This document shows positions 1 through 64,000 of a DNA stretch of 64,000 nt, in pieces (position 1 is the first letter of the stretch; each line of letters begins with the position of its first letter). The notes beneath the pieces are model-generated. The model was not told where the DNA came from. It saw nothing but the letters and a program-made list of their open reading frames with translations, and searched no databases. The DNA is from Desulfuromonadaceae bacterium (GTDB lineage: Bacteria > Desulfobacterota > Desulfuromonadia > Desulfuromonadales > JAHYIW01), in assembly GCA_019429445.1 (NCBI GenBank), contig JAHYIW010000009.1, positions 1 to 64,000 of the forward strand. Direction: 5' to 3'. The position numbers and the translations under genes are program-made.

Positions 1-19
1 AGTTTTCTTCTGCCGATTT

Positions 20-148
20 TCAGCTTGAGTTGTTGAACAGGGCGGCCTGTGTCGTGGCGGTGTCCGCTGTATGGAGGATGTGCAGCAATTCCCTGGGATG
101 AACACCCTGGCGTTTGGCCGTCTGCACAAGCGTTGGGATGATGCTGCG
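20..148 (-). pseudogene. Possible transposase C-terminal remnant
   Basis: On the minus strand an open stretch of about 42 codons runs into a stop at 20-22. It reads TLVQTAKRQGVHPRELL near its start, which resembles the C-terminal tail of IS66-like transposases. An in-frame stop at 149-151 closes it upstream, so at most a 3' fragment remains. It lies beside a hip toxin-antitoxin pair, a common place for mobile-element debris. The family assignment rests on a short impression only. Confidence 0.25.
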
Positions 149-274
149 TTAATTGGGGGACGTTGTTAAGCTGGTTAACTTGTCGTTTTTCCAAGGCATT
201 CCCACATCTCAACCCGATTTCTCTTTAAAAAGGCCAGCCTTCCCAAACTCCTCGAATTTGGTCAATTGGTGCCG

Positions 275-556
275 CTATTCGCGCCTCTTTCGCACAAATC
301 CGACATCTAATCCAAAGGGGGCGCCGATGGTTCTAAGTGTTTTCAGCGTCGGGTTCCCTTGCCCCGTCTCTACGGCCTGCAAGGTTTCGAAGCCTATTTT
401 CAAGACCTTTTCCGCGTAGTCCCTCCTGTTCATGCCCAATACCTTGCGCATCATTCTTGTTGCTTCCGCCAAGGTGATGCACCCCTCCTCTATGGCGTCA
501 AACAATTCCCGGCGCAGTCGCTTTATTTCTTTCTCATCTGGTCTTTTCATGGACAC
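275..556 (-). CDS. hipB: HipB-like XRE-family antitoxin/repressor
   Basis: A 93-residue protein with a Cro/C1-type helix-turn-helix. Residues 31-75 read as recognition helices around RMMRKVLGMNRRDYAEKVL and the segment TLQAVETGQGNPTLKTL, the usual XRE signature. It probably neutralises the HipA-like kinase encoded just upstream and represses the shared promoter. It lies 10 bp downstream of hipA, and its AAAGGG ribosome site overlaps the hipA stop. GTG at 556 fits that spacing best; ATG at 550 is the alternative. The order hipA then hipB is the reverse of the classical hipBA operon. Confidence 0.8.
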   Translation of the reverse strand: MSMKRPDEKEIKRLRRELFDAIEEGCITLAEATRMMRKVLGMNRRDYAEKVLKIGFETLQAVETGQGNPTLKTLRTIGAPFGLDVGFVRKRRE

Positions 557-566
557 CGACCCTTTA

Positions 567-1859
567 TCACTGTGGCGGACACGCCTCTTTTAAGTTTTTG
601 GCTATCTGCCGGATTCTTCCTAAAAGGTCATCGAAAAGGCTTTCCTCAACGCCGCAACGAATCATTATCTCTGGCAGACGCTCAACTTCGAGGGCACAAT
701 CAGCAAACCAATTGCGCAGGTCTTTGCTGTTGAGGTCTGTTTCCTTTTCGAGGTCCTCAGCTACACGGCCCCAGTCGGGCAATCCGATCTCCTTTTCTCC
801 TTCGGCGTCCCACCGATAAGCCCTGGCGATTCCTTCAGGGTCCTTAAACATCGGGGCAAAATCGAAGAGTGGAGACAGGACGACTTCCCCCGAGGGAAAT
901 TTCAGAAATGCTGTGTTCCTGCCGTGGTTATCCGTGTTTCTCAGCGCAACATTGAGGATATCCCTTTTGATGTATTCCAGAATTTCTTTGTGAGGCTCGG
1001 TTGTGTAGCGTCGGATCATCTTGCAGGCCTTGTTGTGGGAGCCTCTAATCCCAAATTCACTGATGCCGCAAATCGATGCCATGCTTTCCAGCCCGAATCG
1101 CTCCACACCCCCTTGTGTCACCCGTCGATCAAAGCGACGGACAAAGAGGGCGCCGTCTTCATATTCCAGGGGGGCTGCGGTCCGCAGGCCGAAGGCCCTG
1201 GCTACCTCGTAATAGGGGGCCTCGTTGCGAAGCACCAGCCTGTCGGCCTCTGTTTTTCCTCTTGGGAATTTGACCAGCCAATGGCACTTGGCTTGGTCTT
1301 CAGGAATGGCGCCTTCTGCATGCCAATGGCCTTTGTGGTCCTCCATCAGCAAAAATTTTGGAGCCTGTCCTTGCACGTCGCTGGCTCCCGCAACCAGCGC
1401 CCCGTTGGCTTCAGCGTACTCAATAAAGTCGACGTTTTTCTCTACAATCTTCTTCTTTTCAAAGCCGGGGTGCTCTTTTGGCTCGACGGCGGCTCCGGCA
1501 ATGCGGAGATTGCCGGGCGGATTCCCTGTCGCAAATCTCAAAAGCTGCCACCAGGACGAAGCGTCATCTTTAATCCCAAGCATTTTGAGCCAGGCATCTC
1601 TTGCTGCGCCGGTCGGCAGCAGGTCGAGCAAAAAGGCCGGCCAACTGCCGCCTTCATAGCTGTCAAAGTTAATGGGGTAACGACACCCAACCCGGTCGAC
1701 GATTCGGTCTTCCTCCATTCGCGAGAGGACATAATCAACATCATATAGGAGGCGGCATTCAGCATGATACCCCGCCCCGTAATTTTTTCCGTAGACACCG
1801 AAGTCGGCTACCTTGCGCCACTCCCCTTCGGCATATATTTCAATTATGACCTCGTCCAT
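567..1859 (-). CDS. hipA: HipA-like serine/threonine kinase toxin
   Basis: A 430-residue HipA-family kinase. The catalytic loop NTDNHGRN (about residues 310-317) and the metal-binding DF of SPLFDFAP (about 331-338) match the HipA phosphotransferase core. In studied members this kinase phosphorylates an aminoacyl-tRNA synthetase such as GltX and drives dormancy; the target here is unknown. The size is near the usual 400-440 residues, so the gene looks intact. GGAG at 1867-1870 precedes the ATG. The upstream region is AT-rich with an inverted repeat that may be the HipB operator. The first gene of a two-gene operon with hipB. Confidence 0.85.
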   Translation of the reverse strand: MDEVIIEIYAEGEWRKVADFGVYGKNYGAGYHAECRLLYDVDYVLSRMEEDRIVDRVGCRYPINFDSYEGGSWPAFLLDLLPTGAARDAWLKMLGIKDDASSWWQLLRFATGNPPGNLRIAGAAVEPKEHPGFEKKKIVEKNVDFIEYAEANGALVAGASDVQGQAPKFLLMEDHKGHWHAEGAIPEDQAKCHWLVKFPRGKTEADRLVLRNEAPYYEVARAFGLRTAAPLEYEDGALFVRRFDRRVTQGGVERFGLESMASICGISEFGIRGSHNKACKMIRRYTTEPHKEILEYIKRDILNVALRNTDNHGRNTAFLKFPSGEVVLSPLFDFAPMFKDPEGIARAYRWDAEGEKEIGLPDWGRVAEDLEKETDLNSKDLRNWFADCALEVERLPEIMIRCGVEESLFDDLLGRIRQIAKNLKEACPPQ

Positions 1860-1931
1860 TCATTAACTCCAAAATCTTTTTATTGGATTATGATCCCATA
1901 AAAATGCCATATATTCTTTAAAAATTGGGTT

Positions 1932-1952
1932 TATAATACCATAATTATTATA
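1932..1952. promoter_or_regulatory. Candidate HipB operator upstream of hipA
   Basis: TATAATA and TATTATA form a 7-bp inverted repeat separated by 7 bp, about 75 bp upstream of the hipA start. Its position fits an autoregulatory site. The flanking DNA is very AT-rich, so chance is a real alternative. Confidence 0.3.
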
Positions 1953-2490
1953 TTTTGGCTAATTAAATCTGTGGCACCCGCATGGCGACAACGTATATTC
2001 GTCACCATTTGAATCGGTTTGTCGGCAGGGCGGTGCCTGCGTTGAATGGGTGACCCTTATTTGAAGGAGGGGGGGTGGCTGAAGTCGCGGGCCATTTCGA
2101 GACGCTGGGATCTCAAGACATAAATCACTTCAGTGAGGTTCGGCACGTCCCTCTAATTATCCGGGCTCTGTTAAATAATTGGTTATAATCCTGTATTTTT
2201 GAGCGTCATATCAATTTTGATAGGGCTATGGGCCTATTTTTAGTTGTCCCTCTAATGGGTTGCCCGAAAATCTCGCGAGCCTTCGTGAACGCGGTCGGCG
2301 GGGGATATTTTTCTTGATGACACCGACCGACAGTCATTGCTGGATCGTTTTTCAAATTTGCTGGCACTGACGGAAACGCGACACAAGAGGACATCCTCGC
2401 TATTTTGACATTCGGATGAACATTTCAAGAATGTCAACATTTCAACGACGTATGGCTATCAGCTTTGCGTATGACTGGAACGCTAATTCA
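1953..2490. other. Noncoding stretch, no recognised gene
   Basis: More than 500 bp between hipA and mltG. Short ORFs on both strands have no recognisable domain and no good ribosome site. Codon use and composition look like decayed DNA rather than a gene. Confidence 0.5.
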
Positions 2491-2495
2491 AATTC

Positions 2496-2524
2496 TTGCG
2501 CCAGCGCCCAAACTCCTTTATGAT
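2496..2524 (+). promoter_or_regulatory. Candidate sigma-70 promoter of mltG
   Basis: TTGCGC (2496-2501) and TATGAT (2519-2524) are separated by 17 bp, about 37 bp upstream of the mltG start. Confidence 0.45.
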
Positions 2525-2560
2525 GAATCATTTATTTATTAACCCCACTGTTTTGAGCCT

Positions 2561-3559
2561 ATGAAACGACGCAATTTATTCATTATTATCGGCCTTGGGC
2601 TGTTCCTGTGGCTTGCTGCGGCTGGCGTTGTGGCCAGCCGTTTCTTGACCACCGCAGTGACTCCGTCGCACGCGGTGCTGATCGACGTTGCTCCAGGGCA
2701 GTCTTTTGCAACCACGACACAACGGCTGGTTACGCAGGGGATCGTCAGTGATGGGCGAAAATTCAGGTTGCTGGCCCGCTGGCGTCAAGCCGCACGGCGG
2801 ATCAAGGCCGGGGAATACGAATTTCGCGTGGCGGCAACCCCCGATCAGGTCCTTGCTCGGCTGATCTCCGGCGATGTCTACAAACGCAAGGTAACCATCC
2901 CGGAAGGGTTTGACTTGCGCCAGATCGCTGCACGTGTCGCCGCTGCCGGTCTTGTCCCGGCGACCGACTTTCTCAGCACAGTGACTGATCCGGATTTTGT
3001 CCGTGCGCTGGATATCGATGCACAGACGTTGGAGGGCTACCTTTTCCCCGAGACATATGCCTTTTCCCGTGGCACCTCGGTGAAACAGATCGTATCCGCC
3101 ATGGTGGGGGAGTTACGTACCCGACTCAACCCGGAATTGCTCGCCGCTGCCGCGAAAGTCGGTCTTGATCCTCATCAACTGGTGACGCTGGCATCGCTGA
3201 TCCAGAAAGAGACCGGCGTCAATGCCGAAATGCCCCTGATCTCGGCGGTGTTTCACAACCGGTTGAAACTGCGCATGCCGTTGCAGACCGATCCGACGGT
3301 GATCTACGGGATTGAAAATTTTGATGGCAATCTGACCCGCCGTCACTTGCGCGCCCCGACGCCGTACAACACCTATACCTTTGTCGGGTTGCCACCGGGA
3401 CCGATAGCCGCACCGGGCGCACAAGCGCTGCACGCAGCGGCCCATCCGGCGGAGGTCGACACGCTTTATTTCGTCGCCAAAGGGGATGGGACCCACCAAT
3501 TTTCCGGCAACCTGCGCGACCATAATCGCGCAGTACGACGTTATCAACTTCGTCACTGA
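2561..3559 (+). CDS. mltG: Endolytic murein transglycosylase MltG
   Basis: A 332-residue YceG/MltG protein. A single N-terminal membrane helix (about residues 6-26) anchors it in the inner membrane with the enzyme in the periplasm. The catalytic glutamate is visible in LIQKETG (E217), and the family motifs GYLFPETY (159-166) and PTPYNTYTFVGLPPGPI follow. It cleaves nascent glycan strands and is thought to end glycan polymerisation. Length matches the family (about 330-340). It is followed after 33 bp by a response-regulator gene on the same strand, so the two may be co-transcribed. Confidence 0.95.
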   Translation: MKRRNLFIIIGLGLFLWLAAAGVVASRFLTTAVTPSHAVLIDVAPGQSFATTTQRLVTQGIVSDGRKFRLLARWRQAARRIKAGEYEFRVAATPDQVLARLISGDVYKRKVTIPEGFDLRQIAARVAAAGLVPATDFLSTVTDPDFVRALDIDAQTLEGYLFPETYAFSRGTSVKQIVSAMVGELRTRLNPELLAAAAKVGLDPHQLVTLASLIQKETGVNAEMPLISAVFHNRLKLRMPLQTDPTVIYGIENFDGNLTRRHLRAPTPYNTYTFVGLPPGPIAAPGAQALHAAAHPAEVDTLYFVAKGDGTHQFSGNLRDHNRAVRRYQLRH

Positions 3560-3592
3560 ACTTTTTGGTACTGACTATCGCAACGGGGTACG

Positions 3593-5575
3593 ATGTCGCA
3601 ACGCATTCTGATCGCCGAAGACAATCCGCATATCTGCACCGCGCTGAGTGCACTCTTGCAGCGTCGCGGCTTTGCGCCAGAAACCGTCGCCGATGGGGTG
3701 GCAGCACTGACGCGAATTGTTTCCTCCCCCCCCGATCTGCTCTTGCTCGACCTCAAGCTGCCACGTCTGCACGGCATCGATTTGCTTAAAAAACTGCGTG
3801 CAAGTCTGCGCACCAAAGATCTGCCAGTCATCGTCATGTCAGGGGTATATCAGGGTGACAAACACGTCCAGGCCGTGCGTTCACTCGGGGTCAGCCATTA
3901 TCTCGCAAAACCGTTCAAGCCGGAAGCCCTGCTCGCGGCGCTTGAGGCGATGCTCCCGGCTGCCACGCAGCCGGCACGCCCTTCAGTTTCTGGCGGCCGC
4001 AGCGGTCCGTCATTGGCGTTTGATCAACTGTTGATACAGGCCTGGCGACGCCGTTTTACCGGGCGCTGCGAGCTGACCACTGCGACCGGAAATCACCTGC
4101 TGATCTTTTGCGACGGCTTGCCGGTGGCGGTTCGCCCCGGCTTTGTCTGTCATGATCTTGGTGAGTATCTGTCTAAACGTAAGCTGGTGACCGAGGAAGA
4201 GTGCCGTTACTATCGCAGCGGTGGTGAAGGGCGGGGCGAGACATTCGTGCGCATGGGCTGCTTCGATGATATCGTCCTGGCGCGCGAGCAGTTCGGCTGG
4301 CTGGCGGAGGAGTTAACCGCCGGCTTCGGCCTGCCGCCGGGGCAGGTTAAACTGCAACCTCTCGCGCCCTTATCCGACTGGCGACCACCTGGGGTGGGCA
4401 TGGCACAGATCATCTATCATGGCTTCCACCGCCATGGCAGTGTTGCGGCGCGGCAGGAATTGCGACAACGTTTTGGCGCCGAGTATGTCGCCTTTGCGCC
4501 CGCCTATTTTCGGCATATCAACTTTTTAGATCTCAACGAGGAGGAACAGTCATTTATCGCGCGTGTCGACGGCAACCGGCGGCTCGATGAGTGTCTGGGT
4601 GACAGTGATAAATTGTTGCCCCTGCTGCAGACGCTGGTCGCGTTACAGATGCTCAACTTTGCCCCCTCTCCACTCGTTGCGGCGACAGCCGATTTTCCGG
4701 TGCGGCGTTTTTTCAATATCCCGGAGAGCGACGATCTTGATGGGGTTGAGGAAGCGACGCTGGTCAAATTTGATGATCTGGTCAGCGCCGCTGATGGCGA
4801 GGCAGATTTCGCGGCACCGCCGCCAATTACGCAACAGGCTGAAACAGCGACAGCGGATCTGGGGCAGCGGATTCGTGCCACCCATGCCGAATTTGAAGGG
4901 AAAAATTACTACGAAATATTCAAGTTGCGGCAGGGGGAATTCTCTTTTGACAAACTCAAGGAGCGTTATTTTGATTATACCCGCAGTTTCGGTCCAGAAG
5001 TGCTCATGCAGGTGGGGGGTGCCGAAGCGGTGCTGGTTGAAAAGATTCTCGATACCGTAACCACGGCCTATAACACCTTGTCCGACGTGGTCAAAAAGGA
5101 GCGCTACGACGAGATGCTCGGCTCCGAAAAGGTGGGGCTTGGCGAAGCGGGAGATGATCTTTTTCAGGCCCAGGTGCAATATCAGTCGGCCAAGGTTTTC
5201 CTGGAAATGGAAGAGTGGGATAACGCCGCCAGCGCCTTGCGCGACGCCATCAATCACGATCCGAAAAACGGGGAATACCAGGCGCATCTGGCCTGGGCAA
5301 TCTATCGTAACCCCAAAAACGCCAACAGCAAGGCGATGCTCGACAATGCGCGACAGATGCTCAATCGGGCGATTTCAAACCAGAAAACCGCCGACGGCTT
5401 TGCCTACAAGGGGTGGATTCTGTTTGAAAACGGGCAGGAGAACCTGGCTGAGGCGGAATTCAGCAAGGCACTGAAAATCACCCCCCGCCACACCCTCGCC
5501 CGCAACGGGTTGAAAACGCTGAATGAAAAACGCGAGCAGGATAATAAAGGCCTTTTCAAACGGATGTTTCGCTGA
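3593..5575 (+). CDS. Response regulator with DUF4388-, J-like and TPR domains
   Basis: A 660-residue modular protein. Residues 1-120 are a CheY-like receiver with phospho-acceptor D53 (LLLLDLKLP) and the conserved lysine in LAKPF. Residues about 140-300 resemble the DUF4388/PATAN-type module often found after receivers in deltaproteobacteria. Around residue 437 a J-domain-like segment begins with NYYEIFKL and ends with AYNTLSD and KKERYD, but the HPD triad that stimulates DnaK is absent, with GPE near that place. Residues about 520-650 form TPR repeats. No DNA-binding or enzymatic output is visible, so it probably works as a signal-dependent scaffold. Its partner is unknown. Confidence 0.8.
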   Translation: MSQRILIAEDNPHICTALSALLQRRGFAPETVADGVAALTRIVSSPPDLLLLDLKLPRLHGIDLLKKLRASLRTKDLPVIVMSGVYQGDKHVQAVRSLGVSHYLAKPFKPEALLAALEAMLPAATQPARPSVSGGRSGPSLAFDQLLIQAWRRRFTGRCELTTATGNHLLIFCDGLPVAVRPGFVCHDLGEYLSKRKLVTEEECRYYRSGGEGRGETFVRMGCFDDIVLAREQFGWLAEELTAGFGLPPGQVKLQPLAPLSDWRPPGVGMAQIIYHGFHRHGSVAARQELRQRFGAEYVAFAPAYFRHINFLDLNEEEQSFIARVDGNRRLDECLGDSDKLLPLLQTLVALQMLNFAPSPLVAATADFPVRRFFNIPESDDLDGVEEATLVKFDDLVSAADGEADFAAPPPITQQAETATADLGQRIRATHAEFEGKNYYEIFKLRQGEFSFDKLKERYFDYTRSFGPEVLMQVGGAEAVLVEKILDTVTTAYNTLSDVVKKERYDEMLGSEKVGLGEAGDDLFQAQVQYQSAKVFLEMEEWDNAASALRDAINHDPKNGEYQAHLAWAIYRNPKNANSKAMLDNARQMLNRAISNQKTADGFAYKGWILFENGQENLAEAEFSKALKITPRHTLARNGLKTLNEKREQDNKGLFKRMFR

Positions 5576-5593
5576 GAATAGCGGTCGTTGACA

Positions 5594-5623
5594 TTGACAT
5601 TTGACGTGCGCAACCGCTATCAT
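5594..5623 (+). promoter_or_regulatory. Strong sigma-70-like promoter without an adjacent gene
   Basis: TTGACA (5594-5599), an 18-bp spacer and TATCAT (5618-5623). The next gene, def, starts about 340 bp downstream. The transcript would be either a long def leader or a small RNA. Confidence 0.5.
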
Positions 5624-5771
5624 CACTGGATAGTTCAAGCTTTTTGTATCACGGCACAAACAGCAAACACGCAATGGCCCAAATCCCTCAAAGCCCGTTT
5701 TTCATGTCTGTTTGAGCTTCGTGGCACAGAGCATTTATTTTTTAGTAACTATTCACCTGCCCGTCCAAGGG

Positions 5772-5858
5772 TCGTCATCCCCGAGTGATCCTGTCGGGGA
5801 TCCAGACGTTCAACCTTGAAAACCCTGGATTCCGGCTGAAATCTTGCCGGAATGACGC
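5772..5858. repeat. Dispersed hairpin repeat with GTCAT/ATGAC ends
   Basis: Two hairpins in series: ATCCCCGA/TCGGGGAT (5777-5801) and ATTCCGGC/GCCGGAAT (5829-5853). The ends CGTCATCC and GGAATGACG are complementary in part, as in the short palindromic repeats scattered through many proteobacterial genomes. Confidence 0.6.
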
Positions 5859-5859
5859 T

Positions 5860-5908
5860 GTAGGAGTCGCCTTCAGGCGCGATTGTTCGCGGCTAAAGCC
5901 GCTCCTAC
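5860..5908. repeat. REP-like element
   Basis: An outer inverted repeat GTAGGAG/CTCCTAC encloses two GC-rich hairpins, including GCGGCTAAAGCCGC. It is a diverged relative of the GGGAGCGGCTTTCAGCCGC elements clustered at 27.8-32.2 kb. Confidence 0.65.
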
Positions 5909-5962
5909 GAAAGAGCTGAACAGTTACATTTTTTATTCCAGAACAGATAACGAGTTTTCAAG

Positions 5963-6481
5963 ATGGCACTTCTCAAGATATTGCACTACCCCGATCCGGT
6001 GTTAAGCCGCGTGGCAGAACCGGTCGACACAATCGACGCTGCGTTGCGGACGTTGGCAAGCGACATGGCCGAAACCATGTATGCGGCCCCCGGCGTCGGC
6101 CTGGCCGCCCCGCAGGTGGGGATATCACGTCGTTTGATCGTCCTTGATTGCACCCCCAAAGATGAACCGCGGCAGCTTTACACCGCGATCAATCCGGAAA
6201 TAGTTGCGCACAGCGGGACACTCTTTGAAGAGGAAGGGTGTCTTTCGGTCCCCGGCTATTATGCGCGCGTCGAACGCGATGCAGAGATCACGGTACGTTT
6301 TCTTGATCTTGCCGGGGAGCAACACGAGCTGACCACTGACGGCCTTTTGGCCGTGGCCTTCCAGCACGAAATCGATCATCTCAATGGAATGCTTTTTGTT
6401 GATCGACTGTCATCATTGAAAAAATCGCTGTTCCGTAAAAAATACAAAAAAATTCTCGCTCAGCTGGAGGAATCCCTTTGA
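5963..6481 (+). CDS. def: Peptide deformylase
   Basis: A 172-residue deformylase that removes the formyl group from the N-terminal methionine of nascent proteins. All three metal-site motifs are present: GVGLAAPQVG (44-53), EEGCLSVPG with C93, and HEIDH with H135, E136 and H139. Length is typical. The TGA stop overlaps the TTG start of fmt by 3 bases, which indicates translational coupling. Together the two genes handle addition and removal of the formyl group. Confidence 0.97.
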   Translation: MALLKILHYPDPVLSRVAEPVDTIDAALRTLASDMAETMYAAPGVGLAAPQVGISRRLIVLDCTPKDEPRQLYTAINPEIVAHSGTLFEEEGCLSVPGYYARVERDAEITVRFLDLAGEQHELTTDGLLAVAFQHEIDHLNGMLFVDRLSSLKKSLFRKKYKKILAQLEESL

Positions 6482-7434
6482 TCCGTCCTGAAGAACTGCG
6501 CGTCGTCTTTATGGGAACCCCTGACTTCGCCCTTGCCGCCCTGGCAGGGCTGATTGCTGCCGGGGTTGATGTGTGCGGTGTGTTCACCCAGCCGGATCGC
6601 CCCAAGGGGCGCGGCAAACAACTGACCCCCCCGCCGGTCAAGCTGCTGGCTGAACGCCACACCATCCCGGTTTTTCAACCCACCCGGTTGCGCAGTCCCG
6701 ACGCGGTCGAAGTGGTGCGTGCACTGGCTCCTGACCTGATTGTGGTCGTTGCCTACGGGCAGATTCTCCCGCAAAGTGTCCTCGATATCCCCCGCTTCGG
6801 CTGCATCAATGTGCACGCCTCGCTGCTGCCGAAATACCGCGGAGCGGCACCGATCAATCAGGCCCTTGTTGACGGTGCAACTGAAACCGGGGTGACAACG
6901 ATGCAGATGGATGCCGGTCTTGATACCGGTGCCATGCTGGTCAAACGGGCGTTGTCCATCGGCCCTCTCGAAACAGCCGGGGAACTGCACGACCGGCTGG
7001 CCATACTGGGGCGCGAGGTCCTCGAAGAAACCTTGCGCCAGCTGTGCACGGGGACACTGCACCCCGAGGTGCAGGATGATGCGCTGAGCAGTTATGCCCC
7101 GCTGATGAAAAAGGAAGACGGGTTGATTGACTGGAGCCGCAGCGCCGCCGCGATTCATAATCAGGTGCGCGGGTTGTCTCCCTGGCCCGGAGCCTATACG
7201 TTGCTCGACACCACCGTGTTGAAACTGGCCGCAACCACGCCGACACACAGCCACGGCTCAGCCGGAATGGTGCTGGCGGTGGAGGCGGACGGAGTCGTGG
7301 TCGCCTGCGGGACAGGTGCGTTGCGTATCGGCACCTTGCAGTTGCCGGGGAAGAAGTGGCTTTTGGCGACTGAATTTGTTAAGGGGCACCCTTTACCACC
7401 GGGAACCCGCCTGGGATCCGCTGGTGACAGATAA
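6478..7434 (+). CDS. fmt: Methionyl-tRNA formyltransferase
   Basis: A 318-residue enzyme that formylates initiator Met-tRNA using 10-formyl-tetrahydrofolate. The N-terminal formyltransferase fold shows the INVHASLLPKYRGAAPI motif with the catalytic Asn-His pair and the downstream aspartate in QMDAGLDTG. The C-terminal domain contacts the tRNA. The start is TTG at 6478, chosen because GGAGG lies at 6466-6470 and the next in-frame candidates would cut the fold. Coupled to def upstream and overlapping the DUF116 gene downstream. Confidence 0.96.
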   Translation: MIRPEELRVVFMGTPDFALAALAGLIAAGVDVCGVFTQPDRPKGRGKQLTPPPVKLLAERHTIPVFQPTRLRSPDAVEVVRALAPDLIVVVAYGQILPQSVLDIPRFGCINVHASLLPKYRGAAPINQALVDGATETGVTTMQMDAGLDTGAMLVKRALSIGPLETAGELHDRLAILGREVLEETLRQLCTGTLHPEVQDDALSSYAPLMKKEDGLIDWSRSAAAIHNQVRGLSPWPGAYTLLDTTVLKLAATTPTHSHGSAGMVLAVEADGVVVACGTGALRIGTLQLPGKKWLLATEFVKGHPLPPGTRLGSAGDR

Positions 7435-8230
7435 GGCACCACTGAGCGGCACGGTTTGCGCCGCCGAGGCAGCTTACCGCCCCCGCAAACGCCTTTTTAT
7501 CGGACTGTTGATGCTCGCCTGCGGGGTGATTCTCGGCTTAACCTTCCTGCTCTGGTGGGTGCCGAGTGTCGGGCTGCATGCGATCCACCCGATTCTGCCG
7601 ACCATCTTTGGTACCCTGCTGGCCTGTCTGGTTTTTATCATTGTCGGCGGACTGGCGCTGCTGATTCTCACCCTGCTCACTGAACGTGACCTGTTTATTT
7701 CTGAACGATTACGCGGAATTGTCATCCGCTACCTGTTTCCGGCAATCATCACCATCGGTCGACTGGTCGGCGTTGATCGAGACACTCTGCAACAATCATT
7801 TATCGTTCTCAACAACCAGCTGGTGCGCGCAAAAAAAGTTCGCGTCCCCGCCGAGCGCGCGCTGATTCTGCTCCCCCACTGTATTCAACTGTTCGATTGC
7901 GCGATCAAGATTACCGGTGATGTGGGCAAATGTGTCCGCTGCGGCAAATGTGATATTTCCGAGCTGACCGCACTGGCGGCGCATTACGACATCGACATTG
8001 CCGTCGCCACCGGCGGCACCCTGGCGCGCAAAATTATTGTCGAGAAGCGCCCGCTTTTTATTCTCGCCGTCGCCTGCGAACGTGACCTGACCTCTGGTAT
8101 CCGTGACGCCTACCCGCTGCCAGTACTCGGTGTCCTCAACCGGCGTCCTTACGGCCCCTGCTTTAACACCAGGATTGTTTTTGACGAGGTTGAGCGCGCA
8201 TTGCAGGAACACATTATCAACGTCTCTTGA
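7424..8230 (+). CDS. DUF116 membrane protein with cysteine cluster
   Basis: About 268 residues if started at the GTG at 7424, which overlaps the end of fmt by 11 bp; a longer frame back to 7316 would overlap fmt by over 100 bp and is less likely. Two hydrophobic segments (about residues 26-50 and 60-85) anchor it in the membrane. The cytoplasmic DUF116 part holds a CVRCGKC cluster that could bind a metal or an iron-sulfur cluster. DUF116 proteins are often found beside fmt, but their function is unknown. Confidence 0.85.
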   Translation: MTDKAPLSGTVCAAEAAYRPRKRLFIGLLMLACGVILGLTFLLWWVPSVGLHAIHPILPTIFGTLLACLVFIIVGGLALLILTLLTERDLFISERLRGIVIRYLFPAIITIGRLVGVDRDTLQQSFIVLNNQLVRAKKVRVPAERALILLPHCIQLFDCAIKITGDVGKCVRCGKCDISELTALAAHYDIDIAVATGGTLARKIIVEKRPLFILAVACERDLTSGIRDAYPLPVLGVLNRRPYGPCFNTRIVFDEVERALQEHIINVS

Positions 8231-8255
8231 TTTTTTTCCGGTCGCTGCTTATATT
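8227..8255 (+). promoter_or_regulatory. Sigma-70 promoter of htpX
   Basis: TTGATT (8227-8232), 17-bp spacer, TATATT (8250-8255). The -35 box overlaps the stop codon of the DUF116 gene. Confidence 0.6.
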
Positions 8256-8314
8256 AGCCACCAGAGCAGAGTAACCGTGCACCGATGAACAACTTGACAA
8301 AGGATAAAACAACC

Positions 8315-9148
8315 ATGATCAATATGATCCGCACCACCGCACTGATGACGCTGCTGACACTGGTCCTGGTGTGGGCTGGGAACATGCTGGGCGGACAGAG
8401 CGGCGCACTCTTCGCCCTGATTCTGGCCGGCGCAATGAACCTCGGTTCCTACTGGTTCTCCGCTAAAATCGTGATCAAAATGTATCGCGGTCGTGAGGTA
8501 AAGGAAGGTCCGTTGTTTGACGTCGTGCATGAAATCTGCACCCGCAACAATTTGCCGATGCCGAAAGTCTACATCCTGCCGCAACCCACGCCGAACGCTT
8601 TCGCTACCGGTCGCAACCCGCAGCATGCGGTCGTTGCAGCGACCGAGGGGATTACGCAGATTCTCAGTCGTGATGAGCTGAAGGGGGTGATGGCCCACGA
8701 GATGAGCCACGTGATGCATCGTGATATTCTCATCGGCTCAATTGCCGCAACGTTCGCCGGGGCCATTTCCTACATGTCGCACATGGCGCAGTGGGCAATG
8801 ATTTTTGGCGGCGGACGGGATGAGGAGGATGGCAACCCGGTGGCGCTGATCATCCTGATGATCCTCGGACCGATCGCGGCAATGCTGATCCAGATGGCGA
8901 TTTCCCGTTCGCGCGAGTATGAAGCCGATCGCGGCGGCGCGCTGATGTGTGGCAATCCCCACAATCTGGCCAACGCCCTGCGTAAACTGGAGATGGCCAA
9001 CAGCCGCATGCCGATGGCGCAGATGAACGAAGCGACAGCACATATGTTCATCGTCAACCCGCTGCGCGGTGCCGGGCTGAAAACTCTTTTTTCGACACAT
9101 CCGCCGGTCGCGGAACGCATACGCCGACTCGAAACCATGCAACCGTAA
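8315..9148 (+). CDS. htpX: HtpX-family membrane zinc protease
   Basis: A 277-residue integral membrane metalloprotease (M48) that degrades damaged membrane proteins. The zinc motif HEMSH sits at about residues 128-132 and the third ligand glutamate in SREYEADRGG. Membrane helices lie near residues 5-45 and flank the core. The start at 8315 is preferred over 8285 because AAAGGA lies at 8299-8304 and the sequence MINMIRTT matches usual HtpX N-termini. It has its own promoter and a clear terminator, so it is probably monocistronic. Confidence 0.95.
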   Translation: MINMIRTTALMTLLTLVLVWAGNMLGGQSGALFALILAGAMNLGSYWFSAKIVIKMYRGREVKEGPLFDVVHEICTRNNLPMPKVYILPQPTPNAFATGRNPQHAVVAATEGITQILSRDELKGVMAHEMSHVMHRDILIGSIAATFAGAISYMSHMAQWAMIFGGGRDEEDGNPVALIILMILGPIAAMLIQMAISRSREYEADRGGALMCGNPHNLANALRKLEMANSRMPMAQMNEATAHMFIVNPLRGAGLKTLFSTHPPVAERIRRLETMQP

Positions 9149-9173
9149 CGGGCCTGGCAGCATAATCAGCTCC

Positions 9174-9206
9174 GGGGGCGTGACTCTCACGCCCCCGCTT
9201 TTTTTG
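9174..9206 (+). terminator. Rho-independent terminator after htpX
   Basis: GGGGGCGTGA and TCACGCCCCC form a 10-bp perfect stem followed by a run of seven Ts. It lies directly before the rsmB ribosome site. Confidence 0.9.
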
Positions 9207-9218
9207 GGGAACTCTCTC

Positions 9219-10571
9219 ATGTCACAACCCGATCCCCGGCGTATCGCCTATTATGTCTTGCGCAAGGTTCAGGAAGCGGATGCCTACGCCGACCTGGCTT
9301 TGGACGCCGAATTAAATGCCGAACCGCATCTTGACCCACGCGACCGGGCCCTGGCAACGGAACTGAGCTACGGGGTGTGCCGTTATCGCGGGCGACTCGA
9401 TTTTGCCCTGGCGCATTTCTGCACGCAGGCGCTGGCCAAGATTGAGCCCGGCGTTCTCGATCTGCTGCGGTTGGGCACGTATCAATTGCTGATTCTCGAT
9501 CGCATTCCGCCACGGGCAGCGGTCCATACCACTGTCGAGCTGGCGAAAAAGGTCGGCTTGTTGCGCGCCGCCGGATTTATTAACGGCGTGCTGCGCAATC
9601 TGGAACGACGTAAGGCCGAGATTCCCTGGCCTGCGCCGGAGCAGCCGCTCGACTACCTGACCCACTATCTGTCACTCCCCGGCTGGCTGGCAAAGCGCTG
9701 GCTGGACGAACTCGGCGCGGATCAGGCATTGCAGCTGGCCGCCGCACAACTCGAAGCGGCACCATTGACCCTCCGGGTGAACACACGGGTAACCGATCGT
9801 GACTCATTTCTGGCCCAGCTGCATGCCGCCGACCATCCGGCCATTGCCACCGGCTACGCTCCCGAGGGGGTGACGCTGAGTGGTCGCGCGGCCATTTCGG
9901 CGGCGGCACTGACCTCCGGAACTTTTCAGGTTCAGGATGAGGCGAGCATGCTGATTGCGCACCTGCTCGCCCCGCAAGCGGGGGAACGGATCCTTGACGC
10001 CTGCGCTGCCCCTGGCGGAAAAACGACCCACATCGCTGCATTGGCCGACAATCAGGCGCAAATCACCGCCCTTGATCTGCACCCGCATCGGGTGAAAATG
10101 ATCAAGGAGGGAGCGCGACGCCTCGGTTGCTCAGGCATTGATGCCCGCGTCTGGGATCTGACTCACCCGCCAACCTTTCTGCCGCAGGCCGGTTTCGACC
10201 GGGTGCTGGTCGATGCCCCGTGCAGCGCGCTCGGCGTATTGCGCCGCAACCCCGATGGACGCTGGCGACGGCAACCGGACGACATCCCGCGCCTGGCGGA
10301 GTTGCAACGGATGATTCTCGCTCAGGTTGCGCCCCTGTTGCGCCCCGGAGGCACGCTGGTTTATTCGGTGTGTACACAGACGGCTGAGGAAACAGAAGAA
10401 ACCGTTACCCTGTTTCTGGCCATGTATCCGGAATTTTCCCGGGTCGATTTGCACAGCACTGTTCCGACAGGCTGGAGCACTTTAATCGATGAATGTGGCG
10501 CGTTGCGAACCTGTCCACAACGGCACGGTGGAATGGATGGATTTTACGCGGTCCGCTTGCTCCGCAACTGA
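9219..10571 (+). CDS. rsmB: 16S rRNA (cytosine-967-C5)-methyltransferase RsmB
   Basis: A 450-residue protein with an N-terminal NusB-like RNA-binding domain (residues about 1-140) and a SAM-dependent Nol1/Nop2/Sun methyltransferase domain. The SAM loop DACAAPGGKTTH, the DAPCSALG motif and the nucleophile in YSVCTQ are present. The start at 9219 is chosen because GGGGA precedes it; the upstream start at 9180 would lie within the terminator hairpin of htpX. Modifies C967 in the small ribosomal subunit. Confidence 0.95.
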   Translation: MSQPDPRRIAYYVLRKVQEADAYADLALDAELNAEPHLDPRDRALATELSYGVCRYRGRLDFALAHFCTQALAKIEPGVLDLLRLGTYQLLILDRIPPRAAVHTTVELAKKVGLLRAAGFINGVLRNLERRKAEIPWPAPEQPLDYLTHYLSLPGWLAKRWLDELGADQALQLAAAQLEAAPLTLRVNTRVTDRDSFLAQLHAADHPAIATGYAPEGVTLSGRAAISAAALTSGTFQVQDEASMLIAHLLAPQAGERILDACAAPGGKTTHIAALADNQAQITALDLHPHRVKMIKEGARRLGCSGIDARVWDLTHPPTFLPQAGFDRVLVDAPCSALGVLRRNPDGRWRRQPDDIPRLAELQRMILAQVAPLLRPGGTLVYSVCTQTAEETEETVTLFLAMYPEFSRVDLHSTVPTGWSTLIDECGALRTCPQRHGGMDGFYAVRLLRN

Positions 10572-10617
10572 GTCGCCGACGCACTCGAATCAACCACTGA
10601 CTCATGCGGAGGTTCTG

Positions 10618-11022
10618 ATGACAACCGAGGAACGTATCAGCAAATTTTTCAGCGCCGAAGCTTTCGCCGTCGCCGGCGCTTCAGCGAATCGCGGCAAATT
10701 CGGGAACAAGGTGCTACGCTGTTACCAGCAGCATCAGCTGCCAGTAACGCCGATCAACCCCACTGCCGACGCAATCGAGGGGCTGCGTTGCGTTGCGCAT
10801 ATCGACCAGCTCCCGGCCAATGTCAAGAGTCTGTCGATCATCACCCCGCCAGCAATCACCATACAACTAATCCCCCAGGCTGCCGCCCACGGGATTGAAA
10901 ACATCTGGCTGCAACCGGGCGCGCAGAGTCCGGCAGCGATCGCCGCCGCCGAAAAACTCGGCTTGAACGTCATTGCCGACGGCAGTTGTCTGCTGGTGGT
11001 TCTCGGTTATCACGACCATTAA
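10618..11022 (+). CDS. CoA-binding domain protein (YccU-like)
   Basis: A 134-residue single-domain Rossmann protein. The segment FAVAGASANRGKFGNKV is the nucleotide-binding loop of the CoA-binding family also seen in acyl-CoA synthetase subunits. It lacks any catalytic domain, as usual for stand-alone YccU-type members, whose role is unclear. GGAGG at 10608-10612 fixes the start at 10618. It sits 46 bp after rsmB and ends at a terminator. Confidence 0.88.
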   Translation: MTTEERISKFFSAEAFAVAGASANRGKFGNKVLRCYQQHQLPVTPINPTADAIEGLRCVAHIDQLPANVKSLSIITPPAITIQLIPQAAAHGIENIWLQPGAQSPAAIAAAEKLGLNVIADGSCLLVVLGYHDH

Positions 11023-11025
11023 AGC

Positions 11026-11060
11026 AAAGGCCTCGACATGATCATGTCGAGGCCTTTTTG
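11026..11060 (+). terminator. Rho-independent terminator
   Basis: AAAGGCCTCGACATGATCATGTCGAGGCCTTTTT is a long, almost perfect hairpin ending in Ts. The A-rich start means it may also stop transcription from the opposite strand, where the cupin gene ends at 11080. Confidence 0.92.
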
Positions 11061-11079
11061 TTTCACATCAAACGCGCAC

Positions 11080-11394
11080 CTACCCTGCCGAGATGCTGAC
11101 AAAAACCAGCCCGGAGTCGCCGCGATTCTCAATGCCGTGCGGCTCACCGGCTGGCGCGTGGAGGATCGTGCCAGAGGTAACATTTCGTGATTCTGCCTCG
11201 CTCAGAAACGACCCATCCCCTTCGAGCACCACCCAGACATGATCACCTGCGTGAACGTGAGAGTGAATATGCTGCCCCGGCAGCAGACACCAAAGAGTTG
11301 TCCGGGCATGAACCCCTTCGTGAAGCACCACCTTGTTGGCCTTCTCTTTCGAATAGACCACTTTATCTTCATAATCGCAGAAACTTGTTTGCAT
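11080..11394 (-). CDS. Cupin-domain protein
   Basis: A 104-residue single-cupin protein. The first cupin motif HIHSHVHAGDHVWVVLEG contains three candidate histidine ligands and the second motif appears as HAPAGEPHGIEN. The fold is clear; the substrate is not, and such small cupins range from sensors to isomerases. GGAGG at 11401-11405 sets the start at 11394 rather than 11427. It lies downstream of sfrA but behind a terminator, so it is probably transcribed alone. Confidence 0.85.
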   Translation of the reverse strand: MQTSFCDYEDKVVYSKEKANKVVLHEGVHARTTLWCLLPGQHIHSHVHAGDHVWVVLEGDGSFLSEAESRNVTSGTILHAPAGEPHGIENRGDSGLVFVSISAG

Positions 11395-11410
11395 AGAATG
11401 CCTCCGAATG

Positions 11411-11435
11411 AAAAAACGCCCCGGCAATACCGAGG
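11411..11435 (-). terminator. Rho-independent terminator after sfrA
   Basis: On the minus strand CGCCTCGG-TATTG-CCGGGGCG is followed by six Ts, 28 bp past the sfrA stop. Confidence 0.85.
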
Positions 11436-11462
11436 CGCTGAGTCATAAACAGCTGCGGGAGA

Positions 11463-14003
11463 TCAGCCTTTAGTGACCTGAACCGTAACCAGATTGGTGT
11501 CGGCAGGGATAACCTGCTGGATATTTACATCAGCAAAATGATAAGGAGCGAAAATCAATCCCGCCGGGACCTTGCTGCTGACCCGTGCCGGACCGACTGT
11601 CTCACCAACGGTGGTAACAACTTTAACCGCATCACCGTCCTTAACCCCGATACGGTCTGCATCGACCGCGTTCATTTCGATATATCCGCACGGCGCGACC
11701 TCGTTGGGGCCAGGTGCGCAGGTAGAGGTGGTGCCAAAGTGGAAAAGAATCTTACCACTTAACAACTGCAAATCATCAGTCGGCGCGGTTTGCGGGGCAA
11801 CAGCGCTATAGCGCAAGCTCTTGTCCGCCGGACTGAAAGAAGTTTTCCAACACGCCGCATCGGTGACGAAACAGGTGTCATTGTAAATCCCTGCCAACTG
11901 CTTGATTTCGAGTTGCACGGTGGACATTTCCGGTCGCACGCCACCACTCAGCCGGGCATACAGTTCAGCCAGAATCGCACCGTCCTCACGGGCCTCGCCA
12001 ACCGGATCGAGCGCTTTGCGCAGCACATTGATGCGTTGATCAGCCGCTGTGACCGTGCCACTCTTCTCAAACGGCGTCGCCCCCGGCAGGACAACATCAG
12101 CCATTAGCGTCAGTTCGGTCGCGAGAATGTCTTGTACAACGAGAAAGTCAATCTTCTCCAAAGCCTTGCGCCAGCGGGCACTTTCGGGGAAAGAAACCAG
12201 CGGGTTGGTTGCCGCCAGATAGAGTGCCCTGATCTCCCCACTCTCAATCCCGGCAAGAATTTCCCCGGCGTTGCGCCCGCCTGCGGGGAGGGTCGCGTTC
12301 CAGGCCTTGGCGAACGGCGCACCGGCAGCGTAGTCGTGTCCACCCGGCAGCAGCTCGGGACAGACGCCCATGTCGAGCAACCCCTGCATGTTCCCTTTTT
12401 CGTCGAGCGGAAAGAGACCGCCGCAATCGCCGTGCAGTGCACCTGAAACCAGCGCCAGATTAGCCAGCGCGGCGACGGTGGCTTCTGCCTCACGCCCTTT
12501 GCTTACATCGGCACCAAAGATCAGGGCCACGGAATCTGCACTTCCCAAATAGCCGGCCGCTGCTTCGATCAACTCGCGAGCAATCCCGGTTACGGCGGCG
12601 GCCTGGTCAAGATCAACCTTGGCCAGATCGGCCTGCAACTCATCAAGATTAACGACAAAACGCTGCAGATAATCCTGGTCAGCCAGCCCGCGATCAAGGA
12701 TGACCTTGGTCAGCGCCGTCGCCAGGGTTGCGCCACTGCCTGGTCGATAGGCCAGCGTTGCATTGGCCTGACGATCCAGTTTGACTGCGCGCATATTGGC
12801 GACGACCAGTTTGGCATCACGTTTGCGATTTGCCTGCTGGATCTGCCAGTCAACCGCCGGAGCCTCGGCAGTGACATCGCACCCGAAAACCAGGATCGAC
12901 TGAGCGACACCGATCCGATCAAAACGGTTACTGGCCCCTTGAAGATTTAGCGCCGCGCGCAACGTCCGGTAAGTGCGCAGGGCACCAAAGCGCGCCTCGG
13001 AATCGATATTGTTACTGCCGAGGGTAACGCGGAAGAGTTTCTGAAAGAGATAATTTTCTTCGTTGGTCAGCCGCGGCGAGGCGAGGCCGGCAACCGCTGC
13101 GGGAGCAACCTGCTTGAGTCCGGTGACCGTCGCGGCGAACGCCGCGTCCCACGAAACCGGCTGTTGCCGCCCCTGCACTTTGAGGAGCGGTGCGGTCAAC
13201 CGTTGCGGAGAATTGGAATAACCGTAACTGTAGAATCCGCCAATACAAAGGTTGCCGTTGTTGACGGTGGTGGCGTCAGAGGTGATACGCAAAATTTGCC
13301 CCTGGCGGGAATTGATGTCGATCTGGCATTGGGCGCTGCATGCGGTGCAGACCGAGGGCGTTTTTTTCAGCACCCACGGTCGCGCCTTGAATTTGAACGT
13401 TTTGGAAATCATCGTGCCGGTCGGGCACACAGCGACGCAATTGCCGCAGAATTCGCACTTGTCGAGGTCCTTGTCGATAAACGCCTTGTCGCCTTTGTCG
13501 TTGATGAACAGTGCCCCGGAGCCAACCACTTCGTAGCAGACCTTGACGCACTTTTCACAGAGCACACAACGGTTCGGCACCTGCTGAATCAACGGCCAGT
13601 GATCAATCGTTGCGGCGCTGACATCCTCGGCAGCAAACGGCTGGGAGACAACGTCATGTTCGTAGCAGACATTCTGCAACTCACATTCGCCCCCCGCATC
13701 GCACACCGGGCAATCGAGCGGGTGATTCACCAGCAATAACTCGATCGTCTGGCGGCGAATTTTTGCTAGTTGCTCCGACTGGGTGGTAACGACAATGCCG
13801 TCAGCCACCGGCGTGTTGCAGGCGGTCATCGGTTTGTCAACCCCGTCGATTTTGACCACGCAAAGGCGACACGCGCCGGTCGGCGAAACCTTCTTCAAAA
13901 AGCACAGAGTCGGAATCCGAACTCCCACTTTTTCAGCAGCTTCCAGAATAGTCGCTCCAGCGGCAACCTCAACAGCTTTTCCGTCGATGGTCAGCTTGAT
14001 CAT
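11463..14003 (-). CDS. sfrA: SfrA-like NADPH oxidoreductase subunit (NuoG-related)
   Basis: An 846-residue NuoG/formate-dehydrogenase-like protein. The N-terminus is a [2Fe-2S] ferredoxin domain with PTGACRLCVV and the DCPVCDAGGECELQN segment, followed by two [4Fe-4S] clusters (CVLCEKCVKVC and CEFCGNCVAVCP). A fourth cluster motif CTACSAQC opens the long molybdopterin-oxidoreductase-type domain, which in NuoG relatives no longer binds a cofactor. It follows an SfrB-like flavoprotein gene in the same order as in Geobacter, where the SfrAB pair oxidises NADPH and reduces Fe(III) or other acceptors in vitro. The physiological acceptor is unsettled. Confidence 0.85.
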   Translation of the reverse strand: MIKLTIDGKAVEVAAGATILEAAEKVGVRIPTLCFLKKVSPTGACRLCVVKIDGVDKPMTACNTPVADGIVVTTQSEQLAKIRRQTIELLLVNHPLDCPVCDAGGECELQNVCYEHDVVSQPFAAEDVSAATIDHWPLIQQVPNRCVLCEKCVKVCYEVVGSGALFINDKGDKAFIDKDLDKCEFCGNCVAVCPTGTMISKTFKFKARPWVLKKTPSVCTACSAQCQIDINSRQGQILRITSDATTVNNGNLCIGGFYSYGYSNSPQRLTAPLLKVQGRQQPVSWDAAFAATVTGLKQVAPAAVAGLASPRLTNEENYLFQKLFRVTLGSNNIDSEARFGALRTYRTLRAALNLQGASNRFDRIGVAQSILVFGCDVTAEAPAVDWQIQQANRKRDAKLVVANMRAVKLDRQANATLAYRPGSGATLATALTKVILDRGLADQDYLQRFVVNLDELQADLAKVDLDQAAAVTGIARELIEAAAGYLGSADSVALIFGADVSKGREAEATVAALANLALVSGALHGDCGGLFPLDEKGNMQGLLDMGVCPELLPGGHDYAAGAPFAKAWNATLPAGGRNAGEILAGIESGEIRALYLAATNPLVSFPESARWRKALEKIDFLVVQDILATELTLMADVVLPGATPFEKSGTVTAADQRINVLRKALDPVGEAREDGAILAELYARLSGGVRPEMSTVQLEIKQLAGIYNDTCFVTDAACWKTSFSPADKSLRYSAVAPQTAPTDDLQLLSGKILFHFGTTSTCAPGPNEVAPCGYIEMNAVDADRIGVKDGDAVKVVTTVGETVGPARVSSKVPAGLIFAPYHFADVNIQQVIPADTNLVTVQVTKG

Positions 14004-14025
14004 CGGTGTCTCACCTCAAACGTTG

Positions 14026-14067
14026 AATAACGGTCGATAACGCTTTACAGCCGTATCGACCGTTATT
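14026..14067 (-). promoter_or_regulatory. Intercistronic hairpin between sfrB and sfrA
   Basis: AATAACGGTCGATA (14026-14039) and TATCGACCGTTATT (14054-14067) form a 14-bp perfect inverted repeat with a 14-nt loop. No T-run follows, so mRNA processing or stabilisation is likelier than termination. Confidence 0.6.
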
Positions 14068-14113
14068 GTATTATGAAACTTCCCGTCGTCTCGATCTGAT
14101 CGCGACCGACCTT

Positions 14114-16072
14114 TCAGTCGTTAACCGCAACCATTCCCACCCGGTAGCAGCGCAGGCATCGCTCAGCTTCGCGCACCGCCTGGCTTTCCGGCATGGCCAA
14201 TTCAATCTCGTCGTAATTTTGCGCCCGTTCGGCACCAGTAACCTTTGGCTGATGCTGACGATGTAGCCCACCGAGAATGCCAATCTGCTCATTCTTGTCG
14301 AACACACCAAGATTGTTGATCACGTCTTCCATGGCGTCTTCTTCATCGAGATACGCTTTCCCCTCGGTGAGGTAGCGATGCATTGCCCGCGCTGCACGGC
14401 GACCGTGACCGACCGCAACAACGACAGTCATGGCTCCGTACTCGCAATCACCGCCAGCAAAGACACCTTCGTTGTCAGTCATCATCGTCCCGCCCTTGGT
14501 CACAATGCTGTTCCAGCGGGTCTGGTTGATGCCGCAATCGCCATCTTCCAGATAGGAGAGGTCAGGGTCCTGACCGATCGCCGGAATAACCAGATCACAG
14601 GGAATGACATATTCACTGCCGGGAACTTCCTGCGGACGCCGTCGTCCCGAGTCATCCGGCTCGCCAAGTTCCATCTTGATCACCTCGACCCCCACCACCT
14701 TGTTGTTTTCAGTGATCAGCCGGGTCGGGTTACGCAGAAACTCAAACTGGACATTCTCTTCTTCGGCATCATCAACTTCGTACGACTCGGCCGGCATTTC
14801 CTTCCGTGTCCGGCGGTAGACCAGAATCGACGCCTCCGCTCCTTCGCGCAGGGCGACCCGCACGCAGTCAATTGCGGTATTGCCGCCACCGACAACGATG
14901 ACCCGCTTCGACGTGACCATCCCCTCACCCAGAGCGACCGCACGCAGATAATGGATACCGCCTTCGGAAAAGCCTTCGTAACCCTGGTCTTCGCCCTCGA
15001 CCCCCATCGGCTTCGATTTGAACGCGCCAGTACCGAGGAAGATGGCATCGTACTGCGCCTTGAGCTCCCGCAGGGAAACATCCCGTCCGAGTTTGACACC
15101 ATACTCAATCTCGACCCCCAGCGCGCTGATAATGTCAGCCTCGCGCTGCAACAGCGGACGCGGCATCCGGTAGTCAGGAATTCCAACCGCGACGGTGCCG
15201 CCGGGCTCGGTAAGCATATCGATAATTTTGACTTTATGCCCTTCAAGGGCGAGATAGTAGGCACAGGTCAAGCCAGCTGGTCCAGCGCCAACCACTATCA
15301 CCTTTTTCCCGGTCGGGTTTTTCGGCGCCATCGGTGGTTGATGATGGTGCATCCACTCGTGGTCGGAAGCAACCCGCTTGAGGACCATGATGCTGACCGG
15401 CTCATCGACCAGCGCACGCCGACAAGCCGTCTCGCACGGATGCGGGCAGACCCGACCGCAAACTGCCGGAATCGGCATGTTGCGCCGAATGCTGCCGAGG
15501 GCTTCAACATGGCGGTATTCCTTGATTTCTTCGATGTAGGAAGGGATATCGATATGTGCGGGACATTTGTCAATGCACGGCGCAGTCAATTTGCCGCGAT
15601 ACGCCTTGGCCGGGGTGGAGCTGCGTTCGCCACGGAGGTAGGCACGATAGTCGTCACGGAAATATTTCAGCGAATCGCGTACCGGCACCGCCGATGTCAT
15701 GCAGAGCGTGCACTTGCAATGTTCCAGCAATGTAGCCGCTGCTTCAAGCGCATCGAGATCCTGTTCCTTCCCCTGCCCGGAGATGATCCGCTTCAGCGTG
15801 TCCTGCAAAACCCGCGTCCCTTTTCTTCCGGGCGAGCACTTGGCGCAGCAGTAATTCTCCTGCACCCGCTGCATGTACGCGGCAACCAGAGTCACGACAT
15901 CAGTGGTTTTATCCATGACCACCAGACCATCCCAACCAATAAACGCGCCGACCTTGCCCTCGGTGAGATAGCTCTCGGGCAAACGAACCTTCAATGACGC
16001 CAGGTCAGCGTCGCCACCGGCGCGGTTATCAACAATATTTCTTCCCCAGCTGGAAAAAACGACCTCAGCCAA
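14114..16072 (-). CDS. sfrB: SfrB-like NAD(P)H flavoprotein (GltD/NuoF-related)
   Basis: A 652-residue iron-sulfur flavoprotein. The N-terminal third holds cysteine clusters including CCAKCSPG and CKCTLC, typical of NuoF-type subunits. The rest is a glutamate-synthase-beta-like module with cysteines at CIDKCPAHI and CGRVCPHPCETAC, an FAD site VVGAGPAGLTCAYY and an NAD(P)H site VVGGGNTAIDC. The TTG at 16072 is the start because GAGGAGGT lies 4 nt before it; the TTG 33 bp upstream has no such site. It provides the NADPH-oxidising half of the SfrAB enzyme and precedes sfrA by 110 bp. Confidence 0.87.
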   Translation of the reverse strand: MAEVVFSSWGRNIVDNRAGGDADLASLKVRLPESYLTEGKVGAFIGWDGLVVMDKTTDVVTLVAAYMQRVQENYCCAKCSPGRKGTRVLQDTLKRIISGQGKEQDLDALEAAATLLEHCKCTLCMTSAVPVRDSLKYFRDDYRAYLRGERSSTPAKAYRGKLTAPCIDKCPAHIDIPSYIEEIKEYRHVEALGSIRRNMPIPAVCGRVCPHPCETACRRALVDEPVSIMVLKRVASDHEWMHHHQPPMAPKNPTGKKVIVVGAGPAGLTCAYYLALEGHKVKIIDMLTEPGGTVAVGIPDYRMPRPLLQREADIISALGVEIEYGVKLGRDVSLRELKAQYDAIFLGTGAFKSKPMGVEGEDQGYEGFSEGGIHYLRAVALGEGMVTSKRVIVVGGGNTAIDCVRVALREGAEASILVYRRTRKEMPAESYEVDDAEEENVQFEFLRNPTRLITENNKVVGVEVIKMELGEPDDSGRRRPQEVPGSEYVIPCDLVIPAIGQDPDLSYLEDGDCGINQTRWNSIVTKGGTMMTDNEGVFAGGDCEYGAMTVVVAVGHGRRAARAMHRYLTEGKAYLDEEDAMEDVINNLGVFDKNEQIGILGGLHRQHQPKVTGAERAQNYDEIELAMPESQAVREAERCLRCYRVGMVAVND

Positions 16073-16107
16073 GTTGACCTCCTCTTGTTGCCGTCTGCGA
16101 ACCAAGC

Positions 16108-16134
16108 GTAAAAAAAAAGACGGAATCTTCCGTG
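16108..16134 (-). terminator. Weak terminator-like hairpin in the sfrB leader
   Basis: On the minus strand ACGGA-AGAT-TCCGT is followed by nine Ts, about 36 nt before the sfrB start. It lies downstream of the likely promoter, so it could attenuate sfrBA or merely mark readthrough from the lipoprotein gene. The stem is only 5 bp. Confidence 0.35.
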
Positions 16135-16185
16135 AAGAATAACGCTGTTGGTTTGTTCTTCAGCGCTTACGCAACCCCGTCAGGC

Positions 16186-16200
16186 TGTATACAGTATGCA
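16186..16200. promoter_or_regulatory. Candidate operator at the sfrBA start site
   Basis: TGTATACAGTATGCA is a 15-bp near-palindrome (one mismatch) covering the predicted transcription start of sfrBA. A perfect version, TGTATACTGTATACA, lies at 58483-58497. The symmetry resembles GntR-family operators; the regulator is not in this window. Confidence 0.5.
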
Positions 16201-16202
16201 GC

Positions 16203-16232
16203 TTAATAGCACAACCGCCGCGCGTAAATCAA
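16203..16232 (-). promoter_or_regulatory. Candidate sigma-70 promoter of sfrBA
   Basis: On the minus strand TTGATT (16232-16227), an 18-bp spacer and TATTAA (16208-16203). Confidence 0.5.
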
Positions 16233-16286
16233 GGGAAAACTTGAGTATTTCTAACCGTTCCGGCGCAGCGGATACAACGTGGAAAA

Positions 16287-16703
16287 TTACCGCAAAGGAC
16301 TGAAATCACTATCGATCAGCCAGATTCCGGGGCGCGTCCAACCATAATCGAGATAGATCCACTCCAGATCGATCCGGGCCGTGCGAATCCCGGTGGAGGG
16401 CAGCCGGTAGTATTCCATCACCAGGGTCATTGGCCGCCGACCATCGCGCCCCGCTGGCCCCGCTTTTTCAAAATGGACCTCGACCATTTTCAGGTCCTGT
16501 CCCGGCGCGACCACGGCGGTTTGAAACGTCTCCTGCCGTCGTGCGGCAACATGCCGCACCGCACCCTGATAATCAGCCCAGCGCAGCCGCTGACAAAAAT
16601 CGTCAGCGCTCGATTGCAAATCGGTCTGGTTTGAATCCAGCAATGCGCAGCCGCACAGAACCAGCAGCCCCACCATCGCCAAAAACCGTAAGCACCAACG
16701 CAT
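16287..16703 (-). CDS. Small lipoprotein, function unknown
   Basis: A 138-residue protein with a lipoprotein signal peptide: a positively charged start, hydrophobic residues about 7-18 and the lipobox LCGC. The mature part has no domain I recognise; it reads like an NTF2-like or similar small alpha/beta fold. GGAGGT upstream of the ATG at 16703 sets the start. It follows the homocysteine methyltransferase gene by 47 bp on the same strand and may be co-transcribed. Confidence 0.75.
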   Translation of the reverse strand: MRWCLRFLAMVGLLVLCGCALLDSNQTDLQSSADDFCQRLRWADYQGAVRHVAARRQETFQTAVVAPGQDLKMVEVHFEKAGPAGRDGRRPMTLVMEYYRLPSTGIRTARIDLEWIYLDYGWTRPGIWLIDSDFSPLR

Positions 16704-16750
16704 CGTTGACCTCCATCCTGCAATTTTCTGCGCTACGCCGCGCAACAGCT

Positions 16751-18616
16751 TCAGCCAACCTGTGCCTGGGCACGAATCATTTCCAACAATTCCAGTGCCA
16801 GCTCAACCCGCCCGAAAGGCGGCATCAGATAGAAGCCGCCCACGCGCCCGTGCGCAGCAGCGATCAACTCCCGCGCGATACGCATCCCCATGGCGACCCC
16901 GACCGCACCGGACGTTCCACGCATCCGCCCGCGAATCTCGTCAGGCAGGGTGATTCCCGGCACTTCATTATGCAGAAACTCGGCATTGCGCTCGCTGACC
17001 AGCGGCAAGATACCAACCAGCACCGGAATAGCAAACGGTTCAGTGGCAGCAAGCAACCGGTCGAGAACTGCAATCGAATAGACCGGCTGGGTCTGGATGT
17101 AACGCGCTCCGGCGGCAACTTTTTTCTTCAGCTTGTGCAGTTGTCCGGCAAGATTTTCCGGATTGGGATTGAACGCCGCGCCAGGCTGGAAACTGGTTCG
17201 CCCCCCAAGGGTGTTTCCCATCAGGTCACAGCCATTATTGAGCGCAGCGAGTAATTCGAGCAAGCCGACCGAATTGAGGTCAAAAACGCCGGTTGCGCCT
17301 GCTTCGCCACCGACGGCAACCGGATCACCGGTGACCGCCAGAATATTGCGCAGACCGAGCAGATGTGCCCCCATCAGGTCGGCGTGCAGGCCAATCAGGT
17401 TGCGGTCGCGACCGGTGATATGGACGATCGTTTCGACCTTGCAGCGCTGCTGAATTTCCCGCGCCAGAGCAATATTGCCAAGGCGAATCCGCGCCAGCGG
17501 ATTTTCCGCAATACTGATCGCATCAACCCCTGCGTCAGCGAGCAGTTGTGCGCCGGCAAGAACCTTGTGACAATCGAGACCGCGCGGCGGGTCGAGCTCC
17601 ACCGTCACCACGGGGCGCTCTCCCCACGCCGCAAGAAAGTTGCGTCGGGGCTCAACCGGTGCAACGGCAACCGGTGCCGCACTCCGCTCTACCGGCAGGC
17701 GCGCAACCTGCGTCCGCAGCGGTGTCAGCGCGGCAACCGCAGTGGCCAGGGCGGCAATATGCGCGGGGGTTGTGCCGCAACACCCGCCGATCAGGGCCAC
17801 GCCGTGGGCGACCAGATCACGACCGCGGGCCGCGAAATATTCGGGCGTCGCCAGATAAATATTGCGACCGTCGACATATTGCGGAAAACCGGAGTTTGGA
17901 AAAGCCGACAAAGGCAAGGTGCACGCCGCCGCAAGATCCTCCACCACGCGGATGATCCCCTGTGGGCCGGATCCACAATTAGCCCCGATCACCGCCGCTC
18001 CGGCAGCGCTCAAGGCGCGTGCGGCGGCAGTCGCTGTCACCCCGTCGCGCGTGCGTCCCGCTTCAAGAAACGCCAGTTGCGCCACCGCCGGCAAGCCAAG
18101 TTCATGGGCAATCGCCAGCGCGGTTTCAAGATCTTCAAGCTTGGCAAATGTTTCCAGCAGAAAAAGATCGATGCCGCCGTCAGCCAAAGCCGTCATCTGC
18201 TCGCGCAGCACCTCCTGCGTACGGTCGCCAACCGTTTCGTCATCATCCTCACGCAGGCGCGGCAGCGGGCCGACGGAACCAGCAACAAAACGGTGCTCTC
18301 CCGCCGCCTGACGCGCCAGGGCAGCACCGACCCGATTGATTTCAACGGTCTGCTCCGCCAGGCCACTGGCCAGCAGACGCAGCCGGTTGGCACCAAAGGT
18401 ATTGGTCTCGATAAGCTGCGCCCCGGCAGCCAGGTAATCTTCGTGGGCGCGCCGCACCAGGTGCGGATCGCGCAGGTTAAGTTGTTCAAAATTAACGTCA
18501 AGCGGCACACCGCGACTGTACAGCAATGTCCCCATCGCGCCGTCGCCGACGATCACCTGGGTATTGAGCCGTTCAAGGAATTCAACACTACGAGGAGAAA
18601 AATTTAATAAACTCAT
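16751..18616 (-). CDS. Homocysteine S-methyltransferase / 5,10-methylene-THF reductase fusion
   Basis: A 621-residue bifunctional protein like Bacillus YitJ. Residues about 1-300 are a zinc-dependent homocysteine S-methyltransferase, with DGAMGTLL at the N-terminus and zinc cysteines in GANCG and GGCCGTTP. Residues about 325-620 are a MetF-type flavoprotein with VELDPPRG and the FAD/folate segment ILAVTGDP. The fusion could make methyl-THF and methionine, or regenerate methyl groups, in one polypeptide; the methyl donor of the first domain is not proven. It is transcribed divergently from the protease gene 35 bp away. Confidence 0.9.
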   Translation of the reverse strand: MSLLNFSPRSVEFLERLNTQVIVGDGAMGTLLYSRGVPLDVNFEQLNLRDPHLVRRAHEDYLAAGAQLIETNTFGANRLRLLASGLAEQTVEINRVGAALARQAAGEHRFVAGSVGPLPRLREDDDETVGDRTQEVLREQMTALADGGIDLFLLETFAKLEDLETALAIAHELGLPAVAQLAFLEAGRTRDGVTATAAARALSAAGAAVIGANCGSGPQGIIRVVEDLAAACTLPLSAFPNSGFPQYVDGRNIYLATPEYFAARGRDLVAHGVALIGGCCGTTPAHIAALATAVAALTPLRTQVARLPVERSAAPVAVAPVEPRRNFLAAWGERPVVTVELDPPRGLDCHKVLAGAQLLADAGVDAISIAENPLARIRLGNIALAREIQQRCKVETIVHITGRDRNLIGLHADLMGAHLLGLRNILAVTGDPVAVGGEAGATGVFDLNSVGLLELLAALNNGCDLMGNTLGGRTSFQPGAAFNPNPENLAGQLHKLKKKVAAGARYIQTQPVYSIAVLDRLLAATEPFAIPVLVGILPLVSERNAEFLHNEVPGITLPDEIRGRMRGTSGAVGVAMGMRIARELIAAAHGRVGGFYLMPPFGRVELALELLEMIRAQAQVG

Positions 18617-18651
18617 GTGACAAATGCTTTCAAATCAGATATTCTCGCGGA

Positions 18652-20004
18652 ATGTCATCCGTTATGCCATATTCCACAATAAAAATAAAGCGCTTCCCCC
18701 GGCTGCCGATGGCGGTTGTCGTGCTGGTATGCGCCCTGTTGCTGCTCTTTGCCCCGCTCGTCCAGGCGACCAGCATCGACCACGCCTGGCTGAGTGTCAG
18801 CATCGACACGCTGATCCATGACGAGCTGCGCTGGCGACCGGAAAGCGTTGCCTCACTCAACCGTTTTTTCCATCAGCGCGCGGCGGATTTCGGTGATACG
18901 CTTGCCGAACGGCTGCGGCGTATGCGCCCGAACCTCACCTTCCGCCTGTTCCCGACGGCCCCGGATGCCGCGCTGTGGCAATTGCGTGACAACGGTAAAA
19001 AAAACAGCCTGCTGATTGCTGTCGACATCAAATTCGCCTACGTCCCGGTCGCGGCGGATGACAGCCCCCGGTTGACTGCCCGGAGCAGTTTCTGGACCGC
19101 GCTGTCTGAAATACCCCTCTTTTCCTTGCGTTCCGAAGCAACCTTGAGTGCGGTTCTTTTTGATGACAATGGTCAGCGACAATCATTATTCGCAGAGCTT
19201 AAAATACCTCTTGAAGAACACGTCGCTGGTGATTTTTTTGCATCGGGGAAAACCGCTGAAAAATGGGATATCCTGACCGGCCTGGCCGACAAACTTTTAG
19301 CGCGCCTCATTAACCGCAGTAGCATCGAATTGGGGCGCATTCCTGTCGAACTCAGCTCGCCCCGGGAACCGACGATGGCCGCATTCCCTTTTCTGGCGCG
19401 GGTCAATTCCGCTCAGGGGCAAGGCAGTGCTTTCGTTATTTCGCGCCGCGGCTTTGCGCTAACCAGCCTGCACGTGGTACAAGATGCCGAATGGTTGACG
19501 CTAAAGTGGTGTAACGGCAACCAGTTGACGGCCTTTGTCGTGGAACGACTCCCGCAATACGATCTGGCGGTCCTGTCTTTCCCGCGTCGGCATGAGGAAC
19601 CCGCCGAATTCGGCGATGACAGTGGCCTTACGTCGGCCAGCATCCTGAACGCCATCGGTTTTCCCGGCGCAACCCCGGAGGTGGCCACCGCCCGCTATCT
19701 GGGGCAGGAAAAGCATCAGCAAACCGAAATTATCATTATCAGCGCCGCACTCGAACCGGGTTATTCCGGCGGACCGTTGCTCGATATTCAGGGACGTGTG
19801 GTTGGCATGACGATCAGCCGCGACAGCAGCCAACCGAACACCGGGCATGTCATTCCGGCAACGACGCTGCGCAAGGTGATCGCCCCCTGGCGCGATTTCC
19901 CCCGAGCCCCCTGGGCACGCACCCAGGACGCTGAATTCAATGGAAAAATCCCCCCGGAAGAAACCCTCCAGGAGCACCGGGAGTCATCCAGTGGAAGGAT
20001 TTAA
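18652..20004 (+). CDS. Periplasmic trypsin-like serine protease (S1C type)
   Basis: A 450-residue secreted protein. A signal segment lies near residues 20-41, ending ATS. Residues about 45-230 form a unique domain I do not recognise. The protease domain follows, with the triad histidine in TSLHVV, aspartate in YDLAVL and serine in GYSGGPLL, the DegP/HtrA type. No PDZ domain is visible after it, so it is not a standard DegP. The tail overlaps the end of rpe on the other strand by 4 bp. Start uncertain: 18652, 18664 and 18709 are all possible. Confidence 0.8.
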
Positions 20005-20660
20005 CCCCTTGTGCCGTTGTCGTGCAGCGCTTTTATCACGGCGGCATAATCATCCGCACTGAACACCGCACTCCCGGCCACAAAAACATCCGCCCCGGCA
20101 GCCGCAATGGTAGCGATATTGTCGACCTTGACCCCGCCGTCGACTTCCAGCTCGATCGATCGACCACGCCGGTCGATTTCACCCCGCAGCGCGGTAATCT
20201 TCTCCAGCCCGGAAGGAATGAAACTTTGCCCACCAAAGCCGGGATTCACGGTCATCACCAACACCAGATCCAGATCGTCAAGAATCACCTCTAGCGTGCT
20301 GACCGGAGTTGCCGGGTTGATCGCTACCCCCGCCCGCTTGCCGCAACTTTTAATCAACTGCACGGTGCGGTGCAAATGTGCCGTCGCCTCCTGATGAACG
20401 ACAATGATATCGGCGCCCGCTTCGGCAAAAGCAGGAATATAGCGATCAGGATTCGCGATCATCAGATGAACATCCAGAGGCAGGCGGGTCACCTTGCGCG
20501 CGGCACTGACGATAAGCGGACCGATAGTGATGTTCGGCACGAAATGACCGTCCATGACATCGATATGAATATAATCAGCACCGGCGGCTTCAACCGCCTT
20601 GATTTCTTCGCCGAGACGGGAAAAATCGGCAGACAGGATGGACGGGGCAATTTTAACCAT
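20001..20660 (-). CDS. rpe: Ribulose-phosphate 3-epimerase
   Basis: A 219-residue TIM-barrel enzyme that interconverts ribulose 5-phosphate and xylulose 5-phosphate. [13 protein letters not shown] at the start, [14 protein letters not shown] and [13 protein letters not shown] carry the metal and substrate residues, and the phosphate loop is near VDGGVKVDN. Typical length. It ends tail-to-tail with the protease gene, and a 150-bp mobile repeat begins 37 bp upstream of its start. Confidence 0.97.
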
Positions 20661-20696
20661 AGGGACTCCGTAGAAAAGTTAAGGTGATCCTCTTTT

Positions 20697-20846
20697 GATG
20701 CACTCGCAAAAACTCAAAGGGTGGCTAAGCAAAAATTTCGTCCTCCAAGGCTTGGTGGTTTTTCAGGGGCGAAGGCCTGCATCAGGTAGGTCGAGGTCCT
20801 GAAAAACCAGCGTAACGCAGTAGCGCGGACTTTTTGCGACGCCATC
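20697..20846 (+). mobile_element. 150-bp MITE-like element, copy A
   Basis: Ends GATGCACTCGCAAAAACTC and, inverted, GATGGCGTCGCAAAAAGTC agree at 15 of 19 bases. An internal 12-bp inverted repeat TGGTTTTTCAGG/CCTGAAAAACCA (20756-20767, 20798-20809) can fold into a hairpin. The direct repeat ATCCTCTTTT brackets it. No coding capacity. Confidence 0.8.
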
Positions 20847-21109
20847 CTCTTTTAGCAGATTTCAGGAGGGAGCTAAAGGGTTTTTCAGAAAAGAGGGGGC
20901 CTTTTTTAAAACAAATGCCCCCCAGTGAACAACGGTCAGCAGTCACCCGGCAAATAAACCGCGACCTGACCGAGATTGAACAGAAGGAAACGGTTATGCT
21001 GTCGACCCACAATCCTTTCCCAAGGTGCCTCTTGCATAGTCCTGGCGAATCGGGGATAATTTACGCGATGCAACAGAATGATTGCTGCCAACATTTTAAG
21101 GAAATACCC

Positions 21110-21334
21110 ATGAAGCAAACAAAATTGTTCGTCAGTCTGATCCTGCTTGGTGTGGTGCTGCTCTTCGTTATGCAGAATCTCGCCGCCGTCGAACTGACAT
21201 TTCTTGTGTGGAGCGTTTCGCTCTCGCAGGCCCTGCTGCTTTTGCTTGTCTTCGTTTGCGGCCTGACCATCGGTGTCCTCTTGACCACCCTGGCCGGACG
21301 CAAAACAAAGAATACGCCGCCGGATAAATACTGA
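21110..21334 (+). CDS. lapA: LapA/DUF1049-like small membrane protein
   Basis: A 74-residue protein with two hydrophobic segments (about 5-22 and 38-62) separated by the motif QNLAAVELTFLVWSVSL, the LapA/DUF1049 signature. LapA in enterics works with LapB in lipopolysaccharide assembly; no lapB lies beside it here. AAGGA upstream supports the start at 21110. An in-frame extension back to 20834 exists but would run through a repeat-flanked region and has no support. Confidence 0.82.
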   Translation: MKQTKLFVSLILLGVVLLFVMQNLAAVELTFLVWSVSLSQALLLLLVFVCGLTIGVLLTTLAGRKTKNTPPDKY

Positions 21335-21429
21335 AACATTGCAACCGGACAGGAATGCAGCCCAGTCCGGGTTCCCGCTGGGCCCTTACCAACTGTGCTA
21401 AATCAATATCCACTCCGGGGAGAACTGTC

Positions 21430-21714
21430 ATGCTCCAGGCCGATCAAGCCCGAACCTTTCGTGCTTTTTACGATTCCGCCCGCGCCGCCGGGCTCGATGT
21501 CAAAACCACCACACTGGTCGGTCTGGCGGCAGCCTTGACCGCCGGGTGCTTTCCCTGAGTGGAGCACTACCTTGGCGTGGCCAGGGACAACGGGATTACC
21601 GAGCAGGAAATCAGCGCCGTGCAGGCGCTGGCCATGGCGGTCTCCGCCGGGCGCATCAACGCGCAGATGCGGGAGATCGAAACCCACCTGAAGGAAAAAA
21701 CAGGCAACCCATGA
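21430..21714 (+). CDS. AhpD/CMD-like selenoprotein with CxxU motif
   Basis: A 94-residue carboxymuconolactone-decarboxylase/AhpD-like protein. The reading frame contains a TGA at 21556-21558 (codon 43), exactly where the second cysteine of the AhpD CxxC redox motif is expected: AAALTAGCFPU, then VEHYLGVARDNGITEQEI, the usual helix after the motif. Homology and coding pattern continue without a shift to the stop at 21712. A SECIS-like hairpin starts 11 nt after the TGA. This argues for selenocysteine rather than a nonsense mutation. It likely acts in peroxide or thiol redox chemistry. GGGGAG precedes the ATG. It overlaps the next ORF by ATGA. Confidence 0.85.
21570..21586 (+). promoter_or_regulatory. 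SECIS-like hairpin
   Basis: CCTTGGCGTGGCCAGGG begins 11 nt after the UGA. It can pair CCU/AGG and GGC/GCC around a bulged U with a GUG loop. The distance, the bulged U and a loop containing GU match the E. coli fdhF SECIS element that SelB binds. Confidence 0.7.
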
Positions 21715-21833
21715 ACACGGGTCAGAGATTCACCGTGCGCGACACATTTTCCCGTGCCGGTGCCCGCGATGGCGAACCGCTCGCGACCGTTACCGGCACT
21801 GTTTATCGCAAGAAGAAACGCCATCCGGGATGA
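21711..21833 (+). CDS. 40-residue basic ORF, translationally coupled
   Basis: Starts within the stop of the selenoprotein gene (ATGA at 21711) and ends within the start of the Nudix gene (ATGA at 21830), so it is linked on both sides. It encodes 40 residues ending in a basic patch YRKKKRHPG. No homolog is recognised. The tight double overlap supports real translation, at least as a coupling leader. Confidence 0.6.
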   Translation: MNTGQRFTVRDTFSRAGARDGEPLATVTGTVYRKKKRHPG

Positions 21834-22357
21834 GCATCGATGTCCGTGCCATCCGTTACTGTCCGCGCTGCACCTCGGCAAACTACACGTTTCTCGATGA
21901 CCGCCGCTGGCGCTGCGCGGCCTGTGACCTGGTCTACTACCACAATATCGCCGCCGCCTGCGCGGTCATCCTCACCCGCGGCGACCAACTTCTGCTGACC
22001 TTGCGCAAAAGCGATCCCGGCGCGGGACTGCTCGATCTTCCGGGCGGCTTTGTCGACCCCGACGAAAGCGTCGAGGCAGCGATCATCCGCGAAGTTCACG
22101 AAGAGCTCGGCATGGTCATCGATACCCCGCGTTATTGCGCCTCTTATCAGAATCGTTATTACTATCGTGAAATCGAATACCGCACCCTTGATTTGATCTT
22201 CACCGCCAGCGTGCCAGAAGACACCGTACCGGTTGCGGCGGACGATGTCGCAGAGGTTGTCCTGGTCAGGCCCGAGGATATCGATTTCGAGAAGATCGCT
22301 TTCGCGTCAATTCGGCAGGCATTGCAAGATTTTCGGGGAGATAAATTCCGTCATTAA
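21830..22357 (+). CDS. Nudix hydrolase with N-terminal zinc ribbon
   Basis: A 175-residue protein. A zinc ribbon (CPRCTSANY ... CAACDL, residues 11-37) precedes a Nudix domain with the full box, from GGFVDPDESVEAAIIREV to HEELGM. The arrangement resembles NADH pyrophosphatase but is shorter and lacks the SQPWPFP motif, so the substrate is open; NAD(H) or ADP-ribose type dinucleotides are plausible. It is the third gene of the selenoprotein operon. Its stop lies in TCATTAATGA, the target site of MITE copy B. Confidence 0.88.
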   Translation: MSIDVRAIRYCPRCTSANYTFLDDRRWRCAACDLVYYHNIAAACAVILTRGDQLLLTLRKSDPGAGLLDLPGGFVDPDESVEAAIIREVHEELGMVIDTPRYCASYQNRYYYREIEYRTLDLIFTASVPEDTVPVAADDVAEVVLVRPEDIDFEKIAFASIRQALQDFRGDKFRH

Positions 22358-22358
22358 T

Positions 22359-22508
22359 GATGGCGTCGCAAAAAGTCCGCCCTACGTCGTTACGCTGATT
22401 TTTCAGGACCTCGACCTACCTGATGTAGGCCTTCGCCCCTCAAAAACCACCAAGCCTTGGAGGACGAAATTTTTGCTTAGCCATCTCATTCTTTTTTGTG
22501 AGTGCATC
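22359..22508 (-). mobile_element. 150-bp MITE-like element, copy B
   Basis: The same element in reverse orientation between the convergent Nudix and uvrC genes. TCATTAATGA occurs at both ends (22351-22360 and 22507-22516). Each copy of that decamer supplies the TAA stop of one flanking gene. Confidence 0.8.
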
Positions 22509-22509
22509 A

Positions 22510-24366
22510 TTAATGACGCACTTGTTGTTCTGTTGCAGCTTCCTGATCATGAAAAAAAGCAAAAACCTCCCGCGCCGTCGTCTCCGGCAACCCCGCCACG
22601 GCCAGCAGCTCTGCCAGCTGTGCCGCACGGATTTTCTTGACGCTGCCGAACTGTTTCAACAACAACTTGCGGCGTACCGCGCCAACGCCGGGGATATCCT
22701 CCAGCGTTGATCGCAATGCCGCCTTGCCGCGCAACTGGCGGTGGTGCGTAATCGCAAAACGGTGAGCTTCATCGCGGAGTCGTTCGAGGAGAAAAAGCAA
22801 CGCTGAGCCCTGACGTAACGTGACCGGGTTTTTGCGGCCGGGGAGAAAAAACCGTTCCTCACTCCGTTCGACCGCCTTGCCGCGCACATTGGCCTGCACC
22901 CGACTCTTGGCCATCCCGACCACCGCCACCCGCCCGTGCAGGGCGAGTTCTTCAAGCACCGCAACGACCGCACCGAGCTGCCCCTTGCCGCCGTCGATCA
23001 ACACCAGATCGGGGAGCACACCTTCTTCAATACCGCGCCGCAAACGCCGCCGCAACACCTCGCCAAGCGCGGCAAAATCATCGGCGCCACCGCTCTCACG
23101 GATGCGATAATGACGATAGGCGCTTTTTTCCGGCTCACCATTGATAACCACCGCCATGCTGCCAACAGTGAAACTACCCTGAATAGTGGAGATATCAAAA
23201 CACTCGATGCGCGTTGGCGGCGCAGAGAGATGAAAACGGGCCGCCAGATCGTTCAGCAGCGTGGTACGTGCCGCGCGACGACTGCCGCGTTCGCGCTGCG
23301 CCTCGCTGGCATTGCGCGCTGCCAGCCTCACCAGTTCGACCCGCGGGCCACGTTGCGGGGCCACAAGAGTGACCTTGTGCCCGCGACGTTCCGACAACCA
23401 TTCGCCCAGTGTGGCGCCGTCGGAAGGGAGAAAGGGCAGCAAAATCTCGCCGGGAATCACGACCTCCCGTGCGTAGAATTCGCGCAGAAAGGAGGAGAGC
23501 AGTTCATCCTCATCGAGTCGCCAGTCAAGATTAAAATCACGCCGGTCGAGCAACTTTCCCTGACGAACACAGAGTAGCGCAATCTCCACCTCCCCCCCTT
23601 CACGATGCAGTCCGACCACATCGCGATCACCGCCAGCGGCAATCACCACCTTCTGTTGTTCAACCGATTTGTTGATCGCCCGCATCTGATCACGCAACGC
23701 CCCGGCATCCTCATAGCGCAGCTCCTGCGCGGCACGCGTCATCCGCCGCTGTAAATCGGCCAGCACTTCACTTTCCCGACCACCGAGCAGTGCGATCACC
23801 CCGTCGACCAGCTTGCGGTAATCCGGCACAGAAATTTTGCCGTGACAGGGGCCACTGCACTGCCCGAGTTGAAAATAAAGACAGGGACGCCCGCGCCGTC
23901 GACAGGTCGCCAGATCATGCTGGCGCAGCGGAAAGACCTGGCGCAGAGTCTTCAGGGTGGAGCGAATCGCCCCGCTAGAGGAATACGGACCAAAATAGAG
24001 CGCTCCGTCATTAACCACCCGCCGGGTCAGGTTGACCGTGGGGAATTCCTCGTTCAGGTCGATGCGCAGCGACAGGTAGGTTTTGTCATCACGCAGATCG
24101 ATGTTGTAGCGCGGGCGATGTTCCTTGATGAGGAGGTTTTCAAGGATCAGCGCCTCTTTCTCGGTATCGGTCACAATGGTGTCGATCGTTGCAACCCGCG
24201 CCATCAGAAAACGAATATGGCCGCGTCCGTCGCCTGCCGCGGAAAAATAACCCCGCAAACGATTGCGCAGCCGCTTCGCCTTGCCGACATAAAGCACTTG
24301 CCCGTCGCTGCCCCGCATCAGATAAACCCCCGGTGCTGCCGGGTATTTGCTGGATTGAAAATCCAT
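22510..24366 (-). CDS. uvrC: Excinuclease ABC subunit C
   Basis: A 618-residue nucleotide-excision-repair nuclease. The GIY-YIG domain that makes the 3' incision is at the N-terminus (PGVYLMRG and LYVGKAKRLRNRL), the UvrB-binding UVR motif near residue 205, the RNase H-like 5' nuclease with DGGKGQLGA in the second half, and helix-hairpin-helix motifs at the end (LEDIPGVGAVRRKLLL). The start at 24366 follows TGGAG; the longer frame adds only six residues. Its partner uvrB is at 52.9 kb. The stop codon abuts MITE copy B. Confidence 0.97.
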   Translation of the reverse strand: MDFQSSKYPAAPGVYLMRGSDGQVLYVGKAKRLRNRLRGYFSAAGDGRGHIRFLMARVATIDTIVTDTEKEALILENLLIKEHRPRYNIDLRDDKTYLSLRIDLNEEFPTVNLTRRVVNDGALYFGPYSSSGAIRSTLKTLRQVFPLRQHDLATCRRRGRPCLYFQLGQCSGPCHGKISVPDYRKLVDGVIALLGGRESEVLADLQRRMTRAAQELRYEDAGALRDQMRAINKSVEQQKVVIAAGGDRDVVGLHREGGEVEIALLCVRQGKLLDRRDFNLDWRLDEDELLSSFLREFYAREVVIPGEILLPFLPSDGATLGEWLSERRGHKVTLVAPQRGPRVELVRLAARNASEAQRERGSRRAARTTLLNDLAARFHLSAPPTRIECFDISTIQGSFTVGSMAVVINGEPEKSAYRHYRIRESGGADDFAALGEVLRRRLRRGIEEGVLPDLVLIDGGKGQLGAVVAVLEELALHGRVAVVGMAKSRVQANVRGKAVERSEERFFLPGRKNPVTLRQGSALLFLLERLRDEAHRFAITHHRQLRGKAALRSTLEDIPGVGAVRRKLLLKQFGSVKKIRAAQLAELLAVAGLPETTAREVFAFFHDQEAATEQQVRH

Positions 24367-24508
24367 CGTACTCCATAAGCGCAACTACGTTCGTTAAGCG
24401 AAGATAACAACCCCTTGCGGCACCTGTCAACACCTCGTGATTGCGACTAAATAGTCCTTGTCGTTTCCAGGACATCCGCTATAATAGGCGTGTTTCGTCT
24501 CAAACTAT

Positions 24509-24658
24509 GTTGCACTCGCAAAAAAGAATTAAGTGGCTAAGCAAAAATTTCGTTCTACAAGGCTTGGTGGTTTTTCAGGGGCGAAGGCCTACATCAGGTA
24601 GGTCGAGGTCCTGAAAAACCAGCGTAACGCCGTAGGGCGGACTTTTTGCGACGCCATC
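24509..24658 (+). mobile_element. 150-bp MITE-like element, copy C
   Basis: The same orientation as copy A, with TCAAACTAT repeated at both borders. It ends 32 bp before the start of the exported protein gene, so it lies within that gene's leader or promoter. Confidence 0.8.
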
Positions 24659-24689
24659 AAACTATCCCTCGCTGGAGGACGCCAAGCAA

Positions 24690-25556
24690 ATGTTGCGAAT
24701 TGCGTTTTACCTGATCTGTTGTCTGTTGTTGACGCCCCTCCTTGCGTTTGCCGACCCGACCCTGCTCGAAAGGGTCGCGAAACACTACGCCATCGGCCAA
24801 AAGGGACTCGACAGCTATCAGGCAACCGTCAATACCGATCAGGTCGGGGTCATGATCGCCCGCATGACGGCCAACATGCCCGCCGATACTCCCCGGCCAC
24901 AGGTGCCGGAGCTGCGCAAATTCTGGAGCCGCGCGAGCGGGCGCACCGTCATCCTGCCGACAACTCAAACGGTCTTTCCCACCATCAGCGAAATGATTCG
25001 TTACTTTTCGGGTGAATTTGCCATCGATCCGGGCACTCTCGTGCTGTCGGCAAAGAGTGCGAGCAAGCGTGCCGCGCTGCTGCAAAAAGCAGAAATCAAA
25101 ACCTTCGAAACACGCATCGGCAACGACCGGACCATCTCCATCACCGCACTATTCCGCGACGCCGTCGATGTGGGCAACGCATTCTACACCGAGGGGTTGC
25201 CACTCCCGCGGACAAATATCAGCGAACTGGTTTTCGACATCGACCCGGACCGCAACATTCTGCGCCGGATGGAAATCGTCTCCACCGGGAAGTCGCGGCT
25301 GAATTTTCAGCTGCGTCATCTTGAAATCGCCGGGAATCTGCTCCCCACGGAGGTTCATCTCACCACCGCGGACGGCGGCGTCGATACCCGTCTGACCACC
25401 GAGTTTGTCACTGTCGGCGGGTTTTTGGTGCCGGGGAGGCAGGTGCGCAACATCCGCACCCCGGATCGCAACGAGCGCATCGAAGTTACTTTCAGTAACT
25501 ACATTATCAACAAACCATTGCCTGACCTTGTCATCCAGGCTCTCAATGGCGAGTAG
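24690..25556 (+). CDS. Exported protein, possible LolA-like fold
   Basis: A 288-residue protein with a clear signal peptide (hydrophobic residues 4-18, cleavage near AFA-DP). The mature part is rich in alternating beta strands with conserved-looking segments (RRMEIVSTGKSRLNFQ, PTEVHLTTADGG) reminiscent of LolA-type lipoprotein carriers. This is a fold impression, not a firm assignment. GGAGG lies before the ATG. It is followed 30 bp later by a cNMP-binding protein gene. Confidence 0.65.
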   Translation: MLRIAFYLICCLLLTPLLAFADPTLLERVAKHYAIGQKGLDSYQATVNTDQVGVMIARMTANMPADTPRPQVPELRKFWSRASGRTVILPTTQTVFPTISEMIRYFSGEFAIDPGTLVLSAKSASKRAALLQKAEIKTFETRIGNDRTISITALFRDAVDVGNAFYTEGLPLPRTNISELVFDIDPDRNILRRMEIVSTGKSRLNFQLRHLEIAGNLLPTEVHLTTADGGVDTRLTTEFVTVGGFLVPGRQVRNIRTPDRNERIEVTFSNYIINKPLPDLVIQALNGE

Positions 25557-25586
25557 TTAATTGATCATTCTGATGGAGGATTTGCC

Positions 25587-26111
25587 TTGAACCCACTGTG
25601 GAGCAATATTTTCTCGAAAAAAAAGCAGGAAGAATCACTGGCTTTTTTTCTTGGCACTGTGCCGGTTTTCGCGGAACTGAGCCCCAAGGAGCTGAATCAG
25701 CTCGAACGGCTGATGCACGCCCGTGACTACGCCCCGTTTGAAACCGTTTTCGAGCAGGGCGATCCCGGCTCGGGCATGTACGTCATCCGCTCGGGAAAAG
25801 TGCAGGTTTTCTCACGCAATATCAACAAAGAGGAAGAGGAGCTGGCGGTCCTTGGGCCGGGCGATTTTTTCGGCGAAACGACCTTGACTGCTCCCGCCGC
25901 CCGCACCGCTTGCGTCCGAACCCTCGAACAAAGTGTACTGATCGGTCTGTTCCGTGCCGACCTGCTCGAAATGGTTCAGAAACAGGCCGACATCGCCAAC
26001 AAGATCCTGATGATGCTCACCCGCATCATGAGTGAACGACTGCTCGCCTCGAATACCGAAATCATTCGGCTCAAAACCGAGCTTGAAACTGTGAACCGCC
26101 ATGATGAGTAG
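25587..26111 (+). CDS. Cyclic-nucleotide-binding domain protein
   Basis: A 174-residue protein with one cNMP-binding beta-roll (residues about 25-140): FEQGDPGSGMYVIRSGKVQVF and GPGDFFGETTL include the phosphate-binding cassette. A coiled helix follows and there is no DNA-binding domain, so it is a stand-alone sensor rather than a Crp/Fnr regulator. The start is TTG at 25587, 6 nt after GGAGGA. The end overlaps the start of the permease gene by 11 bp, which suggests that it serves that membrane protein. Confidence 0.85.
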   Translation: MNPLWSNIFSKKKQEESLAFFLGTVPVFAELSPKELNQLERLMHARDYAPFETVFEQGDPGSGMYVIRSGKVQVFSRNINKEEEELAVLGPGDFFGETTLTAPAARTACVRTLEQSVLIGLFRADLLEMVQKQADIANKILMMLTRIMSERLLASNTEIIRLKTELETVNRHDE

Positions 26112-27237
26112 CCTACCGAACAGCAGCTCGCGCAAAGGGTTCACCCGCGCACAACTGATTATCTTTTATCTGGTCATGACGCTGTCACTGGCGACCGGCT
26201 TGTCGCTCTATACCTCGGCCACCAACATTATCAATTTGCTCAGGACCGCGACGGCGGGTCTCTTCCTGCCGGTCCTGTTGTCGCTCATCCTGACTTTTTT
26301 ACTCGACCCACCGGTCCGTTACTTTGAACGCAAAGGCTTCAATCGCACCCTTGGCATATTCTTTGTCTACATACTGATTGCAATCATCGCAACGTTACTG
26401 GCATTCTGGCTGATTCCCTACCTCGACGGAATGTGGTCTTCACTCAAAACCGATCTTCCCCGCTACACCGGAAAAATTACCGGTCTGGTGAATGAACTGC
26501 AAAGCTATCTGATCAACAAGGCCCCCTACGTCACTGAATACGATCTGCCCGGAAAAGCCAAAGCATTGGCGCAGAAGATCGCTGCCGACATCCTGATTGA
26601 AACACCGAAATCGGCGATGCTCATCGGCAGTCTGATGATTCTGGTGCCACTCTTTTCGTTCTTTTTTTTACGCGACGGCCACGCCACCATCCGCAAATGC
26701 GTGGCGCTGACCCCCAACCGTCATTTTGAAATGGCGCACGACCTCTCGTTTCTGATCAGTCGTCAGCTCTCCGAGTTCATTCGCGGGCGGATCATCGAAG
26801 CCTTCATCGTCGGACTGGTCGTCGCTATTGGACTGAGTATGACCGATATCCGTTACGCCCCGCTCCTCGGCGCCTTCGCCGGCATCACCAATCTGATCCC
26901 CTACGTCGGCCCGATCATTGGCATGGTCCCCGGCATTCTGATCGCTTTTGCCGATCTCGGCGTCGGCGGCGAGTTCTGGTGGATTGTCTGCGTCTACATC
27001 CTCATCGCCCAGATCATTGTCGACAGCTTTATCCTCATCCCGATATTTATTTCGCGGGTTTCCAATCTGCACCCGTTCATCGTTATTGTTGCGATCATCA
27101 TGGGGGGCAAATTGTCCGGCGTCATCGGCATGATTATCGGCGTGCCGGTCGCCAGTATCATCAAAATCGCCGTGCAGAGTATCATGCAGTACCGCCACAA
27201 TTTCAGCTTGACGCGCGGCGAATACGAACAGGAATAG
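26101..27237 (+). CDS. AI-2E family (TqsA/PerM-like) transporter
   Basis: A 378-residue membrane protein of the AI-2E/PerM family. Helices cluster at residues 18-110 and 200-365 around a soluble segment, and the C-terminal [14 protein letters not shown] motif is diagnostic. Family members include AI-2 exporters and Na+(Li+)/H+ antiporters, so the substrate is undetermined. Overlap with the upstream cNMP-binding gene suggests coupled synthesis and perhaps ligand-gated control. Confidence 0.88.
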
Positions 27238-27283
27238 GATTTTTGGACTACGGCAAGAGTGTGACACAGAAGGAGAAGGCAGC

Positions 27284-27769
27284 ATGCCCAGTTTCGACAT
27301 TGTATCAAAAGTCAACATGCAGGAAGTCGACAACGCCGTCAATCAGGCGATCAAGGAAGTTGAACAGCGCTACGATTTTAAAGGCACGCACAATGAAATC
27401 GCCCTCGGCAAAGACGGACTGACGATCCTCGCTGCCGATGATTACAAACTGACCGCGATCAAGGATATCCTGATCAGTAAACTGGTCAAACGGGGCGTCT
27501 CGACACGCTGTTTTGACTACGGCAAGGAAGAACCCGCCTCGATGGGTGCGGTGCGTCAGAAGGCAGCGCTGGTACAGGGGATCAGCAAGGAAAAAGCAAA
27601 AGAGGTCATCAAAGAAATCAAGGAGAGCAAACTCAAGGTACAGGCGCAGATCATGGACGATCAGGTGCGCGTCACCGGCAAAAAGATCGACGATCTCCAG
27701 GAAGTGATTCAGCTGCTCAAGGGGAAAGATCTGGGCATTGAACTGCAATTTGAAAATATGCGTTCGTAA
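27284..27769 (+). CDS. yajQ: YajQ-family nucleotide-binding protein
   Basis: A 161-residue YajQ/DUF520 protein with the family start [10 protein letters not shown] and the repeated RNP-like segments RYDFKGT and [17 protein letters not shown]. Xanthomonas and Pseudomonas members bind cyclic di-GMP; others bind nucleotides. GGAGAAGG precedes the ATG. The 3' end borders the REP cluster. Confidence 0.95.
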
Positions 27770-27789
27770 GTTTTCACCGCAATAGCCAA

Positions 27790-28097
27790 AGCTTCGCGAC
27801 AGGATGTCGCTCCTACAATAAATATCATCATCGCTGCCCGCCCCTGTCTCTGTGGGAGCGGCTTTCCTTTGTGGGAGCGGCTTTCCTTTGTGGGAGCGGC
27901 TTTCCTTTGTGGGAGCGGCTTTCCTTTGTGGGAGCGGCTTTCCTTTGTGGGAGCGGCTTTCCTTTGTGGGAGCGGCTTTCAGCCGCGAAAGGGTCTTCCA
28001 GTTGCCACCAAAAACTTCGCGACAGGATGTCGCTCCCACAACATCAATACCATCATCGCAGCCCAGCTCCCGTGGAAGCGGCTTCCAGCCGCGAAAG
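27790..28097. repeat. REP cluster downstream of yajQ
   Basis: Alternating REP elements in both orientations: CTTCGCGACAGGATGTCGCTCC (27792-27813, 28014-28035) and GGGAGCGGCTTTCAGCCGC forms, the latter expanded in tandem. Short ORFs crossing the region only reflect the repeat in each frame. Confidence 0.85.
27851..27983 (+). repeat. Seven tandem copies of a 19-bp REP arm
   Basis: TGTGGGAGCGGCTTTCCTT repeats with an exact 19-bp period from 27851. The seventh copy alone continues into the complementary arm AGCCGC, completing a REP hairpin. Confidence 0.95.
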
Positions 28098-28105
28098 ATT
28101 TTGAT

Positions 28106-28579
28106 TTAAATCCACACCGAATCCCAATGTGAATAATCCCACACTTTCGCTACCAGTCCTGCTCGCACCGGATTGGTTACCAGATATCCGGCAGCTGACT
28201 GAACATCTTCATCTTTGCGCAACGCCCGGTCATGATATCCAGGTTGCCATAACGAACCAGACCCCCCTCGCTGAAGATTAATCTGACGAGAGGTAAATGT
28301 TTTGACCGATTGCATCAACTGGGCAAGCGTACCCTGCTCCAACGAAATCAACCAATGCAGATGATCTGGCATCAAGACAAAGGCCAATGTGACTGCACGT
28401 CCTTGTTCTTGCTGAAATCGCAATGCGTTGATACAGATACGACAGGCGGTTAAATCATGGAAAACTGGCTGGCGATTATGGGTGGTCGAGGTCAGCAGAT
28501 AGAGGTTTTTTGCGAGGGAGACACGTCCTTTGCGCAAGGCATGGGAACGGGAATGTGTTGTCAATATTTGATTGTCCAA
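28106..28579 (-). CDS. rayT: REP-associated tyrosine transposase (RAYT, Y1/HUH)
   Basis: A 157-residue IS200-type single-strand nuclease. The HUH metal motif appears as PDHLHWL (about residues 90-96) and the catalytic tyrosine lies in WQPGYHDRALR. RAYTs cut and mobilise the REP/BIME palindromes. This gene is flanked on both sides by such elements, all within 4.4 kb. The start is a TTG four bases after GGAGG; no ATG nearby is in frame. It is a single-copy domesticated enzyme rather than a free insertion sequence. Confidence 0.9.
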   Translation of the reverse strand: MDNQILTTHSRSHALRKGRVSLAKNLYLLTSTTHNRQPVFHDLTACRICINALRFQQEQGRAVTLAFVLMPDHLHWLISLEQGTLAQLMQSVKTFTSRQINLQRGGSGSLWQPGYHDRALRKDEDVQSAAGYLVTNPVRAGLVAKVWDYSHWDSVWI

Positions 28580-28620
28580 GTTCCCTCCATTGTTGATTTA
28601 TCTTGCGCTCAGCCCCGCCT

Positions 28621-28826
28621 TTGTGGGAGCGGCTTTCAGCCGCGAAGGGGTTTCCAGCTGCCACCAAGGGCTTCGCGACAGGATGTCGCTCCCACAACAG
28701 CAAGACCATCATCGCTGCCCCGCCCCGTCTCTGTGGGAATGGCTTTGCCCCTGTGGGAGCGGCTTCCAGCCGCGAAGGGGTTTCCAGCTACCACCAAAAC
28801 CTTCGCGGCTGAAAGCCGCTCCCACA
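28621..28826. repeat. REP cluster upstream of RAYT gene
   Basis: Three direct and inverted REP units: GGGAGCGGCTTTCAGCCGC at 28625, CTTCGCGACAGGATGTCGCTCC near 28673, and a facing pair near 28757 and 28800. The spacing and alternation are those of a BIME. The rest of 28580-28917 holds no gene. Confidence 0.85.
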
Positions 28827-28917
28827 AAACAAAAAAATTTCAGGTTCCGGTGTCATTTCCAGCGCCCGTCAGCGCGGCTCCGCCACGCGCTGCCAGCGCC
28901 TCCAATCACACCTCCAC

Positions 28918-29820
28918 CTAACCCCGGTCTTGAGTGACAAGGCGGAAACCCAGGCCGTCGTAGCGGTCGCCCGGATCGTTCCCGCTCCGGCTCGCCGAGC
29001 GCACGTGCCTCGGGTCGTTGTTCCAGCTGCCGCCGCGTCCGACGCGGTACGACCCGCCCGACGGACCCTGCGGATTCTGCCTGGGACTTTTAGCATAATA
29101 GCCGCTGTCGTACCAGTCCTGGCACCACTCCCATACATTGCCAAGCATGTCGTGCAAACCAAACGCATTGGCTGCAAAACGTCCCACCGGGGCTGTTACT
29201 GCATAACCGTCATCGCAGTTGTGAACTGTCCAGTTCGACCATTTTCTTTTCGCACTTTGGTCAGCTACATTCGCATTGCGACAGGCCTGATCCGGACTTT
29301 CACCCCACCAGCGTGCCGTTCGGGTCCCGGCACGGGCCGCATATTCCCACTCCGCCTCGGTCGGCAAACGGAAGCTCTTGCCGGTCTGACGCGACAACCA
29401 CTTGGCGTACTCGGTCGCATCTTCCCAGCTGACATAGACTGCTGGCTGATCATCGCCGTTCAGACTATTTCCTTCGTAGTCCGTGCTGGTGTGCCCGGAT
29501 TTGTATTTGCGATACTGTGCATTGGTCACCTCAAACTTGCCCATCGAGAAATCATCCACACACACCTCGTGCACCGGCCCCTCGTGACTGCTACGATCTT
29601 TTTCGCTTGAGGGACTCCCCATTTGAAAACAGCCGCCCGGCACGCGGACAAACGCCATCCCGGTCAGCGACTCGGTCCAACTGCCGCCACCGCTGACACT
29701 GCCACCGGAGCGGCTGGCCGGTTGTCTGCTGGTGCGAAAATCCTTGATAAACCACGCCTGTGCCGGCTGGGCCACCAACAAGCCGGTCATCCATAGAGCA
29801 CAGAAAGTTAAAACACGCAT
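28918..29820 (-). CDS. Secreted SUMF1/formylglycine-generating-enzyme-like protein
   Basis: A 300-residue protein with a signal peptide (residues 1-23, cleavage near AQA). A full SUMF1-type C-type-lectin-like fold follows: FVRVPGGCFQMGS, KFEVTNAQYRKY, RLPTEAEWEYAARAG, GNVWEWCQDWY and RGGSWNN through GFRLV. The family includes true formylglycine enzymes, ergothioneine synthases and protein-modifying or ligand-binding relatives; no sulfatase partner is visible. AGGAGAGG fixes the start at 29820. It lies downstream of the caspase-like gene on the same strand with a REP unit between. Confidence 0.85.
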   Translation of the reverse strand: MRVLTFCALWMTGLLVAQPAQAWFIKDFRTSRQPASRSGGSVSGGGSWTESLTGMAFVRVPGGCFQMGSPSSEKDRSSHEGPVHEVCVDDFSMGKFEVTNAQYRKYKSGHTSTDYEGNSLNGDDQPAVYVSWEDATEYAKWLSRQTGKSFRLPTEAEWEYAARAGTRTARWWGESPDQACRNANVADQSAKRKWSNWTVHNCDDGYAVTAPVGRFAANAFGLHDMLGNVWEWCQDWYDSGYYAKSPRQNPQGPSGGSYRVGRGGSWNNDPRHVRSASRSGNDPGDRYDGLGFRLVTQDRG

Positions 29821-29876
29821 TGCCTCTCCTTTACATAGCATCATCACCTAAACAAGAGGGAAGCTGGAGTTTGTCT

Positions 29877-29951
29877 CTGTGGGAGCGGCTTTCAGCCGCG
29901 AAGAGTCTTCCAGCTACCACCAAAAGCTTCGCGACAGGATGTCGCTCCCAC
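29877..29951. repeat. REP pair between SUMF1 and caspase-like genes
   Basis: One GGGAGCGGCTTTCAGCCGCG unit faces one CTTCGCGACAGGATGTCGCTCC unit. As a strong intercistronic hairpin it may limit readthrough or protect the upstream message. Confidence 0.85.
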
Positions 29952-30012
29952 AAAAAACACCATCATCGCAGCCCGCTCCTACACAGAGGATGTTTCCGGT
30001 TAGAAACTGAAC

Positions 30013-31839
30013 CTACTTCAGCACCGCCAGCACCTGCTGACGGTGTCCCGACACCTGCGGTTGCTGGGTGGTGCCTTTGAGCTTTTTTGCCATCCAGGTG
30101 ACGTTCTCGTTGAGGTAGGCCTCCATCTCGGCCACGGTGATCTTTTTGTCGCCACTGCTGTCAGCTTCGCCCTGCAACCCCTTGAGGAAGTAGTAGGTAA
30201 AGAGGCTGTGGCGTTTCTCCGGGTACCAGGTTGACACCTGATCATCGGCGGCGCTGGCAAAAACCACCGCAGCGGACGGCTTGGCGACCTGTGGTCGGGT
30301 GCGCAGGGTGATCGAGCTGACCCCTTGAAACAGAAGACCACTGGCCGAGTTGCCAGAGAAACAGGCGTCGAGGACCACGGTGACGTCCTGGGCCGGGAGT
30401 TTGGCGAGGTTGTCGTAAAAGGTCTGCACCCGGTAGCCGCTGGTCTTGAGAAACTGCGGGTTGGCGTCGACCGGCACGAAGTAGGCGTCGCCGCTGTCGA
30501 GATCGGGCGCGCCGTGACCGACATAGAAAACAAAGACGCGCGACTGGCCGTCCTTGACGAAATTATGCAGTTTGCCCCGATGATCACGCTCGTTGCCGAA
30601 AATTTCGTTGAATTTGGCGTAACCGGCATCCTCTTCATAGATGATCATGCCGGGATCAAACCCCATGGTGGTGGTCAGATACTGACGCATGGTGCGGGCA
30701 TCGCGCCACGCAAAATCTACGTTGGGCACGCCGCCGACCCCGTAGGTGCGATTGCCGATCACCACGGCAACATCGTACTTGCCTGCCTTCTTGCCCTTGG
30801 GGATGTTCTGGTCGACATCAACGGTCAAATCGACCTCGCTGGCGTCGGGGGCCGTGCCGCCGGCCATGCCGGCCAACAGTTGCGCGGTGCGCCCGCCGCC
30901 GACCGGCTGCCGGGTTCGCGCCACGGCCTCGGGAACGGCGATGGTCGAGGCATCGGCGAGCATCGCTTCAAAGAGTTTGTCATAAGCCTGTTTCAGGGCT
31001 GAAATCTGCGGATAAGCTTCGGCAAGTTTTTTGGCGTGAGAGACCGCCGCGGCGGTCTGGCCGGACTGGAACTGCTGGTAAAGCCCACCGGCGACCTGGT
31101 TGCCGACTGCGTCGGTGGCGTTGCGTAAAGCTTTGTCGTTCGGGAACTGACGTTGGGCGCTGGCCACCGCCTTGAGGGCGTCTTCCCCCTGTCCGGCAAG
31201 GGCCAGCAACTGAATGCGGGTGTAAGCCGCCCTGGCTTCAAAATCGAGTCGGGCAAGGGTGCTCAACGCCTGCTGCCGTTTCCCGGACTGCGCCGCTTCG
31301 ACCTGCGTCGCCAGATAGCGGTCGAGCAGTTCGTCATAACTGGCCTGCAAATCCTGGTGCGACTGTTTAGCCAAAGCGGTGTGCAGTCCCTTGAGGGCAT
31401 CAACCTCGTTGCCGTTGGCGTAACGGGCGCGAGCCAGGGTGTCGGTCACCGCCGGGTCACTCGAAGAACGCGCCGCTTTCTCTGCATAAGCAAGGGCTTT
31501 AGTTTCGTCCTGCCGCAGTTCAAGCAGCACCTGGGCCAGATTGTTGAGCGCGGCGGCGTTGCTGCCGTCTTTGGCAACAGCTTTGCCGAGGGCATCCCGC
31601 GCTTCGACCAGCCGCCCGTAACGGTAGTAGGCCACGCCGAGGTTATAGGCGATATCGGCCTTTTCGCCGCACAGCTCACTGGCCTTGAGAAACAATTTCA
31701 ACCCCTCGGCACGATCAGCCTCAAACGCCTTGACCGCTTTGTCGGTCACGGCATCAGCCAGGCCACACAGGTCATTGGCAAACAACAGGGGGGGGGACAG
31801 CAGCAGAACAAGCAGGAAAAAGCACAGACAGCGGCGCAT
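30013..31839 (-). CDS. Secreted TPR and caspase-like (C14) protease
   Basis: A 608-residue protein. A signal peptide (residues 1-20, LLFA-ND) sends it out of the cytoplasm. Residues about 35-330 are TPR or TPR-like helices. Residues about 390-600 form a caspase p20-like domain beginning YDVAVVIGNRTY, with catalytic histidine H442 in FYVGHGAPDL and cysteine C493 in VLDACFSGNS. An EF-hand-like loop DSSGDKKITVAEM lies near the end and may bind calcium. The start at 31839 follows GAGGAGG; a longer frame runs through REP DNA. It likely forms a functional pair with the SUMF1 protein downstream. Confidence 0.88.
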   Translation of the reverse strand: MRRCLCFFLLVLLLSPPLLFANDLCGLADAVTDKAVKAFEADRAEGLKLFLKASELCGEKADIAYNLGVAYYRYGRLVEARDALGKAVAKDGSNAAALNNLAQVLLELRQDETKALAYAEKAARSSSDPAVTDTLARARYANGNEVDALKGLHTALAKQSHQDLQASYDELLDRYLATQVEAAQSGKRQQALSTLARLDFEARAAYTRIQLLALAGQGEDALKAVASAQRQFPNDKALRNATDAVGNQVAGGLYQQFQSGQTAAAVSHAKKLAEAYPQISALKQAYDKLFEAMLADASTIAVPEAVARTRQPVGGGRTAQLLAGMAGGTAPDASEVDLTVDVDQNIPKGKKAGKYDVAVVIGNRTYGVGGVPNVDFAWRDARTMRQYLTTTMGFDPGMIIYEEDAGYAKFNEIFGNERDHRGKLHNFVKDGQSRVFVFYVGHGAPDLDSGDAYFVPVDANPQFLKTSGYRVQTFYDNLAKLPAQDVTVVLDACFSGNSASGLLFQGVSSITLRTRPQVAKPSAAVVFASAADDQVSTWYPEKRHSLFTYYFLKGLQGEADSSGDKKITVAEMEAYLNENVTWMAKKLKGTTQQPQVSGHRQQVLAVLK

Positions 31840-31937
31840 CGGGAACCTCCTCACGGGGACAAACATGAAAGGTGATTTTAAACGATTCTCGTTCACAGAA
31901 CAAGAAAAAGGTGGGGAAACCGCCAGGACTACCAAAA

Positions 31938-32168
31938 CCTTCGCGACAGGATGTCGCTCCCACAACAGCATTATCATCATTGCCGCCCCGCCCCAGTGGG
32001 AGTTGCTTTCCTTTGTGGGAGCGGCTTTCAGCCGCGAAGGGGCGGCCAACTACCATCGAAAACTTCGCGACAGGATGTCGCTCCCACAACAGCAAGACCA
32101 TCATTGCCGCCCCGCCCCTGTGGAAATGGCTTTGCCCTTGTGGGAGCGGCTTTCAGCCGCGAAAGGGT
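31938..32168. repeat. REP cluster upstream of the caspase-like gene
   Basis: Four REP units in alternating orientation, two of each type, with the conserved spacer CAGCAAGACCATCATTGCC. They lie about 100 bp and more upstream of the caspase-like start. The rest of the gap between 31840 and 32192 shows no gene. Confidence 0.85.
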
Positions 32169-32192
32169 CTTCCATCGACCACCAAAGGCTGC

Positions 32193-32271
32193 ATCACCAC
32201 GAAGATCACGAAGCGCACGGAGAGACCCTTACAATAGATTTTCTTCGTGACCTTCGTGCTCTTCGTGGTGA
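32193..32271. repeat. Inverted CACGAAG repeat at the acnA 3' end
   Basis: TCACCACGAAG (32193-32203) and CTTCGTGGTGA (32261-32271) are an 11-bp inverted repeat with more CACGAAG copies between. It ends 5 bp past the acnA stop, where it could act as a terminator or as a transcript-end hairpin. Confidence 0.6.
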
Positions 32272-32275
32272 AACA

Positions 32276-34945
<2,670 letters not shown>

Positions 34946-35142
34946 GATGTTCTCTCCATGATCAATATTTGCAAAAACGACTACGGGACAGTGTATCACA
35001 AAGTCAATTTCTTGCTGAATAGTTCCTGTTCTCAAGCGTTTTGCCGTGTGTCCGCCGCCAGAGCTGAAAAATGCTGCGACCATTGCTTGCCAACCCCCGT
35101 TATCTTTGCTATGTAGAGGGATCAAAAACGCAGGAGAACGCC

Positions 35143-36288
35143 GTGTTCGCATTTGCAGAACTGCTCGACCAGACCTTCCTCGGCATCAGCCTCGCTCAGT
35201 ACGGCGGCGCATTTGGTGCTATTCTTGGTGCGCTGATTATCCGCCGCATCGCACTGTACTTTTACGACCGTCTGCTGCTGCCACTGGCGGAAAAAACCGG
35301 CAGCGAGTATGACGATCTGCTGCTGAAATGTCTGCGTCGCCCGGCGGGCTTTCTGGTCACCATCGGCGGCATTCGTCTGGCCCTCGACATTCTCAAACTG
35401 CCGAGCGAACCGGTCAACCTGTTGCACTTCGGCAACGCCCTGACTCAGGTGCTGTTGACCTTCACCATCGCCTGGACGCTCTTTAACCTGATCGATATTT
35501 TCGACAAATACCTGAGCAACTGGGCGGCGCGCACCGTATCGACCCTTGATGACAATCTGACGCCCTTGATCCGCAAAAGCCTGCGCGTCTTTATCGTCTT
35601 TCTCGCCCTGATCATGACGATCCAGAATTTCGGCTATTCCGTCTCCGGCCTCCTTGCCTCCCTCGGCATCGGCGGACTGGCGGTGGCGCTGGCGGCGAAG
35701 GATACCTTGTCAAACGTGTTTGGTTCGCTGATGATTATCTTCGATCGTCCGTTCCGGGTCGGTGACTGGATTGTCGCCGGCGATATGGAAGGAACCGTCG
35801 AAGAGGTCGGGTTTCGCTCGACCAAGATTCGTACCTTCGCCAAGACACAAATCACCGTGCCGAACAATATTGTCGCCAATCTCGGCATCAACAACTTCAG
35901 CCGCATGCCGAAACGCCGCATCAAACTCACCGTCGGCATTACCTATGCCACCACCCCGCAACAGATGCGCACGGTGGTCGAACGGATTCGCACCCTGTTG
36001 CGTGAACACCCGGCGATCGACCAGGAATTTTTCCTCGTCAACTTCACCGACTTCGGCGCCTCCTCCCTCGATATCATGGTCTACTGCTTCACCACCACCA
36101 CCGTCTGGGGAGAATATCTCGATGCGCGCCAGGATGTGTGTCTGAAAATTATGGATATTCTCGAAGAGCTGGGGCTGGAAATCGCGTTCCCGAGCCGCTC
36201 ACTCTATGTGGAAAAAATGCCGGGGGACGGCCTGCCGGGCCCTGCACACGGAGCACCGATCACTACCAATGAGAAAGGGAAAGCTTAA
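35143..36288 (+). CDS. mscS: MscS-family mechanosensitive channel
   Basis: A 381-residue inner-membrane channel with about four N-terminal helices and the pore helix GIGGLAVALAAKDTLSNVFG (near residues 190-210), then the beta domain (FDRPFRVGDWIV, GTVEEVGFRSTKIRT, VPNNIVAN). It opens on membrane tension to release solutes. The GTG at 35143 is used because GGAGAA lies just upstream; the earlier ATG at 35071 would extend into the divergent promoter region. It is followed without gap by the DUF362 gene. Confidence 0.92.
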   Translation: MFAFAELLDQTFLGISLAQYGGAFGAILGALIIRRIALYFYDRLLLPLAEKTGSEYDDLLLKCLRRPAGFLVTIGGIRLALDILKLPSEPVNLLHFGNALTQVLLTFTIAWTLFNLIDIFDKYLSNWAARTVSTLDDNLTPLIRKSLRVFIVFLALIMTIQNFGYSVSGLLASLGIGGLAVALAAKDTLSNVFGSLMIIFDRPFRVGDWIVAGDMEGTVEEVGFRSTKIRTFAKTQITVPNNIVANLGINNFSRMPKRRIKLTVGITYATTPQQMRTVVERIRTLLREHPAIDQEFFLVNFTDFGASSLDIMVYCFTTTTVWGEYLDARQDVCLKIMDILEELGLEIAFPSRSLYVEKMPGDGLPGPAHGAPITTNEKGKA

Positions 36289-37416
36289 ATGTCGACACCC
36301 GTTTATTTCGCCGACCTGCGCACTGGCCACCGCGAGAACTTGTTTGGCAAGCTGACCCGTCTCCTTGACCTGGCCGGGATCGACCGGATCGTCGGCAACG
36401 GCGATCTGACGGCAATCAAAATTCACTTTGGCGAAAAGGGCGGCCACGCTTTTGTCCGCCCCCCCTTCCTCCGCCGCATTGTCGAGCGGGTCAAGGAACT
36501 CCACGGCAAACCGTTCCTCACCGATTCCAGCACCCTCTACCCCGGCCAACGCAAAGAGGCGGTTTCTGCCCTCACCTGCGCGATTGAAAACGGCTTCGCT
36601 TACGCCGTTGTCGGCGCACCACTGATCATGAGCGATGGCCTGCGCGGTCATTCAGCACGCCGTATCGCGATTGCGGGGGAGTTGTTGACGGCCACCGACA
36701 TCGGTGCCGAAATCATCGAGGCCGATGTGCTGCTGGCCGTCTCGCACTTTAAATGTCACGAGATCAGCGGCTTTGGCGGGGCGATCAAGAATCTGGCAAT
36801 GGGCTGTTCGAGCCGCGCAGGCAAACTGGAACAACATTCGGTCTCCGCCCCCACTGTCAATCAGCGCTGCACCGTCTGTGGTGCCTGCCTCAAAGCCTGC
36901 GCTCACGGGGCAATCACGGTTCAGGCCCCGCAGGCGAGCATCGCTAGCGATAAATGTACCGGTTGCGGGCGCTGCATCGCGATCTGCGCAGATAAAGCGA
37001 TCGACATCAACTGGGACGAAGCGCCCCCGACAATCATGAAAAAAATGGCGGAATATGCCCTCGGCGCCACCACCGGCAAGGCGGGGAAGACCCTCTATGT
37101 CAGCTTTGTCACCCAGGTTTCGCCGGCCTGCGACTGTTACGGCCATAGCGACGCCCCGATCGTCGCCGATCAGGGGATTCTCGTCGCCACCGATCCGGTC
37201 GCCATCGATCAGGCCTGCGCCGATCTGGTTAATCGCGCTCCCGGTCTGGCTGACAGTGCGCTGCAATCGGGACATGAAGCAGGGGGGGACAAATTCCGCG
37301 GCGTCTATCCGCAGATTGATTGGGAGACCACGCTGGAACATGGTGAGAAGATTGGGCTGGGATCGCGAGACTACACGCTGATATCCCTGGAACCGAAGAG
37401 TGACAAGGGGTGGTAA
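36289..37416 (+). CDS. DUF362 iron-sulfur protein
   Basis: A 375-residue DUF362 protein with a ferredoxin insert. Two [4Fe-4S] motifs, CTVCGACLKAC and CTGCGRCIAIC, lie at about residues 196-235 between the two DUF362 halves (KIHFGEKGG, FGGAIKNLAMGCSS). Family members appear in anaerobes as electron carriers, but no reaction is established. The ATG directly abuts the mscS stop, so the two form an operon. Confidence 0.88.
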   Translation: MSTPVYFADLRTGHRENLFGKLTRLLDLAGIDRIVGNGDLTAIKIHFGEKGGHAFVRPPFLRRIVERVKELHGKPFLTDSSTLYPGQRKEAVSALTCAIENGFAYAVVGAPLIMSDGLRGHSARRIAIAGELLTATDIGAEIIEADVLLAVSHFKCHEISGFGGAIKNLAMGCSSRAGKLEQHSVSAPTVNQRCTVCGACLKACAHGAITVQAPQASIASDKCTGCGRCIAICADKAIDINWDEAPPTIMKKMAEYALGATTGKAGKTLYVSFVTQVSPACDCYGHSDAPIVADQGILVATDPVAIDQACADLVNRAPGLADSALQSGHEAGGDKFRGVYPQIDWETTLEHGEKIGLGSRDYTLISLEPKSDKGW

Positions 37417-37432
37417 GGGGTACGCCGCACCT

Positions 37433-38560
37433 TCATTTGAGCGCCAGCGCGACGTAGATCCGCGCGGCAACCTCGACTTCGGCGAGTGAGGTTTGTTCCT
37501 CAGCGGTATGGGCGGTTTCCAGCGAACCAGGACCGAGAATGAGTGGTTTGCACCCGGCCTGGAAAAACAGGTTGCCGTCAGAGTGGGAGCGGAACGGGAC
37601 AAACTCCAACGGCAGATTCAGCTGTGGAAAAGTTTCTTCCATGATGGCCACCAGCGGGTTATCGAGCGCCAGCTCATAGCCTCCCGCTTCAAAATCGAAA
37701 CGCGCTTCCAGATTGAGATCCTTGATCAGGCGCCGGGCTTTGACCAGAATCTTTTCCATCTCGCGCCGTACCTCCCCCGGATCAACATCGGGCGACAGAT
37801 GCAGATCAATCAATGCCTCACAACGATCCGGCACCACGAAGCCCGCCTGCGACGAACTCATCTCGCGAATCGAGTAGACCAGTCGACCACTCCCCGGATC
37901 AAGGAGTGGCAGCCGTTGCAACTGCAACAACACCCGCAACATCGACTCAATAGCATTATGACCCAGTTCCGGCAGGGAGGAATGAATGCGCCACCCCTGC
38001 GTGACCAGTGCCACCTCCATGTAGCCGAAATGGCGAAATGCGGGGAGCATCGCGGTCGGTTCGCCGATCACCACCCACTCGGGCTGATACTCCTGCAGAA
38101 AGCGCGCACTGCCGTCGCCGTTTTCCTCTTCGCCAACCACCAGCAACAGACCGAGGGACGGGCGTTGCGCCTCGGGCAATGTCGCCAGCGCCAGCCACGC
38201 TTCGACCATCGCCGCGCAACCGCCTTTCATGTCGGCGGCCCCCAGACCACGCACCACCCCCCACTGTTCAACCGCCGCGTACTCCTCAATATCCCAGGCA
38301 GCGACCGTATCAACATGCCCGACCAGATAGAAAGACGGGGCTCCCGCCCCCATCGTTGTGATCAGATTGTAGCGTTCCTCATCAACCACCTGCCGCCGCA
38401 CCGGAATCCCGGTCGCAGCCAGCAGCTCTTCCAGATAAAGCTGGATATCTTCTTCCTTCCCCGATGGTGAGTAGATATCGATCATCTCCATCAGGGTACC
38501 ACGCAACCGGTGTGGATCGATAGCGGCCCACACTTGCTCAAGGCGCATGTCCATCGTCAT
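37433..38560 (-). CDS. M20-family deacylase (ArgE/DapE-like)
   Basis: A 375-residue zinc peptidase/deacylase. The metal-site segments VGHVDTV, GLGAADMKGG, GEEENGD and the late histidine in ETAHTAEE match M20 enzymes such as ArgE, DapE and carboxypeptidase G2. The substrate is not defined by sequence alone. The gene overlaps the preceding acetyltransferase gene by 4 bp (ATGA), so acetylation and deacylation of the same metabolite type is plausible, as in ornithine or lysine pathways. Confidence 0.85.
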   Translation of the reverse strand: MTMDMRLEQVWAAIDPHRLRGTLMEMIDIYSPSGKEEDIQLYLEELLAATGIPVRRQVVDEERYNLITTMGAGAPSFYLVGHVDTVAAWDIEEYAAVEQWGVVRGLGAADMKGGCAAMVEAWLALATLPEAQRPSLGLLLVVGEEENGDGSARFLQEYQPEWVVIGEPTAMLPAFRHFGYMEVALVTQGWRIHSSLPELGHNAIESMLRVLLQLQRLPLLDPGSGRLVYSIREMSSSQAGFVVPDRCEALIDLHLSPDVDPGEVRREMEKILVKARRLIKDLNLEARFDFEAGGYELALDNPLVAIMEETFPQLNLPLEFVPFRSHSDGNLFFQAGCKPLILGPGSLETAHTAEEQTSLAEVEVAARIYVALALK

Positions 38561-39057
38561 CCCTTTTTGCGCTTTTGCCGTGCGCGTGACAGGTTAAGGG
38601 TCATGTAAACATGCTTCTGAATATTGTCGAACCCCTGCTTCCTGAAAAAGCCGATCCCGGCCTCGTTGTCAGCATCGGTGTCAATAATAATCATCCGCAC
38701 CCCCTGCTCAACCATGCGCTGCTTGATTTCATTGAACAGCTTGTGCCCGACTCCCAGCTTCTGCAACCCGGAGCGAATCCCGATCCACACCAGATAACCA
38801 TACTTCCACGAGGAGTTATGCTTCTCTACCGTGGTCCCCAGCGCAAAACCGACAATCACGCCGTTTAGTTCGGCGACGATGCACAATTCACTGTCAGAAT
38901 TGAACAGCGTGGTGATCTCGTATTCGTCCCAGGTGCGATACATGCTCGACGAATATTCGGAGGTAAACAATTCCTCCCCAAGGTGAAAAACGGCCGCCAG
39001 GTCGTCGATCGACATTTCACGAATTCCAAGTTGTTCTTCAGGAATATGTTTTGACAT
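38557..39057 (-). CDS. GNAT-family N-acetyltransferase
   Basis: A 166-residue acetyltransferase. The acetyl-CoA site is at IRSGLQKLGVGHKLFNEI (motif A) and the C-terminal GIGFFRKQGFDNIQKHVYM is motif B. The start at 39057 follows GAGAGG and excludes a poorly supported 16-residue extension. It is the first gene of a two-gene operon with the M20 deacylase; the acceptor could be an amino acid or a protein N-terminus. Confidence 0.87.
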   Translation of the reverse strand: MSKHIPEEQLGIREMSIDDLAAVFHLGEELFTSEYSSSMYRTWDEYEITTLFNSDSELCIVAELNGVIVGFALGTTVEKHNSSWKYGYLVWIGIRSGLQKLGVGHKLFNEIKQRMVEQGVRMIIIDTDADNEAGIGFFRKQGFDNIQKHVYMTLNLSRARQKRKKG

Positions 39058-39141
39058 GGGTCCTCTCGATAAAACAGGTGAATGCCTTGATGTTCGGATG
39101 AGCATAGCAGATAAAATAACGCGAGAAAATATTTTTGCGCA

Positions 39142-40062
39142 TCAGCACAGCGATCCTGGCAAACTCAGCAACGCCGCCAGCAACTGCACCCGCGGCATAG
39201 TCACACCACAGCGTGCCGCGCGCTGCAACGGCTCATGGTAAATTGCCTGCACCTCGACCGGTCGCCCCGCCAGCCGATCGAGCATCATACTGGGGCGATA
39301 GTGATCCATGGCGTCGGTAGCCAGCAACATTTTTTCGGCAAAAGGCTCACCGTCAAGCGGCGTTGACAACCCCTGCGTATTCGCTCCGGCGGACACCTCC
39401 AGCATCATTTCCCGCACCTGTGCACGACAGGCCGGTGCGGCGAGAATTTCAGTGACATCCTTGCCGGTCAGGGCACACAACCCGTTGAACGGGATGTTCC
39501 ACACCAGCTTTTCCCAGCGCGCCCTGCACAGGTCAGCCACCGCAGCGCAGGGAATTCCGGCCGCACTGAACGTCACCGCCAACTGCTCCGTCCGCGCACT
39601 GCTGCCGCCGCGAAACTCACCGAGCCGGACCGACCCCTGGCCGAGGTGATGAACGATCCCCGCTTCGCCACGATTTGAGCAGAGAAAAGCAATCCCGCCG
39701 AGCACGCGTTCCGGGCCGAAAGCGTCGGCCAGCAGCTCTTCGTTGCCGAGGCCGTTTTGCAACGTCAGGACGCTGCACGCCGGATTCAGCATCAACGGCG
39801 CGACGAGCCGGGTCAACACGTCGTTGGCCGTCGTCTTCAGCCCGACCAGGACCAGATCGACCTCCCCCATCTCCTGCGGAGCACGAAACCCGGCCACCTG
39901 ATCAAGATGAAAGTTTCCCTGCGCCGAGATGATCGTCAAACCTTGCGCGGTGATCGCGTCGAAGTCGCTGCGCAACAAAAAACGCACATCGTTCCCGCCA
40001 CGTTGCAACAGCGCACCGTAGTAGAGTCCCAGCGCCCCTGAACCGATGACAGCAATTCGCAT
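39142..40062 (-). CDS. panE: 2-dehydropantoate 2-reductase
   Basis: A 306-residue ketopantoate reductase of pantothenate and CoA synthesis. The NADP site IAVIGSGALGLYYGALL is at the N-terminus, the catalytic lysine lies in RWEKLVWNIPFN, and the C-terminal helical domain has the usual PSMMLDRLAGRPVEVQAI segment. Length is typical. It is separated from the genes on either side and has MITE copy D about 100 bp upstream. Confidence 0.93.
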   Translation of the reverse strand: MRIAVIGSGALGLYYGALLQRGGNDVRFLLRSDFDAITAQGLTIISAQGNFHLDQVAGFRAPQEMGEVDLVLVGLKTTANDVLTRLVAPLMLNPACSVLTLQNGLGNEELLADAFGPERVLGGIAFLCSNRGEAGIVHHLGQGSVRLGEFRGGSSARTEQLAVTFSAAGIPCAAVADLCRARWEKLVWNIPFNGLCALTGKDVTEILAAPACRAQVREMMLEVSAGANTQGLSTPLDGEPFAEKMLLATDAMDHYRPSMMLDRLAGRPVEVQAIYHEPLQRAARCGVTMPRVQLLAALLSLPGSLC

Positions 40063-40164
40063 TGGTCATGTTCTCCTTTCCACGGTTCCGAATCTATCAT
40101 GCGTTCGACCATCTGTCAGTCGCAAACGGTTACCCCACGCTGCTCGTTGTGGCGATTAAAATAT

Positions 40165-40314
40165 GATGGCGTCGCAAAAAGTCCGCCCTACTGCGTTACG
40201 CCGGTTTTTCAGGACCTCGACCTACCTGATGTAGGCCTTCGTCCCTGAAAAACCACCAGGCCTTGGAGGACGAAATTTTTGCTTAGCCATCCCATGAGTT
40301 TTTGCGAGTGCATC
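40165..40314 (-). mobile_element. 150-bp MITE-like element, copy D
   Basis: The reverse orientation, as copy B. AAATAT occurs at both borders, a weaker duplication than at the other copies. It lies between the divergent panE and carD genes and ends 33 bp upstream of the carD -35 box. Confidence 0.8.
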
Positions 40315-40346
40315 AAATATGATTTTATCATGAAAAATCACTCGCC

Positions 40347-40376
40347 TTGACGGATTCCACAACGCTGTGCTATAGT
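40347..40376 (+). promoter_or_regulatory. Sigma-70 promoter of carD
   Basis: TTGACG (40347-40352), an 18-bp spacer and TATAGT (40371-40376), 33 bp upstream of the carD start. Confidence 0.7.
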
Positions 40377-40408
40377 GTTTAGTCCCAGCGTGGGAGAGGA
40401 GTAACCAA

Positions 40409-40894
40409 ATGTTTAAAGTTGGAGATATGGCGGTCTACCCGTCGCAAGGGGTCGGCATTGTCGAAGCGATTGAATCGCGCGATATTGGCGGCAGTGTGAA
40501 TAATTTTTACGTTTTGCGCATCGTCGACAACGACATGACCATCATGATTCCGGTAAACAATGTTGCCCAGGTCGGCCTGCGCACCTTGATTGATCGCGGT
40601 CGCATCAGTTCTGTGTATAAATTGCTCGAAGAAAAGCTGTCCGAGATCCCGGCCACCATCTCGTGGAGCCGACGGCAGCGGGAGTATAACGACAAAATCA
40701 AATCCGGCGATCTTTTTGAAGTGGCCGAAGTCCTCCGCGAACTGTACATGATCAAGGAAGGCAAAGAACTTTCCTACGGTGAGAAGAAGGTACTCGAACT
40801 GGCCCGGCGCCTGCTGGTTAAAGAACTGGCACTGGCACAGGGACAAGCTGAAGACATGGTCGTCAAACGCGTCGAAAACATTTTCATTAACTGA
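40409..40894 (+). CDS. carD: CarD-family transcriptional regulator
   Basis: A 161-residue CarD/CdnL protein. The N-terminal RNA-polymerase-interacting domain (MFKVGDMAVYPSQGVGIVE) is of the TRCF-RID type and the C-terminal helical DNA-binding part includes SGDLFEVAEVLRELYM. These proteins bind RNA polymerase beta and stabilise open complexes at many promoters, including those of rRNA. It starts a run with ispD and ispF, as in related genomes. GGAGAGGAG upstream supports the start. Confidence 0.95.
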   Translation: MFKVGDMAVYPSQGVGIVEAIESRDIGGSVNNFYVLRIVDNDMTIMIPVNNVAQVGLRTLIDRGRISSVYKLLEEKLSEIPATISWSRRQREYNDKIKSGDLFEVAEVLRELYMIKEGKELSYGEKKVLELARRLLVKELALAQGQAEDMVVKRVENIFIN

Positions 40895-40941
40895 CAACGC
40901 CCCTGCGGCTTTACCGGTCCCTCCCTGTGATCAGGAGTCAC

Positions 40942-41652
40942 ATGAAAATCATTGTTCTGATCCCTGCCGCGGGAACAGGTAGCCGGATGGGTGCCGCTGT
41001 CAACAAACAGTATCTGCGCCTCGGTGACCGTCCGGTTCTGGCGCACACCATTGCCCTCTTCGACAATGCCCCGCAAGTCGATGACATCTACATCATCTCC
41101 CCGCCCGACGAGATCGATTACTGTCACACCGCCATTGTAGAACAATACGGATTTACCAAGGTCAGAGCTGTCGTCCCCGGCGGCGCACAGCGTCAGGACT
41201 CTGTACGTAATGGCTTGCAGGCCTGCGTGGCGCAGGACGACGATATTGTCGTGATTCACGATGGTGCACGCCCTTTCTTTCCCATTGCACAACTCCCGCT
41301 CCTCATTGAACAAGCGCGCACCGCTGGCGCCTGTCTGGTTGGCATTCCGGTTCAGGACACGATCAAGGAAGTTGTTGCCGCTCAGGTTGTAGCAACCCCG
41401 GAACGAGGACGCTTGTGGCAGGCCCAGACCCCGCAAGCCTTTCGTTATGGATTGATTCACGCCGCCCACGAACGAGCCCTGGCGCAAGGATTTGTCACGA
41501 CCGACGACGCCGCGCTGATCGAATGGAGCGGGGCACCGGTGACCATGGTGACGGGGAGCAAATACAACCTGAAAATTACCACCCCTGACGATCTGCCGCT
41601 GGCCCGCGCCATTTGGGCAGAGCACGAGGCACAACGAGGGCAGCGGGAATGA
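40942..41652 (+). CDS. ispD: 2-C-methyl-D-erythritol 4-phosphate cytidylyltransferase
   Basis: A 236-residue cytidylyltransferase of the MEP isoprenoid pathway. The CTP-binding start [26 protein letters not shown] and the VIHDGARPF motif are intact. CAGGAG sets the start at 40942. Its stop overlaps the ispF start (ATGA), a coupled arrangement common in bacteria. Neighbour of carD. Confidence 0.96.
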
Positions 41653-42125
41653 TGCGCATCGGTCACGGCTACGATGTTCACCGCCTGGTCGCGGAACGCA
41701 AACTGATTCTCGGCGGAGTCGAAATCCCTTTTGAACGCGGTCTGCTCGGACATTCCGATGCCGACGTCGCACTGCACGCCATTTGCGATGCCCTGCTCGG
41801 CGCGCTCGGCGCGGGGGATATCGGCAGGCACTTCCCGGATAATGACGAACGCTATCGCGGCATTGCCAGTACCCGCTTGCTGGAGCAGGTGGTGGCAATG
41901 GCCACGGAACGGGGGTACCGGGTTGTCAACATGGACGTGACGATCGTTGCCCAGGAGCCGAAACTGGCCCCCTACATTGAGCAGATGACAGTTAATATTG
42001 CCGCCGCCTGCAACGTTGACGTTGCATTGATCAACGTCAAGGCAACCACCACCGAACACCTCGGTTTTGCCGGGCGCGGCGAAGGGATCGAAGCCCATGC
42101 CGTGGCTTTGCTGCACGCGGCATAA
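41649..42125 (+). CDS. ispF: 2-C-methyl-D-erythritol 2,4-cyclodiphosphate synthase
   Basis: A 158-residue MEP-pathway enzyme. [10 protein letters not shown] provides the zinc-binding Asp and His, with [19 protein letters not shown] and the late [16 protein letters not shown] motif. Start taken as the ATG overlapping the ispD stop; the next codon is also ATG and gives one residue less. It is followed by glnS 23 bp later. Confidence 0.97.
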
Positions 42126-42148
42126 ATCGATAATTATAAGGAACACCC

Positions 42149-43810
42149 ATGAGCGACATCTCGACAGCGTCCGCAAATTTCATCCGTAATATCATCAGCG
42201 AGGATCTCGCCAGCGGCAAGAGCAAGCAGGTTGTGACCCGTTTTCCGCCGGAGCCGAACGGCTATCTGCATATCGGTCACGCCAAGTCGATCTGCCTCAA
42301 TTTCGGTCTGGCAGAAGCCTTCGGCGGGCGCTGTCATCTGCGTTTTGACGACACCAACCCGGTCAAGGAGGAGCAGGAATATATCGACGCCATCAAAACC
42401 GACCTGCGCTGGCTCGGGTTTGATTGGGGCGAACATGAATATTATGCTTCCGATTATTTCGAAAAACTTTACGCCTTTGCGATCATGCTGATCAACCGCG
42501 GCAAGGCCTATGTCGACGGCCAGACTGCGGACGAAATTCGCGAGGGTCGTGGCACCTTGACCACGCCGGGGCAAGAAAGTCCCTGGCGGGAGCGTTCGAC
42601 AGCAGAAAACAGCGACCTGTTTGAGCGGATGAGAAACGGCGAATTTGCCGCTGGCCGTTATGTCCTGCGCGCCAAAATCGACATGGCGTCGCCGAATCTC
42701 AATCTGCGTGACCCGGTCATCTACCGTGTTTTGCACGCCCCCCACCACCGCACCTCCACCAGCTGGGCGATTTATCCGATGTACGACTTCGCCCATGGGC
42801 AGTCCGATTCGATCGAGGGGGTCACCTATTCCATCTGTACGCTGGAATTCGAAGACCACCGCCCGCTGTATGAATGGTTTTTGCGTGAGCTGAACATCTT
42901 TGCCCCGCGACAGATCGAATTTGCCCGCCTCAACCTTGATTACACGGTGATGAGCAAACGCAAGCTGCTGCAACTGGTCACCGAAAAACACGTTGACGGC
43001 TGGGATGATCCACGCATGCCGACGCTGTCGGGCCTGAGGCGACGGGGCGTACCGGCGGCCGCAGTGAAAAATTTCTGCGAGCGGATCGGCGTCGGTCGCG
43101 CCGCCAATCGCATCGAACTCAGTATCCTGGAAGATTGTGTGCGCGAAGTTCTTAACGAAACCGCCCCCCGGGCAATGGCGGTCTTGCGCCCGCTTAAAAT
43201 TGTCATTACCAACTACCCCGCCGGGCAGATCGAGGAACTCACCGCCCCCAACCATCCACAACAACCAGAGCGTGGCGTACGTACCCTCCCCTTCGGTCGT
43301 GAAATTTTCATTGAACGGGATGATTTCATGACCGATCCGCCGAAGAAGTTTTTCCGCCTCGCCCCCGGCCGTGAGGTTCGGCTGCGCTACGCTTACATCA
43401 TTAAATGTGACGAGGTCATGCGTGATACCAACGGGGAAATCTGCGCATTGCATTGCACTTATGATCCAGCTACCCTGGGAAAAGATCCTGCGGACGGTCG
43501 CAAGGTCAAAGGGGTGATCCACTGGGTTGAGCAGGAGCACGCAGTGACAGCCGAGGTTCGGGTCTATGATCGGCTCTTTCGGAGCGCCGACCCCGATGCC
43601 GGCAAAGACAGTGATTTTCTCGCGGCGCTGAATCCGGAGTCACTGGAAATCGTGACGGGCTGCCGCCTCGAACCGGCCCTTGCCACGGCCGCTGCTGGCG
43701 ACACTTTTCAGTTCGAACGCCTTGGTTACTTTGTCGCCGACCATAACTTCTCGTCCGCAGCGCCGGTTTTCAACCGGACGGTCACGCTGCGCGATACCTG
43801 GGATAAATAG
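42149..43810 (+). CDS. glnS: Glutaminyl-tRNA synthetase
   Basis: A 553-residue class I synthetase. The HIGH motif appears in [12 protein letters not shown] and the KMSKS equivalent as VMSKRKL; the catalytic core is followed by two C-terminal anticodon-binding beta barrels. Length matches GlnRS (about 550). Presence of GlnRS suggests a direct glutaminylation route, at least for tRNA-Gln. AAGGA upstream. The chemosensory operon starts 36 bp after its stop. Confidence 0.97.
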
Positions 43811-43846
43811 ATCACCGTGTTTTTCTCACCGGACCATAAAAAAATC

Positions 43847-45721
43847 ATGGCAAACGACGCTTTCCAGATCATGATTGTCGATAAAAACCGGCGCCTTTGC
43901 GAAGAGCTGAGCGCGCCACTTATCGCAGCCGATTGTCGTGTTGAATGTCTCGTCGATGGCAGCAGCAGCTATCGCTCAATCCTTGAGCAACTTCCGTCGC
44001 TGCTGATTCTCGACATCTCCCTGCCAGATCCAGCCGGGCTGGAAACGTTGCGACGGCTCCACAACCAGCGCACTTCACGCAAGCTGCCGGTCATTGTTAT
44101 TTCCAATCAGGCCGAGTTCGAATTCGAGCTGCTTGACGTTTTTGATTTCCTCAAAAAACCGGTCGATCTGCACCGGTTGCTGGAGGATATCCGTTACCTG
44201 CGCGACCGCCAACGCGCGGATAAAATTTTTTTCGGGTTAAATGAAGAGGAACTGACGTTATTTCAGGAGTATCTGATCAAACACAGTGGACTCTACTTCG
44301 ACCGGCGTAACTCAAAGATCCTCGAACGTGGACTCCAGCGCCGCATGCGCGCGGTGGGTGCCGACACCTACAACGACTATTTTGATTATCTCGACCTCTA
44401 CCAGGACAGCCGCGCTGAGTTAAAAAAACTGATCGGTTTGTTGACCGTCGGTGAAACCTCTTTTTTCCGTTACAGCTCCCATCGCGACGCCCTTGTCAAA
44501 CATGTCATCCCCGAGATCATCGGCGAACGCCAGCATGAACGTACCTTGCGTTTCTGGTCGGCCGGCTGTTCGACCGGCGAAGAGCCCTACTCTATCGCGA
44601 TTTTTTTACTGGAACATTTTCCTCAATTGGCGGACTGGAAAATTGAAATCCTTGCCACTGACATCAACAAGAGGTCGCTGCGCCGGGCGCGCGAAGCGAT
44701 CTACAGCCCGCGCGCCGTCCGCCTGATGGGGGAGGACTACATCGACAAATACTTCCACCGTGAAAGCAACCTCTACCTTCTCGACCGGCGGGTGCGTGAC
44801 ATGGTCGAATTCAACTACCTCAATCTGCAGGTCGACGCATACCCTGCACCGACCAATGGTACCAGCGATGTGGACTGCATCCTCTGCTGCAACGTCATGA
44901 TCTATTTCCGCATCGACACCATTCGCGAAATTGTCGCTCGCATCAGTCGCTGCCTGCGTCCGAACGGGTTCCTTTTTCTTGGCCATGCCGAGACCATGCA
45001 GAATGTCTCGGATCGTTTTGTGCGTCTGAATAAACATAATGCGTTCTTCTATCAGCGCCGCGCCCGGCAGACCACCACAGCCACCCCGCCGCCTTCCCTG
45101 AACAGCACCCCCGTCCCGGCGCGACACAAGCCGCCGGCAACACCACCACCGCGCCCCCTGACGACGGCACCAAAACCGCCCGCTGCAAAGCCATTTTCGG
45201 TCGCACAGGTTTTCTCCGAGGCCGAGCAAGCTTTTCATCAGGAAGACTATAGAACAGCATCTCAAAAATATGATACAATCCTCGCGAAGCAGCCGGATCA
45301 CAGCGGGGCGCTGCTCGGAAAAATCATCATCCTGGCCAACGAGGGGAACTTCAAGCAGGCGGCGGAAATCTGTGAACGGGTGCTGCAAACCGACGATTTG
45401 TGCGCTCCCGCCTATTTCCTGCGCGGACTGATCCATGACATGGAAGATGACCTGGCGGCCGCAATCACCGAATACAAACGGGCGATCTGGCTTGATATGC
45501 AGTTCATCGCTCCCCACTACTATCTGAGCAAGGTGTTGCTGCGGCAGGGCAACCACGCTGCGGCGGAGCGCGAACTGCGCAACAGCATTCGCCTCCTTGA
45601 GAAGTCCACCGAAGAGGCTGTCATCCCCTATTCAGGCGGACTGTCGCGCAGTGTTTTTCTTGAAATATGTCGGGCGGATACTGAAGCGGCCCACACAAAA
45701 CCGACAACCAGCGGGAGATAA
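43847..45721 (+). CDS. cheR: CheR methyltransferase with N-terminal receiver and C-terminal TPR
   Basis: A 624-residue fusion. Residues about 5-125 are a receiver domain with LLILDISLP and FLKKP; residues about 135-410 are the CheR methyltransferase (GLLTVGETSFFR, FWSAGCSTGEEPYS, CNVMIYF); a proline-rich linker follows and residues about 450-600 carry TPR repeats. It methylates receptor glutamates in the adjacent operon, with the receiver offering phospho-control of adaptation. Start uncertain: ATG at 43847 or GTG at 43817, neither with a strong ribosome site. Confidence 0.92.
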   Translation: MANDAFQIMIVDKNRRLCEELSAPLIAADCRVECLVDGSSSYRSILEQLPSLLILDISLPDPAGLETLRRLHNQRTSRKLPVIVISNQAEFEFELLDVFDFLKKPVDLHRLLEDIRYLRDRQRADKIFFGLNEEELTLFQEYLIKHSGLYFDRRNSKILERGLQRRMRAVGADTYNDYFDYLDLYQDSRAELKKLIGLLTVGETSFFRYSSHRDALVKHVIPEIIGERQHERTLRFWSAGCSTGEEPYSIAIFLLEHFPQLADWKIEILATDINKRSLRRAREAIYSPRAVRLMGEDYIDKYFHRESNLYLLDRRVRDMVEFNYLNLQVDAYPAPTNGTSDVDCILCCNVMIYFRIDTIREIVARISRCLRPNGFLFLGHAETMQNVSDRFVRLNKHNAFFYQRRARQTTTATPPPSLNSTPVPARHKPPATPPPRPLTTAPKPPAAKPFSVAQVFSEAEQAFHQEDYRTASQKYDTILAKQPDHSGALLGKIIILANEGNFKQAAEICERVLQTDDLCAPAYFLRGLIHDMEDDLAAAITEYKRAIWLDMQFIAPHYYLSKVLLRQGNHAAAERELRNSIRLLEKSTEEAVIPYSGGLSRSVFLEICRADTEAAHTKPTTSGR

Positions 45722-45730
45722 GAACGAACC

Positions 45731-46279
45731 ATGGCAAACGATCAACATTCCGGAAATGAAATCAAGGCCGTTCTTGACGAGATGCGCCGCGAGTACTGGC
45801 GCGGGCTGGAAGAGGTGGACCACAACGCCGGGAAAGAGATTGTCGACTACCTGGCTTTTGTCATCGGCAATGAAACCTTTGCGGTACCAACCTCGATCGC
45901 CCGCGAAGTATTGCGGCTGCCGCGGCAGATCCTTGTCCCGAATATGCCGGAACATATTCTCGGGGTCTTCAATCTGCGCGGCGAGATTATTGCCATCACC
46001 GATCTGCGCCCGATCTTCGGCCTGCCGGGACGTGGCATCCCCGACCAGGGCCAGCTGATCGTCATGGCAGCCGCCGGGATTGAAACCGCGATTGTCGTAG
46101 AACGCGTTGTCGGTACCCGCAACGTCGTCCTCGATGACGTCGAGCCCTTCCCTGAAGGACTGGGGGGCATTCCTCGCAATGCCGTCACCGGGCAACTGAC
46201 TGAAGACGGTAAACTTACGGTGTTACTCGATATGCAGCAACTTCTGTCACACACGGAATTTGTCATCGAACAGCAATAA
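45731..46279 (+). CDS. cheW: CheW chemotaxis coupling protein
   Basis: A 182-residue CheW with an N-terminal extension of about 40 charged residues. The core (YLAFVIGNETFAVPTS, VFNLRGEIIAITDLRPIFGL, ERVVGTRNV) bridges receptor and CheA. It is the second gene of the chemosensory operon, 9 bp after cheR. Confidence 0.95.
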   Translation: MANDQHSGNEIKAVLDEMRREYWRGLEEVDHNAGKEIVDYLAFVIGNETFAVPTSIAREVLRLPRQILVPNMPEHILGVFNLRGEIIAITDLRPIFGLPGRGIPDQGQLIVMAAAGIETAIVVERVVGTRNVVLDDVEPFPEGLGGIPRNAVTGQLTEDGKLTVLLDMQQLLSHTEFVIEQQ

Positions 46280-46340
46280 ACTGATAAACTCATTATCACA
46301 GTATTGATTGAGCTCAGCGCTCAGCAAAGGAAGAAATTGC

Positions 46341-48107
46341 ATGTCCAAGCGAATTTCCCTGAAAATTGTCAGCGTACTGGTCATTGTTCTCGCCATCCTG
46401 ATGATTATCTTTACCCAGCAACTGGTTGCCAACCGCAGCGCAGCACTTGAAGCACAGCTTTTGACCAAGGCGAAGACCATGGCGATCGGCGGTTCCAAAG
46501 CCATGGAATTGACGCTGAAAGAAGCACTCTCCGGCGGTCAATTTAACATGGAACAGCTTTTTGACGTCGACTACCAGCAGATCACCTCGGGACCGCTGGC
46601 CAATGCTGACCCACCCAAATTCAGTACCGCCTACGATCTCTATCTGGATATGACGATCAAGGACTTCCAGGATGCTCTGGTTGAAAACGACTCGATGGTA
46701 GTATTCGCAGTTCTGGTTGACCGCAACGGTTACCTGCCAACCCACAACAGCAGATACTCCAAACCGCTGACCGGTGACAAGCAAAAGGATGTCGTCGGCA
46801 ACCGCACCAAGCGCATGTTCAATGATCCGGTCGGTCTGAAAGCCGGGCAATATGACGGCAAGGATGGCAACAAATTTTTGAAGCAAGTTTATCAACGTGA
46901 TACCGGCGAAAAAATGTGGGATGTCTCCGCACCGGTCTATGTCAAGGGTCAGCACTGGGGCGGCTTCCGCATCGGCTTCTCGATGCAGGAGACCGAAGCG
47001 GCGATTGCCGAACTGCGTAGCACCGTCGGACTGTCGATGCTGGCGCTGCTGGCCATTGCCTCGCTGACCATTCTTGTCGTCGTCTCGCGATTCACCAAAC
47101 CGCTCAAGCAACTGACCGAGGTCGCCAATAAAGTTGCTGGCGGGCAGCTGGATGAAACCATCGCCATCACATCGCAAGATGAAATCGGTCAGCTGGCAAG
47201 CGCCTTCAACCAGATGACCCAGGTCATCGTTAAAAACCTGAAAACAGAAATCGAAAAAAGTACGCTGCTGATTAAAAACGTCAAGGAAGCCATTCAGCAG
47301 CTTTCTTCGAGTGCCAATCAAATGATGGCAATTTCAGCGCAGCAGGCATCCGGTGCGACCGAACAGGCCAGCGCCGTGCAGGAAGCCACGACCACCTCCG
47401 AAGAGATCGCCATCACCGCCAAGCAGGTCGCCGAAAATGCCCTGCGCGTCGAGTCCCTTGCCGGGCAGGCCAGCGAGGTCAGCATCAGTGGCAGCGCCGC
47501 CACCGATCATGCCATTGAAGGGATGGACGAGCTCAAGCATCAGGTCCAGTCGATTGCCGAGGGGATGCTGCAACTTGGAGAAAATTCCCAGAAAATCGGC
47601 GGCATTATCGATATTATCGACGAGATCTCCGACCAGACCAATCTGCTCGCGCTCAACGCTGCAATCGAAGCCGCCGGGGCCGGTGAAGCCGGCAAGCGTT
47701 TTTCCATCGTCGCCAACGAAGTCAAACGACTGGCGGAACGCACCGCCGACGCCACCAGTCAGATTAAAACGTTGATTGAGCAGATCCAGAAAGCCACCAA
47801 CGCCACGATCATGCTCACCGAGGATGGCACCAAAGACGTCGACAAGGCCAGCAACCTGGTAGCGAACGTCGCCAACGAACTGGCGCGGATTACCCAGATG
47901 GTGCATGACACCGCCAGCGCGGCGAGTGAGATCAAGCTGTCGACCCAGCAGCAGACGACCGCCTGCGAGCAGATGGCGGAAACCATCGCCGAGGTGCGGG
48001 ATGTCGCCACGCAGGTCGCCACCGGTTCGCAGGAAACCTCACAGTCGATCACCGAACTGACCGCTCTGGCGGAACGCCTGAAGGAACTGGTCGGAGAAGA
48101 GGACTGA
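46341..48107 (+). CDS. Methyl-accepting chemotaxis protein
   Basis: A 588-residue receptor. A first membrane helix spans residues about 8-28, a periplasmic sensory region about 30-225 with a Cache-like [16 protein letters not shown] and GGFRIGFSM pattern, a second helix about 228-252, a HAMP linker, then the signalling hairpin with [19 protein letters not shown]. The start at 46341 follows AAGGAAG. Its ligand is not evident. The receptor in the operon suggests it feeds the adjacent CheA. Confidence 0.95.
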
Positions 48108-48109
48108 CC

Positions 48110-50215
48110 GTGAAGCAGAAATATCTCGATATCTTCACTCGCGAAGCTGAGGAACACCTGCAGATTCTGCGCAAGGGACTGCTGGCGCTGGAAAAAGAAG
48201 ATTTCAGTGCCGGGCGGATTCACGAGCTGTTACGCAGCGGCCACACCCTCAAAGGTTCGGCACGACTGGTCGGCCTGGAAGAACTCGGTCAGGTTGCTCA
48301 CCTGATCGAAGATATCTTCAAATCACTGGAAACCGGTGAACGATCAATCAATCCGGAGTTGATTGACGTCCTCTTTCTCGGCACCGACGCGGTTGAAGCA
48401 CTGATCGCGCAGGCCCACTCAGAGGGAGATATCAGCGTCAATGTGGAACAGGTACTCACCGCCCTCGAAACGGGAACCATGCCTGAATCCAGAAGTGTCA
48501 GCAATGCTCCAGGGAAAGAAAACAGCGATCATATCGAGCTCGAAACTGTTCGCACCAGCGTGGTCAAACTTGACCAGCTGGTCAACCTGATGGGTGAAAT
48601 CCTTATCAGCCAACGGCTTTTTGATGAACGCGGACGGAACCTGCGGGGACTGATGGGGTGTCTTGAAACCTTTATGGGCGGTCTGCGCAAAGCGGAAAAC
48701 TATCGCACTGTCAAGGGAATCCTCGACAACTTCAGCCAGTTGTCCGCTGAACTTGATCGCGATACCGTGCAGCTCGAATACCTGGTCCGTGAGCTGCACG
48801 GCAGCGCCATGGAGCTGCGCATGCTGCCGCTGTCAGCGATTACCGAAGACCTTGAAGTGATGGCCCGTTCGCTGGCACGTGAACAGGGGAAAATTTTGCA
48901 ACTCGATATCATCGGCAAAGAGGTTGAGCTTGACCGGATGATGCTTGAAGCGCTCAAGCCGATGCTGCTGCATATGTTGCGCAACGCCGTCGATCACGGC
49001 CTGGAATCTCCTGAAGAACGGCAGCGTGCCAAAAAAACGCCGGTCGGCCGGATTGAGCTGACAGCCCGTTACGAGCTCGGCCTGGTGCGACTGGTGATGC
49101 GTGATGACGGCAATGGCATCGATCCGGTGACCATCCGCCGGATTGCCCAGGAACGCGGCGTTATCAGCGCCGAAGAAGCCCGCTTGATGAGCGATGAAGA
49201 AGCCGTCTACCTGATTTTACGCCCCGGCTTCTCAACCCGCGAATTCATCACCGATGTCTCCGGTCGCGGCGTCGGCATGGATGTCGTCAAATCCAATATC
49301 GATCGGGTCAAGGGCAACCTGGTCATCCACTCAACCCCCGGCCAGGGGACCGAGATGATTCTGCATCTGCCGTTGACCATGGCGGTGATCAATTCGCTGG
49401 CGATCGACTGCGAAGGAGAAACCTACGCCGTCCCCCTGCATTACGTAACCGAGATCCTGCGCCTGCGGGAAGAAGATATCTTCACCCAGGGAGCCCGGGA
49501 AGTGGTGCGCGTTCGCGACCGGATGTTGCCCCTCTTTGATCTGGCGACACTGCTCGGCATTCCACGTCAGGCGTCCACCAACCACCTGCAACGTATCACG
49601 GTAATGGTGTTGAACTTCCGCGAGCAGCAGGTCGCCTTCACCATCAGTGAGTCGTACGGCACCCAGGAACTGGTAGCAAAAAATCTCGGCAAGCAGCTCA
49701 AGCGTGTACGCTTCTTCTCCGGCGCAACGATCCTTGCCGATGGCACCCCGGCGTTGATCATGTCGGTCCCGGACCTTTTTACGGCCAGCATTCAGGGGAG
49801 TGGAACACACCTTCGCAAAGACTTCGCCAGCCATCGCGAAAAGAGCAGAAAAGGGAATTTGCTGGTCGTTGATGACTCAATCACCACGCGCACGATGGAG
49901 AAGAATATCCTCGAAACCCACGGATTTTCCGTGACCCTGGCAGTGTCCGGCGAAGATGCCCTGGAAAAACTGCGCAGCGGCAAGTTCGACCTGATGATCA
50001 GTGACGTGGAGATGCCCGGAATTAGCGGATTTGAGCTGACCCGCCGGGTTCGTTCGATGGAAAACACTCAGGATTTGCCGGTGATTATTGTCAGTTCGCT
50101 CGCTTCCGACGAACATCGCCGCACCGGGATAGAGGTTGGAGCACAGGCTTATATCGTGAAAGGAAAGTTTGATCAAGGGACCCTCCTGGAGACGGTCGAG
50201 GCCCTGATCGGTTAA
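48110..50215 (+). CDS. cheA: Hybrid CheA histidine kinase with C-terminal receiver
   Basis: A 701-residue CheA. HPt with H45 (SGHTLKGSA), a dimerisation helix pair, the ATPase (LLHMLRNAVDHGLE, GRGVGMDVV), a CheW-like domain and a C-terminal receiver with D632 (MISDVEMPG). The start is GTG at 48110, 2 bp after the receptor stop. CheA-receiver fusions are typical of alternative or gliding-type systems such as Frz. No separate cheY lies in the operon, so the fused receiver and the CheR/CheB receivers take phosphate. Confidence 0.96.
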   Translation: MKQKYLDIFTREAEEHLQILRKGLLALEKEDFSAGRIHELLRSGHTLKGSARLVGLEELGQVAHLIEDIFKSLETGERSINPELIDVLFLGTDAVEALIAQAHSEGDISVNVEQVLTALETGTMPESRSVSNAPGKENSDHIELETVRTSVVKLDQLVNLMGEILISQRLFDERGRNLRGLMGCLETFMGGLRKAENYRTVKGILDNFSQLSAELDRDTVQLEYLVRELHGSAMELRMLPLSAITEDLEVMARSLAREQGKILQLDIIGKEVELDRMMLEALKPMLLHMLRNAVDHGLESPEERQRAKKTPVGRIELTARYELGLVRLVMRDDGNGIDPVTIRRIAQERGVISAEEARLMSDEEAVYLILRPGFSTREFITDVSGRGVGMDVVKSNIDRVKGNLVIHSTPGQGTEMILHLPLTMAVINSLAIDCEGETYAVPLHYVTEILRLREEDIFTQGAREVVRVRDRMLPLFDLATLLGIPRQASTNHLQRITVMVLNFREQQVAFTISESYGTQELVAKNLGKQLKRVRFFSGATILADGTPALIMSVPDLFTASIQGSGTHLRKDFASHREKSRKGNLLVVDDSITTRTMEKNILETHGFSVTLAVSGEDALEKLRSGKFDLMISDVEMPGISGFELTRRVRSMENTQDLPVIIVSSLASDEHRRTGIEVGAQAYIVKGKFDQGTLLETVEALIG

Positions 50216-50220
50216 TCGTG

Positions 50221-51276
50221 ATGATCAACGTACTGATTGCAGAAGATTCAAAACTGACGCGCATGGTGTTGCGTGATCTGCTCGCGGGGGACTCCCAAAT
50301 CCATGTTGTCGGCGAGGTCGACAACGGTCGCGCCGCCGTTGCTGAAACCCTGCGCCTGAAACCAAACCTGGTCATCATGGATATCATGATGCCGGTCATG
50401 GACGGACTTGAGGCGGTCGAGGAAATTATGGCGCACTGCCCGACGCCGATCCTGATCCTCTCCGCCAATGTCGATCGGGGTGACAACCTCTGCGCGTTTA
50501 ATGCCATTGAACGCGGGGCACTCGATGTCATGGAAAAACCGCGCGGAGTGGTAACCGAGGCGTTCGACGCAATCGCCACGCGGCTGATTGAAAAGGTCAA
50601 AACCCTTTCCCGCGTGCGGGTGATCACTCACTTCCGCAAGCGCAAACGCCACCCCGAGGCGCTGACGCCAGCCGCCACCATTGTCCCCCCCCCATTGCCA
50701 CCGGCCACCACTTTTCACACCCTGGCCATCGGGGCTTCAACCGGCGGTCCGCGCGCTGTAATGAAGCTGATTACGGCGCTACCCAAAGATATCAGCGCCG
50801 GAGTCGCGATTGTGCAACACATCTCCAACGGTTTTGACCGTGGCTTCGCCGAGTGGCTCAACCGTGAAAGTCAGCTCACGGTCAGGCTCGCCCGCGCTGG
50901 TGACAAGATGGAGCCCGGCCTGGTCCTCCTGGCACCAAACGGCACGCACATGGAAATTCACCGCCAGCGCGTGCAGCTGATTGACGACCCGCCGGTCAAC
51001 TGCTGCAAACCGGCTGTCGATAAACTCTTTCATTCCCTGGCCAGCAAGGAGACCGCCCCCGGCGTGCTCGGCGTGCTCCTCACCGGGATGGGGTGCGACG
51101 GGGCCGAGGGGATGCTGGCGATGAAAAAAGCCGGAGCCTATAATATCGTCCAGGATGAGGCCTCCTGCGCGGTCTTCGGCATGCCCCGTGTGGCGGCGGA
51201 ACGTGGCGCGGCACATCGTGTTCTGCCGCTGGACGACATTCCGCCAGCGGTCGTGCAATTGTTGAAAAAACGGTAA
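50221..51276 (+). CDS. cheB: CheB protein-glutamate methylesterase
   Basis: A 351-residue methylesterase response regulator. Receiver residues include LVIMDIMMPVMDG; the catalytic domain has the serine in IGASTGGPRAV, histidine in VQHIS and aspartate in GMGCDGAEG. It demethylates the receptor in opposition to CheR. The ATG at 50221 is used; a GTG one codon earlier is also possible. Last gene of the chemosensory operon. Confidence 0.95.
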   Translation: MINVLIAEDSKLTRMVLRDLLAGDSQIHVVGEVDNGRAAVAETLRLKPNLVIMDIMMPVMDGLEAVEEIMAHCPTPILILSANVDRGDNLCAFNAIERGALDVMEKPRGVVTEAFDAIATRLIEKVKTLSRVRVITHFRKRKRHPEALTPAATIVPPPLPPATTFHTLAIGASTGGPRAVMKLITALPKDISAGVAIVQHISNGFDRGFAEWLNRESQLTVRLARAGDKMEPGLVLLAPNGTHMEIHRQRVQLIDDPPVNCCKPAVDKLFHSLASKETAPGVLGVLLTGMGCDGAEGMLAMKKAGAYNIVQDEASCAVFGMPRVAAERGAAHRVLPLDDIPPAVVQLLKKR

Positions 51277-51348
51277 GCTGCGCCAATTCTCTCCCGCAAC
51301 CGCTGGTTGTTTTGAGTACTGTTACCCCCCAAAGGAGTTTTTACACGA

Positions 51349-52827
51349 ATGAGTCTGCGTGTTTACAATACCCTGTCAGGAGAAAAAGAAGTCTTTGAAC
51401 CGCTGGTGCCGGGCAAGGTCGGCATGTATGTCTGCGGCGTGACCGTCTACGATTATTGTCACATCGGCCATGCCCGCGCCAACATCGTCTTCGATGTAAT
51501 CTACCGTTATCTGCGTTATCTCGGTTACACGGTCAATTACGTCCGCAACTACACCGATGTCGATGACAAGATCATCAACCGCGCCAACCAGCGCGGTATC
51601 GACAGCAAGGTACTGGCCGAAGAATTTATCCGCGCCTTTGACGAGGATATGGCCGCGCTCGGGCTCGATCTGCCAACCTGTCAACCGAAGGCCACCGAGC
51701 ATATCGGCCACATCATCGCCCTGATCGAAAAACTGGTTGCTCGCGGACTGGCGTACGCGGCGGGGGGGGATGTCTATTTTGTTGTCGAAAAATTTTCCGA
51801 CTACCTCAAGCTGAGCAAACGCAATCTTGACGAGATGCAGGCGGGCGCGCGCATCGCGCCGGGAGAACTGAAGCGCCACCCGATGGATTTTGCCCTCTGG
51901 AAGGCGGCCAAACCGGGAGAACCGGAGTGGGATTCCCCGTGGGGGAAAGGGCGCCCCGGCTGGCATATCGAATGCTCGGCGATGAGCATGGAATATCTCG
52001 GCGAAAGCTTCGATATCCACGGCGGCGGCAAGGATCTGGTTTTCCCCCATCATGAAAACGAGATTGCCCAGTCTGAAGGTGCCACCGGCAAACCTTTTGC
52101 GCGCTATTGGCTGCACAACGGCTTCGTCAACGTCAATCAGGAGAAGATGAGCAAATCGCTCGGCAACTTCTTCACCATTCGCGATATTCTCGAAAAATAC
52201 GCCCCCGAAGTCATCCGCTTCTTTATCGTTACCGCCCATTACCGTTCGCCGCTCGATTTCTCCGATCAGAATCTGGAGGAATCACGTCACGGCCTGACCC
52301 GCTTTTACGAGGCCCTGGAACGTGCCGATGCACACCTCGCCGCGCATCCAAACCGCGACGCCACCTGCGCCGTGCTCGATGCGGAATCACGCGAGACATG
52401 TGACCGGATCGAGGTGCTCGAAGACAAATTCTGCGCCGCCATGGACGATGATTTCAACACCGCCCAGGCGATGGGCTACCTCTTTGAAGTTGTGCGCGGC
52501 ATGAACCGGATCATGGCTGAAAATAAATATGCCGAATGTCCCCTGTTGCTGGTGGCGCTGAAGGACGCCGCAGACAAACTGCGCCGCCTTGGCGGGGTGC
52601 TCGGGCTCTTTCAGTCCGTGCCCTCCGAATGGCTGAACAAAAGTAAAAACGAAGGGATCAACGCCAGCGGACTCAGTGCCGAAATGATTGAAACCCTGAT
52701 CGTCGAGCGGCGCGAGGCGCGCGCCGCGAAAAACTTTGCGCGCGGTGACGAAATCCGTGACGAACTCGCCGCCAAAGGGATCATCCTCCTCGATTCGCGC
52801 ACCGGAACCACCTGGAAAATCAAGTAA
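51349..52827 (+). CDS. cysS: Cysteinyl-tRNA synthetase
   Basis: A 492-residue class I synthetase. Zinc cysteine in [18 protein letters not shown] (with the HIGH motif), the segment [12 protein letters not shown] and KMSKSLGNF are intact. AAAGGAG precedes the ATG. It is followed by uvrB after 28 bp. Length normal. Confidence 0.97.
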
Positions 52828-52855
52828 ACGTGCACTACCGGACAGTTCCGTCAAG

Positions 52856-54856
52856 ATGGCCAAATTTGTCTTAAAATCCCCCTTTGAGCCGTGCGGCGAC
52901 CAGCCGCAAGCGATTGCCGAACTGGTCATGGGGCTCAATCGCGGCGACCATCATCAGGTGCTGCTCGGCGTCACCGGCTCCGGCAAAACCTTCACCATGG
53001 CCAACGTTATCGCCCGCACCCAGCGCCCGACGCTGGTGCTGGCGCATAACAAAACGCTGGCGGCACAGCTCTACGCCGAATTTCGCGAACTCTTCCCCGC
53101 CAATGCGGTTGAATATTTCGTCTCCTATTACGACTATTATCAGCCTGAAGCCTACGTTCCAACCACTGACACCTTTATCGAAAAAGATTCGTCGATCAAT
53201 GAAGAGATCGATAAACTGCGCCACAGTGCCACGCGCAGCCTTCTCACCCGCCGCGATGTCATTATCGTCGCCTCGGTTTCCTGCATCTACGGCCTCGGTT
53301 CGCCGGAAGCCTATTTCGGCATGCTGATCAGCCTTGAGGAGGGGATGGAGATCGACCGCAATGCACTCCTTAAAAAGCTGGTTGAAATTCAGTACGAGCG
53401 CAACGATATCGATTTCCATCGCGGTGCGTTCCGGGTGCGCGGCGATACGGTCGAAATTTTCCCCGCCTATGAGGAAAAGCGTGCCCTGCGTATCGAGTTC
53501 TTCGGCGACGAGATCGAAGCGATCAGTGAAATCGACCCGCTGCGCGGCCATGTGCTCGATCGGATCGGCAGAACCGCGATCTTCCCCGCCAGTCACTACG
53601 TCGCTACCCGCCCGACGCTCGACCGCGCCGTGCGCCAGATTCAGGATGAACTGCTGGAGCGGCTGCTCTACCTGCGTGAAAAAAATATGTTGCTCGAAGC
53701 CCAGCGCATTGAACAGCGCACCCTCTTCGACATTGAGATGATGGAGGAGATGGGCTACTGCCAGGGGATCGAAAACTATTCGCGCCACCTGGACGGACGG
53801 CAAGCGGGGGAGCCACCGGCGACCCTCTTCGATTACCTGCCTGATGACGCCTTGCTGATGATCGACGAGAGTCACGTCAGCGTCTCGCAGGTCGGCGCAA
53901 TGTATCGCGGCGACCGCTCGCGCAAGGAGACGCTGGTCAACTACGGTTTCCGCCTCCCCTCGGCGCTCGACAATCGGCCGTTGACGTTCGAAGAATTCGA
54001 GGCGCGGCAGCTACCGACCATCTACGTCTCCGCCACCCCGGCCGATTATGAACTGCGCAAGGCCGAAGGGGTGGTCGTTGAGCAGATCGTCCGCCCGACC
54101 GGGCTGGTCGATCCGCTGATTGAAATCCGTCCGGCACAGCATCAGGTCGATGACCTGCTCGACGAAATCCACCTCACCGTCGCCAGGCAACAGCGCGTCC
54201 TGGTGACCACCCTGACCAAACGGATGGCCGAGGAGTTGACCGACTATCTCAACGAGCACGGCATCCGCGTTCGCTACCTGCATTCCGATATTGACACCCT
54301 GGAACGCATCCAGATTATCCGTGATCTGCGTTTGGGCGAATTCGACGTCCTGGTCGGGATCAATCTGCTCCGCGAAGGGCTCGATATCCCGGAGGTCGCG
54401 CTGGTGACGATTCTTGATGCCGACAAGGAAGGATTTTTGCGCAGCACCCGCGCGCTGATCCAGACCTGCGGCCGCGCCGCCCGCAACGTTGCCGGGCGGG
54501 TGATCATGTACGCCGACAAGGTCACCCGTTCGATGCAGGCCTGTCTCGACGAAACCGACCGTCGTCGCCAGACCCAGTTGGCCTACAACGCCGAACACGG
54601 CATCACCCCGCAATCGATCATCAAATCGTTACGATCCGTCCTCGAAGATGTCGCCGACCGGGAGCAGCACGCACGCGACGAGGTCGCCGAGGAATTGGCG
54701 GAATATCGCACCAGCGGCGCGTTGAAAAAAGAAATCGCCCGGCTCAAAAAAGACATGATGGCCGCCGCCGCCGGGCTGGAGTTTGAAAAAGCCGCGGAAT
54801 TGCGCGACCGCATGCTGGTGCTGGAACGGCACGAACTGGAGCTGCCTGGCCGCTGA
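52856..54856 (+). CDS. uvrB: Excinuclease ABC subunit B
   Basis: A 666-residue helicase-like repair protein. Walker [11 protein letters not shown], the beta-hairpin [16 protein letters not shown] motif MIDESHVSV, helicase motifs through [13 protein letters not shown], and the C-terminal UVR motif ([20 protein letters not shown]) that binds UvrC. The start at 52856 is the [10 protein letters not shown] form; a longer frame overlaps cysS. Pairs with uvrC at 22.5 kb. Confidence 0.97.
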
Positions 54857-54871
54857 CAAGGAGTTTTGCCG

Positions 54872-55264
54872 ATGAAGAAAAAGCTGCTCTACCTGTTGAT
54901 CAGCGTGGCGCTGGCCGTTGCCCTGCCGTTTGTCATCAAAGGGAAAAACGCTCAGCCGCTACTGACTGTCGACCATTTCTCCGCACCGAAGGTCGCCCTG
55001 CCCGACCTGACCGGCCTCGAAGCAAAAGCGCGCGACACCCTGAACGAGGCGCAGGCGGAAATCAACACCGTCAAGGACAAGATCGCCGCTGCCCTCCCCC
55101 AGCCGGAGACAAAAATCTACAAATGGAAAGATGCGCAGGGGCAGTGGCACTTTTCCGATCAGCCGCGCCAGGACGGGGAGAGTGTCGAAGTCAAAATTGC
55201 CGCAAAGGTGAATACCCTGCCGACGGTGAAACACAAACCGGTGCCGCCACCCGCAGCCAATTGA
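54872..55264 (+). CDS. DUF4124-containing exported protein
   Basis: A 130-residue protein with an N-terminal hydrophobic segment (residues 5-22), a helical stretch rich in lysine and glutamate (about 45-80), and a DUF4124 motif KIYKWKDAQGQWHFSDQP near residue 88. DUF4124 proteins are periplasmic or membrane-linked and of unknown function. AAGGAG fixes the start at 54872. It follows uvrB by 15 bp. Confidence 0.82.
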   Translation: MKKKLLYLLISVALAVALPFVIKGKNAQPLLTVDHFSAPKVALPDLTGLEAKARDTLNEAQAEINTVKDKIAAALPQPETKIYKWKDAQGQWHFSDQPRQDGESVEVKIAAKVNTLPTVKHKPVPPPAAN

Positions 55265-55374
55265 GGCTGCGGCAGCGGTCAAGGACAGGCTTAATGACCC
55301 CATCAGGGGGATGAGTAGACGGGAGTCTGGTTATTTCATGCTCCCTCTCTTAGACGCTATTCCGTGAAAACAGT

Positions 55375-55417
55375 TCCGCGGAGTTCCGGGAGTTCCGGGG
55401 ACAGCGCGGAGTTCCGG
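55375..55417. repeat. Short GGAGTTCCGG direct repeats
   Basis: GGAGTTCCGG occurs three times within 43 bp, with GGACAGCGC between the second and third copies. It lies at the 3' exon side of the group II intron and may reflect older mobile DNA. No gene in 55265-55417. Confidence 0.6.
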
Positions 55418-57332
55418 GTAGAGTAGAGAGCAGGTTTCACCCTGCCCTCCCTCATCAAACCGTGCGTGCGGTTTTCCCGCACACGGCTTTCCGATGTTCT
55501 TCACTGCAAGGCATGCACTTTCACCCAACCCGCGGTCGTTGGCACTTTGTACAGGCCATATTTCACATACAAAGACCTGTTGGGAAATCTGACGTAGCCT
55601 GCATTCCGGTCTCTGACTTTGTGCCGCTTGCGCAAATGAGTGATCAACCGCTGTTCCAGGTGATTCCGTATCCGGCCCAGCGTCTGGCTGCAATTGCGGT
55701 AATGAAAGTAGCCTACCCAGCCTCTGACCATGGCGTTGACTTCGTTCACCACCCATTCAAGGGGCATGATCGTCCGCTCTCGTTTCGTGAGCGCGGTGAT
55801 CCGGTCTTTGACTTTTTGCTCGGATTTCTTCGATGGTTGAACGTGGGGATACATTTTCCCACTTTTCCTGCTTTTCCCCATCCAGATCGTAAATCCAAGG
55901 AAGTCGAACTTTCCCTCGAAGGCATTGACAACGTTCGTCTTTGTCTCGTTCAGGGTCAGTTGCAGCCGCTCCAGTATCTGTCGCAGCACCGTCATCGCCT
56001 GCTCGGATTTTCCTCTCCGGCAGAGAATGACAATATCGTCAGCGTATCTGACGATGCGGGCACCTAATCGTTGTTGCAAATTATTCCGCTCCCAGATCCT
56101 GTCCAGTATGTGCAGGTAGAGATTGGCCAGCAACGGTGAGATAACGCCGCCTTGCGGGGTTCCTTTGCGGTTACCCTTACCGCCGCCGATATTCCGTTTC
56201 GTTCCGTCCTTGTCCATTTCCATGATCGGGGCCTTGAGCCACATTTGAATCAGGTGCAGAATCGCACCGTCACAGATACGCTCGGCGACCACCGCCATGA
56301 GGTTAGCATGGGGGATGGTGTCGAAGTATTTGGACAGATCGGCGTCGATAACTTCGGTATAGCCGGTATTCATGGCTTTGGCGACGTCATCGACTGCGGC
56401 GTGGGCTGACTTCTTCGGTCGGAATCCGTAGGAGGTTTCGCAGAAATCCGCCTCGAAGATCGGCTCGATGACCAGTTTCGCGGCCATCTGCGCCACCCGA
56501 TCCCGAATGGTCGGGATACCCAGAGGACGCTGACTGCCGTCGCTCTTGGGGATCATGACCCGTTTGACTGGATCGGGTTTGTACGTCTTGTTTCTCAGTG
56601 CATCTTCCAGCTCCCCAATGAATGCAGGTGCCCCTTCGTTTTCCTCGATGGCCGCGAAGGTGACGCCGTCAATCCCGGCGCTCCCTTTGTTGGCGCGGAC
56701 AAGGGCATAGGCATGACTAAGGATGTCAGCCCGATAGACCTTGTCGTACAAGGCGTGGAAGCGGCAGGCCGGTTCTTGCTTGGCCTTACAGTAGAGCTTC
56801 CTCTGTAGCGTTCTGATTGTTTCCGGGGTTGTTAGCGACATGGCAATCCCCATCTCCGCCGCTCTTTGGTTACGTGAACAAAGCAGGGTCCCTTCCCTCG
56901 GACTGGGTTGTGTTGTCCCATATCCTCAAACGGTACTATGGACCCCTCCGACTCCCGATACGGCCCGGCGCGATTTCGTTGCCTTATACGCGCCGGTTGC
57001 TGCTCCTTAGGCAGCACCGCACCGGGTCTCCAGCACTGGGTTGAATATCTTCCGCAACATGCCATCCCTGCTACCCCGGAAGATTGCACAGACCACTTCC
57101 GTTATCTTAAGTCTGTGACGGCGGCCTTCCCCGTCTGTCCACCGGGTCGGCATCTTCGAGCGAATTTTACGAGGCTACCTGTAGGTTCACTTTCGTTACG
57201 GCCTGCTGCTTTGCCAATTGGGAACTTACGACCCCCTGTTGCCAGAACGCCGCTCCCTTGAGCTACCGGGGTGAACGGATAACTCCCCGGACGGGACTTT
57301 AACCCGTGAGATATTCAACTGTTACTGCGTAC
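55418..57332 (-). mobile_element. Group II intron (bacterial, ORF-containing)
   Basis: Approximately 1.9 kb on the minus strand. Domain V is visible at 55457-55490 with the AGC triad and a GAAA-type tetraloop (GGGAAAACC), followed by a domain VI-like stretch that ends CTACTCTAC at 55418. The RT/maturase lies in domain IV. The 5' boundary is estimated at 57332 from a GTACG start, which differs from the GTGYG consensus by one base. It is inserted 38 bp beyond the 3' end of the channel gene, in its orientation. Confidence 0.85.
55501..56841 (-). CDS. ltrA: Group II intron reverse transcriptase/maturase
   Basis: A 446-residue intron-encoded protein. RT motifs are intact: GIPTIRDRVAQMA, EVIDADLSKYFDTIPH, GTPQGGVISPLLANLYLH and the catalytic YADD (IVRYADDIVIL). 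The maturase X domain follows, with GWVGYFHYRN. No HNH endonuclease is evident at the C-terminus, ending KVPTTAGWVKVHALQ. The frame is full length, so the intron may still be mobile. Start taken at 56841 (MSLTTPET); an ATG 12 bp earlier is also in frame. Confidence 0.95.
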   Translation of the reverse strand: MSLTTPETIRTLQRKLYCKAKQEPACRFHALYDKVYRADILSHAYALVRANKGSAGIDGVTFAAIEENEGAPAFIGELEDALRNKTYKPDPVKRVMIPKSDGSQRPLGIPTIRDRVAQMAAKLVIEPIFEADFCETSYGFRPKKSAHAAVDDVAKAMNTGYTEVIDADLSKYFDTIPHANLMAVVAERICDGAILHLIQMWLKAPIMEMDKDGTKRNIGGGKGNRKGTPQGGVISPLLANLYLHILDRIWERNNLQQRLGARIVRYADDIVILCRRGKSEQAMTVLRQILERLQLTLNETKTNVVNAFEGKFDFLGFTIWMGKSRKSGKMYPHVQPSKKSEQKVKDRITALTKRERTIMPLEWVVNEVNAMVRGWVGYFHYRNCSQTLGRIRNHLEQRLITHLRKRHKVRDRNAGYVRFPNRSLYVKYGLYKVPTTAGWVKVHALQ

Positions 57333-57369
57333 GGACAGTATATCGAACTCAAAAGAACCCGGAAATGAT

Positions 57370-58377
57370 TCACCGTTGTGATCCCTTGGCGACATTTTCG
57401 AGTTGATTGATCGCCTTGCGTTCACCGAGGGTGATCAAAACCGAGTGAGCTTCGATCACCATACTGGGTGGTGGATTGAAAACCATCTGCCCAGCACTGT
57501 TTTTTATCCCGACAATAATAACACCCATGGTTTGCCGGATGTTGGAGTCGATCAGGGCTTTGCCGACCAGTTCGGAGCTTGCGGCGATGGCGATCTCCTC
57601 GATCTGCAACTCGAGGTGCTTGCTCGTGGTTGCCAACTCGATAAAATCGACCACTGAAGGACGCAGGACGGCCTGCGCCATGCGGTTGGCGCCAATCGTA
57701 TAGGGTGAAATGACCTTGCTGGCCCCTGCCCGCATGAGCTTCTTTTCAGAGCCTTCCTCGCCTGATCTGGCCAGGATAAAGAGGCTCGGGTTGAGGCCAC
57801 GTGCGGTGAGAGTGATATAGACATTATCGGTGTCGGAGGTAACGGCCGTGATCAGTCCCTTGGCGTGGGCGACACCTGCAGCTTGCAGGATGTCGTCATC
57901 CGTCGCATCGCCCTCAACATACAGATAGCCTTCGCGGTTGAGGCGTTCCAGATGATGCTGATCCTTTTCCACGACGACGAAGGGCATGGGTTTCGATTGA
58001 AATTCACGACAGATCAGATGCCCGATGCGGCCAAAACCGCAGATGATGTAATGGCCCCTGAGTTTACTGATGCGTTTCTCCAATTTTTTCCTCCCGAGGA
58101 TCTTACGCAGCTGCCCCTCAAGCGTAAACTGGAGCAGGCTGCTGAGGGTATAGGCGATCATACCGGTGCCACTGATGATCAGGACAATAGTGAACAGCTT
58201 GCCTTGCGGAGACAGATCATGGACCTCTTTGAAGCCGACGGTCGCCAGGGTGATCACCGTCATGTAAAGGGCGTCGAACGGCGGCCAATCTTCGATCATG
58301 ACATAGCCGAAGGTCCCAATAGCGATGACCGAAAAGAGAGCGGAGACAGAGAAGCGCAGGTGACGAACCGGATCCAT
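57370..58377 (-). CDS. Two-TM potassium channel with RCK domains
   Basis: A 335-residue channel. Two N-terminal membrane helices (about 8-28 and 62-84) flank a pore loop whose filter reads TLATVGFKE rather than the usual TVGYGD/E. The RCK N-terminal Rossmann fold (HYIICGFGRIGHLICREF) and a C-terminal RCK domain follow. It probably passes potassium or another cation under ligand control. The altered filter is the odd part. The group II intron starts 38 bp past its stop. Confidence 0.88.
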   Translation of the reverse strand: MDPVRHLRFSVSALFSVIAIGTFGYVMIEDWPPFDALYMTVITLATVGFKEVHDLSPQGKLFTIVLIISGTGMIAYTLSSLLQFTLEGQLRKILGRKKLEKRISKLRGHYIICGFGRIGHLICREFQSKPMPFVVVEKDQHHLERLNREGYLYVEGDATDDDILQAAGVAHAKGLITAVTSDTDNVYITLTARGLNPSLFILARSGEEGSEKKLMRAGASKVISPYTIGANRMAQAVLRPSVVDFIELATTSKHLELQIEEIAIAASSELVGKALIDSNIRQTMGVIIVGIKNSAGQMVFNPPPSMVIEAHSVLITLGERKAINQLENVAKGSQR

Positions 58378-58482
58378 AAAATGTCCTTTGCAAAACTTAA
58401 GCGATGATAGACACCGAAAGCTTAAAAGGCAAGCAGTTAAGTGACTTAGACTTGTGCGATGATTAAACCCTCTTGATATTTA

Positions 58483-58497
58483 TGTATACTGTATACA
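58483..58497. promoter_or_regulatory. Perfect 15-bp palindromic operator candidate
   Basis: TGTATACTGTATACA is a perfect palindrome around a central base, 106 bp upstream of the channel gene start and in the spacer of a weak minus-strand promoter. It matches the sfrBA site at 14 of 15 positions. Confidence 0.5.
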
Positions 58498-58577
58498 ATT
58501 TGTGAAGCCCGATTAAACAGAGATTGCTTGAGTCTATGGGGGCAGGCTGCCAGGATGGCACCATGTTGCGGACAGGC

Positions 58578-58856
58578 TCAATTGGAACGCTGAACCAGAT
58601 TGGCGAGCAGCTCGTTGACCCCGACGGGGATCGGTTGGACGAAGTAGTGGTCGAGAACGACGTGGGTGACCTCGTGCAGCGCCAGCACGCGGCTCAGTCG
58701 TTCCTGCGCGTACCAGATCGTTTTGTCGCTATGACGGTAGAAGGCGTTGACCACCTTGCGGCTGGTCGGGACGAGGCGCCGGTAGACTGCGCGCAGTTCG
58801 GCATGACAAAAAATACACAAGGAACACAATTTTGATAAATAAAAATGTGGGTTCAT
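58578..58856 (-). pseudogene. Metalloprotease-like fragment (HExxH)
   Basis: A 92-residue frame with RTIWYAQ-like and HEVTHVVLDHYF segments; HEVTH is an HExxH zinc motif and the following NELLAN could supply a third ligand. Too short for a full gluzincin, with no signal peptide or good ribosome site, so it is probably a degraded or truncated gene. The rest of 58378-58916 shows no other gene. Confidence 0.35.
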
Positions 58857-58916
58857 CGAAAAAATTCTGCCGCGTGCAAAACCTTGCCTGGTGCAAAGCA
58901 GATCGACCGGGGAGGG

Positions 58917-59627
58917 TCAGGTAAATATTTCGATCGTGACGACCTGCGCGCAGCGTTCATGCACCCGCCAGCGCACATCAAGATCAAAAAGGCGCACCCC
59001 GTAAACCCGCTCGTGCTCCTCCCCCTTGAATGCCGGACGTGGGTCTTGCGCAAGAACAGCAATGATCAATGATCGCAATTGGGGACGTTCGGTCTCCAGT
59101 TCGGTACAGCGACGATCAGCGGCGGCGCAAAAAACAACGGACAATTGCGGCTCAGGCGCCCGGTCTGCAAACCCTCCCAGTGCAGCGGGAATAGCGTCGG
59201 CATAGGGGAGATACGGCTTGATGTCGTAGACCGGCGTTCCGTCAAGCAGATCGGCCCCCTGAATCTTGAGCAGGATCTTGCCCGCTGCTTGCTCGAACCC
59301 GACGAAGGCCACCACCGACAGCCCCAGCGGGTTGGGCCGATGGGTGCTGCGGCTGGCAAATACGCCGACCCGCTGATTGCCGCCAAGACGTGGCGGGCGA
59401 ACCGTCAAGCTGCCGGTGTACGGCCGAATCGCATGAAAACCGAAGATCAGCCAGAGATGGGAAAACCCTTCCAGCCCGCGCACCGCTTCCTCGCGATTGA
59501 ACGGTGGCAGCAGTTCGATGGTCGCAGCCACCTCGGCGATCAACCCGGGCTGTCGCGGAATGCCGAATTTCTCCCGAAACGGGCTGTGTACAATGCCGAC
59601 CGGCGTCAGTTTTACTTCGTTCATCAT
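58917..59627 (-). CDS. trmO: tRNA (t6A37)-N6-methyltransferase TrmO
   Basis: A 236-residue TrmO/TsaA (YaeB) protein that methylates N6-threonylcarbamoyladenosine in tRNA with SAM. The family pattern VGIVHSPFREKFGIPRQPGL, GFSHLWLIFGFH and VFASRSTHRPNPLGLS is intact, and the C-terminal domain shows VYDIKPYLPYAD. Length normal. The start may be one methionine later. Confidence 0.93.
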   Translation of the reverse strand: MMNEVKLTPVGIVHSPFREKFGIPRQPGLIAEVAATIELLPPFNREEAVRGLEGFSHLWLIFGFHAIRPYTGSLTVRPPRLGGNQRVGVFASRSTHRPNPLGLSVVAFVGFEQAAGKILLKIQGADLLDGTPVYDIKPYLPYADAIPAALGGFADRAPEPQLSVVFCAAADRRCTELETERPQLRSLIIAVLAQDPRPAFKGEEHERVYGVRLFDLDVRWRVHERCAQVVTIEIFT

Positions 59628-59723
59628 CTGCGAATAGTGCCATAAGTGTGGCTTGACGGCGAGATTTTTATATCAACAGATTTACCGCAACAAGGTGGTG
59701 GAGGGTAAACGACCGATCTGAAA

Positions 59724-59758
59724 CGCTAAAAGCCGCATCTGGAGGGCGGCTTTTAGCG
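59724..59758 (-). terminator. Hairpin terminator after the 32-residue ORF
   Basis: CGCTAAAAGCCGC and GCGGCTTTTAGCG make a 13-bp perfect stem, 23 bp past the small ORF stop on the minus strand. Only three Ts follow, but the stem itself ends in a T-rich arm. Confidence 0.65.
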
Positions 59759-59780
59759 TTATGCATCACGAGTTGGAGTT

Positions 59781-59879
59781 TTACTGTTGCCCTGAGGTCT
59801 TTTTCAGCAGGGCAACTGCCTGGGCAACGATGATAATCGAGACATAAGCAATCAGGGCACCAACAAAGATTTCAGCCAT
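59781..59879 (-). CDS. 32-residue single-span membrane peptide
   Basis: ATG at 59879 preceded by AGAGGAGATAGGAAA, a strong ribosome site. The peptide starts MAEIFVGALIAYVSIIIVAQ and ends in KKTSGQQ: one membrane helix and a short basic tail. A hairpin follows the stop. Size and layout resemble small accessory subunits such as KdpF or CydX, though no such partner gene is adjacent. The remainder of 59628-60261 shows no other gene. Confidence 0.7.
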   Translation of the reverse strand: MAEIFVGALIAYVSIIIVAQAVALLKKTSGQQ

Positions 59880-60261
59880 TTTCCTATCTCCTCTGACAAG
59901 GGTTAAACAGACTACCTTGATCATCCCGATATGTACTTCTACATCCCTATCTTCATGATTTCAATAAGGTTTTTTTAAAACAGTATCCACAAAACAAGGG
60001 TTTAACCGATACTGCCCTCGAAAAAAACGAACTCTCCTGAATAATTACAGATAGTTAATGAGGAGAACGAGGTTTTCGTTTTAGTCGTCATGATCGGCGA
60101 TTTTTTTTATGTCGCCAAAAATCAGAAAATGTTTTATTTGTTTCAAGCAGCTGTTTTAGCGGCTTTTTTTGGTAAATCAGGAGTTTTAACCGATTTCATT
60201 CGTCGTTCCGTTGTGGTAATCTGCGTCCCCCCACAGACCCACAGACCGAGGAGCAGCCGAC

Positions 60262-60717
60262 ATGTCACAACCTGATTCACAACTGGTGGAAATATTCTCT
60301 GACGGTGCCTGTTCCGGCAACCCCGGCCCCGGCGGCTGGGGAACGGTAATACGCTGTGGCGCGAACGAAAAGGAGTTGTCCGGTTTCGCGCCCGAAACGA
60401 CCAATAATCGCATGGAGATGACCGCTGCCCTGATGGGATTGCGAGAGCTCAAACGCGCCTGTCGGGTGCGGATGATTACCGATTCCGAGTATCTCAAAAA
60501 AGGGATGACGGAGTGGCTTCCCGGCTGGATTCAGCGCGGCTGGAAAAATTCGCAGCGGAAAGAGGTCGCCAACAAGGATCTCTGGCAGCAACTGCTGGTC
60601 GCCGCAAAACCGCATGACATCGAGTGGACCTGGGTACGCGGCCACGCCGGGCACCCCGAGAATGAACGCTGTGACGAGTTGGCGCGCATGGCGATCAGCA
60701 ATGGCCGCGCGCGCTGA
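60262..60717 (+). CDS. rnhA: Ribonuclease HI
   Basis: A 151-residue RNase H that cuts RNA in RNA-DNA hybrids. The four acidic catalytic residues sit in [36 protein letters not shown] and the late NERCDELA; the basic handle is present ([14 protein letters not shown]). Length typical. It stands alone between noncoding stretches. Confidence 0.97.
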
Positions 60718-61060
60718 CAAGACAACCCACCAATAGCGGCCCCCCCCTCCCCCCAAAAAACCGCACGACGACCCAATCTTGATGCACTCGCAGTGCGAGT
60801 TTGTTCATTGTTAACCTCCCCTGCCAGTGGTGATGTGTCATGACGCAAACATTAGATAAAGTCTCAGCAAAAAAACAATCTGTGAGATTAATATAATCAC
60901 TAAATGTAACAACGTTAGTTTTAATAATAAATTAATTTAATGAAATTATCATTCAAAATACTCCTTAAATCATATGGTTACAAATTGTTATATTTTTGCG
61001 TTGTGGTTGGCTCGATCTGTTAAATTCTGTGATTTATGTAATTTATAATATCGTTATATA
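60718..61060. other. Noncoding, AT-rich stretch
   Basis: After rnhA a small hairpin ACTCGC-AGT-GCGAGT (60786-60800) may act as its terminator. From about 60850 the DNA is AT-rich with no supported gene, then leads into the fadL promoter. Confidence 0.5.
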
Positions 61061-61065
61061 TTTGA

Positions 61066-61094
61066 TTGACCTGTACGTAAAGATGATGTATTGC
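61066..61094 (+). promoter_or_regulatory. fadL promoter with shared operator-like spacer
   Basis: TTGACC (61066-61071), a 17-bp spacer and TATTGC (61089-61094). The spacer begins TGTACGTAA and ends ATG, closely matching the spacer of the fadD promoter. Confidence 0.65.
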
Positions 61095-61217
61095 TTATCA
61101 CAGGTGTTGCTTTTACATTGGAGCGCTGTCTGGTGCGGCGATTTACGATGGCTGGTAACTGTGCCGATGTTGAGCAATTTTTTGGACAAAACGCAGTTTA
61201 GTCAACGAGGAGAAGTT

Positions 61218-62473
61218 ATTAAAAGAGTAGCCGTATTTTTGGCAGTAATGACAGGACTTGTCGTGTTGTCGGCCGTGGCAGCATCCGCTGCGGGATTTGC
61301 TTTGATTGAGCAGAGTGTTAAAGGGTTGGGAAATTCCTTTGCCGGTGGTGCGGCAATAGCCGAAGATGCTACCACCATCTACTTTAACCCGGCTGGGATG
61401 GCCCGTCTGGAGGGAATGAACGCAACGGCCGGGTTACATGTAATCTTGCCATCGGCAAAATTTTCGACGACTTCGGCAACGAACCCGGTCGGTGGAGATA
61501 TCTCAACTGCACCGTCAGGCGGGGATGGCGGTGAAGCGGCAGTGGTGCCGAACTTTTATTTTGCCGCCCAAGCGAGTGAAAGTTCAGTTACGGCCTCAGT
61601 GTTAATACCCCGTTCGGCATGGCGACTAAATACGATACCGATTGGGTCGGTCGTTATCACGCCATTAAATCGGAGCTGATGACCATTAACATCAATCCGT
61701 GCGCCTCATACCGACTTAATGACAGCTTCAGTCTCGGGTTGGGGGTCAGCGCACAGTATCTTGATGCAACTTTGTCTCAAGCGCAATATCTAGCCCCAGG
61801 AATTGATGGCTATGCTGAAGTGACAGGAGATTCCTGGGGGTATGGATTCAATATTGGTGCATTGTATGAGTTTAATGATGATACCCGTGTAGGGGCTTCG
61901 TATCGTTCGAGTGTCTTTCATTCCGTTGATGGGACCATGTCGATGACGAGTGCCATTATGAATGGGTCAGGTGATACTGCAGGTAAGATCAGATTGCCCG
62001 CGAGCGCTCAGGCGAGCGTTTTCCATCGTTTCAACGAAAAGTTTGATGTCATGGCCGACCTGATGTGGACCGAATGGAGCGTGTTTGAGCAGCTAACCTT
62101 CAGCAAACCTGCTGCATTAGGTGGTGGCGTGAGTGTTACGGATGAAAACTGGAAAAACAACATGCGCTACTCGATTGGCGGGACCTATCACCACAGCGAT
62201 ACGCTCGCTTTGCGCGCCGGTGCTGCTTACGATGAAACACCGATCCCGGATAAGAGTCGTACGCCGCGTATTCCCGGTGCCGACCGTACCTGGGTCTCTC
62301 TCGGCGCCAGTTATGTCATGAATGACATGACCCTTGATTTCGCCTATGCGCATCTTTTTGTTGACGATGGTGCGATAAACTTGACCGATATGGCTTCTGG
62401 GCGGGGCGCCCTGATCGGATCGTTCGCCAATAATGTCGATATCGTCAGCGTTGAAGCGTCTTACAGGTTCTGA
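61218..62473 (+). pseudogene. fadL: FadL/OmpP1-type outer-membrane transporter, frameshifted
   Basis: A FadL-family long-chain fatty acid porin in two frames. The first part carries a signal peptide (VAVFLAVMTGLVVLSAVAAS ... AAG) and the hatch-like FALIEQSVKGLGNSFAGGAA and TTIYFNPAGMARL. The second continues as KFSYGLSVNTPFGMATKYD, then VGRYHAIKSELMTININP, to the C-terminal barrel strand ending YRF. The join needs one missing base near 61579. The best ribosome site (GAGGAG, 61207-61212) precedes ATT at 61218, not ATG. Either the gene is decaying, or a sequencing error or rare start is involved. Confidence 0.8.
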
Positions 62474-62491
62474 TTTACTTTTATTACAGTT

Positions 62492-62513
62492 CCCCCGACC
62501 GGTCGGTCGGGGG
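62492..62513 (+). terminator. GC-rich hairpin after fadL
   Basis: CCCCCGACC-GGTC-GGTCGGGGG is a 9-bp perfect stem 18 bp past the fadL stop. It lacks a T-run, so termination would be partial or factor dependent. Confidence 0.5.
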
Positions 62514-62592
62514 AGACCCGTCTGCCTCAAGTCACCGCATGCAAGATAAAAATATGGCAGTGTAATAAAACATAAAATTTTTTCAAAATTGA

Positions 62593-62621
62593 TTGACGTG
62601 AACGTAAGAGTAATGTATTTT
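62593..62621 (+). promoter_or_regulatory. fadD promoter with shared operator-like spacer
   Basis: TTGACG (62593-62598), a 17-bp spacer starting TGAACGTAA and TATTTT (62616-62621), 32 bp upstream of the start codon. Confidence 0.65.
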
Positions 62622-62652
62622 TTAATCGCCCCCAAAGGTAAAAGGTGCCAAG

Positions 62653-64000
62653 ATGACGTCCATACCGTATCAATCCATTCCTGAAATGTTTAAGAAGTCT
62701 GCGGTGAAATATGCGACCCTGCCGGTTGTCAGCTTCAAGAAGGAAGGTAAATATATAACGTTAAGCTATGAGCACTTGTATCAGAGGGTGTTAATGGCGT
62801 CACGCGGGCTGATAAAGACCGGCCTTCAACCGGGTGATCGGGTAGCGATCCTTTCCGAGAATCGCACTGGTTGGGTGATTTCCGATCTCGGTACGCAGAT
62901 GGCACGCGGCATCACGGTCCCGATTTACGCAACCAACACACCAGAACAGGTCGCCGATGTGATCAATCATTGCGGGGCTGAGATCGTTTTTGTTTCTAAC
63001 CGATTACAATATGAAAAGCTATTGTCTGTTCGCGAGAAGATTTCCGGGGTTCGCCACGTTTTCTCTTTTGAACGATTTCTCGGCTCACGGGAGTTTCCGG
63101 TGAATACCCTTTATCAACTCTCTGAAATTTCTCACCCGTTGACCGAAGAGGAGCAGGGTAGAATAGAAGCCGGAATCGAATTGATCGGCAGCAATGATCT
63201 GATGACGATCATCTACACTTCCGGCACGACCGGCGCGCCCAAAGGAGTGATGCTGACGCATGCCAACATGCTCTTCGACGCCCATTACGGGGTGGAGAAG
63301 CTCGGGGGGATGCCCTCCCATGAGACCTTTCTCAGTTTTTTGCCACTCTGTCATGTTCTGGAGCGAACTGCCGGATATCACGCCGCTCTGATGTATGGTT
63401 GTCATATCGCTTTTGCTGAGAGTGTTGAAAAAGTCGTGGAGAATATCATCGAAGTCCGCCCAACCATGATGGTCAGCGTCCCCCGTCTGTTTGAGAAGAT
63501 CTATTCGCGGATTTATGAAAATGTCCATCAGATGAATCCGTTGAAACGGAAGATGTTCCACAAGGCGGTCGAAATCGGCCGGGAGTATATCTATTGCAAG
63601 TATGTTCAGCAGAAAAAAACCGGGCTCCTCGGGGTGAAGTATCGGTTGGCTGACCATCTGGTTTTCAAGAAAATTCGGCAGCGTTTCGGCGGTCGGCTGC
63701 GCCTGTTTATTTCCGGTGGCGCTCCTCTTGATAAAACAATCAATGAATTTATGTGGATTATCGGTATCCCGACATGTGAAGGGTACGGACTGACTGAAAC
63801 CAGTCCGGCGGTGACCTTGAACAGCGTCAAAGAGCTCCGTTTCGGCTCGGTCGGCCGCCCCCTGATGCAGACCGAGGCAAAACTGGCCGACGACGGGGAG
63901 TTGATGCTCAAGGGGCCGCAAGTGATGCAGGGCTATTACAAGAACCCGGAAGCGACGGCCGAGGTGTTGAAAGACGGTTGGTTGAGTACCGGGGATATCG
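62653..64000 (+). CDS. fadD: Long-chain acyl-CoA ligase (FadD-like), 3' end outside window
   Basis: 449 codons are visible and the frame is still open at the window end. An AMP-binding (ANL) enzyme: the P-loop IIYTSGTTGAPKGVMLTH, FLPLCHVLERTAGYHA, LFISGGAPLD and EGYGLTETSPAVT are in order, closing with the adenylate motif WLSTGDI at the edge. It activates fatty acids to acyl-CoA. AAAGG lies upstream of the ATG. Adjacent to fadL and sharing its promoter pattern, it forms a fatty acid uptake and activation unit. Confidence 0.93.
   Translation, partial: MTSIPYQSIPEMFKKSAVKYATLPVVSFKKEGKYITLSYEHLYQRVLMASRGLIKTGLQPGDRVAILSENRTGWVISDLGTQMARGITVPIYATNTPEQVADVINHCGAEIVFVSNRLQYEKLLSVREKISGVRHVFSFERFLGSREFPVNTLYQLSEISHPLTEEEQGRIEAGIELIGSNDLMTIIYTSGTTGAPKGVMLTHANMLFDAHYGVEKLGGMPSHETFLSFLPLCHVLERTAGYHAALMYGCHIAFAESVEKVVENIIEVRPTMMVSVPRLFEKIYSRIYENVHQMNPLKRKMFHKAVEIGREYIYCKYVQQKKTGLLGVKYRLADHLVFKKIRQRFGGRLRLFISGGAPLDKTINEFMWIIGIPTCEGYGLTETSPAVTLNSVKELRFGSVGRPLMQTEAKLADDGELMLKGPQVMQGYYKNPEATAEVLKDGWLSTGDI

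Follow-up and report, generated by a model that had tools for sequence, protein, structure and literature searches.

With a probability of about 95%, the window, the whole 64,000-nucleotide stretch of DNA analysed here, carries a genuine selenoprotein gene of the AhpD/CMD kind, in which a UGA is read as selenocysteine. We take the gene to be real because its UGA, the hairpin that follows and the protein itself are conserved in dozens of related bacteria. The organism's own SelA and SelD would make Sec-tRNA-Sec, and SelB loaded with it would bind the hairpin, so that the ribosome inserts selenocysteine at the UGA. The product would be an all-helical protein of the CMD fold, with a helix that carries the C-x-P-U pair at its N-terminus. 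The features of the locus are given in Table 1.

Table 1. Features of the selenoprotein locus and its neighbours, in coordinates of the window.
Feature	Position	Strand	Evidence or remark
LapA-domain small membrane protein, 74 aa, upstream neighbour	21110..21334	+	Pfam LapA_dom, 35.4 bits; same place in congener G104
Shine-Dalgarno-like GGGGAG	21421..21426	+	Direct sequence reading
AhpD/CMD-like selenoprotein gene, 94 aa	21430..21714	+	Start ATG 21430, stop TGA 21712-21714; translation, Pfam CMD, homologs, pN/pS
In-frame UGA, Sec43, motif C40-F-P-U43	21556..21558	+	TGA in 44/45 close homologs of the order; TGC (Cys) in Geobacterales orthologs
Putative bacterial SECIS hairpin, CCUUGGC-GUG-GCCAGGG	21570..21586	+	Loop starts 18 nt after UGA; MFE -9.4 kcal/mol; covariation
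40-aa ORF, ATG overlaps selenoprotein stop (ATGA)	21711..21833	+	82% identical ORF in G104
NUDIX hydrolase, start overlaps stop of 40-aa ORF (ATGA)	21830..22357	+	Pfam NUDIX, 70 bits; 94% identical in G104

Translation of the frame meets a single internal TGA, at codon 43, ahead of the final one, and with Sec43 the product reads MLQADQARTFRAFYDSARAAGLDVKTTTLVGLAAALTAGCFPUVEHYLGVARDNGITEQEISAVQALAMAVSAGRINAQMREIETHLKEKTGNP. The Pfam CMD model (PF02627) aligns to residues 7-73 of these 94 at 45.4 bits, above its cut-off of 23, and the domain thus spans the UGA. An earlier note, made from the letters of this DNA alone, had placed the UGA at the second cysteine position of the CxxC motif and had seen family-like sequence going on in frame to 21712; both observations hold, given the C40-F-P-U43 motif, the cysteine found there in Geobacterales orthologs, the domain match and the selection described below. 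It had also foreseen a standard gene caller reporting a truncated ORF of 42 residues and missing the rest. By the standard code the frame does stop at the UGA, but the ORF reported could have 67 residues, as an alternative start at 21355 lies in the same frame under table 11. We favour the ATG at 21430 on account of the homologs and of the Shine-Dalgarno-like sequence before it.

Close homologs were found in 45 of the 136 genomes of the order, a count that leaves out weaker matches belonging to other AhpD subfamilies. Codon 43 is TGA in 44 of them, from at least six families, and TTA in the remaining one (G132); the frame has no other stops. C40, P42, Y47 and several further positions are invariant in the family alignment. 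Pooled pN/pS was 0.38 upstream of the UGA and 0.35 downstream of the hairpin, against 1.34 and 1.50 in the two shifted frames; the part after the UGA is thus under purifying selection, and in this frame only. To judge from the sequences, this pattern rules out both a simple stop and gene decay. Were the UGA a true stop, the product would be a peptide of 42 residues, or the gene would be broken and its downstream similarity a remnant of an intact ancestor. We give that reading hardly any credence: the standard code does end the frame at the UGA, and a broken copy is known from one relative, G124, with a 147-bp repeat lodged at the UGA, but homologs mostly only 44-63% identical to the window protein share the codon, and a stop at the same codon across so many families is not expected of a decaying gene. 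The homologs run past the UGA; that all of them might end there was an outcome which the earlier note had named as counting against a selenoprotein.

In G132 the TTA (Leu) codon, at L046 1597-1599, is accompanied by an intact SECIS-type hairpin. Either selenocysteine was lost there recently, and is dispensable in that organism, or the assembly is in error. A selA gene is present in 42 of the 45 genomes with a homolog; the three without it (G064, G071, G074) are draft metagenome assemblies, 70-96% complete.

The genome of the window (2.9 Mb in 64 contigs, 99.99% complete) was searched for the Sec machinery with profiles. The searches gave selA (596 bits, cut-off 268), selB (381 bits, cut-off 242) and selD (361 bits, cut-off 125), which form one cluster on contig C2, all above their curated cut-offs. 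A tRNA-Sec (76 bits, cut-off 47) lies on contig C27, and ARAGORN likewise calls it tRNA-SeC with anticodon TCA. The check for selA, selB, selC and selD that had been proposed thus found all of them. The SelD gene of this genome (L012, C2 129823-130746, minus strand) has one in-frame TGA, and its product, selenophosphate synthetase, is probably itself a selenoprotein. The sole other CMD gene of the genome (L002, contig C11, 1339-1866, minus strand) codes for 175 aa and has an in-frame TGA in a CPFU motif; a GC-rich hairpin can be made out by eye 3' of the UGA, and this gene too probably encodes a selenoprotein.

Bacterial SECIS elements have been described as having a stem of 4-16 bp and a loop of 3-9 nt with a G in its first two places, 16-37 nt from the UGA, with an MFE of -7.5 or lower (PMC13188914). 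The hairpin of the window, with 7 bp, loop GUG, a spacing of 18 nt and an MFE of -9.4 kcal/mol, falls within these limits. A 7-bp stem with loop GU[GCU] can be formed 3' of the UGA in every homolog, and 99.7% of the cells are paired across 43 distinct sequences. Of the seven pairs, three have changed on both sides (0.7 on average after shuffling). The covariation score is higher than in any of the 500 shuffles, a control in which relatedness stays, and higher than in all slid controls; sliding the columns by 1-3, a control that removes relatedness, cuts pairing to 21-61%. Codon use in the hairpin is uniform as well: Leu is CTT in 42/45 and Arg is AGG in 32/32, compared with 12% and 5% in the downstream neighbour genes, and pS in the hairpin codons is half the value of the flanks. 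Single-sequence folding of a 45-nt stretch gave z -1.7, which is not decisive, and the case for a SECIS therefore rests on covariation and codon use. The 7-bp stem accommodates all variants and was preferred to a fold in which a U is bulged out. An Rfam search of 21000-22400 returned no known RNA family, only chance matches.

The subfamily is also found in 14 of the 141 Geobacterales genomes, in both Sec and Cys forms. Ten Cys orthologs (CxPC, codon TGC; G256, G249, G245, G250, G252, G183, G235, G149, G200, G141) have 1-5 of the 7 hairpin pairs left, with an MFE of 0 to -3.1; five Sec sequences (two genes in G155, and G206, G187 and G185) keep 6-7 pairs, with an MFE of -6.8 to -9.7. They are true orthologs with Cys in place of U, as an alignment was expected to reveal. 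On a tree of few columns and unfixed root, the Cys forms make one clade nested among the Sec forms (support 94/84). Most simply, Sec would be ancestral and the Cys clade derived, its hairpin having decayed once it was no longer needed.

Recoding of the UGA without selenium, by near-cognate readthrough (Trp, Cys or Arg) or by codon reassignment, would likewise give a full-length protein, and the existence of Cys orthologs agrees with it. Still, UGA is an ordinary stop elsewhere in the window (the 40-aa ORF terminates at a TGA that overlaps the NUDIX start), the genome has the complete Sec machinery, the gene has a covarying hairpin of the SECIS type, and this hairpin vanishes exactly where the codon turns to Cys; such recoding is very improbable.

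Selenoproteins with a CxxU motif in a CMD/AhpD-like domain have been published as 'CMD domain-containing protein' in 2005 (PMC1088965) and 'AhpD-like 2' in 2008 (PMC2398784), and 'CMD-like protein PF02627 CxxU' is tabulated in a 2026 review (PMC13188914), so that the earlier note was right in calling the kind already reported. Like these, the window protein has the Pfam domain, the CxxU motif and a bacterial SECIS after the UGA. The published entries come from marine metagenomes and are given without context, whereas the subfamily of the window is a defined one, of 90-100 aa, with CxPU, in conserved operons of Desulfuromonadales-type bacteria. The GSU3128 family (NF041047), a distant AhpD homolog of Geobacter, is likewise a short stand-alone AhpD-like selenoprotein with CxxU and also occurs in this order; however, the window protein reaches 34 bits, the cut-off being 110, the motif is CPDU where the window family has CxPU, and neighbours and hairpin sequence differ. 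The best-scoring AhpD domains of NCBIfam (57-60 bits) are those of ArsM_AhpD_UU (NF041537) and MduS (NF045649). These share CxxU but are methyltransferase-AhpD fusions of about 340 aa with cut-offs of 510 and 380, and the window protein corresponds to the AhpD part alone. Its matches to the MduS, ArsM_AhpD_UU and GSU3128 models of NCBIfam are all below threshold, and at these cut-offs no member of the 40-sequence family alignment was reported (per-member values are E-values). The gene therefore represents a new subfamily of a known selenoprotein kind, set apart from the published CxxU entries by their descriptions. The novelty lies in a defined subfamily that has no name in NCBIfam, in the three contexts conserved around it and in a replacement of Sec by Cys with loss of the hairpin.

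An AlphaFold2 model with Cys in place of Sec has four helices (pLDDT 90.4), the third of which begins with the CxPU pair. The nearest solved folds are RclX (7y4r), 3bey and TM1620 (1vke), with a TM-score on the query of 0.79 for RclX and 3bey; all three have CxxC, with Cys where the window protein has Sec. AhpD of Mycobacterium tuberculosis (1gu9, 1knc) has the same broad fold and CxxC, but its structural match is weak (E > 1). In AhpD, a proton relay is formed by a Glu, 12 residues ahead of the first Cys, and a His, 4 residues past the second. The window family keeps the CxxC/CxxU pair of AhpD as C40-x-P-U43, with C40 and P42 invariant, but not the Glu/His relay of the M. tuberculosis protein: at the positions of the 1vke Glu and His, residue 28 is variable (T/I/A/V) and residue 47 (+4) is an invariant Tyr in place of the His retained by 1vke and 3bey. 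The Cys forms also have no relay, and its loss is therefore not due to Sec. The label 'AhpD-like' is thus apt for the fold and the CxxU motif, but peroxidase activity should not be assumed from it.

Because the relay of AhpD is replaced, our best guess, and one we hold with some preference, is that the protein is a small thiol/selenol oxidoreductase. Sec43 would attack a disulfide, a peroxide or a similar electrophile, resolution by Cys40 would give a selenenylsulfide, and a thiol reductant of the cell would reset the pair. A canonical AhpD alkyl hydroperoxidase, acting as a peroxidase or as AhpC reductant through a Glu/His relay, is possible but rather unlikely. It would fit the shared fold family, the structural neighbour RclX, which shields Pseudomonas from HOCl and HOSCN (PMC7950407), and the nearness in relatives of hslO, which codes for the oxidation-activated chaperone Hsp33. 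Against it stand the variable residue and the invariant Tyr at the relay positions, the AhpD core model TIGR00778, the best of its kind in NCBIfam, at 16.9 bits (below its cut-off of 27.8), and the fact that ahpC was seen adjacent in none of the three conserved contexts.

The order LapA, selenoprotein, 40-aa ORF and NUDIX hydrolase is identical in the congener G104, and the overlapping ATGA starts suggest that the last three are co-translated in this genus. The 40-aa ORF has no Pfam or NCBIfam match, and a scan of 20850-22420 found no sigma-70 promoter. A dispersed 147-bp repeat, which looks like a MITE-type element, occurs in the window at 20700-20850 (+), 22359-22505 (-), 24512-24658 (+) and 40165-40311 (-), the copies being 90-95% alike, and the genome holds further ones outside the window. 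The operon lies between two inverted copies, which the congener lacks at this place; the idea that these repeats had carried the operon was rejected, as G104 has the identical gene order without them. In the interrupted copy of G124 (L133, about 4125-4290), the inserted repeat is of the same 147-bp type (84% identical), sits right at the UGA and is flanked on both sides by a 9-bp duplication, CAACCGTGA.

Among relatives, the gene is followed by selA in 18 genomes and by hslO (Hsp33) in about 23 (22 by pattern, and G085 by reading; a Sec form ahead of hslO, L114, belongs to the cultured strain Malonomonas rubra DSM 5091), and hgcA-hgcB lies directly upstream in nine Geobacterales genomes (3 Sec and 6 Cys forms); these counts are of related genomes and not of independent events, and the tree requires at least ten context changes. 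The hgcAB-linked loci are L172, L173, L174, L175, L176 and L177 (Cys) and L170, L171 and L180 (Sec), where a MarR-type regulator often lies upstream. In L110, scores above the NCBIfam cut-off confirm both HgcA and HgcB. The genome of the window has an hgcA of its own (C18, 65867-66844, minus strand), also above the NCBIfam cut-off, and its organism is predicted to be a mercury methylator. Two papers report arsR, marR and ars genes near hgcAB (PMC10349881, PMC7438021), and a search of passages in them turned up no mention of an AhpD-like gene there. A limited literature search, covering papers outside subscription, found no report pairing hgcAB with AhpD/carboxymuconolactone decarboxylase, or Hsp33 with selenoproteins.

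The protein might instead be a selenol that handles metals or organometals, supplying or removing a soft metal or methyl-metal for HgcAB or for arsenic enzymes, which we regard as distinctly doubtful. Sec and Cys orthologs do lie 40-60 nt behind hgcB in the nine Geobacterales genomes, the nearest NCBIfam matches are to AhpD domains in fusions with arsenite methyltransferase or MduS, an ArsP-type permease is upstream of a Sec homolog in a Neomarinimicrobiota genome, and selenoprotein forms of HgcA and HgcB occur elsewhere (PMC13188914). However, the gene is away from hgcA in most relatives and in its own genome (contig C9, with hgcA on C18), and while only 14 of 141 Geobacterales genomes have it, hgcA is in about 95.

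Returning to the thiol/selenol oxidoreductase, we offer as a tentative and on balance unlikely extension that it is dedicated to the selenium and methyl-metal machinery, being in Geobacterales a third, so far unnamed, HgcAB component. This proposal comes from the gene being kept directly ahead of selA in one group and of the redox chaperone gene hslO in a second, and, in Geobacterales, right after hgcAB as a Sec or a Cys form. As an HgcAB component the protein could, for example, keep the corrinoid/ferredoxin pair or the metal substrate reduced and thiol-bound.

Since the NCBIfam models miss the subfamily at their cut-offs, existing annotations probably cut the gene off or miss it. The Sec and Cys orthologs, the latter having lost the hairpin, offer a clean natural experiment in the replacement of Sec by Cys. 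It is the links with hgcAB and selA that deserve to be followed; should the one with hgcAB prove functional, the protein would be a new candidate component of the HgcAB system.
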